A DNA stretch of 59,255 bases, taken from Flavobacteriales bacterium. GTDB taxonomy: Bacteria > Bacteroidota > Bacteroidia > Flavobacteriales_E > Vicingaceae. The position numbers were made by a program, and so were the translations under genes. The stretch lies in contig JAJCYO010000030.1 of the NCBI GenBank assembly GCA_029262875.1, positions 1 to 59,255 on the forward strand. The letters are read 5' to 3'. Below, piece after piece: positions 1 to 59,255 of the stretch (positions are counted from its first letter, which is position 1; each line of letters starts with the position of its first letter). The notes beneath the pieces are model-generated. The model ran no database searches. It saw only the letters and a list, made by a program, of their open reading frames with translations, and had not been told where the DNA came from.

Positions 1-1013
1 TTTATCACATCAATTCGCATAAGGTTATAACTTATAAATGAAAAATAGACTGTTATTGGGGATTCTTTATCGGTTGAGGAATTATATAAATCCATTTCTT
101 CAACTACTTCAATTGTTTCTAAACCCTCATGCTTTTTTGGATTAAAAGCTAATTGTAAATTCTCTTTGTCTTTTTTTAATGTTGAATCTATTTTTGCAAC
201 AACAATTTTATTCTCTTCGCTTTCTTTAATAAAAGAATCAATACTCAGGTTCATTACACCAGGTGCAATAACAAAATGAAATTTATCCTTCTTAAAATAT
301 TTTTTAATAGAACCTCCAAAATGCCTCTTTATGGTTCTTCTAAAAAGAAGGTTACTCGTTAAAAATGAAATTGCCTGTTGGTATTCTTTATCAATTCCTT
401 CTCCGGCATACTCTTGGGTAGACCCGTCCTTAATTGTTGTATCTTTAAAGGAGCTCATATACTTTGTTGTATCTGTTTCATACAAAAGGACTGGTTTTTC
501 ATTCCCAACACCTTCTCCACCCGTCAAAACTCCTTTTTTGTAGTGAGAAAGATATTTTTTTTCATTTTTATCAAATCGTTTCCATTTTTTGTTCTTTAGC
601 CCTTTTTTATATCGTCCATATATTCTTAGCGATTTATATGCCCAATACCCATGTTTAACCCCATTTTTATAAATTCCTTTGGTAATGATAATGCCATTAG
701 GGTCATAATACGTCCATTCTCCATTTATCTTATCATTGGCAAAAACAGTTTTAATCTTTAACCTTCCGCTTGGGTAGTAAACTTTATAAATTCCATTTTG
801 ACCGTAACTTGTATAGGATTTTTCAATAGCGATCTTAGAAGTATCATCAACAAAGACACCGACTTTTTTAAAGTAATAAGTAGAATTTACAACCGGTTTA
901 TAAATTACCTCTATTGTTTCTGTGATGGTATCAATCTGAATAGCTTCCTCAACAATTTGAGCAGTAACTAAAAAAGGAACAATAGACAAAAGAAGAAGAA
1001 AATATCTTTTCAT
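1..1013 (-). CDS. Secreted YwqK-like (MORN_2-type) repeat protein, partial
   Basis: The frame is open from an ATG at 1013 to the left edge (at least 337 residues), so the C-terminus is missing. Residues 1-18 form a signal peptide ending in VTAQ. Residues about 75-165 carry short repeats of the pattern G-x-Y-x-x-Y-x-x-x-G-x-x-x (for example NGIYKVYYPSGRLK, then INGEWTYYDPNG and KHGYWAYKS), the signature of the YwqK/MORN_2 family, followed by a lysine-rich region without recognisable motif. These repeats are common in exported Bacteroidota proteins; the molecular role is unknown and the toxin-antitoxin label often attached to YwqK is not supported here. It lies 9 bases downstream of fbp on the same strand and may be cotranscribed with it. 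Confidence 0.8.
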   Translation of the reverse strand, partial: MKRYFLLLLSIVPFLVTAQIVEEAIQIDTITETIEVIYKPVVNSTYYFKKVGVFVDDTSKIAIEKSYTSYGQNGIYKVYYPSGRLKIKTVFANDKINGEWTYYDPNGIIITKGIYKNGVKHGYWAYKSLRIYGRYKKGLKNKKWKRFDKNEKKYLSHYKKGVLTGGEGVGNEKPVLLYETDTTKYMSSFKDTTIKDGSTQEYAGEGIDKEYQQAISFLTSNLLFRRTIKRHFGGSIKKYFKKDKFHFVIAPGVMNLSIDSFIKESEENKIVVAKIDSTLKKDKENLQLAFNPKKHEGLETIEVVEEMDLYNSSTDKESPITVYFSFISYNLMRIDVI

Positions 1014-1022
1014 GAATTCAGG

Positions 1023-2027
1023 TTAACCGTATTTCTCAATCATCTCCAAAACCTTGCCAACCATATTTTTAGACCCCATTAATGCAGGCACTCTTTGATG
1101 TAATGTTGTTGGCTGAATCTCCATAATTCTTTCATACCCAGTAGTTGCAATCCCTCCTGCTTGTTCTACAATAAATGCCATCGGGTTACACTCATACAAC
1201 AACCGTAATTTTCCATCAGGTGAACCTGAAGTGGCAGGATAACAGAATACTCCTCCTTTAATTAGGTTTCTATGAATATCAGCCACCATAGAAGCAATAT
1301 ACCTTGCAGAGTAAGGCCTTCCTGTTGAAGGGTCTTCTTCTTTTACCCAGTCACAATATTTTTGTAATCCACCTGAAAAGGTGTTGTAATTTCCTTCGTT
1401 GAAAGAATACAACCTTCCATCATCTGGAGCTTTCATATCAGGATGAGATAAACAGTACTCTCCTATGCCTGGGTCCAATGTAAAACCATTGACTCCTTTT
1501 CCTGTAGTATAAACCAGCATGGTTGAAGAACCATAAATAACATATCCAGCAGCTATCTGTTCTGTTCCTTTTTGTAAAAAATCTTCTATTTTTCCAGATC
1601 CTTCCGTAGAAATTCTTCTATAAATTGAAAAAATGGTTCCTACCGAAACATTCACATCAATATTTGATGAACCATCAAGAGGATCAAATGTCACCACATA
1701 TTTTGCATCTCTTGAACCTTCATTATCAAACGGCAAATAATCATCATTTTCTTCAGAAGCTATCGCACAAACCTCCCCCCCATTTCTAAATGCATCTATG
1801 AACTGATTATCAGCATAAACATCTAACTTTTGCTGCTCTTCTCCTTGTACATTGGTATTACCAAATGCCCCCAGAATATCTACTAACCCAGCCTTATTAA
1901 TTTCTTTATTAATCACCTTAGAGGCAACACCTATATCACTTAGAAGTTGGCTTAATTCTCCAGTAGCAAAAGGAAAATCTGCTTGTCTGTCATGTATAAA
2001 TTCGTTTAGCGTTACTACTTTGCTCAT
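1023..2027 (-). CDS. fbp: Fructose-1,6-bisphosphatase, class I
   Basis: Hydrolyses fructose 1,6-bisphosphate to fructose 6-phosphate in the cytoplasm, the committed step of gluconeogenesis. The 334 residues match the usual length of class I enzymes. Metal and phosphate ligands are visible: SEEN at 91-94 and DPLDGSS at 115-121, followed by the [11 protein letters not shown] segment, with the substrate-binding part containing [12 protein letters not shown] and the GGVFCYPA motif downstream. The start is the ATG at 2027. Upstream on the minus strand a near match to the Bacteroidota -7 box (TACTTTG, one base short of TAnnTTTG) lies about 20 bases before the ATG. The downstream YwqK-like gene follows after 9 bases. 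Identification is firm. Confidence 0.97.
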
Positions 2028-2098
2028 CTTAATAAATTTGATTTTGCAAAGTAATGAATTTAAGACGAAATGGTTAAGCTAAATCTTAAGTTTTAAAC

Positions 2099-2106
2099 TA
2101 CATTTG
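2099..2106 (+). promoter_or_regulatory. Candidate -7 promoter box TACATTTG before the acetyltransferase
   Basis: An exact match to the Bacteroidota -7 consensus TAnnTTTG. It ends only 4 bases before the ATG at 2111, so transcription from it would begin at or within the start codon (leaderless). No clear -33 TTG is seen, so the call is tentative. Confidence 0.35.
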
Positions 2107-2110
2107 TTAA

Positions 2111-2560
2111 ATGGATTTTAACACCAGGGTAGCGACAAAAGAAGATTTGCCTGAAGTTTTAGCTTTAGTTAAAGAGTTAGCTGACTATGAAAATGCTCCT
2201 GAAGAAGTTACCATAACACTACAAGAATTAGAGAATGATGGTTTTGGTGAACATCCTTTGTATTGGATAATTTTAGCAGAAAATGAAAATGGAATTATTG
2301 GGATGTCCTTTTACTATATAAGGTATTCAACATGGAAAGGTAAGTGTTTGTATTTAGAGGATCTTATTGTAAAAGAAGCATTTAGAGGACAGAAAGTAGG
2401 TAAAGTTTTATTTGAGGAAACCATTAGAGCTGCAAAAAAAATGAATGCTAAGCTAATGAACTGGCAAGTATTAGACTGGAACGAACCTGCCCTCAATTTT
2501 TACAAGAAATTTAATACAGAAATGGATGGTGAATGGATTAATGGAAAAATTAAGATTTGA
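2111..2560 (+). CDS. GNAT acetyltransferase, SSAT (diamine/thialysine) type
   Basis: A 149-residue single-domain GNAT protein. It shares diagnostic blocks with eukaryotic spermidine/spermine N1-acetyltransferases and their thialysine-acetylating relatives: DGFGEHP at 43-49, YLEDLIV at 81-87, the acetyl-CoA pyrophosphate loop RGQKVGK at 92-98 and WNEPALNFYK at 123-132. The likely reaction is transfer of acetyl from acetyl-CoA to a primary amine of a polyamine or lysine analogue; the exact substrate cannot be read from sequence. The aspartate kinase gene begins 3 bases after the stop, so the two are probably cotranscribed, which would suit a substrate derived from lysine, but that is inference. 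Confidence 0.88.
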   Translation: MDFNTRVATKEDLPEVLALVKELADYENAPEEVTITLQELENDGFGEHPLYWIILAENENGIIGMSFYYIRYSTWKGKCLYLEDLIVKEAFRGQKVGKVLFEETIRAAKKMNAKLMNWQVLDWNEPALNFYKKFNTEMDGEWINGKIKI

Positions 2561-2563
2561 ATA

Positions 2564-3829
2564 ATGAAAGTATTTAAATTTGGTGGAGCTTCAGTAAAAG
2601 AGGCTGATGCGGTAAAAAATGTTGGCGAAGTAATTAAATTACACACCGATGATTTGGTGGTTGTCATTTCCGCTATGGGAAAAACCACCAATGGTTTAGA
2701 AAGGGTGGTTGAATCTTACCTCAACAAAGATGGAAAAGCTCAGGAAAACTTACAACTTATAAAAGATTTCCACTTTACTATTTTAAATGATTTATTCGAT
2801 GATAAAAACCATCCTATTTTTAACGAAATCCACAATACGTTTGTAGAAATTGAATGGGAAATTGAAGAAGAGCCATCACGTGAGTACGACTATATCTATG
2901 ATCAGATTGTATCCGTAGGCGAATTACTTTCTACTAAAATTGTAAGTGCTTACTTAAATAATGTTGGCATAGTAAATACATGGCAAGATGTAAGAGATAT
3001 TATTCAAACTGATAATACACACAGAAATGCCAAGGTAGATTGGGACTTGACAGAAGAATTAATCCAAAAGGTGGTTTCTCCTGAGCTAAAAAAAGAAACC
3101 CAGTCTATTATCATTACTCAAGGATTCATTGGTTCCAGTTCTGAATTATTTACTACAACCTTGGGTAGAGAAGGCTCTGATTTTAGTGCTGGAATACTGG
3201 CCTATTGTTTACAAGCAGAAAGCGTAACCATTTGGAAAGATGTTCCAGGAATGTTAAATGCTGATCCAAAATGGTTTGATGACACCACAAAATTAGATAA
3301 CATTTCTTACCATGAGGCAGTTGAATTGGCCTATTATGGTGCATCCGTAATTCATCCAAAAACAATAAAACCATTACACAATAAAAACATTCCGTTGCAT
3401 GTCAAATCCTTTGTTTCTCCCAATAACGAAGGAACACTAATTAATGAAAACACACAAGATGATTCCCTTGTCCCTTCTTTTATTTTTAAGATGAATCAAG
3501 TATTAATATCCATTTCAGCTAAAGATTATTCTTTTGTTATGGAAGATAGCCTGAGTCATATTTTTGGAATATTCTCTCAATACGGAGTGAGCATTAATCT
3601 GATGCAAAATTCTGCCATCAGTTTTTCTGTATGTGTAGATTTTGATCAACAGAAAACACCTCAACTAATTGATGAATTGAAAAAAAGCTATAAAGTACTC
3701 TATAATGGTGACTTAGAGTTGGTGACCATCCGCCACTATGATCAGAAAACTATTGATCGTGTTACGTTAAAAAAAGAAATCTTAGTAGAACAAAAAAGTC
3801 GGCAAACAGCAAGATTCGTAATGAAATAA
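2564..3829 (+). CDS. Aspartate kinase (monofunctional)
   Basis: Phosphorylates L-aspartate, the first step toward lysine, threonine, methionine and diaminopimelate. The 421-residue protein begins with the kinase motif KFGGASV (usual form KFGGTSV) at residues 4-10 and contains GREGSDFSAG near 206, the aspartate/ATP-binding segment, then a C-terminal regulatory ACT-like region (about 300-421). No homoserine dehydrogenase domain is fused. The gene starts 3 bases after the acetyltransferase stop and is followed 20 bases later by a TauE-type permease, all on the plus strand. Feedback inhibition by an aspartate-family amino acid is expected from the ACT region but the effector cannot be assigned. 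Confidence 0.95.
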   Translation: MKVFKFGGASVKEADAVKNVGEVIKLHTDDLVVVISAMGKTTNGLERVVESYLNKDGKAQENLQLIKDFHFTILNDLFDDKNHPIFNEIHNTFVEIEWEIEEEPSREYDYIYDQIVSVGELLSTKIVSAYLNNVGIVNTWQDVRDIIQTDNTHRNAKVDWDLTEELIQKVVSPELKKETQSIIITQGFIGSSSELFTTTLGREGSDFSAGILAYCLQAESVTIWKDVPGMLNADPKWFDDTTKLDNISYHEAVELAYYGASVIHPKTIKPLHNKNIPLHVKSFVSPNNEGTLINENTQDDSLVPSFIFKMNQVLISISAKDYSFVMEDSLSHIFGIFSQYGVSINLMQNSAISFSVCVDFDQQKTPQLIDELKKSYKVLYNGDLELVTIRHYDQKTIDRVTLKKEILVEQKSRQTARFVMK

Positions 3830-3849
3830 TTTACCTACACAAAAATAAT

Positions 3850-4596
3850 ATGAATCTATTTGAAATAGAATATCTCTGGTTGTTCTTATTAATATTACCA
3901 ATTGTTGCGTTTATGTATTCAGCTGTTGGGCATGGAGGGGCAAGTGGTTATTTAGCTATGATGGCTTTATTTAGTTTTCTACCGGAAACCATGAAATCTA
4001 CGGCCTTATTACTAAATTTATTTGTTGCCGCTATTTCATTTTATTATTACTGGAAAAATGGACACTTTAACACCAAGCTTTTTCTCTCTTTTGCAATTTC
4101 ATCAATTCCATTAGCTTTTATTGGTGGCATGATAGAAATAGATGCATCGGTGTATAAAAGAATTTTAGGTGTTCTATTAATCTTCGCTATTTTAAAATTG
4201 TTAAATGTTTTTGGTAAAGGAACTGATGAAATTGATAAAATTAATTTGTGGAAAGGCTTATTAATTGGGGGTATAATTGGCTTCTTTTCTGGCTTAATTG
4301 GAATTGGAGGAGGCATAATTTTAACTCCAGTTATATTATTAATGCGGTGGGGAAAAATGAAGGAGGCAGCAGCTGTTTCTGCTTTGTTTATCTGGGTTAA
4401 TTCAGCATCTGGAATGATCGGTCAATTAACAACTGGCACAACCATACAACCACAAGCATTTATATTGGTAGGGGTTGCTCTTATAGGAGGTATTTTAGGC
4501 GGGTATTTTGGAAGTAAAAAATTAAACAACAAATACCTTCGATACTTATTAGCGTTTGTTTTAATCATTGCTTGTATAAAATTATTTACAACTTAA
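3850..4596 (+). CDS. Sulfite exporter TauE/SafE family membrane protein
   Basis: A 248-residue polytopic inner-membrane protein with about eight hydrophobic segments. It has the two-half TauE/SafE layout: a glycine motif GHGGASGY at 28-35 in the first half and FFSGLIGIGGGII at about 145-157 in the second. Family members export sulfite, sulfoacetate or other small organic anions; the substrate here is unknown. It closes a plus-strand run with the acetyltransferase and aspartate kinase. Its stop codon overlaps the end of the opposing gene by 4 bases. Confidence 0.9.
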   Translation: MNLFEIEYLWLFLLILPIVAFMYSAVGHGGASGYLAMMALFSFLPETMKSTALLLNLFVAAISFYYYWKNGHFNTKLFLSFAISSIPLAFIGGMIEIDASVYKRILGVLLIFAILKLLNVFGKGTDEIDKINLWKGLLIGGIIGFFSGLIGIGGGIILTPVILLMRWGKMKEAAAVSALFIWVNSASGMIGQLTTGTTIQPQAFILVGVALIGGILGGYFGSKKLNNKYLRYLLAFVLIIACIKLFTT

Positions 4597-6047
4597 GCAC
4601 CTTTCGTTTCTAACCAATATACCATCACGTCCTTATCCAAGTTGATGAAGGGTGCTCCTTGATTGTTGATGATCTCGCTGATATTATTAATCAACCCATC
4701 TGTTTTTTCCAATTTTATCATCTCCTTTAAAATCTTAAAGATGGACATTTCAATCTTACTGTATTTATTTTTTCGAGCAATGGTAAATACCACATCTAAA
4801 TGCCTCATTGCTAAATCAAAATGTGTTAGTTCAATGTATATCAATATTTGAACAACTAACGTTGAGATCGCCAAATCATGTCTAAATTTTTTGACTTTCA
4901 TATCAAAATGTGCAAAACAACTGTTGCACCATTTCAAGCATTTCTTGGTATCATTTAAAAAGAAGTAAGCCAACGCCATGTTATACTCACAAATCATTCT
5001 TGCTTGAGTACTTTTAACCGTGGCCATAGTAACATACCACTTCTCCATTTCTTCTAATGTTTTCCTAATTTTTTCAGGCTCTCTTAAGTGTAAATAATAT
5101 CCTATTTCCAGATTATATTTGGTATCATAAAATGAAGCTTTTGCATGGTGAAATTTTAGTTCCACATCATCCAATTTTGCTAAATATATTGGATATTCTT
5201 TTGGGTAACCTTGAAAATAATAATACAATAAGATATTATTTAAGGATGAGGCATACCTCAATGGGTTCTCTTTTATTTGGTGAGGATTTTCTTCTAATAA
5301 ATTTAATAACCTAATCTTATAATCTAATTCTTTTTCTTGATCTCCGAGTATTGCATAACCAACTCCTTTTAAAAAAAGAAAATCAACTTTTGTATAAAAA
5401 TTATCAATTTCGTCTTCGGTTAATTGTAAAAGTTCATGATCAAATATCTTTCTTAATGGCCTTAAAGTTTCATCCGTAGTTTTAATGGTTGATTTGGTAA
5501 TTTTCTCTAACTCCTTTATCAAGAAGTTCATCTGCATTTGCCGATTATAACTTTGCAAATAAAGTTGCGTTTCCTTTACAACATCTTCATTTAAAATTTT
5601 AGTAGAAACATAATCCTCCATTCTTCTATCCCAATAATTAATTAGAAGCAGGTAGTGGTTCATGTCATATTTTTCTGCAATTTTTTTCGCTTGATTTATT
5701 TTCTTGTGAGATAATTTATAAAGCCCTTTCCAGTATAGCACCTCAATTTCTGTAAGAAATGCATTCAACTCGATACTTTTTTTTGCCTTTTGATGATGAT
5801 TACTCAAACTCTTAAGTACAAGGTTCATCAGGTAATTTTTAGCAACAGAAAACTGTCTAATGAAATCTTCATGTTTGAATTGTTCAATTATTGCTCCTTC
5901 ATCATATTCCTTTTGAGCATGAATTGCATTGAATAACTTGACATAGTTATTACTCTCTTTATGAATAGAAGTAAAAACTGTAAAATACCTTTTTTCAGAT
6001 TTGGTTAAAGAGTGAATTAATTCATGTAGCAATTCCTTGCTTTTCAT
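4593..6047 (-). CDS. Helical-repeat (TPR-like) protein of unknown function
   Basis: A soluble protein of 484 residues with no signal peptide. It is rich in Leu, Lys, Glu and aromatic residues and its predicted all-helical pattern resembles tetratricopeptide solenoids, for example NMALAYFFLNDTKKCLKWC and HFDLAMRHLDVVFTIARKNK. The N-terminal part, with SLTKSEKRYFTVF, recalls a family of uncharacterised Bacteroidota proteins. The ATG at 6047 is chosen over the one at 6098 because the longer form adds a Lys/Tyr-rich stretch that is really AT-rich leader. A degenerate -7 box (TAGCTTTC) lies at 6062-6069. It reads toward the TauE gene, overlapping it by 4 bases. I do not assign a function. Confidence 0.8.
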   Translation of the reverse strand: MKSKELLHELIHSLTKSEKRYFTVFTSIHKESNNYVKLFNAIHAQKEYDEGAIIEQFKHEDFIRQFSVAKNYLMNLVLKSLSNHHQKAKKSIELNAFLTEIEVLYWKGLYKLSHKKINQAKKIAEKYDMNHYLLLINYWDRRMEDYVSTKILNEDVVKETQLYLQSYNRQMQMNFLIKELEKITKSTIKTTDETLRPLRKIFDHELLQLTEDEIDNFYTKVDFLFLKGVGYAILGDQEKELDYKIRLLNLLEENPHQIKENPLRYASSLNNILLYYYFQGYPKEYPIYLAKLDDVELKFHHAKASFYDTKYNLEIGYYLHLREPEKIRKTLEEMEKWYVTMATVKSTQARMICEYNMALAYFFLNDTKKCLKWCNSCFAHFDMKVKKFRHDLAISTLVVQILIYIELTHFDLAMRHLDVVFTIARKNKYSKIEMSIFKILKEMIKLEKTDGLINNISEIINNQGAPFINLDKDVMVYWLETKGA

Positions 6048-6233
6048 AACAATAATTTTTAGAAAGCTAAATTTATACTTTTTATATTTATAAAACAATG
6101 TTTATCGTAACAAATGATTTTTTCACTTAAAAACTCTCTCAACCAATCAAACCAAACGATTTAGTCATATTTCTTGTTGTAAAGAAAATAACAAATTCAG
6201 TCTTTTTTTTTAATTTATTCGATTCGAAATAGA

Positions 6234-6249
6234 AATCTAATTTTAGATT
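6234..6249. repeat. Small inverted repeat upstream of the adhesin cluster
   Basis: AATCTAA and TTAGATT separated by two bases form a 7-bp inverted repeat, 23 bases upstream of the candidate -33 box of the adhesin cluster. It could be an operator or activator site; no cognate regulator is encoded nearby. Confidence 0.35.
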
Positions 6250-6272
6250 GCTAAAAATCAAAAAAACATTAA

Positions 6273-6303
6273 TTGGCTTAAATTTCATAGAAGACTAATT
6301 TCG
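6273..6303 (+). promoter_or_regulatory. Promoter of the adhesin/PorP-SprF cluster
   Basis: TTGG at 6273-6276, a 19-base spacer, then TAATTTCG at 6296-6303 (one mismatch to TAnnTTTG). This gives a transcript start near 6308-6310 and a leader of about 20 bases before the ATG at 6328. The intergenic region 6048-6327 holds nothing else I can identify besides the small inverted repeat. Confidence 0.5.
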
Positions 6304-6327
6304 TACAACATTTTAATCTTTATAGCT

Positions 6328-9300
6328 ATGAAAAGGTTCTTACCACTCTTATTAATTCTTCCCCTTTTTCTCCAAGGGCAAACTAATCAGTGGGTTCACA
6401 ACACCACAAATGAAAAGGCGTTTATCGAAAACGTGGGGCAATTTGAAGGAAGAAACTGGCAAGATAATAGCAAAATTGAATACGCTGTAGCTCAAAACCC
6501 TTATTATATCTTTTTCACTAAAGAAGGTTTGACTTACCGTATGGATAAATTCATAAGGAATCCCAAAAGAGTTAAGAAAGACCCTAATTCTCCTAAAAGG
6601 ACAAATATTAGTGAATTAATTAAAGTAAAATGGTTAAACGCAAACCCTAACGTTCAAATTATTACTCAAAATAAAACCGACCACTATTATTCTTACGCCA
6701 TTGAAAACCCAATGTCAAAAGAAACAGGAAACATCAACAATGTAAAAGGGTATGAAAAAATCATTTATAAAAATTTGTACAACAAAATAGACGTTGAGTA
6801 TTTTTTCCACCCTGATGGGGGTGTTAAGTACAGTATCATTTTACATCCAGGAGCTGATGCTTCCCAAATTAAAATGGAATACAAAACAGAACACACCAAT
6901 GTTAAAGAAGAGAATATTGATGTAAAACTCAATCAACAAGGACAATTAGAAATTAATTCTTCTCTTGGTAAAATTATTGAACATAAACCTTTTACTTTTT
7001 ACAATGACACAAAAGTTGAGATCAGTTCAGCATACAAATTCACAAATAATATATTGTCATTTGATTTAGGAGCTTATGACAATTCCCAAAGAGTTGTTAT
7101 TGACCCTTGGATGGTTGTTGCAACATTTAATTCTTCTAATGCAGTATGGGAAGTAGAGAATGATGGTGTAGGAAACACATATGTTACAGGAGGAGAAACA
7201 CCAATGGTGCTTAAAAAATACAATAATGTGGGCGCCTTACAATGGACCTATAACACGCCATGGGATACTGCATCAGTATGGTTAGGAACATTAGCTACAG
7301 ATGCGGCAGGGAACAGTTATGTTACTTCTGGAGTTACTGCAGAAATGCATAAGGTAGATAACGCTGGAAATTTTGTTTGGCAAACTGCTCTTAGTGGAGG
7401 ATTAGAATTTAATTCAGAATGGTGGTCGATTACCTTTAACTGTGATGAAACAAAATTAATTGTTGGTGGTACATGGGTAAATGGTATTTTATCATTCGAT
7501 TTTTATGGTGGAATTTTTGACATTGATGTCGCAACGGGAAATGTGTTAAACGATCAGCAGTTTACACATGTCAATATAGGTGGTTTTGGAAATACCCCTC
7601 AAGAAGTAAGATCCATATCATCATCTAAAAATGCAAAATACATCTATTTAACTCATGATTCTGTTGGAGCCATAAACCAAGATATTGGTTTGTGTCCAAA
7701 TAACGCTCCCATTTACCAAGTAGACAACACACATCATCTGGGATATAAGTGTGAGGATTATTTACCTATCACACAAAATGGTGGGGGACTAAAGGCATTG
7801 GTTGCTAACGACAACTTTTTTTATACGCATAAAGGAGACCAAATTTTACAATGGGATGTTACAAACGGAACATTATTAAATACGGTCAACTTACCAGGAG
7901 GAAATTCTGCTACTGATATTTTTGGTGATTTAACTGTGCATTGTAGCGGACTGGATGTTGATGCCACTGGAAACGTTTATGCTGGATCAACAGACAGAGT
8001 TGTAAAATATGACGCTAACTTAAACTTCATTTCTCAGGCAATGACGACTAACGCTTTCACAGTATACGATGTAAGTGTAAATTCAAATGGTGATGTAGTA
8101 GCAGGTGGTGCTCAAGGAAACAATGCTGCTGCAGGAAACAGAGTTGGTAGAATCGAAGCATTTAATATGAGTGCTGGAGGTCAATATGCATTAGTGTGTT
8201 GTGATGCAAACTTTTGTCAGGTAGGCCCATTTTGTGACACTGATCCTGCTGTCAATTTAAATCCTAATACTGCCGGTGGGACATGGAGCTCTGTTCCTGC
8301 TACTGCTGGTTTATCTCCTGGAGGAATCTTTGATCCGGCTGTTGCTGGCTCAGGAACTTATACCGTTACCTATACACTCGCTTGTGGTACAAATTCGATT
8401 ACTATAATTGTTGGTTCCTGTACAGCTATGACCGTTTGTGTTGAAGCTAATGGAGATTTAACAGTTTCTGGAGGAACAGGTCCTTATAGCTGGGATGAAT
8501 GGGCAACCACAACTATTACTCCTGCTAATTCCGCAGAATGTACAACTTGTGGAGGAATTTGGAATCCTGGACTACCTCCTTTTATACCACCATCTTGTTC
8601 GGTTGCATCTTGTTCAGTAGCTGGTTGGTCAAATTTTGGAACAGGCGTAACAGTAACACCTCCTGTTGGAGCTGATACTGTTCAAATTACTGATAATTTA
8701 GGTAATACGGTTGTTGTTAATGGGTTAGGAACTTTACCAGCATGTAGTGCTTGCGATGCGACCATAACACAAGCTGGTCCATTTTGTGTAAATGCAGCTT
8801 CGACTACATTAACTGCTGCACAAGCTGGTGGTACATGGACAGGAACTGGTATTACCAATGGAACTACTGGTGATTTTGATCCTGCCACGGCAGGAGTTGG
8901 TAATCATGTGATTACTTATACGTTAGGTTGTGGTGATGTGGATACCATGACTATAGCTATTAATCCACTTCCTAATTCTGGTACTAATGGTGCTATAGCA
9001 CTTTGTGCTACTGACCCTGCTACTGATTTATTTTTACAGTTAGGGGGTACCCCTGATTTGGGTGGTACTTGGTCTCCTGCTATGACTTCTGGTACGGGTG
9101 TCTTTGACCCTGCTACTGATCTTGCTGGTACTTATACTTACACGGTAACCAATTCTTGTGGTTCTTCGGGTAATGATGTGGTGGTTACTATTACTGCTTC
9201 CCCTTCTCCAGGAACGAATGGTGTTGCTCAACTATGTGCTAATGCTGCTCCTGTTAATTTATTTGACAGTTTAAATGGTACTCCTTCTGCTGGTGGTACT

Positions 9301-11352
9301 TGGTCTCCGGTTTTAACTTCTGGTACTGGCGTGTTTGACCCAGCTGTTGATGCGGCTGCTACTTATACTTATTCTGTAACTGATTGTGCTGGTAATCCAC
9401 AAACTGCTGATGTGGTGGTCACTGTTATCGCTTTACCTAATTCTGGTATTGATGGTGCTTTAGGAATTTGTCCTACTGACCCTGCTACTGATTTATTTTT
9501 ACAGTTAGGTGGTACGCCTGATTTGGGTGGTACTTGGTCTCCGGCTATGACTTCTGGTACGGGTGTCTTTGACCCTGCTACTGATCTTGCTGGTACTTAT
9601 ACTTACACGGTGACCAATTCTTGTGGTTCTTCGGGTAATGATGTGGTGGTAACTATTACTGCTTCTCCTTCTCCTGGAACGAATGGTGTTGCTCAGTTAT
9701 GTGCTAATGCTGCTCCTGTTAATTTATTTGACAGTTTAAATGGTACGCCTTCTGCTGGTGGTACTTGGTCTCCGGTTTTAACTTCTGGTACGGGTGTGTT
9801 TGATCCGGCTGTTGATGCTGCTGCTACTTACACTTATTCTGTCACTGATTGTGCTGGTAATCCTCAAACTGCTGATGTAGTAGTCACTGTTATTGCTTTA
9901 CCTAATACCGGAATTGATGGTGCTTTAGGGATTTGCCCCACTGACCCTGCTACTGATTTATTTTTACAGTTGGGTGGTACGCCTGATTTGGGTGGTACTT
10001 GGTCTCCTGCTTTAACTTCTGGTACGGGTGTATTTGATCCAGCTACTGATCTTGGTGGAACTTATACTTATACGGTAACCAATTCTTGTGGTTCTTCTGG
10101 TAATGATGTGGTAGTTACCATCACTGCTTCTCCTTCTCCTGGAACAAATGGTACACTTTCTATTTGTGCGAATGCTCCTGCTACTGATTTATTTAATGAA
10201 CTTGGAGGGACCCCTACTGCTGGCGGAACATGGTCTCCTATACTAACTTCTGGAACTGGTGTGTTTGACCCGGCTGTTGATGCTGGAGGAACTTATACTT
10301 ATTCTGTAAATGACTGTGCTGGTAATCCTTTAACAGCCGATGTCGTAGTCACTGTAAATCCTGCTCCGAATACTGGTATTGATGGAGCGATTAGTCTTTG
10401 TAATACTGACCCTGCTACTGATTTATTTTTACAGTTAGGTGGTACACCTGACCTGGGTGGCACTTGGTCGCCTGCTCTAACTTCTGGTACGGGTGTGTTT
10501 GACCCTGCTACTGATCTTGGTGGAACATACACTTACACAGTAACCAATTCTTGTGGTTCTTCGAGCAATGATGTGGTAGTAACCATTACTTCTTGTACTT
10601 TACCAAATGGCGGATATACTGTAAATGATAGTATAATTTGTGAAGGTGAGTGTGTTAATTTTACTGACCAAAGTTCTGGTGCCACTTCCTGGTTATGGAC
10701 TTTTAATGGTGGGACTCCAGCTTCTTCTACTGATCAAAACCCTACCGGTATTTGTTTTAATGCCGCAGGGTCTTATACCATTGAGCAAATTGCAACGAAT
10801 TCTAACGGGTCCGATACAACTACTTCTACGATTTTAGTAAATGCTAATCCAATTGTAAATGCTGGATCTGATGTAACCATTGAACTGGGAGATAATACCA
10901 TGCTCAATGCTACGGGTACTAATGGAACTTACACTTGGTCTCCTCCTACTTGGCTCAGTTGTGTCATCTGTGTCGATCCTATTGCCACACCTGATGAAAC
11001 GGTTACTTACACGGTCACTATTCTTGATTCTAATGGCTGTTCCGCTACTGATGAAGTCACCGTTATTGTAGATTTTGACAATATAATATGGGTGCCAAAC
11101 ATCTTCTCTCCAAATGGGGATGGCAATAATGATATTCTCTTTGTTAGAGGTGCTGGGGTTGCTCAACTTAAATTCTTTGTTTATGACAGGTGGGGTGAAA
11201 AGGTTTTTGAAACACAAGATTTAAACATCGGTTGGGATGGTTCTTTCAGAGGAAAGAAAATGAATAATGCTGTTTTTGTGTATTATCTTGAGGCTACTTT
11301 CATTGATGGTAGTGAGGTAACTCAAAAGGGGGATGTAACTTTAATTAGATAA
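6328..11352 (+). CDS. Giant T9SS type B secreted repeat protein (adhesin-like)
   Basis: A 1674-residue exported protein. Residues 1-18 are a signal peptide. Residues about 25-250 match the DUF7948 domain that begins many SBBP-repeat proteins (ENVGQFEGR near 35). Residues about 260-620 look like a beta-propeller with motifs such as DGVGNTYVTGG and ATGNVYAGS. Cys- and Gly/Thr-rich modules follow, then an array of 155-residue units (about 882-1421). A PKD-like domain (about 1425-1505, FTDQSSGATSWLWTFNGG) and an Ig-like stretch precede the type B sorting domain (about 1590-1674: VPNIFSPNGDGNNDI, RWGEKVF, GWDGSF, ending KGDVTLIR). This is the architecture of SprB-like gliding or surface adhesins exported by T9SS. 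The PorP/SprF gene 42 bases downstream is the likely partner. Ligand unknown. Confidence 0.9.
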   Translation: MKRFLPLLLILPLFLQGQTNQWVHNTTNEKAFIENVGQFEGRNWQDNSKIEYAVAQNPYYIFFTKEGLTYRMDKFIRNPKRVKKDPNSPKRTNISELIKVKWLNANPNVQIITQNKTDHYYSYAIENPMSKETGNINNVKGYEKIIYKNLYNKIDVEYFFHPDGGVKYSIILHPGADASQIKMEYKTEHTNVKEENIDVKLNQQGQLEINSSLGKIIEHKPFTFYNDTKVEISSAYKFTNNILSFDLGAYDNSQRVVIDPWMVVATFNSSNAVWEVENDGVGNTYVTGGETPMVLKKYNNVGALQWTYNTPWDTASVWLGTLATDAAGNSYVTSGVTAEMHKVDNAGNFVWQTALSGGLEFNSEWWSITFNCDETKLIVGGTWVNGILSFDFYGGIFDIDVATGNVLNDQQFTHVNIGGFGNTPQEVRSISSSKNAKYIYLTHDSVGAINQDIGLCPNNAPIYQVDNTHHLGYKCEDYLPITQNGGGLKALVANDNFFYTHKGDQILQWDVTNGTLLNTVNLPGGNSATDIFGDLTVHCSGLDVDATGNVYAGSTDRVVKYDANLNFISQAMTTNAFTVYDVSVNSNGDVVAGGAQGNNAAAGNRVGRIEAFNMSAGGQYALVCCDANFCQVGPFCDTDPAVNLNPNTAGGTWSSVPATAGLSPGGIFDPAVAGSGTYTVTYTLACGTNSITIIVGSCTAMTVCVEANGDLTVSGGTGPYSWDEWATTTITPANSAECTTCGGIWNPGLPPFIPPSCSVASCSVAGWSNFGTGVTVTPPVGADTVQITDNLGNTVVVNGLGTLPACSACDATITQAGPFCVNAASTTLTAAQAGGTWTGTGITNGTTGDFDPATAGVGNHVITYTLGCGDVDTMTIAINPLPNSGTNGAIALCATDPATDLFLQLGGTPDLGGTWSPAMTSGTGVFDPATDLAGTYTYTVTNSCGSSGNDVVVTITASPSPGTNGVAQLCANAAPVNLFDSLNGTPSAGGTWSPVLTSGTGVFDPAVDAAATYTYSVTDCAGNPQTADVVVTVIALPNSGIDGALGICPTDPATDLFLQLGGTPDLGGTWSPAMTSGTGVFDPATDLAGTYTYTVTNSCGSSGNDVVVTITASPSPGTNGVAQLCANAAPVNLFDSLNGTPSAGGTWSPVLTSGTGVFDPAVDAAATYTYSVTDCAGNPQTADVVVTVIALPNTGIDGALGICPTDPATDLFLQLGGTPDLGGTWSPALTSGTGVFDPATDLGGTYTYTVTNSCGSSGNDVVVTITASPSPGTNGTLSICANAPATDLFNELGGTPTAGGTWSPILTSGTGVFDPAVDAGGTYTYSVNDCAGNPLTADVVVTVNPAPNTGIDGAISLCNTDPATDLFLQLGGTPDLGGTWSPALTSGTGVFDPATDLGGTYTYTVTNSCGSSSNDVVVTITSCTLPNGGYTVNDSIICEGECVNFTDQSSGATSWLWTFNGGTPASSTDQNPTGICFNAAGSYTIEQIATNSNGSDTTTSTILVNANPIVNAGSDVTIELGDNTMLNATGTNGTYTWSPPTWLSCVICVDPIATPDETVTYTVTILDSNGCSATDEVTVIVDFDNIIWVPNIFSPNGDGNNDILFVRGAGVAQLKFFVYDRWGEKVFETQDLNIGWDGSFRGKKMNNAVFVYYLEATFIDGSEVTQKGDVTLIR
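8971..10590 (+). repeat. 465-bp tandem repeats inside the first adhesin gene
   Basis: The motif coding for TDPATDLFLQLGGTPD recurs with starts at 9011, 9476, 9941 and 10406, a period of exactly 465 bases (155 codons). Each unit contains two related halves of about 78 residues: half A with LFLQLGGTPDLGGTWSP and half B with LFDSLNGTPSAGGTWSP. The array reads A-B-A-B-A-B'-A. Units one and two are nearly identical at the nucleotide level, differing mostly at scattered third positions, while the third B half has diverged. Each half carries about two cysteines, which could form disulfides in the extracellular protein. Confidence 0.95.
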
Positions 11353-11394
11353 CAGGCAATGCCTGAGGTATTCAATTTTAAATTGTAAGAAATT

Positions 11395-12444
11395 ATGAAA
11401 AAAGTATTCACTACATTACTTGGAATAATTGGAGTAACAAGTATAATGGCTCAAGACATTCATTTTACAATGTATGATGCCATGCCCATTACGACTAATC
11501 CTGCTACTGCTGGTATCTTTAATGGTGATGTTAGGGGTGTAATTAATTACAGAAATCAATGGGCCAGTGTAGGCTCTCCTTACAAAACCTATTCTCTAAT
11601 GATAGATGGTGGTCTTTTTAAGAACAAGTGGAAAAATGGATACATTGGTACTGGATTAAATGTGTACCGAGATGTGGCTGGGGCTACTAATTTTGGGACT
11701 ACTAAAATTTCTTTAGCGCTTTCGAGTGTTGTGTATTTGAGTGAAAAGAGTTCCGGGGCTGTTGGTCTTCTTGGATCATGGGCTCAAAATAGTATCAACC
11801 CTAATGGTTTGGAATGGGATTCGCAATTCAACGGTCAGTTTTTTGACGCTGCTGCAGGGTCCAATGAAACAATAACTTTTGAAAGTAATAATTATTTTGA
11901 TTTTTCTGCTGGGGTGCTTTGGACTCATGGTACTGGTGCTAAAACATTGAGTTCTCATGATGAATTTGCCATGAAAGCTGGAGCTGCTTTTTACCATGTT
12001 ACTAGACCAAGTAGAGAAGTAGAGTTTGGTGATTTGGATAAACTCTACTCTAAGTTGGCTTTTCATGTGGAATCTCACATTGGCTTAGCGAACACTAAAT
12101 TGGCTCTTAGACCTAAATTTATTGCTTACTTGCAAGGTCCTGCCAGACAGTTTTCTGGGGGAATGCTCTTCAGGTACATGTTAAGGGAAGAATCTAAATA
12201 CACTGGAATCTTTAAGGAAATGGCCATCTCTTTTGGTGGGTATTATCGTTTTGGTGATGCCTTTGCTCCTTCTGTTGAGTTTGAAATAGCCAGTTTTGCT
12301 ATTGGCTTTGCTTACGATATGAATGTTTCTGACTTAACTGCTGCTACAAGTGGTAATGGTGGTCCAGAAATATTCCTCAGAATGATTAACCCTAACCCTT
12401 TTACTTACGGAAAAGGTACAAGATCTTCTGCCAGATTTAGGTAA
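11395..12444 (+). CDS. PorP/SprF family type IX secretion outer-membrane protein
   Basis: A 349-residue outer-membrane beta-barrel protein with a signal peptide (cleavage after MAQ, about residue 20) followed by the family signature DIHFTMYDAMPITTNPATAG and INYRNQWASVG. In Flavobacterium johnsoniae SprF is required for surface display of the adhesin SprB; in Porphyromonas PorP belongs to the T9SS. Placed 42 bases after a type B adhesin gene, this copy most likely serves that adhesin. The gap holds two short palindromes (11353-11365 and 11373-11385), too small to be convincing terminators. The C-terminus ends in Arg-Phe-Arg, like the other two copies' basic ends. Confidence 0.93.
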   Translation: MKKVFTTLLGIIGVTSIMAQDIHFTMYDAMPITTNPATAGIFNGDVRGVINYRNQWASVGSPYKTYSLMIDGGLFKNKWKNGYIGTGLNVYRDVAGATNFGTTKISLALSSVVYLSEKSSGAVGLLGSWAQNSINPNGLEWDSQFNGQFFDAAAGSNETITFESNNYFDFSAGVLWTHGTGAKTLSSHDEFAMKAGAAFYHVTRPSREVEFGDLDKLYSKLAFHVESHIGLANTKLALRPKFIAYLQGPARQFSGGMLFRYMLREESKYTGIFKEMAISFGGYYRFGDAFAPSVEFEIASFAIGFAYDMNVSDLTAATSGNGGPEIFLRMINPNPFTYGKGTRSSARFR

Positions 12445-12456
12445 AAAAAAATAAAC

Positions 12457-12487
12457 TTGACTCACTACTATTTTTAATTCATATTTG
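12457..12487 (+). promoter_or_regulatory. Promoter before the second adhesin gene
   Basis: TTG at 12457-12459, a 20-base spacer and CATATTTG at 12480-12487 (one mismatch to TAnnTTTG). The start codon at 12517 would follow a leader of about 25 bases. This could separate the second module (adhesin, OmpA-like protein, PorP/SprF) transcriptionally from the first. Confidence 0.5.
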
Positions 12488-12516
12488 CAATCCATAATAT
12501 ACAATATCAAGAACTT

Positions 12517-15500
12517 ATGAAACGATTTTATTATTTAAACAGCTTATTTCTATTTTTAGGGTTATTGGCTTTTAATTTAGAAACAAACGCCCAAAATACC
12601 TTTAGAATTAATTACGACATTGCTAACTTTGATTTGGCAGGAGGAGTCGTAGAAACTCCTGGGGGTAACTACCTTTTTTCTGGAACAAATGCTACATTTC
12701 TTCCGCTATTTGGCAATCTGTTTGAAGTTGATCAGGCAGGAAACATTGTTTGGGCTAATGGGTATGCTGCTGGTATTGCAACAGAGTTTTCTGACATTAA
12801 AAACATCTCAACTGGTGGATACATTGTTTCTGGAGCAACAAGTCCGGGATTAATGTTGATGAACGTAGCCAATGGTGGTGGCGTAAATTGGGCGAATAGT
12901 TATCAAACTACCAATGGAAATTCAGAAGGTGGAGCAAGAGTTATTGAAACATCTGATGGTGGATTTTTAAGTGCAGGTAGAGTTTATTCTTATGACCCTG
13001 CTGGTCCTCCTACCATATTGGATTCAGCAAATCTTTACATTGTAAAAACTAATAGTGCCGGAACATTACTTTGGGATAAAATTGTTTTTGTTACCACTGC
13101 TTTTGACAATGACCATACTATAAATGATATGGCAGAAGTGGCCGATGGGTACGTTTTTGTTGGTACGTTAAGTGATAGTAATGTTGATCCTGATAATGGA
13201 GGAAGCTCAAGTGGTGTTATTTTTAAAACCGATTTTGCTGGAAACATGCAATGGATAAATAGATTAGGTACAATTGGAAGTTCACAAACTGCAAATTCCG
13301 CTTATACACTTTCCAATGGAGAAGTATTAGTTAGTGGGGTTTATGATGCAGATTTGATGTTGTTAAGAGTAAACAGTGCTGGTACCATAACATGGTCCTA
13401 TCAATATGATGCAGGTGGAGGACTCTTTCCAAATACTGCAGAAGGGTTTGATGCTTTCGAAACCAACGATGGAAAATATGCTATGCTCGGAACATACATA
13501 GATTTCAGCGCTTTCCCAGCTTTTTCAATCGGCTCATTTTTGTTGAAAACGGAACCTGCCAATGCGAACCTTATCTTTGAAAGATCATACCTTGGAGGAT
13601 TATCTACTATTCTACCCGAAGGAATTCAAGTAAGTGATTCTGGATATACCATGGGAATGATGGCTCAACAAATTACTGGATTCAATTACCATCTAATTAA
13701 GACGGATCCAACTGGTAATTTATTAGACCCAACCTGTACTCCTGGTGTTGTATCTTTCGCAAACACAGCATTTTCGCCTTCTTTCGTTGCAATTACTCCG
13801 AATGAATATAGCGGTTCAACCCGAACAGGATTTGTTCCCGTTGTATCGAATTTAACCCCCACAAAAGTGGTTGATTGTCAGACCATCATTTGTACTCCTC
13901 CAACTAATCCTACTGCTTCTGCAACAAGCACAACAATTTGTGCTGGAGCTTCAACTACCATTAATGGTGCTGGGTCTGGTGCTGGTGTAGTTTATGATGT
14001 TTATACAACCCCTACGGGAGGAGCAAGTATTGGTACCACGCCTCTGGTCGTCTCCCCCGGGGTCACCACAACCTATTATGTTGAGGCTGTGATTACAGCC
14101 ACATCCTGTCCCAGCGCCATACGAGATCCTATTACCATTACAGTCAATCCATTACCAACGGTTACAGCCAATGCGACTACCATTACTATTTGTAATGGAG
14201 ACCCTGTTACATTAACTGGTGGAGGTGCAACTTCTTATACCTGGGATAATGGGGTTACAGATGGAGTTCCTTTTAATCCTTCAACTACAACAACATATAC
14301 CGTTACAGGTACAGACGCTAACACATGCCAAAATACGGCTCAAATAACAATAACCGTAAATCCTGTTCCAACAGTAGTTGCCAATGCAACTACCATTACC
14401 ATTTGTAATGGAGACCCTGTTACATTAACTGGTAGTGGGGCTACTTCTTATACCTGGGATAATGGGGTTACTGATGGTGTTCCTTTTAACCCTTCAGCTA
14501 CTACAACATATACTGTTACAGGTACAACAGGTGGATGTTCCAATACTGATCAAATTACCGTGACTGTAAATCCATTACCAACGGTTACAGCCAATGCGAC
14601 TACCATTACTATTTGTAATGGAGACCCCGTAACATTAACTGGTAGTGGGGCAACCTCTTATACTTGGGATAATGGCGTTACTGATGGTGTGCCTTTTAAT
14701 CCTTCAGCTACCACAACTTATACTGTTACAGGTACAGATGGAAACTCTTGTCAAAATACGGCTCAAATAACGGTAACTGTAAACCCGTTACCAACGGTTA
14801 CTGCCAATGCCGCTCCAGCAAGTACAGTATGTCAAGGTGACCCTGTTACACTAACTGGTGGTGGGGCAACTTCTTATACGTGGGACAATGGCGTTACTGA
14901 CGGGTTAGCGTTTACACCTGCCGGATCTCTTTTATATACAGTTACTGGAACTGATGGAAACTCCTGTCAAAATACCGATACGATAACGGTTAGTGTCATT
15001 TCAATTCCAACGGTAGTTGCTAATGCAACAACAACTACCATATGTAATGGAGATCCCGTTACATTAACTGGTAGTGGTGCTACTTCTTACACGTGGGATA
15101 ATGGTGTTACAGATGGTGTTCCTTTTAATCCAGGATCTACATTAACATATACGGTTACTGGAAGCACAGGGAGTTGCTCAAACACAGATCAAATCACAAT
15201 AACAGTCAATCCGTTACCAACCGTAACAGCTAACGCCACGAGTATTACTATTTGTAATGGAGACCCTGTTACATTAACCGGAGGAGGAGCAACCTCTTAT
15301 ACCTGGGATAATGGTGTTACTGATGGTGTACCTTTTAATCCCTCAGCTACCACAACTTACACAGTTACAGGAACAGATGGAAATTCTTGTCAAAATACAG
15401 CTCAAATAACCGTAACCGTAAACCCTTTACCAACAGTTACTGCTAATGCTACAAATACCACTATTTGTGATGGAGATCCTGTTACGTTGACTGGTGGTGG

Positions 15501-17217
15501 TGCGACTTCTTACACGTGGGATAATGGTGTTACTGATGGTGTACCTTTTAATCCTTCAGCTACCACAACTTATACTGTTACAGGAACGGATGGAAATTCT
15601 TGTCAAAATACGGCTCAAATAACCGTAACCGTAAACCCTTTACCAACAGTTACTGCAACTGCACTCCCTGACACTATTGTTTGTTTGGGTGACCCTGTTA
15701 CACTAGCTGGTGGTGGTGCAACTTCTTATACCTGGGATAATGGTGTTACAGATGGTGTACCTTTTAACCCATTGGTTTCAACGACCTATACTGTTACTGG
15801 TACAGATGGAAACTCTTGTCAGAATACGGCACAAATAAATGTAACTGTCGTTACATTGCCAGTAGTAACTGCAAATGCTGTTCCTTCTGCAACCATCTGC
15901 CAAGGAGATACAATGATTCTTAATGGTGGCGGTGCAACTACATACACTTGGGATAATGGTGTTACAGATGGTGTTGCATTTGTTCCAGCTGGAACATTAT
16001 TGTATACTGTAACCGGTACGGTTGGTGCAAGCTGTTCCAATACAGATACCATTACCATTTTTGTAAATTCTTTGCCAACTGTAACGGCAAGTTCTACTGA
16101 TACGGTTATTTGTCAAGGAGATCAGATTACATTAACTGGAACAGGAGGAAGCTCTTATACCTGGGATAATGGAGTGACTGATGGTGTAGCATTTACACCT
16201 ACTGGGACTACAACTTACACTGTTACAGGAACAGATGCAAATACTTGTTCAAGCACGGCTCAATTAACCATTACCGTAAACCCTTTACCAACAATTAATG
16301 TTACTGGTACGAATAGTATTTGTAACGGAGACTCAACATTGTTAACAGCAACTGGTGGAATAACATATACATGGAATACCAGTGACACAACAGCTGTAAT
16401 TAGCGTCACTCCAGTAACCACCACCACTTATACGGCAACAGGTACTGATGCCAATGGTTGTCAAAATACTGGACAAATTACTGTTACTGTATTGGCTCCA
16501 CCAAATGCCGCTATTGCAGGAACCAATAGCTCGTGCTCTGGTGACATTGTTAATTTGACTGCATCTGGTGGCGGAACTTATGTATGGGACACTGGAGATA
16601 CAACTACTATTATTAGTGTTAATCCAAACGATACTACTACCTATACCTTAATTGCAACAATTGGTTCTTGCGTGGATACAACAACCTTTACCGTAAATGT
16701 AAATCCTATTCCAACTGTCATTTTAACACCTAACCCTGATACAACAATTATGTTAGGACAAAGTGCTGATTTGAATGCAGCAGGAGGAACATCTTATAGC
16801 TGGACTCCAAACAATGATTTAAGTTGTAGCACTTGTCCTAACCCTAATGCTACTCCTGATATAACAACAACTTATTGTGTTTCTGTTACGAATAATGCTT
16901 GTACAGATACATCATGTGTTACTGTTATTGTGGACGTAATTTGTGGGGAAGTTTTTGTTCCAACTGCATTCTCACCAAATGGAGATGGAAGCAATGATTG
17001 CTTGCAAGTTTATAACAACTGTATAGAATCTATGGTTTTTAGAGTTTATGCCCGATGGGGTGAAGTGGTATTTGAAGCAACTGATGTAAGTGAATGTTGG
17101 GATGGCTCATTTAAAGGAAAAGACCTTAACAATGCCGTATTTGTTTATACTTTAGAAGCCACACTTATAAACGGAGAAGAAGTTTCTCAAAAAGGAAACG
17201 TGTCATTAATACGATAA
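12517..17217 (+). CDS. Giant T9SS type B secreted repeat protein with Ig-like array
   Basis: A 1566-residue exported protein. Signal peptide 1-25. Residues about 30-440 have propeller-like repeats (SDGGFLSAGR, NGEVLVSGVY, NDGKYAMLGTY). One Ig-like domain (about 465-545) is followed by ten close copies of a 70-72-residue Ig-like unit with the core TWDNGVTDG (about 545-1258), then three diverged copies and the type B sorting domain (about 1480-1566: VPTAFSPNGDGSNDC, RWGEVVF, CWDGSFKGK, ending KGNVSLIR). It is organised like the first adhesin but with a different repeat family. The domain at 465-545 is encoded by unusually GC-rich DNA. Downstream are the OmpA-like anchor (7-base gap) and a PorP/SprF gene. 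A surface adhesin exported by T9SS is the best reading; its ligand is unknown. Confidence 0.9.
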   Translation: MKRFYYLNSLFLFLGLLAFNLETNAQNTFRINYDIANFDLAGGVVETPGGNYLFSGTNATFLPLFGNLFEVDQAGNIVWANGYAAGIATEFSDIKNISTGGYIVSGATSPGLMLMNVANGGGVNWANSYQTTNGNSEGGARVIETSDGGFLSAGRVYSYDPAGPPTILDSANLYIVKTNSAGTLLWDKIVFVTTAFDNDHTINDMAEVADGYVFVGTLSDSNVDPDNGGSSSGVIFKTDFAGNMQWINRLGTIGSSQTANSAYTLSNGEVLVSGVYDADLMLLRVNSAGTITWSYQYDAGGGLFPNTAEGFDAFETNDGKYAMLGTYIDFSAFPAFSIGSFLLKTEPANANLIFERSYLGGLSTILPEGIQVSDSGYTMGMMAQQITGFNYHLIKTDPTGNLLDPTCTPGVVSFANTAFSPSFVAITPNEYSGSTRTGFVPVVSNLTPTKVVDCQTIICTPPTNPTASATSTTICAGASTTINGAGSGAGVVYDVYTTPTGGASIGTTPLVVSPGVTTTYYVEAVITATSCPSAIRDPITITVNPLPTVTANATTITICNGDPVTLTGGGATSYTWDNGVTDGVPFNPSTTTTYTVTGTDANTCQNTAQITITVNPVPTVVANATTITICNGDPVTLTGSGATSYTWDNGVTDGVPFNPSATTTYTVTGTTGGCSNTDQITVTVNPLPTVTANATTITICNGDPVTLTGSGATSYTWDNGVTDGVPFNPSATTTYTVTGTDGNSCQNTAQITVTVNPLPTVTANAAPASTVCQGDPVTLTGGGATSYTWDNGVTDGLAFTPAGSLLYTVTGTDGNSCQNTDTITVSVISIPTVVANATTTTICNGDPVTLTGSGATSYTWDNGVTDGVPFNPGSTLTYTVTGSTGSCSNTDQITITVNPLPTVTANATSITICNGDPVTLTGGGATSYTWDNGVTDGVPFNPSATTTYTVTGTDGNSCQNTAQITVTVNPLPTVTANATNTTICDGDPVTLTGGGATSYTWDNGVTDGVPFNPSATTTYTVTGTDGNSCQNTAQITVTVNPLPTVTATALPDTIVCLGDPVTLAGGGATSYTWDNGVTDGVPFNPLVSTTYTVTGTDGNSCQNTAQINVTVVTLPVVTANAVPSATICQGDTMILNGGGATTYTWDNGVTDGVAFVPAGTLLYTVTGTVGASCSNTDTITIFVNSLPTVTASSTDTVICQGDQITLTGTGGSSYTWDNGVTDGVAFTPTGTTTYTVTGTDANTCSSTAQLTITVNPLPTINVTGTNSICNGDSTLLTATGGITYTWNTSDTTAVISVTPVTTTTYTATGTDANGCQNTGQITVTVLAPPNAAIAGTNSSCSGDIVNLTASGGGTYVWDTGDTTTIISVNPNDTTTYTLIATIGSCVDTTTFTVNVNPIPTVILTPNPDTTIMLGQSADLNAAGGTSYSWTPNNDLSCSTCPNPNATPDITTTYCVSVTNNACTDTSCVTVIVDVICGEVFVPTAFSPNGDGSNDCLQVYNNCIESMVFRVYARWGEVVFEATDVSECWDGSFKGKDLNNAVFVYTLEATLINGEEVSQKGNVSLIR
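14150..16300 (+). repeat. Ten tandem Ig-like repeats of 210-216 bp
   Basis: The TGGGAT (or TGGGAC) marking the TWDNG core occurs at 14242, 14455, 14665, 14881, 15094, 15304, 15517, 15733, 15949 and 16162. The spacing is always 210, 213 or 216 bases, so every length change is a whole codon. Units carry blocks such as ICNGDPVTLTGGGATSYTWD and NPSATTTYTVTGTDGNSCQN. The two cysteines per unit are likely to pair, as in other Ig-like_CHU modules. Confidence 0.95.
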
Positions 17218-17224
17218 TAGAAGA

Positions 17225-19219
17225 ATGAGAGTAATACTATTTATAATAAGCATAATCATCTTGAGTAACACTTCAGTTGCTCAAAAAAATGTTGAATTTT
17301 CTAAATCCAATTTTAAGAGCAATACTTCTGGTTTTAAAACTGCTTTAAAGCATTTAAATGAAGGTAACTCAAAATATTACACTTCATTTTATAGCAAAGC
17401 TTTGGATGAGTATTTAGCTGCGAATAAATTTAATCCTAACAATGCTGAGTTAAATGCCAGAATAGGAGATTGTTATTTAAAATCTCCAGATAAATCAAAG
17501 TCTGTTCAATATTTTGAAAAAGCATATAGCTTAAACAAAGATATAGATGGTTTTTACATTTACATGATGGCCAAAGCTTATCAATTTGACAAACAATTTG
17601 ATAATGCCATTAAGTACTATCGTTTATCAAAAACAAAAAAACACAAGGTTGTCTTGAATGGTAGAATTTCTAATAATGCGGATAAAAAAATTAAGGAATG
17701 TACTTATGCTAAAAAAATGATTAAGACACCAGTAAATGTTGATATTGTTAATTTAAGTGATGCCATCAATACTGAATATGAAGAGTATGTTCCAGTAATT
17801 ACTGCTGATGAATCTGAAATCTTCTTTACTTCACGTAGACCTAATACTGTTGGTGGTGGAATTGATCCCGCAATTGCTGACCATTTTGAAGACATTTATT
17901 ATTCTAAAAAAGAAAATGATAAATGGATTCAAGCGGTTAATATGGGAAAACCTGCTAACAGTGAAAAGCACGATGCAACGGTAGGCTTAAGCTTAGATGG
18001 TCAGAAGCTAATTATTTATAGAGACACTAAAAAAGCTCAAGGAGATATTTTTGTAACGGAACGTAAAGGGACAAAATGGGAAGAACCTGTGCAACTTCCT
18101 GAGCCTATCAACTCTAAACACCAAGAAACATCTGCTTGTTATTCTCCTGATGGAAATACCATTTATTTTGTGAGTAACAGACCAAATGGACAAGGTGGAA
18201 AAGACATTTATAAAGCGACTAAAAGTTCTGAAGGAACTTGGGGGAAAGAAGAAAATTTAGGTCCAACTGTAAATTCATTGGAAGATGAAGATGCTATCTT
18301 TTTGCACCCAGATGGCAAGACACTTTATTTTAGCTCTAAAGGACATCCAACCATGGGTGGTTTTGATATTTTTAAAACAGTTTATGAGAAAGGAAGATGG
18401 TCTAAACCTGAGAACATTGGGTATCCCGTAAACACCGCAGATGATGATGTATGTTTTGTGTTAACTGCAAGTGGTGATTATGGCTATTATACTTCTATAA
18501 AAGCAAGTGGACAAGGAAAAAGAGACATCTACAGGGTTGCTTTTATTGATCAAATAAATCGGCCTAAATTGACCTTATTGAAAGGGATTATCTCCGATAA
18601 AAAAACAGGCAAAGTATTAAAAGCCACTGTAGAGATTTATGATAACGATGAAGATAAATTGGTCGGAACTTTTGAATCTAACAGTGCAACTGGAAAGTAC
18701 ATGGTTTCGTTGCCAGCAGGTCGTAATTATGGTATAAGTGTAAAAAAGAAAGGGTATTTATTTTATTCTGAAAACTTTAACATTCCGAAAGACGCAGCAT
18801 TTCAGGTGGTTAAAAAAGATGTTAAATTGGACAAATTAGAAGTTGGTAAAAAAGTAGTATTGAACAACATTTTTTACGAATACAATAAAGCAAGTTTGGG
18901 AAGCTCATCTCATAATGAGTTAAATAAAGTAATTGAGTTATTAAACAATAACCCTAAAATGAAAATTGAATTGTCGGCACATACGGACACTAGGGGTAGT
19001 GATGCATACAACAACAAACTTTCTCAAGAAAGAGCACAATCTTGTGTTAATTACTTGACTGGAAAAGGTGTCAGTAAAAGCCGATTAGTAGCGAAAGGTT
19101 ATGGAGAAAAACAATTGATTGTAACTGATGCTGAAATTGATAAATTGACATCAGAAGTGGCAAAAGAAGAACAACATCAAAAAAATAGAAGAACAGAATT
19201 TAAAATTATAGAAAACTAA
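17225..19219 (+). CDS. TPR-PD40-OmpA envelope protein (PorE-like)
   Basis: A 664-residue exported protein with a signal peptide (1-19). The domain order is TPR-like helices (about 35-160), four PD40/WD40-like blades (about 185-445, with motifs DESEIFFTSRRPN, LDGQKLIIYRD, PDGNTIYFVSNRPNGQGGKDIY and PDGKTLYFSSKGH), a carboxypeptidase-regulatory-like beta domain (about 455-535), and a C-terminal OmpA domain (about 545-664). The OmpA domain keeps the peptidoglycan-binding residues in HTDTRGSDAYNNKLSQERA and NRRTEF. The same order occurs in PorE of Porphyromonas gingivalis, which ties the T9SS to peptidoglycan. Lying between the second adhesin (7 bases upstream) and a PorP/SprF gene (11 bases downstream), it probably anchors this adhesin's export or display apparatus to the cell wall. 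Confidence 0.9.
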   Translation: MRVILFIISIIILSNTSVAQKNVEFSKSNFKSNTSGFKTALKHLNEGNSKYYTSFYSKALDEYLAANKFNPNNAELNARIGDCYLKSPDKSKSVQYFEKAYSLNKDIDGFYIYMMAKAYQFDKQFDNAIKYYRLSKTKKHKVVLNGRISNNADKKIKECTYAKKMIKTPVNVDIVNLSDAINTEYEEYVPVITADESEIFFTSRRPNTVGGGIDPAIADHFEDIYYSKKENDKWIQAVNMGKPANSEKHDATVGLSLDGQKLIIYRDTKKAQGDIFVTERKGTKWEEPVQLPEPINSKHQETSACYSPDGNTIYFVSNRPNGQGGKDIYKATKSSEGTWGKEENLGPTVNSLEDEDAIFLHPDGKTLYFSSKGHPTMGGFDIFKTVYEKGRWSKPENIGYPVNTADDDVCFVLTASGDYGYYTSIKASGQGKRDIYRVAFIDQINRPKLTLLKGIISDKKTGKVLKATVEIYDNDEDKLVGTFESNSATGKYMVSLPAGRNYGISVKKKGYLFYSENFNIPKDAAFQVVKKDVKLDKLEVGKKVVLNNIFYEYNKASLGSSSHNELNKVIELLNNNPKMKIELSAHTDTRGSDAYNNKLSQERAQSCVNYLTGKGVSKSRLVAKGYGEKQLIVTDAEIDKLTSEVAKEEQHQKNRRTEFKIIEN

Positions 19220-19230
19220 CATCCCTAATT

Positions 19231-20277
19231 ATGAAAAGGATAGCAATTATAATATTACTTATTTCCATTGTGAAAATTGGACACACTCAGGACATCCACT
19301 TTTCTCAAGCTTACATGACTCCTTTAGAGTTAAACCCCGCTAATGCTGGAACGGAATACGATATAAGAGGGATCTTGAATTATAGAACTCAGTGGAACAG
19401 TGTTTCTTCAGAACCATTTGTTACCATGATGGCTGGCTATGACATGAACTTCAACAAATCAAACACACGAACAGGTTATTTCGCGGGAGGAATATTTTTG
19501 TTTAATGACAAAGCTGGTGATTCAAAAATGACCCAAAATACGGCCAATTTAGCGATTGCTTACCATGTAAATTTAAACCAAAAAAACACATTAGGGTTAG
19601 GTGTTCAGGGAGGTTATTTTCAAAAATCGATTGATTATTCTAGCCTAAAGTGGGGAACCCAATACGATGGAATGCAATATGATTCCCAATTAAGTAATGG
19701 TGAAACTGCTACAGGTGGCTTATCTGTTGGAGCAGCTGATTTTGCGGGGGGATTAACTTGGACATATCGAAAAGGGGCCGAACGTTACATGACAGCCAAT
19801 GACCAGTTTTTATTAATTGCAGGGGTTTCATTGCAACACATTAATAAACCTAAAACACAATTGCAAGCCGTTGTAGATGATCCTTTATATTACAGATGGG
19901 TTGGTCATGTTACAGGAATTATTGGAGTACCCAATAGCAAAATGTCTATTTTACCTTCAGCAGTATATTTACAGCAAGGTAGTTTAAGACAATTTATGGT
20001 TGGAACCAACTTCGGGTACAAGTTCAAAGAGTCTTCTAAGTATACAGGAAACTTAAAAGGTGGAACGGTTGGAATTGGTGTTGAATATAGAATGCAAGAT
20101 GCTTTTATATTGACCTCATTCTTAGAGATTGCCAATTATACCATTGGGTTGAGTTATGATTTAAATACATCAAGTCTTAGTGATGCTTCTAACAGTTTTG
20201 GAGCATTTGAAGTAGCGCTAAGGTATGTTTCTCCTAGTCCTTTCAGTAAAGGAAAGAGTAGATCAAGATTTAGGTAG
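19231..20277 (+). CDS. PorP/SprF family type IX secretion outer-membrane protein
   Basis: A 348-residue beta-barrel protein with signal peptide (cleavage before QDIHFSQAYMT, about residue 20) and the family blocks LELNPANAG and LNYRTQWNSV. It closes the second adhesin module and is only distantly similar to the copy at 11395, so the two are old paralogues rather than a recent duplication. By analogy with SprF it should assist export or anchoring of the 1566-residue type B protein. A strong hairpin terminator follows 36 bases after the stop, marking the end of the transcription unit. Confidence 0.93.
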   Translation: MKRIAIIILLISIVKIGHTQDIHFSQAYMTPLELNPANAGTEYDIRGILNYRTQWNSVSSEPFVTMMAGYDMNFNKSNTRTGYFAGGIFLFNDKAGDSKMTQNTANLAIAYHVNLNQKNTLGLGVQGGYFQKSIDYSSLKWGTQYDGMQYDSQLSNGETATGGLSVGAADFAGGLTWTYRKGAERYMTANDQFLLIAGVSLQHINKPKTQLQAVVDDPLYYRWVGHVTGIIGVPNSKMSILPSAVYLQQGSLRQFMVGTNFGYKFKESSKYTGNLKGGTVGIGVEYRMQDAFILTSFLEIANYTIGLSYDLNTSSLSDASNSFGAFEVALRYVSPSPFSKGKSRSRFR

Positions 20278-20312
20278 TAAGTACTTGTTTAGTTAGTAGT
20301 ATTTACATTGTT

Positions 20313-20345
20313 AAGGAGCCAGGTTTTTACTTGGCTCCTTTTTTT
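20313..20345 (+). terminator. Intrinsic terminator of the adhesin cluster
   Basis: Perfect 9-bp stem AAGGAGCCA (20313-20321) with TGGCTCCTT (20332-20340), a 10-base loop and a run of Ts through 20345. It is the only strong hairpin-plus-U-tract seen in the window and sits just after the last gene of the cluster. Confidence 0.9.
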
Positions 20346-20393
20346 ACCACTTACCTTCAATACCTTACCGATTACTAAAATAGCTTACGTTTT

Positions 20394-20425
20394 TTTGGAC
20401 TTAAATAGCCATTCTTGTATCTTTA
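20394..20425 (+). promoter_or_regulatory. Promoter of the tandem type A protein pair
   Basis: TTTG at 20394-20397, a spacer of exactly 20 bases and TATCTTTA at 20418-20425 (one mismatch to TAnnTTTG). The start would be near 20431, about 13 bases before the ATG at 20444. Confidence 0.55.
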
Positions 20426-20443
20426 AGTAGATTTAACATGCTT

Positions 20444-21367
20444 ATGAAAAAATTCTACACACTTTTTATCTTCTCGATGATTACGCTTTCTGCTTTTAGT
20501 CAGGCATACAGACCCATGCTAACAAACAGCTCAGAATGGTATTATTTTGAACTTGGATTGGGGTGGGAAGGAACAACCCTGTATACAGTAGGTGGAGACA
20601 CAACGATTGCTAATATTCCATATACAAAAGTGAGTCAAACAAGTCTAACCTCGACTGGCTCACTTCCTGATTGGACTCATTTTTTAAAAGAAGATAGTCT
20701 AAATAGAAGAGTATATACCATTGCTGGGAATGATAGCATGGCATTGCTTTATGATTTTAATCTCCTACCTGGTGATACCTTTAATTTTCCTCCTGCTTGG
20801 GGTGGTGGAAGTTTGATTTTAGATAGCATTTCAAATGATTTTAACCAGTTAATAGTATCTTCTATGCAATCTTGGTGTATACCTGATTCCAGTAATAATA
20901 GTATAGCATTGCCAAAAATCTTTTATTTTAACAATAATGTTATTTGGATAGAGGGAGTTGGATCTTTAGGTGACCTTATATCCCGAGCATACCTTAGTTT
21001 TAATTGTGTTAATTATTTATCTTGTCATTATAATAAATTAGAGAACAAAGACATTCATATTAGCGCTTGGATTAATCAATTAGATGGTGAATGTGTTACG
21101 TTTACTACGGGCGTTAATTCATTAAATAATGATGAATTATTTGTATTTATTTCCCCTAACCCCAGTACTGGAGAAAGTATATCTATAAGTGGCGAAGATT
21201 TAAGATTGATTAAAATTTATACTATTCAAGGTCAATTGGTAAAAACTATTGAGGTAGAAAATGATGAAACCTTAATTAATCTAAAAAACGAACCTAAAGG
21301 AATTTACTTGATAAAAGTTCAATTCGAAAATGGGAAAATAACCACTAAAAAGTTAATTATTAATTGA
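20444..21367 (+). CDS. T9SS type A sorting-domain protein, paralogue 1
   Basis: A 307-residue secreted protein (309 if the ATG at 20438 is used; 20444 is preferred because it aligns with the start of its paralogue and leaves a normal leader). Signal peptide to about residue 20 (SAFSQ). The mature N-terminus AYRPMLTNSSEWYYF is shared with the next gene. The middle has no recognised domain. The last 75 residues form a type A sorting domain (FISPNPSTGESI, then IYTIQGQLVKTIEV and the GIYLIKVQFENGK block), directing export by T9SS and anchoring to surface lipopolysaccharide. Function of the mature part unknown. Confidence 0.85.
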   Translation: MKKFYTLFIFSMITLSAFSQAYRPMLTNSSEWYYFELGLGWEGTTLYTVGGDTTIANIPYTKVSQTSLTSTGSLPDWTHFLKEDSLNRRVYTIAGNDSMALLYDFNLLPGDTFNFPPAWGGGSLILDSISNDFNQLIVSSMQSWCIPDSSNNSIALPKIFYFNNNVIWIEGVGSLGDLISRAYLSFNCVNYLSCHYNKLENKDIHISAWINQLDGECVTFTTGVNSLNNDELFVFISPNPSTGESISISGEDLRLIKIYTIQGQLVKTIEVENDETLINLKNEPKGIYLIKVQFENGKITTKKLIIN

Positions 21368-21371
21368 GCCT

Positions 21372-22295
21372 ATGAAAAAACTCTACACGCTTTTTATCTT
21401 CTCAATAATTACATTTTCTACTTTTAGTCAGACATATAGACCCATGTTAGCAAACAGCTCGGAATGGTATTATTTTGAAAGTGGACTTCAATTTGGAACA
21501 ATGAAATATTCCAATGTTGGAGATACGACAATGGCTGGATCTCAATATTCAATAGTTAGTTTATCAACAGCCCCTTCATTTATTCAATTTTCCCCATATT
21601 ATTTAAGAGAAGATAGTATTAATAAGGAAGTTTTGATCAGGGATTTTAATGGCGATGATGTAATACTATATAATTTTAATCTTTTACCAGGAGATACTTT
21701 TCAAAAACCAACTACCATTAATGGAGGTTTTGCTCAATTAATTTTAGACAGTATTTCTAATGATTTCAGCTCTATTCCATCTAACTCACTTCAATTTTGT
21801 GGTAATAATGTTGATTCTAGTATTATAGGCTTTCCTTCTCCAAAAATATTTCATTTTAATAAAGATATTTGGATTGAAGGTATAGGCTCTATGAGACATT
21901 TAATTTATAACGATTGGGAATGTTATAAATTTTTATCTTGTCATTTTGACAATAATGGCACCCGAGACCTATACTTTAGCACATATTTTGGGGATAGTCA
22001 TCTGCATGGAGATTGTTTCACAAATTATCTTGCGGGAATTAATTCTTCTGATATCTCTAATTCATTCATTACTATATCTCCTAACCCAAGCAGTGGGAAA
22101 AATATATCCGTAGCTGGTGAAGGTTTAAATTCTATAAAAATTTATAGTATTCATGGCCAATTAATAAAGACTGCTGCAGTAAAAAATGATGCAATTGAAT
22201 TAAATCTTGAAAATCAACCCAAAGGAATTTACTTAATAAAAGCTCAATTTGAAAATGGAGAAGTAGTAAGCAGAAAACTAATGCTCATTAGATAA
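21372..22295 (+). CDS. T9SS type A sorting-domain protein, paralogue 2
   Basis: A 307-residue secreted protein starting 4 bases after the stop of its paralogue. Signal peptide MKKLYTLFIFSIITFSTFSQ, then TYRPMLANSSEWYYFE, a central part with the shared segment YNFNLLPGDTF, and a type A sorting domain (ISPNPSSGKNI, IYSIHGQLIKT, GIYLIKAQFENGE). The two genes are diverged tandem duplicates: signal peptides, first mature residues and sorting domains are closely similar while the centres differ. The stop codon lies inside the 3' end of the opposing exonuclease gene, an 18-base overlap. Function unknown. Confidence 0.85.
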   Translation: MKKLYTLFIFSIITFSTFSQTYRPMLANSSEWYYFESGLQFGTMKYSNVGDTTMAGSQYSIVSLSTAPSFIQFSPYYLREDSINKEVLIRDFNGDDVILYNFNLLPGDTFQKPTTINGGFAQLILDSISNDFSSIPSNSLQFCGNNVDSSIIGFPSPKIFHFNKDIWIEGIGSMRHLIYNDWECYKFLSCHFDNNGTRDLYFSTYFGDSHLHGDCFTNYLAGINSSDISNSFITISPNPSSGKNISVAGEGLNSIKIYSIHGQLIKTAAVKNDAIELNLENQPKGIYLIKAQFENGEVVSRKLMLIR

Positions 22296-22781
22296 AAGCA
22301 TTCCCAACAATTTTGTAGTAGCCAACGCATCTCCTCCTGCTCGGTGCCTATCTTCTTTAGGAATATGAATTCCCAATTCTTCACTTAATTTTCCCAAGCT
22401 ATAAGATGCTGCCTCTGGAAATACTTTTCCACTCAACTTAATGGTACATACTTTAGGTTCATTTAAATCGAACCCAACTCTTTTTAACTCTGTTTTTAAA
22501 AACATGTAATCGAAATCTACATCATGAGCTACAAATATTTGCCCCTTTAAAAGGTCATTTATCTTTTTAGCAACATCAACAAATACGGGGGCCTCTTTTA
22601 CCATTGTATTGGTAATTCCTGTAAGTTTTGCAACATACCAATCAATTTTCACTCCAGGATTTACAAGGGTAGAATACTCCTCAATAACCTTTTTCCCATC
22701 ATAAATATAGATGGCAACTTCAATTATTTTTCCTTTGATGTGGTTGCCTCCAGTGGCTTCGATATCTACAACTGCATACAC
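22278..22781 (-). CDS. DnaQ-like 3'-5' exonuclease domain protein
   Basis: DEDDh exonuclease of the DnaQ/epsilon type. Motifs are DIEATGGN (ExoI, normally DxExT), HDVDFDYMFLK (ExoII) and HRAGGDALATTKLL (ExoIII, H-x4-D). I start it at the GTG at 22781, which gives a protein of 168 residues opening MYAVVDIEATGG, the usual beginning of this family. The in-frame ATG at 22883 would add 34 arginine-rich residues lying wholly inside the upstream DUF2071 gene. There is no GIY-YIG domain, unlike many Bacteroidota relatives. It is the last gene of the leftward cluster, 17 bases after DUF2071. It may act in proofreading or RNA/DNA trimming; the substrate is unknown. Confidence 0.85.
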   Translation of the reverse strand: MYAVVDIEATGGNHIKGKIIEVAIYIYDGKKVIEEYSTLVNPGVKIDWYVAKLTGITNTMVKEAPVFVDVAKKINDLLKGQIFVAHDVDFDYMFLKTELKRVGFDLNEPKVCTIKLSGKVFPEAASYSLGKLSEELGIHIPKEDRHRAGGDALATTKLLGMLLSNEH

Positions 22782-22798
22782 ACAGTAAAAGTAGTCAT

Positions 22799-23515
22799 TT
22801 AAATAACTATTTTTTTGTCGCCTAATGAAACTTCTGAACCTTCTACTAAAAATACGGAACTGGGTTCCTGATGCTGCAAGCATTCAAAACTTTTTCCATA
22901 TACCGACTCAAAGTCTACATCAATGTTGTAATCAACTAATGAATATATTTTCCAAGGTTCGTGTTCTACTTTAAATTCGTAGGACTTATTTTTTTTAATT
23001 TGAATGTTTCCCCAATAATGCTCTGCAATAAATCGCTCTTGAGAATCTTTAAGCGTATCCTTCAGGATTTTTCCTGTTTTCACAGCAATACTGTTCCATT
23101 TGCCATTCAATTTCCACTCGTATTTAATGTTAAGATGATCAGCATCTTCTTGCCATGAATGCTTCATGGGTTGTTGAATATAATTTTCTTTATAGAGCAT
23201 TTTTGCCACCATTTTGACAATGGTTTTGTCAATAATTTCTTTTATAAAAACCACTCCATGCCTTATTTCATCTCCAACTTTTCGTTTCACATAAAAACGG
23301 AGATTAACTTGTTCAAAATTAATATGAAAGGGAAATTTTATTCCCATTACTTTTGTATTCAGAAATTTGAATCCTACTACACTAACATAATACTTCCCGT
23401 TCCAACTATCTAACTCGGTTCCATGTGGCAGGTATGGTGTTAAAATTTCTGGGTTAACCTCATAATTAATCATGATTAGCTTTCTCCATTCAGTATGTAA
23501 AAATGGGTTTTTCAT
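22799..23515 (-). CDS. DUF2071 (YqjF-like) family protein
   Basis: A 238-residue protein matching the DUF2071/YqjF family: opening FLHTEWRKLIMINYEVNPE, then LTPYLPHGTELDSWNGKYYVSVVGF and the C-terminal segment with YSLVDYNIDVDFESVYG. The fold is related to acetoacetate decarboxylase-like proteins; no enzymatic activity is established. It overlaps the DCC gene by 4 bases (translational coupling) and precedes the exonuclease by 17 bases, so it belongs to the leftward operon. Confidence 0.85.
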   Translation of the reverse strand: MKNPFLHTEWRKLIMINYEVNPEILTPYLPHGTELDSWNGKYYVSVVGFKFLNTKVMGIKFPFHINFEQVNLRFYVKRKVGDEIRHGVVFIKEIIDKTIVKMVAKMLYKENYIQQPMKHSWQEDADHLNIKYEWKLNGKWNSIAVKTGKILKDTLKDSQERFIAEHYWGNIQIKKNKSYEFKVEHEPWKIYSLVDYNIDVDFESVYGKSFECLQHQEPSSVFLVEGSEVSLGDKKIVI

Positions 23516-23910
23516 AAGAAGCTGTTTTTGTAATTGTTATCCAATGGCAATTCACAAGTTCCCTTTCCAAATACTTTATACCTGCAAGCTGCCATTATAT
23601 CGTAAAAGAAATCCCTAATAAAGACTGGAACAATAATGAACCCATAAAACACAGACCTAAAACCTCCTAATGTTTTTAGAATACGAAAAGCAGCAGTAGA
23701 TTTAATATAAGCGTTGTTATTTTCAATCAAAATAACCGAATCTGTTGCTGGATCTATCTTATACTTAGTAAGGTAATGTTTCCCTTTTTCCGATTGTAAT
23801 GAAGCAAAACGAAACACATCTTTTTTATCTCTTTTCACCACATATTTTACCCAGAAACTGCAAAAATTACATTCTCCGTCAAAGAGTATAATATGTTTTT
23901 GAGAACTCAT
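23512..23910 (-). CDS. DCC-family thiol-disulfide oxidoreductase-like protein (DUF393)
   Basis: A 132-residue protein with the DCC family signature: LFDGECNFC near the N-terminus (D-x3-C-x2-C) and FRFASLQSEKG shortly after, followed by a membrane-interacting helix-rich part (FRSVFYGFIIVPVFIRDFFYD) and a late cysteine region. The family is predicted to have a thioredoxin-like fold and to exchange thiols, but substrates are not known. It overlaps both neighbours by 4 bases (DUF2071 downstream, the TIGR01777 gene upstream), a tight sign that the three products are made together. Confidence 0.85.
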   Translation of the reverse strand: MSSQKHIILFDGECNFCSFWVKYVVKRDKKDVFRFASLQSEKGKHYLTKYKIDPATDSVILIENNNAYIKSTAAFRILKTLGGFRSVFYGFIIVPVFIRDFFYDIMAACRYKVFGKGTCELPLDNNYKNSFL

Positions 23911-24818
23911 CTTAAATCTGTTAACGCTTTATCAATATTCGTAAATTTAAATTGAAATCCATCATCCAATAATCGTTTTGGTTGTACAAACCTGCTTTTC
24001 AAAATCAATTCAGGTTCCGTTCTCATAATAAAAGAACCAATTTCTATGGCAAACGTTGGAGCAGGAATTCCAAATGAAACACCTAATGATTTTCTTAAGG
24101 ATTTCATAAATTGTTTGTTATCAATTTTACTGGAACTGGTACAATTAATAGAGCCATCAATGTGATCCTGTTCTTTTAAAAAATCAACTACTCGAATCAA
24201 ATCATTAATGTGTATCCAAGCAAATTTTTGTCTTCCATTTCCATGATAACCCCCTAACCCTAATTTGGAAAGTTTAGTTAAAACAGGTAAAACGCCCTCT
24301 CCTTTACCTAAAACCAAGGAGATTCTTAGCGCTATTTTCCTCGTTTTAGGAGTGTGTGAATTAAAAAATGCTTCTTCCCAAGCTTTGGCCACACTCATGG
24401 AAAAATCACTTCCGATATCTCCATCCTCTTCAGTCATTGCTTTTGTTAACGAGTAATCATAGATGGTTGCCGTAGATGCATTGAACCACACTTTTGGTGG
24501 GTTTTCGATTTGGTTGATGGCTTTTCCTAAAACGTTAGTCGCATCCACCCGTGATGATAAAATCAGCTCTTTATTTTTATCGGTATACCTGCAATCAACT
24601 GACTTTCCAGTTAAATTGATGAGTAATGTTGCTCCATTTAATAACTCTTTCCATTTACCTAATGTTTTTCCATCCCAATGCTCGTATCGAATACCATCAA
24701 TTAGTTTTGATTCGCTTCTTGTAAGCACAATGACCAAGTAACCATTGTTTTTATAATGGGAGGAAAGGGCTTTTCCTATAAAGCCACTTCCTCCTGCTAT
24801 TATAATTTTATTTTTCAT
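23907..24818 (-). CDS. TIGR01777 family NAD(P)-dependent oxidoreductase
   Basis: A 303-residue atypical short-chain dehydrogenase/epimerase of the YfcH/SDR39U1 type. The nucleotide-binding loop GGSGFIGKAL is at 8-17, followed by RYEHWDGKTLGKW, a family landmark, and the C-terminal DUF1731 region (PAPTFAIEIGSFIMRTEPELI, then LLDDGFQF) at about 245-300. The physiological substrate of this family is unknown. It is the upstream partner of the overlapping DCC and DUF2071 genes and follows the small membrane protein gene after 11 bases. Confidence 0.92.
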   Translation of the reverse strand: MKNKIIIAGGSGFIGKALSSHYKNNGYLVIVLTRSESKLIDGIRYEHWDGKTLGKWKELLNGATLLINLTGKSVDCRYTDKNKELILSSRVDATNVLGKAINQIENPPKVWFNASTATIYDYSLTKAMTEEDGDIGSDFSMSVAKAWEEAFFNSHTPKTRKIALRISLVLGKGEGVLPVLTKLSKLGLGGYHGNGRQKFAWIHINDLIRVVDFLKEQDHIDGSINCTSSSKIDNKQFMKSLRKSLGVSFGIPAPTFAIEIGSFIMRTEPELILKSRFVQPKRLLDDGFQFKFTNIDKALTDLR

Positions 24819-24829
24819 CTTTTTTAATA

Positions 24830-25246
24830 TTACGCTGATGCCGGTTTTGTCAGTTTAAATGGTTTGGGTCCATCAGGTTTTGGTTGGTTTGCTTTTCTTC
24901 TTCCTCTAAAAAATAATAAGAGGTTAAAGAATAACATTGCTCCTAAATAGATTGAAAATCCACCTACCTTATACGACAATGTTTCAATCAATTTTTGAGT
25001 CGTTTCAAAAGGGTTGTACTCACTCACATGAATTTTTAATATCAATAAAGCGAACCCAATGTTCATTAGGTAAAACCCTATTTCGAAAAGACGGTTAGTG
25101 GCAAAAGCGATTTCCTCTTTCCCGTGGAATATATCGAGCATAAATACTCTTGCATTCTTAAATAATGTTCTTGCTACAAACAAGGTAAGTAACAAAGCAA
25201 CCGGTAAGTAGATTGCATACGCGATGATGATTAGTTTGTTTTCCAT
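24830..25246 (-). CDS. Three-TM membrane protein, paralogue of the next gene upstream
   Basis: A 138-residue inner-membrane protein with hydrophobic segments at about 4-25, 53-72 and 94-112, and a cytoplasmic Pro/Lys-rich tail (KANQPKPDGPKPFKLTKP). Segments NRLFEIGFYLMNIGFALLIL and YLGAMLFFNLLLFF align with NKILLLGYYLTNIGYVITII and ILAAMHYMNMIVLAFW of the product encoded at 25269-25619, so the two are tandem paralogues. No characterised domain is recognised. It stands between its paralogue (22 bases upstream) and the TIGR01777 gene (11 bases downstream). Confidence 0.8.
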   Translation of the reverse strand: MENKLIIIAYAIYLPVALLLTLFVARTLFKNARVFMLDIFHGKEEIAFATNRLFEIGFYLMNIGFALLILKIHVSEYNPFETTQKLIETLSYKVGGFSIYLGAMLFFNLLLFFRGRRKANQPKPDGPKPFKLTKPASA

Positions 25247-25268
25247 GATATTATATTTTAGTTAATAT

Positions 25269-25619
25269 TTATTTTTTACTAATTGATGTTTTCCGCCAAA
25301 ATGCTAAAACAATCATATTCATGTAATGCATTGCCGCCAAAATGAACACAATGGACGCTATTCGAAGACTCAATTCGTTTATCATTTCATTAAATGAGTT
25401 AATTGTTTTCCATGTGCTTATAATGGTAATCACATAACCTATGTTAGTCAGGTAATAACCCAACAAAAGAATCTTATTTATAGCTTGTGAAATTTCTTCA
25501 TCAATAAATATGGACAATACATAATAGTATCCACTTTTGTAACATTTGTATCCTACTACTACCGTAATGTAGATGGTGATAATGGTGTAAATTATATAGC
25601 TAATTGTATTGTATGTCAT
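25269..25619 (-). CDS. Three-TM membrane protein, first gene of the GbsR-linked operon
   Basis: A 116-residue membrane protein with hydrophobic segments at about 6-27, 49-69 and 84-109 and a short basic tail. It is paralogous to the 138-residue protein downstream. It is the first gene after a perfect 28-base palindrome (25634-25661) whose core repeats at the regulator's own promoter, so it is the most likely direct target of that regulator. Family unknown to me. Such paired small membrane proteins might form a hetero-oligomer, but that is inference. Confidence 0.8.
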   Translation of the reverse strand: MTYNTISYIIYTIITIYITVVVGYKCYKSGYYYVLSIFIDEEISQAINKILLLGYYLTNIGYVITIISTWKTINSFNEMINELSLRIASIVFILAAMHYMNMIVLAFWRKTSISKK

Positions 25620-25633
25620 CTTTTCTATTTTTC

Positions 25634-25661
25634 AAAACTTTCAATAATTATTGAAAGTTTT
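25634..25661. promoter_or_regulatory. Palindromic operator before the membrane-protein operon
   Basis: A perfect 28-base palindrome with the core AACTTTCAAT-AATT-ATTGAAAGTT, 14 bases upstream of the ATG at 25619. The same two arms with the same 4-base spacer occur at 26295-26318 before the regulator gene. A dimeric winged-helix regulator of the GbsR/MarR type would bind such a site. The rest of 25620-25759 shows no other feature. Confidence 0.7.
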
Positions 25662-25759
25662 TATTAAAAAAATATTATTTAATATGTTTTTTCCTGTCAC
25701 TCATTAAGGCATATTGAATTCGCAATAACCATTCTTTAATATATATAGCTCTATCTGGC

Positions 25760-26269
25760 TCATTTCATAAATTTCATAAACACCTTTAAAAACCAATTTT
25801 CTTCTGATGCACTTATCTTCGTTAATGATCCATCTGCCAATTCTGCAAATGATTTAATGTCTTTAATCTGTTTGGTGAAAGCTTCCACTTCTTTTTTATT
25901 GTTTTTGTCCGATTCTATTGTTTGTAGTTCAGCCAACACATGAAGCATAGGATCAAGCTCTTGTCTTTGCCTTACCCGTATTACTCTCTGTGTTACCTTC
26001 CATATGTCTTTCTCTCCCCTAAAAAACTCTTTTCGTTCACCAGATTGATATTCTTTATATACTAACCCCCAATCAATTAAAGTTCTAATGTTCATGTTAG
26101 CATTTCCTCGAGAAATTTTCAACATTTCCATTACATCTTCTGCACTTAATAAATCTTCTGTAACTAAAAATAGTGCATGAATCTGAGCCATGGTTCTATT
26201 TATTCCCCATTTAGAGCCTAAACTTCCCCACTGTTGTATAAATTTTTCTCTTGCTTCATTTAATTTCAT
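25760..26269 (-). CDS. GbsR/MarR-type winged-helix transcriptional regulator
   Basis: A 169-residue protein of the GbsR family. The N-terminal winged helix-turn-helix (about 10-95) contains INRTMAQIHALFLVTEDLLSAEDV, a recognition helix region ISRGNANMNIRTLIDWGL and a wing with EYQSGERKEFFRGEKD. The C-terminal helices probably mediate dimerisation. I use the ATG at 26269 rather than 26284, because the -7 box TATGTTTG spans the intervening bases. GbsR relatives usually repress genes in response to small solutes. A palindromic operator overlaps its own -33 box, indicating autoregulation, and a twin operator stands before the next gene downstream. Confidence 0.88.
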   Translation of the reverse strand: MKLNEAREKFIQQWGSLGSKWGINRTMAQIHALFLVTEDLLSAEDVMEMLKISRGNANMNIRTLIDWGLVYKEYQSGERKEFFRGEKDIWKVTQRVIRVRQRQELDPMLHVLAELQTIESDKNNKKEVEAFTKQIKDIKSFAELADGSLTKISASEENWFLKVFMKFMK

Positions 26270-26273
26270 ACTA

Positions 26274-26303
26274 CAAACATACATAAACTTTCCGAACTTT
26301 CAA
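26274..26303 (-). promoter_or_regulatory. Promoter of the GbsR-type regulator
   Basis: On the minus strand, TTG at 26303-26301, a 19-base spacer and TATGTTTG at 26281-26274, an exact -7 box. It ends 4 bases before the ATG at 26269, implying a leaderless or nearly leaderless mRNA. The -33 TTG lies within the operator. Confidence 0.6.
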
Positions 26304-26318
26304 TAATAATTGAAAGTT
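26295..26318. promoter_or_regulatory. Palindromic operator at the regulator's own promoter
   Basis: Arms AACTTTCAAT (26295-26304) and ATTGAAAGTT (26309-26318) with a 4-base spacer AATA, identical in both arms to the operator at 25634-25661. It covers the -33 element of the regulator promoter. An extra half-site AAACTTTC lies at 26285-26292. It also sits about 60 bases upstream of the hemB -7 box on the other strand. Confidence 0.7.
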
Positions 26319-26376
26319 TATTTAAAAAATCTTCTTAAAAAGAGTAAAAAAAGATCGTATTCCCTTCTAAACAGCT

Positions 26377-26384
26377 TATATTTG
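26377..26384 (+). promoter_or_regulatory. -7 promoter box TATATTTG of the haem operon
   Basis: Exact TAnnTTTG match, 17 bases before the hemB ATG at 26402, giving a leader of about 13 bases. No clear -33 element. Confidence 0.5.
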
Positions 26385-26401
26385 CATACCAAAGAAACAG
26401 C

Positions 26402-27373
26402 ATGAGTCAACGTTTACGAGACAATAGAAAAACAGAAGAAATAAGAAGTTCTGTTAGGGAAACCCACTTAAAAGTGTCAGATTTTATTTACCCTTTATTT
26501 ATTGAGGAAGGTAATGACATCAAAAAAGAGATTGTCTCTATGCCTGGTATCTTTCGCTATTCGTTAGATAATATCAATGAAGAATTAGATGAAGTTATTG
26601 AATTAGGAATTAAATCAGTTATTCTTTTTGGAATTCCATTAAACAAAGATGCTGAAGGTTCCGAGAGCTGGAATGAAAAGGGTATTATACAAGAAGCAAT
26701 ACGATACATTAAAACGAATTACCCTGCATTACAAGTCATTGCCGATGTCTGCTTTTGTGAATACACAGACCATGGACATTGTGGAGTTTTATGCGATAAT
26801 GATGTAGATAATGATTTGACTTTAGTCAACCTAAGAAAGCAAGTATTGGCTCAAGCTAATGCAGGAGTAGATATGGTTGCTCCTTCAGGGATGATGGATT
26901 TTGCTGTTCAGGAAATTAGGAATGAATTGGCTGAAAATGGATTCGATCATATTCCTGTTATGGGCTATTCTGTAAAATACTCATCTGCTTATTATGGTCC
27001 ATTTAGGGATGCAGCAGATTCTTCACCAAGTTTTGGAGACAGAAGAACTTATCAAATGGATTCTGCTAACCGTAAGGAAGCAATAAAAGAAGCACAAGCT
27101 GATGTAGATGAGGGGGCCGAAATTTTAATGGTTAAACCAGCATTATCTTACTTAGATGTGATTAGAGATTTAAAAAATAATTTTGATTTACCGATTGCAG
27201 CGTACAATGTGAGTGGAGAGTATTCCATGATCAAAGCAGCGGGTAAAAATGGATGGATAGATGAACAAAAAGTGATGATGGAAACCTTACTTTCTATTAA
27301 AAGAGCAGGAGCGGATATCATCATTACCTACTTCGCTAAAGAAGCAGCAAAAATTTTGAATAAAAATGAATAA
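26402..27373 (+). CDS. hemB: Porphobilinogen synthase (delta-aminolevulinate dehydratase)
   Basis: Condenses two 5-aminolevulinate molecules into porphobilinogen, the first common pyrrole of haem synthesis, in the cytoplasm. The 323-residue protein has the catalytic Schiff-base lysines K192 ([17 protein letters not shown]) and K245 ([10 protein letters not shown]). C117, C119 and C127 in [14 protein letters not shown] make it a zinc-dependent type. It is the first gene of hemB-hemL-x-hemE-y; its stop overlaps the hemL start by 8 bases. Its promoter region is shared with the divergent GbsR-type regulator, so coregulation is possible but unproved. Confidence 0.97.
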
Positions 27374-28661
27374 TACAAAATCACAAGAATTATATGCAGC
27401 AGGCCAAAAACATTTAGTAGGGGCAGTAAATTCTCCTGTCCGTGCTTTTAACTCTGTTGGTGGAAATCCATTGTTTATGGAACGAGCACATGGCTCTAAA
27501 ATTTACGATGTGGATGGGAATGAATACATCGATATGGTACTTTCTTATGGTCCAATGATATTGGGACACGGAAATGACAAAGTAGTAGCTTCTGTTCAAA
27601 AACAAGTATGTACGGGCTTTACTTTTGGAGCAAGTACAGAAGATGAAATTACATTGGCTGAAATGGTTTGTGATGCTTTTCCTGGAATGGATAAGGTTCG
27701 TTTTGTAAATTCTGGTACCGAAGCCATTTTGAGCGCTATCCGTTTAGCAAGAGCTTTCACAAATAAAAACCACATTATAAAGTTTGCTGGTTGCTATCAT
27801 GGGCATTCTGATGCTTTATTGGTAGCTGCAGGCTCTGGTTTGGCTACTTTGAGTATTCCTGGGAGTAAAGGTGTGCCAGCTGATGCTGTTAAAAACACCT
27901 TGATAGCAACATACAACGACATTGATTCTGTAAAGAAACACATTGCCGAATGTGATGACATCGCTGCTGTTTTCATAGAGCCAATAGCTGGAAATATGGG
28001 GGTTGTAAAACCAACTGACGATTTTATAAAAGAGTTAAGACAAATTACAAAGGAAGCGGAAATTTTATTGGTTGTTGATGAAGTAATGACTGGTTTCCGT
28101 TCTAAATTTGGTGGAGCACAAGAGTTGTTAGGAATTGAGGCTGACATTACCTGCTTAGGTAAAGTTGTGGGAGGTGGTTTTCCCGTTGGAGCATATGGTG
28201 CAAGAAATGAAATTATGGAAATGGTGTCTCCTTTGGGAGCTATGTATCAAGCAGGAACCTTATCAGGAAACCCCGTAGCCATGGCTGCTGGAATTTCAAC
28301 GTTGACAGAATTAAAAGCACAAAACCCTTATAACAAATTTAATGAACAAGCAGAAGTAATAGAAAAAGCTCTTATAGATGCTGCTTCAGCAAATGGAATT
28401 GACCTAACAGTTAATCGTTTTGGTTCTATGATAAATCCTTTCTTTAATGCTAAAACGGTTACCAATTTTGATGAGGCTCAAGAATGTAATACTGAACAAT
28501 TTACCAAGTTCTTTTGGGGATTGATTGAGAATGGGGTGTATATCCCACCTTCTCAATTTGAAGCGTGGTTTTTATGTACAGTTCTTTCAGAAGGTGACAT
28601 CAATAAAATTATAAGCGCAATTAACAATGCTATGAAAAAGGTAAACGAAATTGTGAATTAA
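27366..28661 (+). CDS. hemL: Glutamate-1-semialdehyde 2,1-aminomutase
   Basis: PLP enzyme that converts glutamate-1-semialdehyde to 5-aminolevulinate in the C5 route of tetrapyrrole synthesis. The 431 residues match the family: the opening [27 protein letters not shown] for phosphate binding, [11 protein letters not shown] for the PLP pyridine nitrogen, and [15 protein letters not shown] carrying the PLP lysine. It makes the substrate for HemB, whose gene it overlaps by 8 bases. The presence of hemL implies that this organism uses the glutamyl-tRNA route rather than ALA synthase. Confidence 0.97.
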
Positions 28662-28666
28662 TAATC

Positions 28667-28849
28667 ATGAGAGATTTTACCCTTATTGGTGGTTTTTGTT
28701 TTATTGGTTTATCATTAGGCGCAGGAGCTATAGGAATGCTTTTTAAAATAATGCATTGGCCAGGGTTTAATGTTCAATTTATAGTCTCAACAGTTTTAGC
28801 AATAATAGGAATAATATTAATCTCCATTTACATGGTAAAATATAAGTAA
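28667..28849 (+). CDS. 60-residue GldL-like membrane protein within the haem operon
   Basis: Two transmembrane segments (about 4-27 and 36-57) linked by KIMHWPGFN. The FKIMHWPG block is the hallmark of the N-terminal membrane part of GldL, the T9SS/gliding motor protein, but the long cytoplasmic C-terminal part of GldL is absent. It begins 5 bases after hemL and ends 1 base before hemE, so it is certainly cotranscribed with the haem genes. Small stand-alone GldL-N-like proteins occur in other Bacteroidota. No role in haem synthesis is known. Its size is at the lower end of gene calling, but spacing, codon use and the motif make it real. Confidence 0.8.
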   Translation: MRDFTLIGGFCFIGLSLGAGAIGMLFKIMHWPGFNVQFIVSTVLAIIGIILISIYMVKYK

Positions 28850-28850
28850 A

Positions 28851-29888
28851 ATGAATTTTAACGATAACTTTCTAAAAGCTTGTAGAAGAGAAGCTACGCC
28901 TTACACTCCACTTTGGTTAGCCAGACAAGCAGGTCGCTACCAAAAGGAATACATGAAGATTAAGGAAAAGTACAGCATTATAGATATTAGTACGATTCCT
29001 GAAGTGAGTGCAGAAGTAACTTTGCTTCCTATCAATCAATTTGAATTGGATTCTGCGATTATCTTTTCGGATATTTTAATTCCATTGGGACCAATGGGTA
29101 TTAGCTTTGAATATAAAAAAGGCTACGGACCATTAATCCATAACCCTGTAAGAACTGTTGCAGATGTCGACAAACTAAAAGTGGTTGATCCAGCAATTGA
29201 AATGGCCTATACTGGTAAAGCCTTAACTATTCTTAAAGGAGAATTAAACGTTCCTTGTATTGGATTTGTTGGTGCCCCTTTTACCTTGGCAAGCTACATG
29301 ATTGAAGGAGGGCCTTCTAAGAACTATGAAACCATGAAGGCTTTTATGTACAACGAAACAAAAGCTTGGCATTTACTCATGGATAAATTGGGAACGGTAA
29401 TGGCCAACTATTTGAACTTCCAAATAGAAAGTGGTGCCATGGCAGTGCAAATCTTTGACAGTTGGGTAGGTGCATTGGATATAGATGATTACAATGAATA
29501 CGTGTATCCTCATGTAGAAAAAATGATACAAATTGTAAAAGAAAAACACCCGGCTGTTCCTCTAATTTCTATGGGTGTAAATTCTGCACATTTAATACCA
29601 AGTTTAAGAAAAGCAAACCCAGATGTGATTGCCATTGACTGGAAAACAGATTTAGCCAAAACATGGAAAGACTTAAACTATGAAGTGGCTGTACAAGGAA
29701 ATTTAGATCCCACTGCACTATTCGCTGATTGGGATATTATTGAGGCCAAAACAAAAAAAATATTGGACTCAGTGAAAGGGATTGATGGCCACATTTTTAA
29801 TTTAGGTCATGGTATCTTACCTGGAACTCCGGTAGAAAATGTGAAACAACTCTGCAAATTTGTACATGAATACACACGTAAGTCATGA
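28851..29888 (+). CDS. hemE: Uroporphyrinogen decarboxylase
   Basis: Removes four carboxyl groups from uroporphyrinogen III to give coproporphyrinogen III. The 345-residue sequence has both family signatures: PLWLARQAGRYQKEY at about 20-34 (usually PVWxMRQAGRY) and GFVGAPFTLASYMIEGG at about 138-154. The central FDSWVGAL and the late INLGHGILPGTPVENV-type segment (FNLGHGILPGTP here) are also present. It follows the GldL-like gene by a single base and overlaps the next gene by 4 bases. Confidence 0.97.
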   Translation: MNFNDNFLKACRREATPYTPLWLARQAGRYQKEYMKIKEKYSIIDISTIPEVSAEVTLLPINQFELDSAIIFSDILIPLGPMGISFEYKKGYGPLIHNPVRTVADVDKLKVVDPAIEMAYTGKALTILKGELNVPCIGFVGAPFTLASYMIEGGPSKNYETMKAFMYNETKAWHLLMDKLGTVMANYLNFQIESGAMAVQIFDSWVGALDIDDYNEYVYPHVEKMIQIVKEKHPAVPLISMGVNSAHLIPSLRKANPDVIAIDWKTDLAKTWKDLNYEVAVQGNLDPTALFADWDIIEAKTKKILDSVKGIDGHIFNLGHGILPGTPVENVKQLCKFVHEYTRKS

Positions 29889-30295
29889 AAATTGAAATCG
29901 GTAGAAATACATTTTTTATCGTCATTTTTTTAATTCTACTTTTTCCTCTTTCCACACATTGGGATTTATTATTATTCGGAAAAAGTACTACAGGAACAGT
30001 TGTTCCACACAAAAGACACCCAAATCATAGTCAGATTGGATTGGACAGTAAGCTCAAAACACTCAAATTTAACGTTGATGGAAAGTCTTATTATGCGGAT
30101 TTTCCTAATGCCATTACTTACGACATGGATAGCGAACATGATGTATTTTACAACATTGAAGATCCAAAAGAAAATTTAATAATCAGCTGGCAATCATTGT
30201 ACTTTGGCAAATACATGATTATTCCGGCTATAATATTGTTTATTTGGTTGGCGGTATCTTATGCGTTTTGGAAAAAGAGAGAACCACGTTATTAG
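29885..30295 (+). CDS. Two-TM protein with extracytoplasmic domain (DUF3592-like layout)
   Basis: A 136-residue protein with a transmembrane segment at about 9-29, a periplasmic beta-rich stretch (about 33-108) and a second transmembrane segment at about 110-128, ending in a basic tail. This resembles the layout of DUF3592-type membrane proteins (TGTVVPHKRH then short beta strands with YYADFPN and VFYNIEDPKE), though the match is by pattern only. It overlaps hemE by 4 bases and ends the haem operon. The opposing gene ends 8 bases beyond its stop. Function unknown. Confidence 0.75.
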   Translation: MKIEIGRNTFFIVIFLILLFPLSTHWDLLLFGKSTTGTVVPHKRHPNHSQIGLDSKLKTLKFNVDGKSYYADFPNAITYDMDSEHDVFYNIEDPKENLIISWQSLYFGKYMIIPAIILFIWLAVSYAFWKKREPRY

Positions 30296-30303
30296 GCTCT
30301 TTT

Positions 30304-30843
30304 TCACTCTGAAACAAATCCTTCTATCTTATCTAACTTCTTAACGGTATATTTTCCTGAGGTAGTGTAAACTATTTTTCCAGTTTCATCTAATACAAAA
30401 AAATAAGGTACGTCTTTACTTTTTAAATTCAGTTTGTTCTTGTAAACATCAATACTCCCTTTATAAAAAAGTACATGAGGAACCAATTCTGAATCTATTT
30501 CTTCTTTGGTTTTTTTGAACACTTTGTTATAAGCGGCTTGATTCGCTCCCGTAAACATGGGTATAAAATAGATGTCTAAATTATAATCAATAGGAATAAA
30601 GGTATTTTGATTTATGAATAAGTCGTAAACCGGTTGCATCCAACTTTGCAAATCCAATTCCGCCTTTTGTGAGGATGCCATACCAATCAAACAATATTTT
30701 CCTTTAGAAGATTCGGGAAGTTTTACATTGGTATTTTTCAAGGATTCTCCTGTAAGATTAGGGAATACTTCTCCAACTTGTGCGAAACTATCATCAACAA
30801 GTAAAAAACAGGTAATTAGGGCAATTAATTTTAGGACTCTCAT
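30304..30843 (-). CDS. Exported thioredoxin-fold-like protein without CxxC
   Basis: A 179-residue protein with a signal peptide (1-21). The layout resembles TlpA/peroxiredoxin-like folds: GEVFPNLTGESLKN, a strand GKYCLIGMASSQKAE where a CxxC would be expected, and a late VPYFFVLDETGKIVYTTSGKY typical of thioredoxin-like C-terminal halves. The only mature cysteine is before that position, so redox catalysis of the usual kind is unlikely. It might serve as a chaperone-like or binding protein. It converges on the haem operon and is divergent from the radical SAM gene. Confidence 0.7.
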   Translation of the reverse strand: MRVLKLIALITCFLLVDDSFAQVGEVFPNLTGESLKNTNVKLPESSKGKYCLIGMASSQKAELDLQSWMQPVYDLFINQNTFIPIDYNLDIYFIPMFTGANQAAYNKVFKKTKEEIDSELVPHVLFYKGSIDVYKNKLNLKSKDVPYFFVLDETGKIVYTTSGKYTVKKLDKIEGFVSE

Positions 30844-30868
30844 GGCTCAAATTTTAAGGTTCAATTGG

Positions 30869-30876
30869 TACATTTG
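30869..30876 (+). promoter_or_regulatory. -7 promoter box TACATTTG before the radical SAM gene
   Basis: Exact TAnnTTTG match about 50 bases upstream of the TTG start at 30926. It supports transcription of that gene from here even though no ATG is available. Confidence 0.45.
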
Positions 30877-30925
30877 AAAAATCAGTGATTACATAAAGAA
30901 CGACTTATTCAACAACAATATTATT

Positions 30926-31993
30926 TTGTCTCCAAAATTAGATACCGAAAACCAACACTTTTGTATCCTTCCATGGGTTCATTTACATGTCTCTCAAAAT
31001 GGAAGAATAAGTCCTTGTTGTAACAACAACAGGCATTTGGGAAATGTGAAAGAACAATCCATTAATGAGATTTGGAAAGACGAACAATTTAAATTATTAA
31101 GAGCGCAGTTTAAGCGAAATATTCCTGATAAAAGATGTGCCCATTGCTACAATATTGAAAAATCAGGTAAAGAAAGTTTGAGGCAAATCTCAAATAAAAA
31201 ATACAGTAAAGATTTCGAAAGAGTCGAAAAAGATAATCCTGAACCTATTTATTTGGACATACGATTTTCCAACATTTGTAATTTTAAATGTAAAACCTGT
31301 TGGCATGGGAATAGCTCCGCTTGGTTTGATGCTGGGAGTAAACGAAATGCTTCTAATGAACGGGTCATTAAAGCTTTCACAACTAATTTTGATGAGCTGT
31401 ATGAATACCTCGAAAATGTAGAAGAAATCTATTTTGCTGGTGGCGAACCACTCATTATGGAAGAGCATTATCAAATCTTAGAAGAATTAGAAAAGCGAAA
31501 ACTGTTTAATGTGCAACTTCGATACAATACTAATTTCTCTAACCTTAATTTTAAAGACACTAACATTTTAGAGGTATGGAAAAAGTTTACCCATGTACAT
31601 GTTAGCGCAAGTATTGATGCCGCTTTTGATTTAGGAGAAGAAATAAGGGAAGGATTCAATTGGAAACAATTTACAATCAACAGAAAACAAATGCTAACCA
31701 TTGCTCCTGAAATCTATTTTGAAATTACACCGACTATTAGTTCACTAAACATTAATCATATTGGTAAACTACACCAACACTTAGTGAATGAAAATTTATT
31801 AGCTATCAATAATATTTACCTCAACATCTTGGAAAGACCTTCAAATTTTAACATTAAACAACTTTCTTCAACAGATAAATTAAAATCCGAAACGGTTATT
31901 ATAAATCACATTGATTGGTTAAAAAAACATCATTGCCATCACGAAATAATTGGTGAATTTGAAAATTTAATCGGTTATTTGAATCTCAGTTAA
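30926..31993 (+). CDS. Twitch-domain radical SAM protein
   Basis: A 355-residue radical SAM enzyme with an N-terminal twitch/SPASM-like cysteine domain: C13 in CILPWVHLHVSQNG, C31-C32 in SPCCNN, and C71 with C74 in CAHCYN. The radical SAM motif CNFKCKTC (C118, C122, C125) follows. Such auxiliary cluster enzymes act on peptides or small molecules; no precursor-peptide gene is visible in the flanking gaps. The start is taken as TTG at 30926, since no ATG precedes the essential CILPW block in frame. A -7 box at 30869 fits. No partner genes define its substrate; the next gene is a ChaN-like protein 43 bases on. Confidence 0.85.
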   Translation: MSPKLDTENQHFCILPWVHLHVSQNGRISPCCNNNRHLGNVKEQSINEIWKDEQFKLLRAQFKRNIPDKRCAHCYNIEKSGKESLRQISNKKYSKDFERVEKDNPEPIYLDIRFSNICNFKCKTCWHGNSSAWFDAGSKRNASNERVIKAFTTNFDELYEYLENVEEIYFAGGEPLIMEEHYQILEELEKRKLFNVQLRYNTNFSNLNFKDTNILEVWKKFTHVHVSASIDAAFDLGEEIREGFNWKQFTINRKQMLTIAPEIYFEITPTISSLNINHIGKLHQHLVNENLLAINNIYLNILERPSNFNIKQLSSTDKLKSETVIINHIDWLKKHHCHHEIIGEFENLIGYLNLS

Positions 31994-32036
31994 ACTATTT
32001 ATAATATATTCGCAGTCAATTATTTAAGCACTACAA

Positions 32037-32900
32037 ATGACTACTAAAAAAACCCTTGCAATCCTTACAATTGCAGTCCTTCTAATTTCTTTTAAAGGCG
32101 ACAAAGTTGCCTACAAAGTTTATAGTGAAAAAGGCAAAAAATCTTCTTATGATAAAATTTTAAAAGAAGTAGATAACGCTGATATTATTCTTTTTGGTGA
32201 AATGCATGACAATCCAATTAACCATTGGTTACAACTGGAATTGACAAAAGATATCTTTTACAATCATAATGAAGACATCGTTCTCGGTGCTGAAATGTTT
32301 GAAGCGGACGACCAAATTGCTATTAACGAATACCTGGCAGGAAGTCATTCATACAATACTTTTAAAGCAGAAGTCAAAGTTTGGCCAAATAACAAAACAG
32401 ATTACCAGCCATTGATGGATTTTGCTTTGGGTAATCAATTGACCTTTGTTGCTACAAACATCCCTAGAAGGTATGCCAATATTGTTTATAAAAAGGGGTT
32501 TAAAGGCTTGAACGGAATAAGTGATGAGGCAAAAAAATGGATTGCTCCATTGCCTATTAAGTACGATAAGAATTTACCTGGATATAAAAAGATAGTGAAA
32601 ATGGCTGGGGGTCATGGTGGTGACAACCTGCCAAAAGCACAAGCAATCAAAGATGCTACAATGGCTCATTTCATATTAAAAAATTGGAGAAGCGGGCAAA
32701 CTTTCATCCATTATAATGGTACTTATCATTCTAATAATTTTGAAGGTATTGTTTGGTATTTAAAACAGCAGAATCCAGACCTAAAGGTTATGACTATTGC
32801 ATCTGTAGAACAAGAAAAAATAGATTCTTTAGCAGAAGAAAGCCTTGGTTTAGCCAACTTTATAATCTGCACACCAACATCAATGACAAAAACGCATTAA
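32037..32900 (+). CDS. ChaN-like haem-binding (iron-regulated) exported protein
   Basis: A 287-residue protein of the ChaN/DUF399 family. Motifs LFGEMHDNPINHWLQLEL at about 57-74 and LGAEMFEADDQIAINEYL at about 86-103 carry the family's histidine and acidic residues; the MAHFILKNW and FIHYNGTYHSNNFEGIVWYL blocks follow. Residues 1-19 are a weak signal sequence without a lipobox cysteine. Campylobacter ChaN binds two stacked haems, so a role in haem or iron handling is plausible, consistent with the haem operon 2 kb away, but there is no direct link. Confidence 0.88.
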   Translation: MTTKKTLAILTIAVLLISFKGDKVAYKVYSEKGKKSSYDKILKEVDNADIILFGEMHDNPINHWLQLELTKDIFYNHNEDIVLGAEMFEADDQIAINEYLAGSHSYNTFKAEVKVWPNNKTDYQPLMDFALGNQLTFVATNIPRRYANIVYKKGFKGLNGISDEAKKWIAPLPIKYDKNLPGYKKIVKMAGGHGGDNLPKAQAIKDATMAHFILKNWRSGQTFIHYNGTYHSNNFEGIVWYLKQQNPDLKVMTIASVEQEKIDSLAEESLGLANFIICTPTSMTKTH

Positions 32901-32990
32901 CGTTTTTACCTATAGTAGTTCTAACTCAACAAGAGTATTAGAAGTGAAATAATATTCCGTATTTGTGGTGTTAACTTTGAATTTCTTCAC

Positions 32991-32998
32991 TATATTTG
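32991..32998 (+). promoter_or_regulatory. -7 promoter box TATATTTG before the cupredoxin gene
   Basis: Exact TAnnTTTG match, 21 bases before the ATG at 33020. The TTG within it is in frame but would be inside the promoter, so it is not the start. Confidence 0.5.
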
Positions 32999-33019
32999 GT
33001 TGAACCTAAACCACTTATC

Positions 33020-33712
33020 ATGAAAAAGCTTATACTTCCTTTTCTAATCTTACTCATTACTACTGTTAACGGCCAAACAACATGGCAAGTTTGTGTTTCT
33101 GAAGTGAGTAATGCACCTTGCAGTAATAATAATGGAGTTTTTACTCCTGCTAACCTAAACATTTCTATTGGAGATAACATACAATTTACAACTTACATGA
33201 TGGCTATAAGTGGCGGCTATGATGGATCAACTCATCAAATTCGTTTTAATGGAACCTCTCCTCAGGATGTTGTTTTACCAATTTCTTCGAATATATTGAG
33301 TCAAATAACAACGGTTACAACACCAGCTTTTAATACTGCTGGAACTTTTACCATGGAATGTGTTAATTCTGCCCATTGTTTCAATTTTGCCCAAATCTTA
33401 GAAGGGTGGAATTGTACTGGATATTCGGTTACGGTAGGTACTATAACTGAAATTGAGGAAGAAAAAATGAAGAAAGAAGTTCGAGTTTATCCAAACCCTA
33501 CTTCTGGTGTAATTAACATTAATCTACTCCCAATTAAAAACAAAAACCCAAAAGTCTACATCATGGATGTATTAGGGAAAATGATAGAAACAAAAGAAAA
33601 TTTGACTACTGATAAATTAACAATAGATGCCAGTTCTTATAAAAAGGGAATCTACTTTGTTAAAATAGTTTCTGATAATGGCAATGTAATTAAAAAGGTT
33701 GTTGTCGAATAA
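33020..33712 (+). CDS. Secreted cupredoxin-like protein with T9SS type A sorting domain
   Basis: A 230-residue exported protein. Signal peptide 1-18 (VNGQ). Residues about 20-140 resemble a plastocyanin-like cupredoxin: FTPANLNISIGDNIQFT, GSTHQIRF with a candidate first histidine ligand, and TMECVNSAHCFNFAQ, where Cys and His would be the other ligands. Whether copper is bound is uncertain. Residues about 152-230 are a type A sorting domain (RVYPNPTSGVINI, VLGKMIETKENL, GIYFVKIVSDNG). A surface-attached copper or electron-transfer protein is a reasonable guess. The gene abuts the end of the opposing lipoprotein gene with no gap. Confidence 0.8.
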   Translation: MKKLILPFLILLITTVNGQTTWQVCVSEVSNAPCSNNNGVFTPANLNISIGDNIQFTTYMMAISGGYDGSTHQIRFNGTSPQDVVLPISSNILSQITTVTTPAFNTAGTFTMECVNSAHCFNFAQILEGWNCTGYSVTVGTITEIEEEKMKKEVRVYPNPTSGVININLLPIKNKNPKVYIMDVLGKMIETKENLTTDKLTIDASSYKKGIYFVKIVSDNGNVIKKVVVE

Positions 33713-34111
33713 CTATTTAATAATTTCAAAATCAGGGAGCTCAACAACTTCTTCTTTATCTGTAATCTCTGCACTCAAATACATTGCTTCTTGACCGGAA
33801 GCAATGGTAAAGGTGCTATCTTTTGAATAAACAAACAATCTGTAATCCCCTTTTCTTAAATGTTTAAATTCAAAGGTACCATCAGGATCTGTTTTTACTC
33901 TATCATCATAAAACTCATTGTCTCCATAGATAATATATACATCTTCTTCTACAGCATAATACGATGAAAGCAATTGTGTAAAAGAAGCATTGTAATCTTT
34001 TGCAAAAACATGTCCTCTAATTGAAGCTCTTCCTCCTTCTCCTTCTTCTTTTGAGCATGAAAGAATGCTCATTGAAATTACTGTTAATACTATTAAAAAT
34101 CTCTTACTCAT
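33713..34111 (-). CDS. Small lipoprotein with carboxypeptidase-regulatory-like beta domain
   Basis: A 132-residue lipoprotein with lipobox SILSC at about residues 15-19. The mature part begins with acidic/Gly spacer residues, then GRASIRGHVFAKDYN and DPDGTFEFKHLRKGDYRLFVYS, the shape of a transthyretin-like carboxypeptidase-regulatory domain used in Bacteroidota surface proteins. It lies 10 bases downstream of the large CotH gene and is probably cotranscribed. Likely anchored in the outer or inner membrane; no specific role assigned. Confidence 0.8.
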   Translation of the reverse strand: MSKRFLIVLTVISMSILSCSKEEGEGGRASIRGHVFAKDYNASFTQLLSSYYAVEEDVYIIYGDNEFYDDRVKTDPDGTFEFKHLRKGDYRLFVYSKDSTFTIASGQEAMYLSAEITDKEEVVELPDFEIIK

Positions 34112-34121
34112 TGTACTTATT

Positions 34122-37100
34122 TTAAAAAATAGAAAATTTGATTGCCTCTGAATAGGTCTCTGACTTTAACTCTAAGACATAGGTCCCAGCAGCTAAATTG
34201 TATTGTCTTTTTGTAAATGTAATGGTAAATTGCCCGCCTTCATGAAAAGATGAATGAGGTATTAACACAGCTACAGTTTTACCATCTGTAGATTTAATTT
34301 TTATAGACAACTGCTGCTCATTTGGCACTTCATACGCTACGTTAACCACATTACTTGCTGGATTTGGATATACATTCATCTTGAAGTCCAGGGTGTTAAA
34401 ATAAGCCGTTAACTCATCATTTGCTGCTACATTTGATGTTTGAGAAATATTTTTATCATTTGTTATTGGGGTAACATTAGATTCCCAATGATTAAATGTA
34501 TAACCCTCATTTGGAAGAGCGGTAACCGTGACAGGAACACCATCAAAATAAACTCCTGTCCATGGTAAATTTTCTGGAGTAATCGTATTGATTTTAATTA
34601 CACCTGCTCCTTTTGGTTCAACCTCTAAAGTTATATCCACCTGTTTTACTAAACTAAAGTTTGTCTCAATATGATCTCTCACATAAGCTGGTCGCTGCTG
34701 AAGAAATAACAACATACTATCAACCTGTAATTTCCATGTTGGAACATCAATACTTGATGCCACCCATAAACTTGGAAACAACTCAATAGGTCCTCCCCAC
34801 TTCGTAAAATGCCTTGCCATCTCAGGTTCTAAGTCACTTGTCATTTCATTTGCAATGGCATTCATCCTATTAGGTTGAAATGTGGTATTGATCAAATCCG
34901 CATACCGGTTAACAAAATAATTCTTGTAACTAACATTATCTAATACATTCTGAAGAATGATAACATGTGGATTTATAGGAAACGGAGCACTTAATAATGT
35001 CCCCATATAATCATAAGAAACGTTTGCAAAAGCCCCGAAGAGTCCTGTTCCCAAATCTGTGTCCCATAATACATACCTCCATTTCCCTACTGGATCATTG
35101 GTTCTCCATAATTTAATGTTATTACTCGTAGAATCGGAAAGCCAATCAACATTGCCATAATACATTTCAGCAACATAATAATCCGTGAAATTGACAATGT
35201 CTAAACTATCCGCAACTTTATTGTAATTGGAATCTATACTAATGTCATTAGTCGCCATAAAAGTGGCTAAATTCAGGTATCCTTCATTAGAACCCTCTAT
35301 CACATCCCCACTAAAACGAAGATAATCTATCGTTCCTTTTCTAACTTCACTATGATTGTTATAAATATATCGATCATCCTGTCTTTCTCTCATCCCATAC
35401 ACTCCCCAATACTGTCCATTTAAAAATAAAACACAGGGTTCGTAAGCCATATAGTCTAACTTTAAGTTTCTCACCACACGCAACATAAAAGCATCGCGAA
35501 AATGAGTCGTGTTGTAATCTATACCGCCATTTCTTATGTTAAAGTTTTTAAATCTTTTGATGTATGGTTTTTCAGGAAATAAGCTATAATTAATCCATTT
35601 CTCATTGTAATCATCTTTTGCCAAAATTCTAAAGCTTTTTTGAGGAAAAGACTTAGAATAGTTTCCATGAATTTTTAATCCTATATCCAAATCAAAACCA
35701 AGGTTACTATTTCTATCAAAATATTCAATGTGTGCTTCTTTTTCCCATCCTTGCCAAAAATTTGCTCCTAAAAAAGGGTAATTGATAGAGTCTGCAAACG
35801 GTCCCATCACATAAATACCGTTGAAGTGGCTCCATAGATTATCCGGGTCGGTAGTAATTGATATAACTGGAAGCGTTATATTTTCATTAATAAAATAGCT
35901 GGCCGTTGCCGTTTTGCTAGGTAAATAGTTAGAGTTTGTTGGAAAAAACTTTGCTTTTAAAATGGCATTAGAATTTATAGCAATACTTCCTGTATATAAA
36001 TTTGAAAATTGAGTGGGGATGCTTCCATCAGTAGTGTAAAAAACACTTCCAGCTTGTGAGGAGATTATTTGCGTTGTTTGGGCACCACTATAAAACCCTG
36101 CATTTAATGAAAATACCGGGTCCGCAGCATAATCAACAAAACATGGAGCTAAGCCATTTGAAGTATCTGGTGTAGGGGTATCAAACAAGCACCATTGAGC
36201 TGCGCCATCTGTAGTTCTTCCTCTGGAGTTATTTGTATAAACTTCATTCATTATTACCTCATCCAACTGAACACCATTGTTATCTATTAATTTAACTCTA
36301 AATGGAGAACTTGATATGTTAAAATTAGTGTGTAGGTTATTATTTGTAACAGGAAAAGGGAAAAATGTAACTGAAGTGTCTTTTATGCCAAGTAGAAAGA
36401 AAGGTCTAATGGTCATGTCTGAAGATACAGCAGACACATTATGAACTTGAATGGCAAAGGTATTTAACCCATTTACTTTAGCAGAGTTCAATACAGTATT
36501 ATCAATAAAAAACCACTCCTGACTGTTACCTTGATATTCTTGAGCTTCATGCTCAACATAGGCCAAATCGTTGTAAGCAGAAGGAACTCCTTGTACGCCT
36601 ACATTACTTCTTACAAGTTCAACACCATTTAAATAAGCAACAAAACCATCATCATAATCAACAGCCATTAATGCCACTGCAATGTTAGAAGTATCTGTTA
36701 AGGTAAAGCTCGTTCTCAGAAAACATGAAGTTACAGGAGCTATTACAGTTGAGTCATCTCCATCCCCATAACCAATTCCGCCCATTCCAGAATTCCAACC
36801 AACATCATTAAAAGTCGGCAAATTCCAATTGCCCGGAGGTTGAGCGTTTCCTTCGAAGTACTTCCATATTAACTCAGGATACACAGGAACTTCCCAATGA
36901 TCAAACACAAAATTTCTATTTTTCTCAGAAGCAAAAACAGTTAAATGTTCTCCTGGTTGTATAAATATTACGGGAAATGTCCATTCTACCTCACTCCCCT
37001 CTCTCCTCACTAATTTATATCCAGCTAAATTGACCGGTAAAGTTCCTTTGTTGTAAAGCTCTATCCAATCGGGGTAATCACCATCTTCATCCGCATAACC

Positions 37101-37193
37101 ACTATTTTGAGCACTAGAAATTTCATTAATAACTACTTGCCCAAACATTAAAGTGGAGCAGCATATCAGTATGAAAACAAGTAAATTCCTCAT
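34122..37193 (-). CDS. CotH-kinase surface protein with T9SS type A sorting domain
   Basis: A 1023-residue exported protein. Signal peptide 1-18. Then a lamin-tail domain (about 20-95, VVINEISSAQN and DWIELYNKGTLPVNLAGYKL), a carbohydrate-binding-like region (about 110-300), a chitobiase C-terminal-type domain (about 355-430, YTTDGSIPT), a CotH-type kinase domain (about 435-800, with GMRERQDDRYI and WRYVLWDTDLGTGLF), an InlB-B-like repeat (about 870-940, NEGYTFNHWESN) and a type A sorting domain (about 945-1023, MNVYPNPASNVVNV). CotH proteins in Bacillus phosphorylate secreted proteins; the WDxD metal site is kept here. Probably a surface-bound kinase or a structural relative; targets unknown. 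Confidence 0.88.
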   Translation of the reverse strand: MRNLLVFILICCSTLMFGQVVINEISSAQNSGYADEDGDYPDWIELYNKGTLPVNLAGYKLVRREGSEVEWTFPVIFIQPGEHLTVFASEKNRNFVFDHWEVPVYPELIWKYFEGNAQPPGNWNLPTFNDVGWNSGMGGIGYGDGDDSTVIAPVTSCFLRTSFTLTDTSNIAVALMAVDYDDGFVAYLNGVELVRSNVGVQGVPSAYNDLAYVEHEAQEYQGNSQEWFFIDNTVLNSAKVNGLNTFAIQVHNVSAVSSDMTIRPFFLLGIKDTSVTFFPFPVTNNNLHTNFNISSSPFRVKLIDNNGVQLDEVIMNEVYTNNSRGRTTDGAAQWCLFDTPTPDTSNGLAPCFVDYAADPVFSLNAGFYSGAQTTQIISSQAGSVFYTTDGSIPTQFSNLYTGSIAINSNAILKAKFFPTNSNYLPSKTATASYFINENITLPVISITTDPDNLWSHFNGIYVMGPFADSINYPFLGANFWQGWEKEAHIEYFDRNSNLGFDLDIGLKIHGNYSKSFPQKSFRILAKDDYNEKWINYSLFPEKPYIKRFKNFNIRNGGIDYNTTHFRDAFMLRVVRNLKLDYMAYEPCVLFLNGQYWGVYGMRERQDDRYIYNNHSEVRKGTIDYLRFSGDVIEGSNEGYLNLATFMATNDISIDSNYNKVADSLDIVNFTDYYVAEMYYGNVDWLSDSTSNNIKLWRTNDPVGKWRYVLWDTDLGTGLFGAFANVSYDYMGTLLSAPFPINPHVIILQNVLDNVSYKNYFVNRYADLINTTFQPNRMNAIANEMTSDLEPEMARHFTKWGGPIELFPSLWVASSIDVPTWKLQVDSMLLFLQQRPAYVRDHIETNFSLVKQVDITLEVEPKGAGVIKINTITPENLPWTGVYFDGVPVTVTALPNEGYTFNHWESNVTPITNDKNISQTSNVAANDELTAYFNTLDFKMNVYPNPASNVVNVAYEVPNEQQLSIKIKSTDGKTVAVLIPHSSFHEGGQFTITFTKRQYNLAAGTYVLELKSETYSEAIKFSIF

Positions 37194-37282
37194 TTATTAG
37201 TCATCAGGTAAAAACTAAAATTAAGGATTATTTTACTGCTAATTAACTGTATTAGAAATATTAAGGATTTGCTTTATGCTCA

Positions 37283-39205
37283 TTAAGATTTTAACAACTC
37301 TAATTGTTGCTCACTCTGCTCCCAATCTTTCATTGCTCGGTCTAAATCTTTTTTAATACCCTCATATTCATCCATTAATTCTTGAGAATAAGACTTAGGG
37401 TCTAATAAGGTTTTGTTCATCTCCTCAATTTTAGCCTCCAAGTCTTCAATTTGCTTTTCTAACTTGTTCACCTTGTTTTGAGTTTTTCGAATGTCTCTGT
37501 CTTTTTGTTTACGTTCTTCGTAAGTCAACTTGTTGTCTGAAGATGCCTTTTCCTTTTTCTCTACTACCTTTTCTTTATGCTCAAACTCTTTGATAGTATC
37601 TGCTTTTTTAGTTTTTAGGAACTCGTATACACCACCTAAAAATTGCTTTACATTTCCGTTGCTAAACTCATACATTTCTGAGGTTAGTCCATCCAAAAAA
37701 TCCCTATCATGAGAAATAACAATTAACGTTCCATCATATTTCATTAATGCTTGTTTAAGCACATCTTTAGATTTGATGTCCAAGTGATTGGTAGGCTCAT
37801 CTAAAACCAGCAGATTTACTGGCTCTAACAATAACTTACACAGCGCAACTCTCGCCCTTTCTCCTCCTGAAAGTACTTTTACTTTTTTATCAATTTCCTC
37901 ATCCCCAAACATAAAAGACCCCAACAGGTTTCTTACTTTCTTGCGAATTTCTCCATGTGCAGCTTCATCAATGGTTTGAAAAACGGTTTTATCTTTATCC
38001 AGTTCTTCAGCTTGATTTTGAGCAAAATATGCCATGTCTATATTATGACCAATTTTTAATTCCCCCTCGTGCTCTATCTCTCCAACAAGAGCTCTAATCA
38101 TAGTCGTTTTTCCTTCACCATTTTTTCCAACAAAAGCCACTTTTTTACCTCTTTCAATGAAAAAATTGGCTCCACTGAATACCCGATTATCTCCAAAAGC
38201 TTTCCCTACTTCACTGGCTTCTACTGCTACTTTTCCTGAGCGTGGTGCTGGGGGAAAAGAAAACCGCATAGCGGCATTATCTTCTTCTTCAATTTCAATT
38301 CGATCTAATCGATCCAATTGTTTTATTCTACTCTGAACTTGAACAGCTTTTGTCGCTTTAGACCTAAATCGTTCAATAAACCTTTCTGTATCCGCAATTT
38401 GCTTTTGTTGATTATTGTAGGCTGCTAATTGCTGTTCTCTGCGTTCTTGCCGTTGTTGTAAATATTTCGTGTAATATGTTTTGTAATCGTAAATTTTACC
38501 CATTGATATTTCAATGGTTCTGTTGGTTACATTATCTAAAAAAGCTCTATCGTGAGATACCAAAACAACCCCACCATGGTAAACCTTTAAAAAATCTTCT
38601 AACCACTGTATCGATTCAATATCCAAATGATTGGTAGGTTCATCCAACAACAACACATCAGCATTGGAGAGCAAAATTTTCGCCAACTCAATTCTCATTC
38701 TCCAACCACCACTAAACTCATCAGTTAACCTTGCAAAATCAGTATCCAGAAATCCAAGCCCCTTTAAAATAATTTCAATATTTGCCTCAACATTAAATCC
38801 TCCTAAAAGTTGTAATCGTTCGTTATAATCATTGAGATTGTTCAGCAGTTCCATGTAATCATCCGACTCATAGTCTTCTCTTGTCGCCAACTGATGATTA
38901 ATTTCTTCTATTCCATCATTAATTTCATTTACTTCTTTAAAAACAGATTTGGCTTCTTCCATCACCGTTTTTCCATGAACAAAATCCATGTCTTGAGGTA
39001 AATAACCCACACGATAACCTGCAGGAGTTGAAATATTTCCTCCATCAGACTCTTCCTCTCCAGCAATTATCTTTAATAAAGTAGATTTTCCAGCTCCATT
39101 TTTTCCAACCAATCCAATCCTATCATTATCATTGATAATAAATGAAATTTTGTTAAACAAATAACGCTCTCCAAAATTTACTGTTAGTTCATTAATTCCA
39201 ACCAT
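37283..39205 (-). CDS. ABC-F family ATP-binding protein
   Basis: A 640-residue soluble protein with two ATP-binding cassettes and no membrane segments. The first has GKNGAGKST (Walker A), FSGGWRMRIELAKIL (signature) and LLLDEPTNHLD (Walker B). The second has GKNGEGKTT, LSGGERARVALCKLL and LVLDEPTNHLD. The linker (about 235-315) is charged and arginine-rich as in ribosome-associated ABC-F factors, and the C-terminus (about 545-640) is a lysine/glutamate coiled coil as in Uup/YdiF. ABC-F proteins act on the ribosome, resolving stalled or antibiotic-bound states. Resistance versus housekeeping roles cannot be separated from sequence. A -7 box TAGTTTTG ends 4 bases before the start. Confidence 0.94.
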   Translation of the reverse strand: MVGINELTVNFGERYLFNKISFIINDNDRIGLVGKNGAGKSTLLKIIAGEEESDGGNISTPAGYRVGYLPQDMDFVHGKTVMEEAKSVFKEVNEINDGIEEINHQLATREDYESDDYMELLNNLNDYNERLQLLGGFNVEANIEIILKGLGFLDTDFARLTDEFSGGWRMRIELAKILLSNADVLLLDEPTNHLDIESIQWLEDFLKVYHGGVVLVSHDRAFLDNVTNRTIEISMGKIYDYKTYYTKYLQQRQERREQQLAAYNNQQKQIADTERFIERFRSKATKAVQVQSRIKQLDRLDRIEIEEEDNAAMRFSFPPAPRSGKVAVEASEVGKAFGDNRVFSGANFFIERGKKVAFVGKNGEGKTTMIRALVGEIEHEGELKIGHNIDMAYFAQNQAEELDKDKTVFQTIDEAAHGEIRKKVRNLLGSFMFGDEEIDKKVKVLSGGERARVALCKLLLEPVNLLVLDEPTNHLDIKSKDVLKQALMKYDGTLIVISHDRDFLDGLTSEMYEFSNGNVKQFLGGVYEFLKTKKADTIKEFEHKEKVVEKKEKASSDNKLTYEERKQKDRDIRKTQNKVNKLEKQIEDLEAKIEEMNKTLLDPKSYSQELMDEYEGIKKDLDRAMKDWEQSEQQLELLKS

Positions 39206-39209
39206 GCCG

Positions 39210-39217
39210 CAAAACTA
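39210..39217 (-). promoter_or_regulatory. -7 promoter box TAGTTTTG of the ABC-F gene
   Basis: Exact TAnnTTTG match on the minus strand ending 4 bases before the ATG at 39205, suggesting a leaderless transcript. No -33 element seen. Confidence 0.35.
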
Positions 39218-39263
39218 ATTAAATTGAAGTGATTTTAGTCATCTATCCTATTGATGAAATAAA

Positions 39264-39271
39264 TACCTTTG
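39264..39271 (+). promoter_or_regulatory. -7 promoter box TACCTTTG of the DUF983 gene
   Basis: Exact TAnnTTTG match 17 bases before the ATG at 39289, divergent from the ABC-F promoter. No -33 element seen. Confidence 0.45.
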
Positions 39272-39288
39272 TACTATAATGTAAAAAT

Positions 39289-39684
39289 ATGCCTCACCAT
39301 TCAAATGTTTTAAGTGTTATCAAGTTGAAATGCCCAAAATGTCATGAAGGTGATTTATTTATTAATAAAAACACCTACAAGTATAAAGGCTTTTTTGATA
39401 TGCCCGAAAATTGCACCAAATGCAATCAAGATTTTCAAATAGAAACTGGTTTTTATTTAGGGGCAATGTACTCAAGTTATGCCATAACTATTATTATTAA
39501 TGTGACCGTATTCTTAATACTGAGCCTATTTTTAGAGTATAATATAGGTTTGTTTTTAACCATCGATCTCTTTATACTTTTACTTACTATGCCTTATGTT
39601 TTTAAAATTTCAAGAGCAATATGGTTAGCAATAATGATACAATATGATCCTAAAGCAGTAGCTAAACATGAGCAAAAAGCATAA
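39289..39684 (+). CDS. DUF983 family membrane protein
   Basis: A 131-residue protein with a cytoplasmic N-terminal zinc-ribbon-like region (CPKCHEGDLF at about 14-23 and CTKCNQDF at about 44-51) and two hydrophobic segments (about 58-83 and 86-110). This CxxC-x(n)-CxxC plus membrane hairpin is the layout of the DUF983 family, whose function is unknown; members often sit near cytochrome oxidase genes in other phyla, not so here. Its last 17 bases overlap the start of the esterase gene. Confidence 0.85.
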   Translation: MPHHSNVLSVIKLKCPKCHEGDLFINKNTYKYKGFFDMPENCTKCNQDFQIETGFYLGAMYSSYAITIIINVTVFLILSLFLEYNIGLFLTIDLFILLLTMPYVFKISRAIWLAIMIQYDPKAVAKHEQKA

Positions 39685-40312
39685 TATATCTGTTTCAAAG
39701 ACTGCCACTTATTATTCGTTAGGAGACATCTCTTCTGCTAAAACCATTTGGTTTGTACTGCATGGATACGGCTATTCTGCAAAACACTTTATTACTAAAT
39801 TCGAACCAATTCTAAATGATGATGTTGCGGTTATTGCTCCTGAAGGGTTGTCCAAGTTCTATTTAAATGGAGTTGGTTTTGATGGAAAGGTTGGAGCAAG
39901 TTGGATGACCAAAGATGACAGAGAAAATGAGATTACAGATTATATCAACTACCTTAATCAACTCTATGATGCAATTAGAAAAGATAATCCTAATTCAAAA
40001 ATAAACCTTCTTGGTTTTTCACAGGGAGGAGCTACAGCAAGCAGATGGATTTCCAATGGAAAGCTTAAATGTGAAAATTTCATTCTTTGGTGTAGCATCT
40101 TTCCAGACGATATGAGTTTTGAAACTATAAGCGATGTAAACACTTATTTTCTTTATGGTGATGATGATGAATATGTTACTGAAGAAAGGGTGTCAAGGCA
40201 AAAAGAGCTGATAGTTAATTCAAGATTAGAAATTAAAGAGACTATTTTTCAGGGACAACATGACATTCCTGAAAATATTTTAGTGGAACAAACCTCAATT
40301 AATAGCTGGTAA
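39668..40312 (+). CDS. Alpha/beta hydrolase (phospholipase/carboxylesterase type)
   Basis: A 214-residue alpha/beta hydrolase. The oxyanion region is WFVLHGYGYSAKHF (about 28-41), the nucleophile elbow is GFSQGGATASRW (serine in G-x-S-x-G, about 115-119), the acid is in YFLYGDDDEYV (about 160-170) and the histidine is in QGQHDIPENI near the end. The arrangement matches the small carboxylesterase/lysophospholipase family. No signal peptide. It overlaps the DUF983 gene by 17 bases, and its 3' end overlaps the opposing glycosyltransferase by 18 bases. Confidence 0.88.
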   Translation: MSKKHNISVSKTATYYSLGDISSAKTIWFVLHGYGYSAKHFITKFEPILNDDVAVIAPEGLSKFYLNGVGFDGKVGASWMTKDDRENEITDYINYLNQLYDAIRKDNPNSKINLLGFSQGGATASRWISNGKLKCENFILWCSIFPDDMSFETISDVNTYFLYGDDDEYVTEERVSRQKELIVNSRLEIKETIFQGQHDIPENILVEQTSINSW

Positions 40313-41293
40313 GGCTTTTAAAATTTTCGATTCATCCAGTTCATTCATGCACTTAAAGTGCTTTTTAGGGCACTTTTCATATCCCAACTTTGAACAAGGC
40401 CTGCATTTTAAGTTATTATTTTCTACAATGGTATACTTCTCTGGATTATTCAGATAATAAGGGTACATTCCAAAAGCAGGCACCGTATTTCCCCAAATAG
40501 AAATTACTTTGACACCTAAAGCAACACCGATATGCATTAAGCCTGTATCGTGTGTAATTAAGGATTCACTTTGTTGAACCAAAGATGCAGACTGATTAAT
40601 GGAGTATATCCCACAGGCATTGTAAATTTTATCACCCACTTCTTTTTGAATTATTGTCCCAGTTCCAGTATCTTCTTTCCCTCCTAATAATATAATAGGT
40701 TGTTTAATTTGCTCGCAAATTGAAATGATTTTAGTTACAGGTAATCGTTTTGTTGCATGTTGAGCACCAATCGCAAAAGAAATGTATCCTTTTTGGTGTG
40801 TTAAAGGAATGTCAGCTAATTTCACTTTTTCATTTTCTGAAATAAAATACTCTAAGCCTTTACTATCATTTTTTACCCCTAGTGTTTTCACCGAATCCAT
40901 ATACCTGTCTACAATATGAGTATTCGGAAGCTTGTTTATTTTAAAAGCAGTCAACAACCATTTTTGATAATTAATCTTATCAAAAGTAAAGGCCATTCGT
41001 TTCAAACTTTTTATAACCCTTTTCGAACGTAAGTTTTTATGCAGGTCAATGATGTAATCAAACTGCGCTTGTTTTAGTTCTTCAATAACCTCATTGGTGC
41101 TTTTCTCTATACTATGAACTTTAGAAATATAAGGGTTGTGCTCAACAATACTTTTATATTGTTTTTTAGTCAAGTAATGCACTTCTACATCCCCTTCCAT
41201 CTGCTGTTTTAAGCACCTTACAACTGGAGATGTCAAAACAATATCTCCAATAGAACTAAAACGAACAACTAATATTTTTACCTTACTCGACAT
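40295..41293 (-). CDS. Glycosyltransferase family 9 (heptosyltransferase-like)
   Basis: A 332-residue GT-B enzyme of family GT9, used in lipopolysaccharide core synthesis. Features are the N-terminal RFSSIGDIVLTSPVVRCLK, IDLHKNLRSKRV, the nucleotide-sugar site FAIGAQHATKRLP, and the C-terminal LITHDTGLMHIGVALGVKVISIWG. A cysteine cluster near the C-terminus (CRPCSKLGYEKCPKKHFKCM) is typical of Bacteroidota copies. The donor is expected to be an ADP-heptose or similar. Its promoter has an exact -7 box with an inverted repeat filling the spacer. Confidence 0.92.
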   Translation of the reverse strand: MSSKVKILVVRFSSIGDIVLTSPVVRCLKQQMEGDVEVHYLTKKQYKSIVEHNPYISKVHSIEKSTNEVIEELKQAQFDYIIDLHKNLRSKRVIKSLKRMAFTFDKINYQKWLLTAFKINKLPNTHIVDRYMDSVKTLGVKNDSKGLEYFISENEKVKLADIPLTHQKGYISFAIGAQHATKRLPVTKIISICEQIKQPIILLGGKEDTGTGTIIQKEVGDKIYNACGIYSINQSASLVQQSESLITHDTGLMHIGVALGVKVISIWGNTVPAFGMYPYYLNNPEKYTIVENNNLKCRPCSKLGYEKCPKKHFKCMNELDESKILKALPAIN

Positions 41294-41300
41294 TGTTTGA

Positions 41301-41308
41301 CAAATATA
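41301..41308 (-). promoter_or_regulatory. -7 promoter box TATATTTG of the glycosyltransferase gene
   Basis: Exact TAnnTTTG match on the minus strand, 7 bases before the ATG at 41293, so the leader would be only a few bases. Directly upstream lies an inverted repeat (41309-41323). Confidence 0.45.
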
Positions 41309-41323
41309 CCCGAAAATTTCGGG
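41309..41323. repeat. Inverted repeat CCCGAAA-A-TTTCGGG
   Basis: A 7-bp perfect inverted repeat with a one-base centre, unusually GC-rich for this region, that starts exactly where the -7 box of the glycosyltransferase promoter ends and fills most of the -33/-7 spacer. A protein-binding operator is plausible. Confidence 0.5.
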
Positions 41324-41422
41324 CGATAATTATTTATATTCATTTGCAAGCACCCTGTATTTCCTTTAGTAGAAATCGCACCAAATTCCTTACTTTTACC
41401 TCCCTAAATCATAATAAGAAGT

Positions 41423-42406
41423 ATGAAAGAATTAATTGAAGATTTTACAAAACACATTACTGACGCTATAGCAATAGGAAATTCAAGTGATTTAACTCCG
41501 TTTAGTGGGAAAATAGAGAATGTCTTAATATGCGGATTAGGTGGCTCTGGAATTGGTGGCACAATTATCTCTCAGGTGATTTCAACGGATTCTAATTGCC
41601 CAATTACCATTAATAAAGATTACAAAATTCCAGCTTTTGTAAGTCCAAACACATTAGTGGTGTGCTGTTCTTATTCTGGTAATACTGAAGAGAGTTTAGA
41701 GATGTTGGAACAAGCTGAAGCTAAAAACGCAATAATTGCATGTGTAACTTCAGGAGGAAAGTTGGCTGATATTGCAAAAAATAAAAACTACAACCATATT
41801 ATTATCCCTGGAGGACACCCTCCAAGAGCAGCTTTTGGGTTAGCTTTTCCCCCTTTGTTTTTTATCTTAAAACACTATGATATTGTTAGTGAAGATTATG
41901 TTAGTCAGTTTAACAATACAGTAAATACAATTAATGGAGAGGAAGAAAACATCATTGCTGAAGCGAAAACCATTACAGAAAAATTATTCAACAAAATACC
42001 AGTAATTTATGCTGATGCAAATTACGAAGGTGTTGCTGTTAGGTTTCGCCAACAAATAAATGAGAACGCTAAAATGCTATGTTGGCATCATGTCATCCCA
42101 GAAATGAATCACAATGAATTGGTAGGTTGGACTACTAAAAATGAAGACTTAGCTGTAGTTATTTTTAGAAATAATGATGATTATTTCAGAACTCAGAAAA
42201 GAATGGAGGTGAATAAAACTGTTTTTAAGCAATATACCTCAACCATTATTGAAATCTTTTCAAAAGGGAATACTCGTTTAGAAAAAGCGTTGTATTTAGT
42301 ACACTTAGGAGACTGGGTATCATACTTTTTAGCTGAAAAAAAAGGGGTTGATGTTACTGAAGTAAATGTTATTACTCATTTAAAAAATGAGTTAGCTAAG
42401 ATTTGA
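41423..42406 (+). CDS. Bifunctional phosphoglucose/phosphomannose isomerase
   Basis: A 327-residue SIS-domain isomerase that interconverts glucose 6-phosphate or mannose 6-phosphate with fructose 6-phosphate. Sugar-phosphate motifs are ICGLGGSGIGG (about 33-43) and VCCSYSGNTEESLEM (about 75-89); a conserved PGGHPPRAAFGLAF (about 133-146) and the HNELVGW segment (about 231-237) are characteristic of the bifunctional archaeal/Bacteroidota PGI/PMI family. The length is normal. The lipB start codon overlaps its stop by one base (TGATG), indicating coupling. Confidence 0.93.
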   Translation: MKELIEDFTKHITDAIAIGNSSDLTPFSGKIENVLICGLGGSGIGGTIISQVISTDSNCPITINKDYKIPAFVSPNTLVVCCSYSGNTEESLEMLEQAEAKNAIIACVTSGGKLADIAKNKNYNHIIIPGGHPPRAAFGLAFPPLFFILKHYDIVSEDYVSQFNNTVNTINGEEENIIAEAKTITEKLFNKIPVIYADANYEGVAVRFRQQINENAKMLCWHHVIPEMNHNELVGWTTKNEDLAVVIFRNNDDYFRTQKRMEVNKTVFKQYTSTIIEIFSKGNTRLEKALYLVHLGDWVSYFLAEKKGVDVTEVNVITHLKNELAKI

Positions 42407-43107
42407 TGGAGAAAATTCTTTTTCAAGATTTAGGATTAATTGACTACAAAGAAGCTTGGGATTTTCAGGAAAAGCTTTTTAAAGCAAATGTTGATGCCAA
42501 AATTGAAAATCGAAGAGCAGATAAAGTAATTACAGAAACGACCAATCATCTTATTTTTTGCGAACATCCACACGTATACACTTTAGGAAAAAGTGGAGAT
42601 GAAAGTAATTTATTACTTTCTGAAAACCTTCTCAAACAAAAAGGAGCAACTTATTACAAAATAAATAGAGGTGGAGATATTACTTATCACGGTCCTGGAC
42701 AAATAGTCGGCTACCCCATTTTAGACTTAGATAAATTCTTTACCGATATTCATAAATATTTAAGGTTTTTAGAAGAAATGATCATATTGACCTTGGCTGA
42801 ATATGGTATAGAAGCAGGGAGGTATGAAGGATTTACCGGTGTTTGGTTAGATGCAAGCGATCCAGCCAAAGCACGTAAAATATCAGCTATGGGTGTTCGA
42901 TCTAGTCGTTGGGTTACCATGCATGGTTTTGCCTTTAATATTAACACGGACTTAGATTATTTCAACAACATTGTTCCGTGTGGAATTATAGATAAGCAAG
43001 TTACTTCTTTACAAAAGGAACTTAATCGCAAAGTTGACGTAAACGAGGTTAAAGAAAAGCTTCAAAAACATTTTGCCAATCTTTTTAAAGCTGAATTAAC
43101 CCCATAA
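42406..43107 (+). CDS. lipB: Lipoyl(octanoyl) transferase
   Basis: Transfers octanoate from acyl carrier protein to lipoyl domains. The 233-residue protein has the family core RGGDITYHGPGQIVGYPI (about 86-103), the catalytic lysine in RKISAMGVR and the catalytic cysteine in NNIVPCGI near 195, with WVTMHGFAFNIN between. The start is the ATG at 42406, overlapping the previous stop; the TTG at 42403 is not needed. The next gene begins 1 base after its stop. Confidence 0.96.
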   Translation: MEKILFQDLGLIDYKEAWDFQEKLFKANVDAKIENRRADKVITETTNHLIFCEHPHVYTLGKSGDESNLLLSENLLKQKGATYYKINRGGDITYHGPGQIVGYPILDLDKFFTDIHKYLRFLEEMIILTLAEYGIEAGRYEGFTGVWLDASDPAKARKISAMGVRSSRWVTMHGFAFNINTDLDYFNNIVPCGIIDKQVTSLQKELNRKVDVNEVKEKLQKHFANLFKAELTP

Positions 43108-43108
43108 T

Positions 43109-44257
43109 ATGAAAATATTAAAAAGACTTTTCTCAGGACTACTTCTCGTTTTAGCCCTTGCTTCTTTATTAATTATAATCACTGGTCATTCTCACTTGTT
43201 TAAGGCTGTTGCATCCACTTATTTTGTTGGAAGAACTGGACCAAGTATTGATGAACATACTATTTTTGAAAGCAGGACGGTCGAGGTCGGTGAACACCAA
43301 CCTTGGAAGACAGGTGAAAATTACAACAAAGTCTATGATGAAGGGTTATTATCTGAAATTGAAAAATTTAATCCTGCAGCTTTCTTAGTAATAAAACGAG
43401 ACAACATTGTTTATGAAAAATATTGGGGAGACTATAATGAGAATTCTTTAACCAATTCATTTTCTGTGGCGAAAACATTTATTGGATTACTAATAGGCAT
43501 TGCCATTGATGAAGGTAAAATCAACAGTGTTAATGATCCTGTTGGGGATTATTTGCCTGAATACAAAGAGAATCCTGAACTGACCATTAAACATTTACTC
43601 ACTATGAGCTCAGGAATTAATTTTGATGAGAGCTACAGCAGTCCTTTTGGTCATATGGCAAAAGCATATTATGGAACAGATATTAAAGAATTAAACAAAG
43701 ACTATTCTGTTACTGAGACTCCAGGGGAGGAATGGAGATATTTAGGAGGAAATACGATCATCCTTTCTTTTATTTTAGAAAAAGTAACAGGAACAACTAT
43801 AGCAGAATACATGAGTCAAAAAGTGTGGCAACCTATAGGAGCTAAAAATGCTGCTTTATGGAGCTTAGACAAAAAAGATGGTAGAGAAAAAGCCTATTGT
43901 TGTTTTTACTCAAATGCAAGAGATTTTGCACGTATTGGAAAACTCTATTTAAATGGTGGTATTTGGGATAAAAGGCGAGTTGTGAGTCAAGACTATGTAG
44001 ATGCTTCTACCTGCTCAGCATATTATTTAAAGGATAGAGATAAGAAACCTGTTGATTTTTATGGTTACCAAATGTGGATGACTTATTATAAAGACATGGA
44101 CATTTTTTATGCTCGAGGTATACAAGGTCAATTTATCATTGTAATTCCTGAACGAGAAATTGTAATTGTGAGGTTGGGCCATGAAAGAGGTCCTAATTTA
44201 TCGAATTATCATCCAAGTGATTTTTACACCTATATTAATTTCGCATTGAAGCAGTAA
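43109..44257 (+). CDS. Serine hydrolase of the beta-lactamase/DD-peptidase class C fold
   Basis: A 382-residue protein with an N-terminal membrane anchor or signal (about 6-27) and a class C beta-lactamase-like domain. The SxxK catalytic motif is SVAK in SFSVAKTFIGLLIG, followed by HLLTMSSGINF, a family landmark, and a YLGGNT segment where the second catalytic tyrosine region lies. Relatives are esterases, DD-peptidases or amidases; clinical beta-lactamase activity should not be assumed. It is the third gene of a tight run with pgi/pmi and lipB. The opposing obg gene ends 1 base past its stop. Confidence 0.88.
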   Translation: MKILKRLFSGLLLVLALASLLIIITGHSHLFKAVASTYFVGRTGPSIDEHTIFESRTVEVGEHQPWKTGENYNKVYDEGLLSEIEKFNPAAFLVIKRDNIVYEKYWGDYNENSLTNSFSVAKTFIGLLIGIAIDEGKINSVNDPVGDYLPEYKENPELTIKHLLTMSSGINFDESYSSPFGHMAKAYYGTDIKELNKDYSVTETPGEEWRYLGGNTIILSFILEKVTGTTIAEYMSQKVWQPIGAKNAALWSLDKKDGREKAYCCFYSNARDFARIGKLYLNGGIWDKRRVVSQDYVDASTCSAYYLKDRDKKPVDFYGYQMWMTYYKDMDIFYARGIQGQFIIVIPEREIVIVRLGHERGPNLSNYHPSDFYTYINFALKQ

Positions 44258-44258
44258 A

Positions 44259-45248
44259 CTATTCATTAATTTTTTCCCACAATAAATCTTTAAGCTCTGT
44301 CAGCCCTTGTTGAGCAACTGAAGAAATAAATAAGTTAGGTATTTTAGGTAAGTCTTTTTCAATCTCCAGTTTCAATTCATCATCTAACATATCAGCTTTT
44401 GAGATTGCTAATATTCTATCCTTATCCAGTAATTCTGGATTAAATTGCTTGAGTTCGTTGAGTAGGGTTTTATATTCCTGATGAATATCATCGCTATCTG
44501 CTGGCACTAAAAACAGTAAAACCGAATTACGCTCAATGTGCCTTAAAAACCGTAACCCTAACCCTTTTCCTTCATGTGCTCCTTCAATGATTCCAGGAAT
44601 ATCCGCCATTACAAAAGATTGATGGTCTCTATAAGGAATCATTCCTAAATTAGGAACCAATGTCGTAAATGGGTAATTCGCTATTTCCGGTTTAGCAGCT
44701 GATACTACAGAAAGTAATGTCGATTTTCCAGCATTTGGAAACCCAACCAAACCAACATCGGCCAATACTTTAAGTTCAAGAATTTTCCATGCTTCCTCAT
44801 AATCCTCTCCAGGTTGAGCATACCTAGGAGCTTGATTGGTCGAATTTTTAAAATGGTCATTTCCTAAACCACCTCTTCCTCCTTTTACTAAAATTTGCTC
44901 TTCACCATCTTCTGTAATCTCAAAGAGTACTTCTCCTGTTTCCGCATCTTTAGCAACAGTTCCTAAAGGTACTTCTACATAAGCATCCTCTCCTTCAGCG
45001 CCAGAGCTTGTGTTTTTACTCCCACCTTCACCATGTCCAGCTTTAATATGTCTTTTATGTTTGAGGTGTAAGAGCGTCCACATTTGTTTATTTCCCTTAA
45101 CAATAACATGCCCGCCTCTTCCGCCATCACCACCATCTGGACCACCTTTAGTAATGTATTTTTCTCTTCTAAAATGTTTAGAACCTGCTCCTCCTTTACC
45201 TGAACGGCAATTGATTTTTACATAATCGATAAAATTTGAGGAAGCCAT
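44259..45248 (-). CDS. obgE: Obg family GTPase
   Basis: A 329-residue essential GTPase involved in 50S ribosome maturation. The glycine-rich Obg fold (about 1-158) has [16 protein letters not shown] and [14 protein letters not shown]-like blocks. The G domain has [12 protein letters not shown] (G1), TLVPNLG (G2), [16 protein letters not shown] (G3), SKAD (G4) and an SSVAQQG (G5). The optional C-terminal OCT domain is absent, as usual in this phylum. It forms a leftward run with adk (28 bases) and hpt. Confidence 0.96.
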
Positions 45249-45276
45249 TTTTAAAAAAATATGCTGTATACTTTAT

Positions 45277-45861
45277 TTACAAAGAAATTTTATACTCATC
45301 AATTGTGGCACATAATCTGTCGAATATTTCATCTACAGAACCCACTCCATCAACTTTTTGAAACTTATTTCGTTGGCTATAAAAATCTGCAACAACAGCA
45401 GTTTGTTCATTGTAAACACTAATTCTATTTGCTATTACTTCTTCATTCGCATCATCTGCTCTACCGCTATCCTTTCCTCTCAACAATAACCTTTTTATCA
45501 ACTCTTGCTCTGCTACATCTAAAGCCAGCATCACAGAAATTGTTGTTCCTTTTCCTGTTAAAAATTCTTCTAATGATTCTGCTTGAGGAGTGGTTCTAGG
45601 AAACCCATCAAAAATAAACCCTTCTGCATTTGGGTTTTTATCTACTTCTGCTTCAAGCATTTTTATCGTTACTTCATCTGGAACCAAATTACCGCCATCC
45701 ATATAGCTTTTTGCAAGCGTTCCTAATTCAGTTTCTCCTTTAATATTCGCTCTAAAAATATCTCCTGTTGATAAATGAACTATATTATACTTGTTTATTA
45801 ATTTCTCTGCTTGAGTTCCTTTTCCTGCACCCGGAGGGCCAAACAATACTATGTTTAACAT
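45277..45861 (-). CDS. adk: Adenylate kinase (short type)
   Basis: Catalyses ATP + AMP to 2 ADP. Walker A is GPPGAGKGTQAE (8-19), AMP-binding residues lie in HLSTGDIFRANI, and IFDGFPRTTPQAE is the AMP-domain signature. The LID is the short form (LRGKDSGRADDANEEVIANRI, no zinc-finger insert), giving 194 residues, as in other Bacteroidota. The gene follows hpt by 10 bases. Confidence 0.97.
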   Translation of the reverse strand: MLNIVLFGPPGAGKGTQAEKLINKYNIVHLSTGDIFRANIKGETELGTLAKSYMDGGNLVPDEVTIKMLEAEVDKNPNAEGFIFDGFPRTTPQAESLEEFLTGKGTTISVMLALDVAEQELIKRLLLRGKDSGRADDANEEVIANRISVYNEQTAVVADFYSQRNKFQKVDGVGSVDEIFDRLCATIDEYKISL

Positions 45862-45871
45862 CTTATTTTTT

Positions 45872-46408
45872 TTAATCGTTTAAAACGTAAATTGAACTTA
45901 AATTTCTTCCTAAACCATCATAATCTAACCCATATCCTAATACAAAGGCATTTGGAATTTCTAACCCAACATAATCAATCGGGTGATCCTTTTTATAGGC
46001 TGCTGGCTTATACAATAATGTTGCTATTTTAATACTTTTTGCATTTTTCTTAGAAAGAATTTCATGAAGTTTCACCAACGTATTTCCAGTATCTACAATG
46101 TCTTCAACTAAGATAATATCCTTTCCTGAAATATCTTCATTTAAACCAATTAGTTGGTTCACTTCTCCAGTAGAATTGGTTCCTTCATAAGAAGCCAACT
46201 TGACAAATGAAACGGTACATTCTAAATCTATTGATTTTAATAAATCACCAAAAAACATAAATGATCCGTTAAGTATTCCTAAGAATATTGGTGCACTATC
46301 TTTGTAGTCATCATTAATTTTTGAAGCTACCTTTTCAACTGAGGTTTGAAGTTCTTCCTCTGAAATGTAAGGTTTAAAAGACTTATCTTTAACTGTTATA
46401 ATATCCAT
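45872..46408 (-). CDS. hpt: Hypoxanthine phosphoribosyltransferase
   Basis: Purine salvage enzyme making IMP or GMP from hypoxanthine or guanine and PRPP. The 178-residue protein has the PRPP loop ILVEDIVDTGNTL (about 95-107), FLGILNGSFMFFGDLL in the N-terminal hood and YVGLEIPNAFVLGYGLDY near the C-terminus for purine binding. It is the first gene of the hpt-adk-obg run, transcribed from a box at 46424-46431, and is divergent from purE, another purine gene. Confidence 0.95.
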   Translation of the reverse strand: MDIITVKDKSFKPYISEEELQTSVEKVASKINDDYKDSAPIFLGILNGSFMFFGDLLKSIDLECTVSFVKLASYEGTNSTGEVNQLIGLNEDISGKDIILVEDIVDTGNTLVKLHEILSKKNAKSIKIATLLYKPAAYKKDHPIDYVGLEIPNAFVLGYGLDYDGLGRNLSSIYVLND

Positions 46409-46423
46409 ATCAGTATTTCATCA

Positions 46424-46431
46424 CAAATGTA
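46424..46431 (-). promoter_or_regulatory. -7 promoter box TACATTTG of the hpt-adk-obg run
   Basis: Exact TAnnTTTG match on the minus strand, 15 bases before the hpt ATG at 46408. The same octamer occurs on the opposite strand for purE. Confidence 0.5.
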
Positions 46432-46473
46432 ATTAATTTAAATTGTGAACCATGAAATTGACATCATATTAAC

Positions 46474-46481
46474 TACATTTG
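46474..46481 (+). promoter_or_regulatory. -7 promoter box TACATTTG of purE
   Basis: Exact TAnnTTTG match 19 bases before the ATG at 46501. Divergent with the hpt box, 42 bases apart; no shared operator is visible between them. Confidence 0.5.
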
Positions 46482-46500
46482 TACCATAAAAAAATTCAAT

Positions 46501-47007
46501 ATGAAAGCACAAGTAAGTATAATTATGGGAAGCACTTCTGATTGGCCTGTAATGCAAAAAACAGCCGACTTCTTAAATGAGATGGAAATTCCTTTTGAAG
46601 TGAATGCTTTATCAGCACATAGAACCCCAGAAAAAGTTGAAAAATTTGCTAAAAATGCCAAAGAAAATGGGATAAAAGTAATTATTGCTGCTGCCGGAAT
46701 GGCTGCCCATTTACCTGGTGTTATTGCAGCTATGACGCCACTCCCAGTTATTGGTGTTCCAATTAAAGCTTCTTTAGATGGTCTTGATGCTTTATTAGCA
46801 ATAGTTCAAATGCCTCCGGGCATACCTGTTGCAACTGTTGGAATTAACGGTTCTTTAAATGCAGGAATATTGGCAGCTCAAATTATTGGTTCTGGTGATG
46901 ATGCAATTTTCAGTAAAACTGTTGCTTACAAAGAAGATTTGAAGAAAAAAATAGCTAAAGCCAACGAAGATTTATCAGCACATCAATTTGACTATAGAAC
47001 TAACTAA
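46501..47007 (+). CDS. purE: N5-carboxyaminoimidazole ribonucleotide mutase
   Basis: Converts N5-CAIR to CAIR in de novo purine synthesis (class I PurE). The 168 residues show the family blocks IIMGSTSDWPVMQKTADFL, VNALSAHRTPE (catalytic histidine), IAAAGMAAHLPGVIAAMT and GLDALLAIVQMPPGIPVATV. purK is not adjacent. Its stop overlaps the end of the opposing acyltransferase gene by 4 bases. Confidence 0.96.
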   Translation: MKAQVSIIMGSTSDWPVMQKTADFLNEMEIPFEVNALSAHRTPEKVEKFAKNAKENGIKVIIAAAGMAAHLPGVIAAMTPLPVIGVPIKASLDGLDALLAIVQMPPGIPVATVGINGSLNAGILAAQIIGSGDDAIFSKTVAYKEDLKKKIAKANEDLSAHQFDYRTN

Positions 47008-47549
47008 AGGACCCCTTTTTCAGGAAATTTCCCTTTAATACCTCTATAAAAATCTTTAATTGATTCAATATCTTTTTCTACATCATTCGTGGTGTGAAAA
47101 ACAGGACCAAATCCTCCTACTTTGTTTTCATAATCAATGTAGCCTAAAATGATGGGGACATTCGCTTTTTGTGAGATGTAATAAAATCCTTTTTTCCAAT
47201 TGGGATTATAGCTTCTTGTTCCTTCAGCTGGAACCAGGAGCGCCAATTCTTCATAATGATTAAACACATCCGCTATTTCATCTGTAAGGTTTTGATTCTT
47301 ACTTCGGTTAACAGGAATTCCACCCAGTGATCTAAATAAATAATTAAGTGGAAACACATACCATTCCTGTTTTATGAAAAATTTCATTGGAATCCCTTTC
47401 ATTAAAAAGAACAGCATACCATATACAAAATCCCAGTTGCTGGTATGAGGAGCAGCAAGTATAATATATTTCTTTATGCCTGATGGAATTTCTCCTTCTG
47501 CTTTCCAACCTAATGAATGAAAAATAAATGATGATAATCTTTTAATCAC
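47004..47549 (-). CDS. PlsC-like 1-acylglycerol-3-phosphate acyltransferase family protein
   Basis: A 181-residue acyltransferase. The catalytic H-x4-D motif is HTSNWDF (about 34-40) and the phosphate-binding motif is VPAEGTRS (about 109-116), with FFIKQEWYVFPL and LGGIPVNRSK as the intermediate blocks. The protein is shorter than housekeeping PlsC and resembles the subset of Bacteroidota 1-acyl-glycerol-3-phosphate acyltransferases; lysophospholipid or lipid A-related acylation are possible. It follows the PorP/SprF gene by 20 bases on the same strand. Confidence 0.87.
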   Translation of the reverse strand: MIKRLSSFIFHSLGWKAEGEIPSGIKKYIILAAPHTSNWDFVYGMLFFLMKGIPMKFFIKQEWYVFPLNYLFRSLGGIPVNRSKNQNLTDEIADVFNHYEELALLVPAEGTRSYNPNWKKGFYYISQKANVPIILGYIDYENKVGGFGPVFHTTNDVEKDIESIKDFYRGIKGKFPEKGVL

Positions 47550-47569
47550 CCTACAAAAGTAACCAATCG

Positions 47570-48613
47570 TTACTTAAAAGATGCGCGCTGAAGAGCTTTA
47601 GGCCTATTGGTGTAACGTATAGAAATTTCAAAACCACCATTTCCACCTGTTACACTTGATAAAGCAGAACTATTATAATCATAAGAAACACCAATCATAT
47701 AATCAGTGAATTCTAAATATACTTGAGGAATTATAGCGTCTTTTACCCTGTAATGGCTTCCAAAATAAACCGCGCCTTGTTTAAATAATCCTGAATATTT
47801 TGTTGAGTTTCCAATTCTAATTTTAAACAATAACCCTGGTGTAATTTCTCTATACCCAGCTTGCATTGCATAAAACATAGATGGTACCAACGATAATTTT
47901 GAACTTCTTATATCAAATGTTCCTGAAAACTGAGCAACGTATTTCATTGGTATTTCATCTTGAGTATCACTAAAAAAATCTTGTTTTGGCTTATTTAGGT
48001 GGTACCCTGCAACACCAATATTAAAACTGGACATATCACTTCCTAAAAACTCATTGGTAGTGTTTTTAAACTCATAATAAATTCCTGCCCCTAAGTCAAA
48101 ATACCTTGAAGCTGTTAACCCAAATGTTTCATTTGAGTTAATTTCTGTATCAAACACTTCTCCGTTAAATTGACTTCCCCAAGTTAGTTTCGCAAGACTG
48201 GCAGAATATTGTCCAAATGCGGGTTGTATCCCTACCGAGAAAGTATGGTTGTCTGCTATTGGCAACACTCCCGAAAATGAAAGTCCAGCTTGAAAATTTC
48301 CAAAACTAGAATTCCCAGCAACATCCTTATAAAAATTTGCACCTATACCAAAATAGGCATGTCTCCCATTCCCCTTGGCTATAGGCGCATCAAAAGATGC
48401 AGCATACGTATTGTAAGCATTCCCAAATGCACCCCATTGGGTCCTAAAATTCATGATTCCTCTCACATTGCCATTGAATACGCCAGATGCCCCAGGATTA
48501 ATTAATTGAGGTGTTTGTCCAAATTGAGAAAAATGAACATCTTGTGCATTAACACTTGCTGCTATAAAAATAGCAAGTGTAAATAAAACCTTTATAGGAT
48601 TCATTTTCATCAT
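47570..48613 (-). CDS. PorP/SprF family type IX secretion outer-membrane protein
   Basis: A 347-residue outer-membrane protein with signal peptide (cleavage about residue 24, VNAQ) and the family start DVHFSQFGQTPQLINPGASG and MNFRTQWGAFG. Its ATG overlaps the stop of the upstream CotH/type B gene by one base (TAATG), so the two are translationally coupled; this is the tightest adhesin-PorP/SprF linkage in the window. Second and third in-frame ATGs at 48610 and 48604 are alternative starts. It probably assists export or anchoring of the CotH protein. Confidence 0.93.
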   Translation of the reverse strand: MMKMNPIKVLFTLAIFIAASVNAQDVHFSQFGQTPQLINPGASGVFNGNVRGIMNFRTQWGAFGNAYNTYAASFDAPIAKGNGRHAYFGIGANFYKDVAGNSSFGNFQAGLSFSGVLPIADNHTFSVGIQPAFGQYSASLAKLTWGSQFNGEVFDTEINSNETFGLTASRYFDLGAGIYYEFKNTTNEFLGSDMSSFNIGVAGYHLNKPKQDFFSDTQDEIPMKYVAQFSGTFDIRSSKLSLVPSMFYAMQAGYREITPGLLFKIRIGNSTKYSGLFKQGAVYFGSHYRVKDAIIPQVYLEFTDYMIGVSYDYNSSALSSVTGGNGGFEISIRYTNRPKALQRASFK

Positions 48614-51600
48614 TACCTAACCAATGTGATGTTTCCTGATTTATTCTCGATATCTCCATCTGAGAACACCGCCTTCATCTTATAGACATAAACTCCAGAT
48701 GCAGCTTTTTTGCCATTAAAATTACCATCCCATCCTTTATCAGGAGATGATGATGAGAATACCATTTCTCCCCAGCGATCATACACATCAAAAGTTAGGC
48801 TTTCTATCTGCCCGCCATAAACATATAGAATATCGTTATTTCCATCTCCATTTGGAGAGAAGGCCATTGGCACCTGTGCTGCTTTTGGTGGAGGTAAAAC
48901 TTCCTCTATATAATAAGCCGTAATTACATCATTTCCAGAAACAATAAAGCTAACATTAGAGCTTAAAACTGATGGTGTTAATGTATGAAAGTTTGAACCC
49001 CATCGATCAAACAAGAAATTACTAATTGGCGTTTCTGTTAAATCTATAGTCATTCCAGTCATGTACCTTTTTATAACAGAGGTAGATGTTAAATCTTCAA
49101 ATACCGAATTGGAATCAATCGTAATTTCTCCCATCAATGTTGGACTAACTCTAAACTCAATATCAAAAGTATCTATCAACGCAAAATGGGCAACAATACT
49201 ATCCACTTGATCTACTGTAATCGTTACACTTGGATCGGTTGAAAGTGTAACAAAAGGTGTTGTATTAGAGGTCCAATTGATAAATAAATACCCTGGTTGA
49301 GGGGTAGCCACTAAATTAAGCACACTTGTTTCTGGGTAAAAGGCAGAGTAACTATAAGCTGGTGGTGTAAATCCATCGATAGAAATATCTCCACCACCAA
49401 CTGGATCCACATTAAAGGTTAACTCCACGGTATCTCCGATGATAATAAAATGTGCAACAATACTATCAGCTTGTGTAATTTGCAGTGAATTATTCTCATT
49501 CGTTGTTGCTGAATCTAACGTATGGTTAAATACTTCCCAATGGTCAAATATATATCCTGTATTTGGTGTTGCTTTTAGAAGGATATCAATGTTTCCAAAG
49601 TAATTACCTGAGTATACATAATTGGTAGGTGTAACTGAATTTATTTTGGCATCTCCAGCTCCAGCTGGAAAAACATTTACCTGTATTGGGTACGGTCCGG
49701 TAACGTTATAACAATTAACAAGACCCGTATTCATAGCTGTACAACGAGCATTAATAAAATTCCTCATGTCCTGAACATTTTGTGTCCATTCAGCCATTGT
49801 ACCAGCAGGAAAAGTTGAAGGTCCCCACCTTGCAATTTGTCCTGGCATCTCTGGTGTAATGATATTCACCAAACTATCTAATACAGCAATCATATTCGTG
49901 CATTTGAATGTTGTATTTGACAAATCAATGTACCTCGAAATGTAATATTGTTGGAACGTAGGGTTATTCATTAATGCATTTAATATAACTGTATGCCCTT
50001 GGCCTCCTGGGTTAGGCAAATTATCTATATTACATGGGTCAGCGGCTGGGTTTGAACTTGGAATTCCGGTATAATTAGTATAATGGTTAAATGTTGCATC
50101 CATATCCCAAAGTGAATACCTCCATTTGGTTTTTGAGCCGTTCGTATCCAACCCTCTCCACCATGATGTATTCCAATTCAGCATGTCTTGATTTAAGATA
50201 TAAGAATTTAATACAAAATAATCCACTAAACTTTTCCATTTATACTGGCTTGTTACGTAAGTAAAATTAGCTGGAACAGCCATGTTATTAGTTGTAATAA
50301 AATTTAACAATGTATTCCAATCATTCTGGGCATTAGGAGCTCCATATTTTTCCCATGTACCTCCCCAAGTTTTTAAATACTGAATGTAATTTGGACTGTC
50401 TTTCCATTGCTCATCTTGATCATAATAATAATCTAAGAAATCACTATCATCTACTTTTTCACGAATTTCATATACTCCCCAATATTGACCATTCATATAC
50501 AATATACACGATTGGTGCGTTCTTTCATCCAAATGCAAATCTCCTTGTTGAGACAGCGCTTGAACATAAGGGTCTCTAATATGTGCTCCTCCTAATTCTC
50601 CAGCGTAATTTTTATTCGCCTGTCCTTCAAAAGGGTAATTATCACTAGCTCCCGCTTTTAAAATTATACGCTGAAATTTTGTTCGAGATTTATTGGCAAA
50701 CAGTTGATCTTTTAACGCAAAGTTATAACCGTATTGGTCTCTCATTATAAAATCTACACCTCTTTGATCATAAGCCCAAGAATCATTACCATGCTTATCA
50801 AAATCACCTTGACCTTCAGTTGTCATCACTCCTGCTGCATCAAAATATTCAATGGCACCAACTGGTTCAAGTTGAGTCCCCCCAAAGAGTGTCCCCATAT
50901 CATCTCCGCATACAGAGACAACAGGAAGTGTATGTGTTGAATTGATAAAATAAGTATTTGTTTCTATAAAACTAGGTGGAATTGTTGGGGTTGAACTAAA
51001 ACATTTTGCTCTTAAAACGGTAGTTGAGGATATATTAATAGGTCCCGTATATGCCGTGGATGCCGCTGTTGGTTCATCCCCATTCGTTGTATAACGTATA
51101 GTTATATTAGGATCGGGGGTGGTAATAGTGACTGATTGAGCTCCTGCATAAAATCCAGCTGGCACACTCAAGGTAGGTGTTGTAGCATACTCTTGCATTC
51201 CACCGGTATTGGATCCATTTGGTGTAGAATTTGTAAAAACGCTCCAAGTAGCTCCTCCATCTGTTGTTCTTCCCCGAGAATGTAAATGCTGATTTGGGAT
51301 AATGGTTAAACTATCTATCATCGTTCCACCCGAATTTGAAAGAATAATTTTTTCATACTTAGTTTGCGTCCATTTGAATGTAGTATGAATCTCTTGCCCT
51401 CCTGCTATTACACCTCTCTTTGAACCGTAAACCATCATATAACCTCCAGCGGGGATAGAAATACTCCCTGGCACTTGAAATTTCGTTGGGTTTCCAGCCT
51501 TATCACTGATATAGTATCCATTTAAATTAATGGCAGTTCCAGTGGTGTTATAAAGTTCAACCCAATCTTCCATTTCTCCATAAAAATCAGGATCTCCAGC

Positions 51601-51708
51601 ACTAGTGGAATTGGCACATGAATATTCATTAATGACTACTTGTGTGAAAGCACTTGGAGCAAATAAAATTGCTACAACAAGGATAAAAATTTTGTGAAAT
51701 TTGGACAT
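48613..51708 (-). CDS. CotH-kinase surface protein with T9SS type B sorting domain
   Basis: A 1031-residue exported protein (start ATG 51708; the TTG at 51732 would put eight residues before the signal peptide). After the signal peptide (about 1-23) come a lamin-tail domain (VVINEYSCANS, DWVELYNTTGTAINLNGYYI), a chitobiase C-terminal-type domain (YTTNGDEPT), a CotH-type kinase domain (about 260-660, with GVYEIREKVDDSDF and WRYSLWDMDATFNHY), three InlB-B-like repeats (about 690-930) and a type B sorting domain (about 945-1031: VPMAFSPNGDGNNDI, RWGEMVF, GWDGNFNGKK, ending SGNITLVR). It is a paralogue of the 1023-residue CotH protein but is sorted by the other signal. Coupled to a PorP/SprF gene. 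Confidence 0.88.
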   Translation of the reverse strand: MSKFHKIFILVVAILFAPSAFTQVVINEYSCANSTSAGDPDFYGEMEDWVELYNTTGTAINLNGYYISDKAGNPTKFQVPGSISIPAGGYMMVYGSKRGVIAGGQEIHTTFKWTQTKYEKIILSNSGGTMIDSLTIIPNQHLHSRGRTTDGGATWSVFTNSTPNGSNTGGMQEYATTPTLSVPAGFYAGAQSVTITTPDPNITIRYTTNGDEPTAASTAYTGPINISSTTVLRAKCFSSTPTIPPSFIETNTYFINSTHTLPVVSVCGDDMGTLFGGTQLEPVGAIEYFDAAGVMTTEGQGDFDKHGNDSWAYDQRGVDFIMRDQYGYNFALKDQLFANKSRTKFQRIILKAGASDNYPFEGQANKNYAGELGGAHIRDPYVQALSQQGDLHLDERTHQSCILYMNGQYWGVYEIREKVDDSDFLDYYYDQDEQWKDSPNYIQYLKTWGGTWEKYGAPNAQNDWNTLLNFITTNNMAVPANFTYVTSQYKWKSLVDYFVLNSYILNQDMLNWNTSWWRGLDTNGSKTKWRYSLWDMDATFNHYTNYTGIPSSNPAADPCNIDNLPNPGGQGHTVILNALMNNPTFQQYYISRYIDLSNTTFKCTNMIAVLDSLVNIITPEMPGQIARWGPSTFPAGTMAEWTQNVQDMRNFINARCTAMNTGLVNCYNVTGPYPIQVNVFPAGAGDAKINSVTPTNYVYSGNYFGNIDILLKATPNTGYIFDHWEVFNHTLDSATTNENNSLQITQADSIVAHFIIIGDTVELTFNVDPVGGGDISIDGFTPPAYSYSAFYPETSVLNLVATPQPGYLFINWTSNTTPFVTLSTDPSVTITVDQVDSIVAHFALIDTFDIEFRVSPTLMGEITIDSNSVFEDLTSTSVIKRYMTGMTIDLTETPISNFLFDRWGSNFHTLTPSVLSSNVSFIVSGNDVITAYYIEEVLPPPKAAQVPMAFSPNGDGNNDILYVYGGQIESLTFDVYDRWGEMVFSSSSPDKGWDGNFNGKKAASGVYVYKMKAVFSDGDIENKSGNITLVR

Positions 51709-51832
51709 ATCTTTAGCTAATACGAAATACAATCCCTAAAAGTAAGAAAATCTAAGTGATTTATTAAGTATAAATAGGCTATTGTTGATTTCCTATTTTA
51801 AAGGTTGGGTTGAAGCAATTAACGGTAAGAAA

Positions 51833-52204
51833 TTACTTTTTACGTTCTAAAACATAATGAGTAATGATCAAAGACTCTCCTTTTATAGGGTAAACCTCGA
51901 CTAATTTCCATCCATTTTGTTTAAGGTTTTTAAGAACTGTTATGATCGCATTCATTCCTTCAAAACCTTTTGAAACGACTTCTGCTCCTTGGTTATTTCC
52001 CGTATAAACTGCTATTCTTGCTAAACTCGAACTACTACCCTCGATGGTTCTAAACTCATCTTCCTTATTTAACCTTAACTCTAAAATAATATAGTCTCCT
52101 TTTTTAGTTAACGTTTTTAGTTTGCTGGCAAGGTTGGCATTATCTTGAGCACTTACGCTGAAAGCTAAGCTTATTAAAAAAATGATAGAAAGTAACTTTT
52201 TCAT
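51833..52204 (-). CDS. Small exported protein of unknown function
   Basis: A 123-residue protein starting at the ATG at 52204 (the TTG at 52222 adds nothing useful). Signal peptide 1-20 (VSAQ). The mature part is a single alpha/beta domain (YIILELRLNKEDEFRTIEG, then ITVLKNLKQNGWKLVEVYPI and HYVLERKK) of no family I recognise; the end resembles DUF4177-like small domains in which a strand ends in YVLER. It stands alone between the SRPBCC gene (37 bases upstream) and the CotH gene. Confidence 0.7.
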   Translation of the reverse strand: MKKLLSIIFLISLAFSVSAQDNANLASKLKTLTKKGDYIILELRLNKEDEFRTIEGSSSSLARIAVYTGNNQGAEVVSKGFEGMNAIITVLKNLKQNGWKLVEVYPIKGESLIITHYVLERKK

Positions 52205-52241
52205 GAAATGAAGTTTAGACAAATATAAGTTAATTGTTTGG

Positions 52242-53252
52242 TTATTCGATAGGGAAAAAAATTGCTGTTTCCCACCTATCAGGGTTTGGTTCTGTTGCTG
52301 GATCGGTTACATACGACTCCCATGGTGGTCCTGTTACTACAACTTTATTTTTTCTCATCCATTCATTAATTCCAAAATAAGTTTCCGGCAACCTTTCATA
52401 TGAACCATAATGAGTAGCAGTAACAACATTACATTGAGGTATCTTTTTTAAACGAATTAATGTATCATTCACAACAATAGAATCTGTTATCGGAATTCCA
52501 GTTTCAATGTCAACGATATCCGTCCATAAATGATATATTACCATTGGAGATGCATCTGAAACAATTTCATTCTTATCCATGTATTGATTGATCATCGCAT
52601 AGAACCTTCCATGCACATTATTCATTTCATTTTGTTTAACAGTGTCTCGTATAGACAAAAACCATAGGTCGCTTTCTAATTTTTCTTTTTTAACGACAAC
52701 TTTTTTAATCTTCGGCAAATTTTCCGAAAATACTTTAAGCCTTTCCAATCCTGATTCATAATCTGGAGAAACTTGATCTTCCATAAACAATCCATAAAAT
52801 TTACTAAATGGATTAAATCCAAAATCAATATCCATCCCCCAAACTACCTCTACTCCATTTTCAACGTCATTTAAATTCCATGTTCCTGTTATTTCACCCA
52901 TCCCAAAATCGATGTCATTTTCGATGTATTCATTAGCGGTTGATATAACAATTTCAATAGTCCCTTTCCCAACTTCATCATTTTCACTATCCCATGAAAA
53001 TGATGCTCCCTCACCAAAAGAAGGGTTAGAAAATGCTTGATTCATATCATATATTGCTGGATCTTTCAATGCCCAAGGAGACCAGTTTTTCCAATTTTTT
53101 AAATCGTTTACCTGTTTAAAAACTTGTTCTTTATCAGCATTGATGACTATTTTTCTATCCATATGAAAAGAAGAAGGCAAAAACATTGAAATAATTACTA
53201 TAATTATTACAAAAAACAATAAGACCAATGCTATCCTCTTCAAATAGTTCAT
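52242..53252 (-). CDS. Membrane-anchored SRPBCC-GyrI-like fusion protein
   Basis: A 336-residue protein with an N-terminal transmembrane segment (about 5-25). Residues about 30-175 form a SRPBCC/polyketide-cyclase-like domain (MDRKIVINADKEQVFKQVNDLKNWKNWSPW). Residues about 200-336 form a GyrI-like effector-binding domain (NNVHGRFYAMINQYMD, CNVVTATHYGSYERLPETYFGINEWM, ending WETAIFFPIE). Both domains bind hydrophobic or drug-like ligands in other proteins, and the combination occurs in Bacteroidota. The ligand is unknown. It reads toward the small exported protein gene. Confidence 0.85.
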   Translation of the reverse strand: MNYLKRIALVLLFFVIIIVIISMFLPSSFHMDRKIVINADKEQVFKQVNDLKNWKNWSPWALKDPAIYDMNQAFSNPSFGEGASFSWDSENDEVGKGTIEIVISTANEYIENDIDFGMGEITGTWNLNDVENGVEVVWGMDIDFGFNPFSKFYGLFMEDQVSPDYESGLERLKVFSENLPKIKKVVVKKEKLESDLWFLSIRDTVKQNEMNNVHGRFYAMINQYMDKNEIVSDASPMVIYHLWTDIVDIETGIPITDSIVVNDTLIRLKKIPQCNVVTATHYGSYERLPETYFGINEWMRKNKVVVTGPPWESYVTDPATEPNPDRWETAIFFPIE

Positions 53253-53403
53253 TTTAGGTTAGAATTTGTTAAATTTTCTTCCATAAAGGTAGTTTTTTTA
53301 ACACTCCGTACAAACATAAACCAAGGAAAATCATCCTTGGAGAGCCCTATAAATAGGAGGTTTCATATTTTTTACTATATTGGACACCCATTTGGTTAAC
53401 AAA

Positions 53404-54429
53404 ATGGTAAGATTTAAAGGTAAAATATTAATAATTCTCACGCTTTTCATTGGTAGTTCTTTTTCCTGTTTTGGAGGGAATAACGAAGATGAAGAAGTAA
53501 TCCATAAGGATACGGTGACTGCTTTAGTTATTGCTCCATCAAATCCCCTATACAATAGCATTTCTGAGTTGTCTGGTAAACAGATTGTATCAATGATTGA
53601 TTCTTTATTAGAATTAGAAGATATTCCTATTGATATCATCAAAGAAATTAATGACTACGCTGAGAACAGGTTATTAGAACATGATTTTTACATCTCATTG
53701 ACTAATTATTATGAAAATTCTGCTATTCCCTCAAGTTCCACTTATGGAAAGTGGGACACAAGAAACATTTCTCCATATAATGAAGCAATCACAAAGAATG
53801 ACACTTCATTGATTTTAACATTAACAGATGTGAAAAACAATTGCAATTTTATAGCCCCTATTCAAGATCCAAAAGTGACCTCTAATTTTGGTTGGAGGGA
53901 CGGAAGAAACCATAGTGGAATTGATTTGGATCTCCAAGTTTGGGATCCAGTAGCAGCATCTTTTGATGGAATGGTTAGAATAGCTTTATATCACCCGGGA
54001 TATGGAAGAGTTGTGGTCATTCGCCATTATAATGGCTTAGAAACACTTTATGCTCATCTCCACCGTTTTAAAGTAAAAGCTGGTGATATTGTAGAAGCGG
54101 GTCAAGTAATTGGTTTAGGAGGGAGTTCTGGACGTTCTTCTGGTAGTCATTTGCATTATGAGGTTCGCTATAAAGGAAAGTCTTTAAACCCTAAACACCT
54201 TATTTCTTTTAAAAAGAATGAATTAATTAGTGATTCCATACAACTAATTAAACAAAAATGGAATTACACCGCCTTGCCAATGGGAGTAGAATACCATACG
54301 ATTCAACGAGGGGATTTTATGTATAAAATTGCCAATCGATATGGCATGACTGTGAACGAATTGTGCGAGATTAACGGTATTCGAAGGAATAAAGTACTCA
54401 TTGTCGGCAGAAAACTTCGTATCAAATAA
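53404..54429 (+). CDS. M23 peptidoglycan endopeptidase with C-terminal LysM
   Basis: A 341-residue exported protein. The N-terminus is a signal sequence with SFSC at 19-22 as a possible but weak lipobox. The M23 domain (about 155-265) keeps the zinc ligands H170 and D174 (RNHSGIDLD) and H251 with H249 (SGSHLHYEV), so it is predicted to be active on peptide crosslinks of peptidoglycan. A LysM domain (about 297-341, YHTIQRGDFMYKIANRYGM) binds glycan. LysM at the C-terminus is the order seen in flavobacterial relatives. The start at ATG 53404 is preferred over a TTG at 53380. The next gene starts within its stop (TAATG). Confidence 0.9.
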   Translation: MVRFKGKILIILTLFIGSSFSCFGGNNEDEEVIHKDTVTALVIAPSNPLYNSISELSGKQIVSMIDSLLELEDIPIDIIKEINDYAENRLLEHDFYISLTNYYENSAIPSSSTYGKWDTRNISPYNEAITKNDTSLILTLTDVKNNCNFIAPIQDPKVTSNFGWRDGRNHSGIDLDLQVWDPVAASFDGMVRIALYHPGYGRVVVIRHYNGLETLYAHLHRFKVKAGDIVEAGQVIGLGGSSGRSSGSHLHYEVRYKGKSLNPKHLISFKKNELISDSIQLIKQKWNYTALPMGVEYHTIQRGDFMYKIANRYGMTVNELCEINGIRRNKVLIVGRKLRIK

Positions 54430-54752
54430 TGCTTAACATTACCAATTATTCAGATCATCCAACTCGACCTGGCTTTACTGTTTTTAAATTCCATAAAATA
54501 GAACGTGCCCTATACTTTGAAGAACTTTTAAAAAAGGATGATATTTGGTATGAATCTTCTACTGAAGAAAATAACACAACACATCTTTATGGTGTTAGAA
54601 AGGGCGACTTTAAGAAAGCCATGAATGCGAATTATTTGGTAAGTGCTAAATTCAGAAAAAAAATTATCCCTAATGTCTATTTTCGCTGGAGCGTTATCAT
54701 TTTAGCTGCTGTTGTAATTGCTTTAGCAATCATAGGTGCAATTAAAACCTAA
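54429..54752 (+). CDS. Small protein with C-terminal membrane anchor
   Basis: A 107-residue protein. Residues 1-75 are a small soluble domain (FTVFKFHKIERALYFEELLKKD, THLYGVRKGDFKKAM) of a kind seen in small Bacteroidota signal-transduction-like proteins (DUF2007-like in shape, not confirmed). A transmembrane segment (about 84-105) ends the protein. The ATG overlaps the stop of the M23 gene by one base, so the pair is coupled. The 3' end overlaps the opposing FadL-like gene by 11 bases. Confidence 0.75.
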   Translation: MLNITNYSDHPTRPGFTVFKFHKIERALYFEELLKKDDIWYESSTEENNTTHLYGVRKGDFKKAMNANYLVSAKFRKKIIPNVYFRWSVIILAAVVIALAIIGAIKT

Positions 54753-56205
54753 AGCCCAACGTAAACGTAATGTAGTGATCTTTCAATGAGGTACTTGCTA
54801 AGGTATTTTGGTCAGGATCAATAATCGTTTCGCTACTGTATTTTTTCAAAGAATAAGACATGTCAAAATAATACCCATCTTCCTTAATTCCAATCCCACC
54901 AGAATATATCTTTGAGCTGTTGTCCACATTAAAACGATCTTTTAAAGGGTCTCCTTGAAGTCGGTATCCTAATCGAACTCTAAATGGGTCTAACCTTATT
55001 TCTGTACCAACTCTTAAATTCTGAGTCATCGTGAAATTCTCTCTAATGTTTCTATTCTCAATTGAAAAATCTGAACCAACACCAGGTCCTGATTCTACAG
55101 ACAAACGAGCAGTTGAATAATCAACAATTTCATAATCAACGTTTAATACCCCACGATTTCCCATAATAACACTCGCACTTGACACAAATCGATATGGTGT
55201 TGACACTAAATAATCATATGATCCAAAAGGTGTTTTTTCACTAAAGGTAGTTCCGTCCTTCATTTCTGCATTTACTGATGAATCGTACTCATCAGTTAAA
55301 GCATATAAGGTTGGGGTATGAAAAGCAGCACCAACACGAAACCAGTTGGTCAATTTATAAATCATTCCTAATTTAAAGTTAACTCCTGACCCAGTTGTTT
55401 TAACATAATCATGAACAGAAAAAGAAGCAAATTCTGTTAACGTATCTGATGCTTCAGACTCTTCTCTATAGTTTCTATCATAAATGTATCTGACAGTTGG
55501 AATACCTACCAATGCTCCTACATATAATTTGTCAGAATAATTTCCTCCTAATGCAAAATACATTTCACCTGAACCACCTCTCGTTTCATAAGAAGTAGTC
55601 TGTTTGATGTTTTTTGAATTTGCAAAAACATGATCATACTGAAGTGGGTTTCCAGACAACGGGTTTACCAAAAAGGTTTGGTAGGCTAAACTTGAGGTGA
55701 AAGGAAAAGCATCGTAAATATCATCCTCCAAAATACCTCCATTGGCATTTAACTCATTTACATAACTGTTTAATGCTGATGAATCAGTGGAACTCGATAC
55801 AGAAATACTGGTATTGAAATTATTTGTTCTGTTGTAGCCAATTGCTAAACTCAATGATTCCCAGCCTCCACTTGTTTTAAAATTTCCAACCAAACCAACA
55901 TTACTAAAATGAAAGTTCAACTTTCCATCTGTAGCAAGATTATCGCCTGCATTACTTTCCGTGTAATTATAATGAAATCCAGGAGTAAAAGAAAAATCTG
56001 AGCTTTTATAAACACCCAATCCTCCTGGGTTAATACTTAATCCAGACATGTTTGCTCCTAAGGCTCCAAAAGAACCACCCATAGCGTTAAACCTTGCTTC
56101 TCCATAAAACTCATGGTTCGAAAACCTCAACGCATCAAATTCATTTTGAGCAAAGGCATTGGCTATCATCAGTGAAGCAAAAGAAAATATTAATAATCGT
56201 TTCAT
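54742..56205 (-). CDS. FadL/OmpP1-like outer-membrane transport protein
   Basis: A 487-residue outer-membrane beta-barrel with a signal peptide (1-19). The N-terminus after cleavage has ARFNAMGGSFGALGANMSGLSINPGGLGVY, the inward-facing N-terminal plug region typical of the OmpP1/FadL family. Later strands alternate and end in YITFTLGFRF, the aromatic C-terminal signature for outer-membrane insertion. FadL proteins move hydrophobic molecules; the substrate is not known. It is 29 bases downstream of the Tyr-rich protein gene on the same strand. Confidence 0.88.
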   Translation of the reverse strand: MKRLLIFSFASLMIANAFAQNEFDALRFSNHEFYGEARFNAMGGSFGALGANMSGLSINPGGLGVYKSSDFSFTPGFHYNYTESNAGDNLATDGKLNFHFSNVGLVGNFKTSGGWESLSLAIGYNRTNNFNTSISVSSSTDSSALNSYVNELNANGGILEDDIYDAFPFTSSLAYQTFLVNPLSGNPLQYDHVFANSKNIKQTTSYETRGGSGEMYFALGGNYSDKLYVGALVGIPTVRYIYDRNYREESEASDTLTEFASFSVHDYVKTTGSGVNFKLGMIYKLTNWFRVGAAFHTPTLYALTDEYDSSVNAEMKDGTTFSEKTPFGSYDYLVSTPYRFVSSASVIMGNRGVLNVDYEIVDYSTARLSVESGPGVGSDFSIENRNIRENFTMTQNLRVGTEIRLDPFRVRLGYRLQGDPLKDRFNVDNSSKIYSGGIGIKEDGYYFDMSYSLKKYSSETIIDPDQNTLASTSLKDHYITFTLGFRF

Positions 56206-56234
56206 CGTCTATTCTTTTAGTTGATTAATGCTAA

Positions 56235-57560
56235 TTATCTTCTTCTTCCTCCACTAGATCTTGACTTACTTCCGCCACTACTTTTAGTACGACTTCCTGA
56301 AGATCTTGAACCCCCTCCTCTATTATAATTACTCTTAGGCTTACTATAACTTGGTCGAGATGTCTTAGGCTTATTATACGTAGACTTAGGTTTCGTATAC
56401 TTTGGCTTGCTATAACTCGGCTTATTATAATTACTCTTAGGTTTATTGTAGTTGCTCTTAGGCTTACTATAATTTGGCCTTGAATTATTAGACGGTTTAG
56501 AATAATTTGGTCTACTAGTTGAATTTCCTTTATTGTATCCTGAGTTCGATTTTGTGGTCGTTCTTGGTTTATTGTAAGGATTGTTCTTAACAGCAGATGT
56601 ATTTGTCCTAGGCTTCGTATATGTATTCTTCCCTGAAGTAAAAGTATTCTCCTTCGTTTTAGGACTTAATGCTTTTGTATTGTAACTACTATTTGAAGAA
56701 CTTTTAACCGCAGCTTCATATTTCTCTCCAAACGTTTTAGGTTTAGCTGAAGCCAATGAATTAGACGCAGAACTTGCCGTTAATGAAGATCCTGAAGTTC
56801 TTCCTCCATAACCAGAGGAGCTTGAACTACCTCTTCTTTTGCCATAGTAATAGCTATTATTGTCATAGCTGTTGTAATAATTATTAGAAGCATAATATCC
56901 TCCATAGTATCCATTATTACATCCATTAAAACATCCATTATAACCATAATATCCGTTATAACCATAATATCCATTACCACAATATCCATAGTTACCAGAA
57001 TAACCCCATCCCCAAGACCAGCCTAAAGACCAACCTCCATAATAAGACCAACCAAGACCCCAATTCCATGGGTTTGGATTCCACCAACCATAGCTGGTAT
57101 AAATACTTGTTCCATAATAGTAAGGATCATAATCGTACCAATAATAATTAGTGTAGTAATCATCATAATAACCATATCTACCCTGATTTCTTCTAAATCT
57201 TTTTATTCTTGAAGAATACTCATAATCGTAGTATTCATTCTCAAAATCGTAATTGTCTCCATTGTAATAATTATTCGTAATGCGAACATTTCCGTACTCA
57301 TCTTCATAATAGGTAGTACTATCTGTTATCCCCATTCTTTGATTATAGGCATCTTCCTTCTCTTGTTCCCTACTATCTACATAATAGTCTGTAGCAGTAG
57401 AATACTCATCCTCAGAAATTACCTCTTCTTTAACTTTAGCAGCTTCTTCATCTTTATCGGATTTCTTTTTAGATGATGGATAAAAATCATCTTGTGCCGT
57501 TACATTTCCTATAAAGGCTAATACTGTAAGTGAGAGTGCTATTAATTTTATTGTTTTCAT
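56235..57560 (-). CDS. Exported Tyr/Asn/Gly-rich protein with YxKP repeats
   Basis: A 441-residue protein of strongly biased composition. Signal peptide 1-23, then an acidic/Tyr-rich segment (about 24-105), a Tyr/Trp/Gly/Asn-rich region (about 105-235, for example SYGWWNPNPWNWGLGW and NGYYGYNGYYGYNG), a Ser-rich linker, and about 100 residues of degenerate YxKPK(S/T) repeats (about 310-415, such as NYNKPKSNYNKPSYSKPK), ending in a Ser/Gly/Arg tail. No domain is recognised. A strong AGGAGGAG ribosome-binding site, rare in this phylum, lies just before the ATG. It probably lies on or outside the envelope; a structural or adhesive role is a guess. Confidence 0.8.
   Translation of the reverse strand: MKTIKLIALSLTVLAFIGNVTAQDDFYPSSKKKSDKDEEAAKVKEEVISEDEYSTATDYYVDSREQEKEDAYNQRMGITDSTTYYEDEYGNVRITNNYYNGDNYDFENEYYDYEYSSRIKRFRRNQGRYGYYDDYYTNYYWYDYDPYYYGTSIYTSYGWWNPNPWNWGLGWSYYGGWSLGWSWGWGYSGNYGYCGNGYYGYNGYYGYNGCFNGCNNGYYGGYYASNNYYNSYDNNSYYYGKRRGSSSSSGYGGRTSGSSLTASSASNSLASAKPKTFGEKYEAAVKSSSNSSYNTKALSPKTKENTFTSGKNTYTKPRTNTSAVKNNPYNKPRTTTKSNSGYNKGNSTSRPNYSKPSNNSRPNYSKPKSNYNKPKSNYNKPSYSKPKYTKPKSTYNKPKTSRPSYSKPKSNYNRGGGSRSSGSRTKSSGGSKSRSSGGRRR
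56318..56640 (-). repeat. Degenerate YxKPKS/T hexapeptide-like repeats
   Basis: Within the Tyr-rich protein gene, codons for Tyr-x-Lys-Pro-Lys-Ser/Thr recur about a dozen times, for example YNKPKS, YSKPKY, YTKPKS and YNKPKT. Spacing is irregular, so this is a diverged low-complexity array. Confidence 0.8.
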
Positions 57561-57565
57561 AATTT

Positions 57566-57573
57566 CTCCTCCT
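57566..57573 (-). promoter_or_regulatory. Strong Shine-Dalgarno AGGAGGAG before the Tyr-rich protein
   Basis: On the minus strand AGGAGGAG lies 5 bases before the ATG at 57560. Other genes of this window lack such a site, as normal for Bacteroidota, so this one stands out and supports the chosen start. Confidence 0.7.
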
Positions 57574-57656
57574 ATAATTTTCGTTTGTTAATGAAATGTT
57601 AATATTCATTTCATTTTAAGACATCCCAAATACTATGCCAAAAGTGTTGAAACCAA

Positions 57657-58019
57657 CTAATGCCAAAAAGCAGCAATTACAAATACCGCGTTCACCATTA
57701 CTTCAACTATGACCTCCGCAGCTACCTCTCCTAAGAAACTATCTCTTTCTTTTTTTCTTCGTTCTGCTTCTTCAGTAGTTTCATCTCCATAGTAAAATTC
57801 GGTATCTACATTTTTTTGTGATTTTTCAACCCCATGCATTTCATTGTAATCTTTCTCGGTAAAATATCCGTGAACCAATATGCTATCAGTTTTTGACTTT
57901 TTTTGGACAATCTTTTGCTCCTCTTTTTTAGCATTATAAAAGTCATTTTGAGAGAAAACTGAAGTACTAAAAAAGGTAAATAAAACCAATGGGAGTAAAT
58001 ATATTTTAATAGATTTCAT
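57657..58019 (-). CDS. Small exported or membrane-anchored protein
   Basis: A 120-residue protein with a signal peptide (1-23, VFSQ), a charged middle (EEQKIVQKKSK, ERRKKERD) and a hydrophobic C-terminus of about 22 residues (EVAAEVIVEVMVNAVFVIAAFW) that could be a membrane anchor. The acidic/Tyr region with FYYGDETTEE resembles the start of the downstream Tyr-rich protein in style, and both mature proteins begin with D-(D)-F-Y after the cleavage site, suggesting a link. It is 96 bases upstream of that gene. Function unknown. Confidence 0.7.
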   Translation of the reverse strand: MKSIKIYLLPLVLFTFFSTSVFSQNDFYNAKKEEQKIVQKKSKTDSILVHGYFTEKDYNEMHGVEKSQKNVDTEFYYGDETTEEAERRKKERDSFLGEVAAEVIVEVMVNAVFVIAAFWH

Positions 58020-58117
58020 GTTAGGTTAAGTTTTAATTAAAATTCACTTAATTTTACTTTCTTAAAATTATGATTATTTTGATTTTTATCATCAAAAATT
58101 GTACCTAAAAAATAAAA

Positions 58118-59255
58118 ATGGCAAAGAATTTCACATCACGAGAAGAAGATTACTCACAATGGTATAATGAGTTAGTTGTAAAGGCCGATTTGGCTGAGCA
58201 TTCAGCTGTTAGAGGATGTATGGTGATTAAACCATATGGCTATGCAATTTGGGAAAAAATGCAAGCTCAGCTAGATAAAATGTTCAAAGCAACGGGACAT
58301 GTGAATGCTTATTTCCCAATTTTTATACCTAAAAGTTTATTTGAAGCTGAGGAAAAAAATGCAGAAGGATTTGCCAAAGAATGTGCTGTTGTTACCCACT
58401 ATAGATTAAAAACTGATCCTGACAATCCATCTAAACTTATTGTTGACCCTAATGCCAAATTAGAAGAAGAGTTAATTGTTCGGCCAACTTCGGAAGCAAT
58501 TATCTGGAATACGTATAAAGGATGGATTGAGTCTTATAGAGATTTGCCTATTCTATGCAACCAATGGGCTAACGTAGTAAGGTGGGAAATGAGAACACGT
58601 TTGTTTTTAAGAACTGCAGAATTCTTATGGCAAGAAGGGCATACCGCACATGCAACTGAAAAGGAAGCCGTAGAAGAATCTGAAAAAATGTTAGATGTTT
58701 ATGCCGAATTTGCTGAAAATTTTATGGCTATGCCCGTTGTTAAAGGTCTTAAAACAGAAAGTGAAAGATTTGCGGGAGCATTAGAGACCTATTGTATTGA
58801 AGCTTTAATGCAGGATGGAAAAGCACTACAAGCAGGAACATCTCATTTCTTAGGTCAAAATTTTGCTAAAGCATTTGATGTAAAATACGCTACTAAAGAA
58901 GGCAAGCAAGAGCATGTTTGGGCTACTTCTTGGGGAGTTTCAACGCGATTGATGGGTGGTTTAATTATGACGCACTCAGATGACGATGGATTAGTTTTAC
59001 CACCAAACTTAGCTCCAATACAAGTAGCCATTGTACCTATTTATAAAGGTGAGGAGCAATTGGCGCAAATCTCCGAACAAGTTACAGTAATAAAAGCTGA
59101 GCTTGAAGCAAAAGGTATTTCTGTGAAGTTTGATGATAGAGACACACACAAACCTGGATTTAAATTTGCTGAATATGAATTTAAAGGTGTTCCTGTTCGA
59201 TTGGCTATTGGACCGAGAGATATGGAAAATGGTACCATAGAAGTCGCCAGAAGAG
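58118..59255 (+). CDS. proS: Prolyl-tRNA synthetase (archaeal/eukaryote-like type), partial
   Basis: Charges tRNA-Pro. The frame is open from the ATG at 58118 to the right edge, so only the first 379 residues are present. Class II features are visible: [27 protein letters not shown], motif 2 in [26 protein letters not shown], and the proline site with [11 protein letters not shown]. The anticodon-binding domain begins near residue 288 ([14 protein letters not shown]). The opening [20 protein letters not shown] and lack of an editing insert place it in the archaeal/eukaryote-like ProS type, normal for Bacteroidota. The gap of 98 bases before it shows only a weak -7-like TTATTTTG. Confidence 0.95.

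Follow-up and report, generated by a model that had tools for sequence, protein, structure and literature searches.

A GbsR-type regulator and two copies of a putative operator at a membrane/redox operon in a Flavobacteriales bacterium

Results

The stretch of DNA analysed here (the window; 59,255 nucleotides of contig JAJCYO010000030.1 from a Flavobacteriales bacterium) carries on its minus strand a gene for a GbsR-type regulator of the MarR superfamily (25760..26269) followed by six genes encoding the membrane protein TMa (116 aa; 25269..25619), the membrane protein TMb (138 aa, three predicted helices; 24830..25246), a TIGR01777 family oxidoreductase (23907..24818), a DCC1-like thiol-disulfide oxidoreductase family protein (23512..23910), a DUF2071 protein (22799..23515) and a DnaQ-like 3'-5' exonuclease (22278..22781). 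The identities initially assigned to the last four were all confirmed above the model cut-offs: TIGR01777 scored 251.6 bits with the NCBIfam model (cut-off 207.35), and with Pfam DCC1-like scored 96.8 (27.8), DUF2071 174.5 (27) and RNase_T, the exonuclease, 107.5 (24). PDB sequence matches place the TIGR01777 oxidoreductase in the same family as SDR39U1 (PDB 4b4o; E 7.8e-35) and the SulA-family epimerase (PDB 3oh8; E 2.5e-28). TMa and TMb are paralogues, as proposed (28% identity, E 1e-13), and the 4-base overlaps described among three of the genes are those of TIGR01777 with DCC and of DCC with DUF2071. For the exonuclease, GTG 22781 is the likelier start, since its relatives are 167-171 aa long; the gene would then not overlap that for DUF2071. 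Because it was seen next to the operon in the window's genus only (L142, L144, L145 and L146), it may be a passenger, probably at the level of the genus; two genomes of that genus, L142 and L144, are without the membrane pair. In the literature searched we found nothing linking TIGR01777 to a GbsR regulator, text search returned no publication on TIGR01777 together with DUF2071 (two on TIGR01777 by itself and one on DUF2071 by itself), and a text search for any two of SDR39U1, YfcH, ThyD, DUF393 and YuxK gave nothing relevant.

The regulator aligned with MJ223 (PDB 1ku9) along profile positions 7-159 of 172 (E 2e-23), placing it among MarR-type winged-helix proteins, and scored 27 bits against Pfam MarR_2 (cut-off 27), so its annotation as GbsR-type is borne out. 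The open reading frame is listed from 26284; translation more likely begins at 26269, giving 169 aa, since the stretch between the two holds the -7 box of the predicted promoter and is interrupted by a stop in two relatives. This box, TATGTTTG (26274..26281, minus strand), matches TAnnTTTG perfectly and lies 19 nt past the -33 TTG. A sigma-70 scan gave 23 against a shuffled mean of 19.9, near the shuffled level, and carries no weight here. Alignment A2 holds 13 rows: L023 and L025 were dropped for in-frame stops ahead of the true start and L039 through no fault of its own; L055 is absent from the regulator tree. With 44.2 bits against the NCBIfam choline regulator CudC (cut-off 218) and no osmoprotectant neighbours in the window operon, the protein falls outside the osmotic GbsR/CudC branch, and it falls outside the CydE/CioR branch as well, there being no cytochrome bd genes in the window operon or its flanks. 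Thiol sensing was rejected for lack of a conserved Cys: among the best 80 of at least 590 related loci, the best column for an OhrR-like reactive cysteine was filled in 2 of 80 regulators, and 50 of the 80 have no Cys. Within the order the regulator has a patchy distribution, with 9 of 46 genomes carrying it.

Two palindromes of the form AACTTTCAAT-N4-ATTGAAAGTT, both with 0 mismatches, flank the regulator gene: the twin sites with the same 4-base spacer that had been annotated are real. The putative operators 1 (26295..26318) and 2 (25636..25659) are perfect palindromes and carry no strand. Read on the minus strand, the right arm of operator 1 provides the -33 TTG (26303-26301) of the predicted regulator promoter, in agreement with the initial annotation of a palindrome over this box. 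Operator 2 ends 16 nt ahead of the first operon start codon rather than the 14 bases first given, and a T-rich tract (25660..25677, minus strand) lies immediately upstream of it; the regular expression that defines the tract matched 33 of 34 loci (the window counted) versus 739 of 3000 AT-rich controls. With as many as 3 mismatches allowed, these two sites were the only matches in the window, where shuffling predicts 0.03, and again the only ones in the whole 3.94 Mb genome, where the reversed-pattern control gave 0; the random scatter that would have spoken against an operator was thus not seen. Perfect matches to the looser core CTTTCA-N8-TGAAAG were likewise confined to the two operators, and with one mismatch the genome held 21 sites (both operators counted) versus 16 for the reversed control, which is near chance. 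Window shuffling, the genome search and background windows (0 of 9776 with a site at up to 3 mismatches) rule out chance palindromes. A wide regulon in the bacterium's own genome is unsupported with this pattern, in its strict form or as the looser core. Control of the divergent hemB by operator 1 is disfavoured, given that the box TATATTTG at 26377-26384 puts its -33 position ~37 nt past the operator.

Conservation of the palindrome was followed in the same 80 loci; being the best of at least 590, they favour close relatives, and one contig is present twice among them (L042 and L145); L098 is too short upstream, so upstream counts are out of 79. Closely upstream of the regulator, 50 of 79 of these loci have a site with up to 3 mismatches, and closely after it 27 of 80 do, indicating that the same two positions are kept. 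Among the 50 loci having the upstream site, the -7 box was perfect in 34, and in 45 it had at least 5/6 matches 12-14 nt past the operator. In the 27 two-site loci the operators are 565-666 nt apart with no evident helical phase, which leaves DNA looping unsupported. Flavobacterium pectinovorum (L120), a relative that can be cultured, has both sites. The operator was linked to the cluster genes with p 2.5e-6 (Fisher tables of 74 and 75 loci, uncorrected for descent). A strict site (up to 2 mismatches) near the regulator was missing in 55 of 99 regulator genomes, and at Saprospiraceae/Lewinella loci site and cluster are both often missing. On these counts, the predicted operator arrangement is kept in many related bacteria.

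In 28 of 36 genomes, genes of the three-helix membrane family lie no more than 3.5 kb from the regulator. In the remaining 8, where they stand apart from it, the operator precedes them in 6, and at three such loci (L244, L248 and L251) the -7 box is also present at the same spacing from the operator. The two detached loci without a site are L246, whose genome gave no match to the regulator, and L249, whose genome has a regulator; L251 has the site in a genome (G290, 81% complete) without a regulator match. The membrane family is, on this evidence, the most specific predicted target of the regulator. Of 29 members, at most 3 matched any one Pfam family (best E 0.00075, to DUF4149 in one member), and the PDB sequence search gave nothing convincing (best E 0.13). 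The predicted fold has three helices (mean pLDDT 80.3), and no PDB fold matched it at E of 0.001 or better.

Discussion

Together, the data make it very likely that this GbsR-type protein acts through two copies of one putative operator to repress its own gene and the membrane/redox operon that follows, a level of confidence that applies to the regulatory part only. Operator 1 carries the -33 TTG of the predicted promoter in a conserved geometry, so that bound repressor would exclude RNA polymerase. Operator 2, behind the T-rich tract, would most likely keep transcription from running into the operon, by a roadblock or a start-site block, and we infer that a small ligand, not a cysteine switch, would release the repressor.

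It is quite possible, if short of probable, that the operon has a promoter of its own, with the degenerate T-rich tract as its -7 box, and that operator 2 covers the start site of this promoter in the ordinary way instead of roadblocking read-through from the regulator promoter. The tract precedes operator 2 in 33 of 34 loci, some tracts end in TTTG at a distance that would place the start on the operator, and in several loci the regulator gene is followed by a terminator-like hairpin, beyond which a new promoter would be needed; however, promoter scores upstream of operator 2 were mostly 7/9, with 8 in 7 of 34 loci, no better than in AT-rich controls.

The proposal of one autoregulated repressor governing a coherent system survives in part. 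Its regulatory half is supported by the operator over the -33 box, the two conserved positions, the 6 of 8 detached membrane loci and an operator core of the footprinted GbsR type. Coherence is supported for the regulator, the unclassified three-helix membrane pair and TIGR01777, the last two of which would form the operon core; DCC and DUF2071, like the SRPBCC-like, fatty-acid desaturase and CoA-binding genes, are recurrent yet variable partners, and the exonuclease is perhaps a passenger. The genes may serve in stress or membrane modification, and our best guess, offered tentatively, is that the operon encodes an inducible module of the inner membrane for modifying or detoxifying lipids or redox compounds of lipophilic nature.

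A response to light or photo-oxidative stress is unlikely. Some of these operon families are tied to photolyase clusters, and desaturase partners would fit lipid damage, but photolyase and cryptochrome are absent among the annotated neighbours and text search found no publication joining the families' COG numbers with photolyase. An osmotic or choline/betaine response as in the founding GbsR proteins is less likely still: family membership suggests it, but neither osmoprotectant transporters nor genes for betaine synthesis occur among the annotated neighbour families, and the CudC score (44.2 bits, cut-off 218) is far too low. That the palindromes are RNA hairpins in leaders is barely credible, for although operator 2 would be transcribed directly ahead of the first start codon, operator 1 overlaps the -33 element, and so would not be transcribed from the regulator promoter, and the same core lies within the footprint of a GbsR-type protein.

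In one family (f39), a second regulator clade (clade B) has the same operator ahead of menaquinone genes. It is conceivable, though doubtful, that non-osmotic GbsR-type repressors form an old regulatory family for membrane or quinone state with one shared operator, in which clade A would control the new inner-membrane module (the three-helix pair and TIGR01777; lipid or lipophilic-redox homeostasis), clade B menaquinone supply and a Rieske/cytochrome b complex, and proteobacterial CydE cytochrome bd, a quinol oxidase. Clade A loci would then join promoter occlusion with an intra-operon roadblock, using the same operator for both. The absence of the operator from clade B loci outside f39 weighs against this reading. 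The conserved operator, the promoter geometry, the core target family and the menaquinone targets of clade B in one family make the Bacteroidetes GbsR group testable, and the operator is simple enough to be searched for in any Bacteroidetes genome. TIGR01777, DCC and DUF2071, families whose substrates are unknown, and an unclassified membrane family are thereby tied to one predicted switch.

A 2018 survey of the GbsR family states, in its available text, that Bacteroidetes gene neighbourhoods give 'no consistent picture' (PMC6207618), and text search found no publication on a GbsR regulator of the MarR type in Flavobacterium. CioR of Chromobacterium violaceum is likewise a GbsR-type repressor of its own operon, according to the accessible part of its report, but its target is cytochrome bd (PMC11837568). 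CydE of Alishewanella sp. WH16-1, a GbsR-type autorepressor and repressor of cydAB with a published DNase I footprint (PMC6096048), allows a comparison of sites: its footprint TATTTCAGAAATTTCTGAAAGTTCA contains the operator core TTTCA-N8-TGAAA and has 16 of 23 bases in common with operator 1 (34 of 20000 shuffles were as good), so the predicted operators share their core with a footprinted GbsR-type site. In the available text of that report, however, the second footprinted site has no TTTCA-N8-TGAAA-type palindrome, and CydE, which has cytochrome bd as its target, is released by sulfate, with no gene of the present operon involved (PMC6096048). The Bacillus subtilis members of the family, GbsR and OpcR, have A/T-rich inverted-repeat operators, with GbsR half-sites 4 bp apart, but their targets, as far as the accessible part of the paper goes, are osmoprotectant and choline genes (PMC7396694). 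GbsR works there by roadblock and OpcR by -35 occlusion (PMC7396694). The two modes are thus split between two proteins there, whereas the present locus has both operator positions, filled by the same sequence.

Two copies of one operator flank the regulator gene

Reading leftward from position 26318, the window carries operator 1 (26295-26318), a minus-strand gene for a GbsR-type regulator, operator 2 (25636-25659) and six genes encoding two paralogous three-helix membrane proteins (TMa and TMb), a TIGR01777 oxidoreductase, a DCC1-like protein, a DUF2071 protein and a DnaQ-like exonuclease. The initial annotation had described one palindrome occurring twice with a 4-base spacer, and indeed both operators are a perfect AACTTTCAAT-N4-ATTGAAAGTT; at up to 3 mismatches they are the sole matches in the window (0.03 expected), and a search for further sites in the 3.94 Mb genome returned just these two. 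The relaxed operator core matches 21 genome sites, operators 1 and 2 among them, versus 16 for the reversed pattern, indicating that the visible regulon in this genome is local. The distance between operator 2 and the first operon start codon is 16 nt, not 14 as first annotated. At the distal end of the cluster, the exonuclease gene shares its last 18 bases (22278-22295) with the 3' end of a convergent gene (21372-22295) that encodes a protein with a type IX secretion tail domain.

Read on the coding strand, operator 1 contributes a TTG from its right arm; TATGTTTG lies 19 nt after it, and the ATG at 26269, the likely start of the regulator, stands four bases further on. TTG is the -33 element of main-sigma promoters of this type. 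Their -7 consensus in Flavobacterium psychrophilum is TAnnTTTG, according to the available text of PMC9723704. Among 50 related loci having an upstream operator (≤3 mismatches), 34 carry a perfect -7 box, and 45 carry a box with at least 5/6 matches 12-14 nt after the operator; in AT-rich controls (n = 531) the frequencies at any offset were 3.8% for a perfect and 36% for a 5/6 box. Following operator 2, a perfect -7 box was found at 0 of 33 loci and a 5/6 box at 5 of 33. Counting the window, 33 of 34 loci have a T-rich tract ahead of operator 2; the pattern that defines this tract is matched by 739 of 3000 AT-rich control 28-mers. In several loci a terminator-like hairpin lies before the tract.

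Conservation of regulator and operator

Of 295 genomes in the class, 99 match the regulator profile; the protein itself has matches in 9 of 46 from the order. With up to 2 mismatches allowed, 54 of the 295 genomes contain the operator, at 75 places in all (reversed pattern, 15 places), and 51 of these places are within 1.3 kb of a regulator; this proximity is seen in 44 of the 99 regulator genomes and is absent in 55. Conservation of the palindrome in relatives was borne out at the named loci, which are the top 80 from at least 590. Allowing up to 3 mismatches, 50 of 79 carry a site immediately upstream of the regulator and 27 of 80 carry one immediately behind it; the background is 0 in 9776 windows of 100 nt. 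Upstream operator and cluster genes co-occur (40 and 7 versus 8 and 19, p 2.5e-6, a statistic that ignores shared descent), and several Saprospiraceae/Lewinella loci have neither. At seven Saprospiraceae/Lewinella-type loci (L053, L061, L062, L066, L077, L088, L094) a glycine-cleavage T-like gene, so labelled from L077 alone, precedes the regulator; among these the operator (≤3 mismatches) is found in L077 only. Genome G027 of the window's genus (L008, L146) retains both operators and the operon, but its regulator is split across two frames with internal stops, the result either of a natural loss of the regulator or of an error in assembly.

The membrane family is the candidate core target

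Counting the first six downstream genes at these best 80 loci, TIGR01777 is present at 30 and the membrane family at 29, followed by CoA_binding_2 (16), DUF2071 (8), DCC (7), a fatty-acid desaturase (5) and a small protein that we take to be SRPBCC-like (5), whose representative had no Pfam or NCBIfam match. The membrane family, in which residues N51, G57, L60, G64 and N108 (TMb numbering) are invariant, occurs in 36 of the 295 genomes. A regulator match is present in 34 of these, within 3.5 kb in 28. In six of the other eight (L244, L245, L247, L248, L250, L251) the membrane genes follow an operator (≤3 mismatches); at L246 and L249 they have none at that threshold. The genomes of L246 and L251 (the latter 81% complete) have no regulator match, and that of L249 has one; because L244 and L250 sit at the ends of contigs, these two may have a regulator copy nearby. 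A -7 box follows the operator by 12-14 nt at L244, L248 and L251. These operators before detached membrane genes give the strongest support for the membrane pair as a target. The short leader at L244:138-257 holds an operator, a -7 box, a hairpin with T-run and a second operator, with no regulator gene between.

Of the coherent gene set proposed initially, the regulator, the membrane pair and TIGR01777 are supported; the absence of the pair at two loci of the window's own genus speaks against a fixed unit. At L142, TIGR01777-DCC-DUF2071-exonuclease lies immediately behind site 2, and at L144 (4071-6221) two other genes replace the pair. Those two encode a phospholipid methyltransferase-domain protein and an unclassified protein. 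Among the regulator loci viewed, an exonuclease beside the operon was seen only in this genus (L142, L144, L145, L146). In Chitinophaga-like loci (L060, L096, L099, L111, L112 and others) an unrelated small membrane family (alignment A4) behind the regulator replaces, or joins, the three-helix proteins.

The operator positions, the promoter geometry, their conservation and the link with the membrane genes are direct observations. We propose that the regulator would bind both operators and repress, that operator 2 would act on the operon, and that a ligand may induce the system. A thiol switch is unlikely because no cysteine is conserved in the regulators (best column 2/80). The DUF2071 protein has a predicted ADC-like fold, as far as the accessible part of PMC4520260 describes it. 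The SDR-type oxidoreductase, DUF2071, DCC, the desaturases of relatives and the small membrane proteins tentatively suggest, at somewhat less than even chances, that the operon products act at the inner membrane on a lipophilic compound.

A second regulator clade near menaquinone and respiration genes

In families f39, f48 and f64 a COQ7-like gene adjoins regulators of a separate, divergent GbsR-type clade (clade B; tree support 100/100). In the three f39 genomes (L122-L133) the operator (≤2 mismatches) precedes the regulator-COQ7 pair, the MqnE aminofutalosine synthase gene and the DAHP synthase gene in 3/3 each and a Fer4-Rieske-cytochrome b operon in 2/3; MqnE was called from the G155 copy (485.8 versus 434.55 bits) and the other copies by similarity to it. 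G155 has one further site between CcmF-like and aminotransferase genes. These sites likely mark a menaquinone/respiration regulon. Weak sites in these genomes mean little: at 3 mismatches there are 16, 15 and 12 sites, and the reversed control gives 8, 7 and 4. No site (≤3 mismatches) was found at nine clade B loci outside f39 (L197-L204, L207) or at f39 regulators of clade A, the window's type (L194-L196), which counts against a general rule.

Relation to known regulators

The window regulator is GbsR-like (1ku9, E 2e-23); identity as the choline regulator was rejected (NCBIfam score 44.2 versus 218 bits). A GbsR survey states, in its accessible portion, that Bacteroidetes give "no consistent picture" (PMC6207618), and open-licence papers yielded no description of this gene cluster. 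CydE, the GbsR-type repressor of Alishewanella sp. WH16-1, has two footprints, the first being TATTTCAGAAATTTCTGAAAGTTCA (PMC6096048, available text). As printed there, this footprint shares a TTTCA-N8-TGAAA core with operator 1, and the two are identical at 16 of 23 bases in ungapped alignment, which 34 of 20000 shuffles reach; the second CydE site in that text, unlike operators 1 and 2, has no such palindrome. Clade B and the CydE/cytochrome bd system together hint at a possible quinone or respiratory theme. In B. subtilis, according to the part of PMC7396694 available, GbsR is a roadblock downstream of the start whereas OpcR acts over the -35; compared with that account, both operator positions are here combined in one locus.
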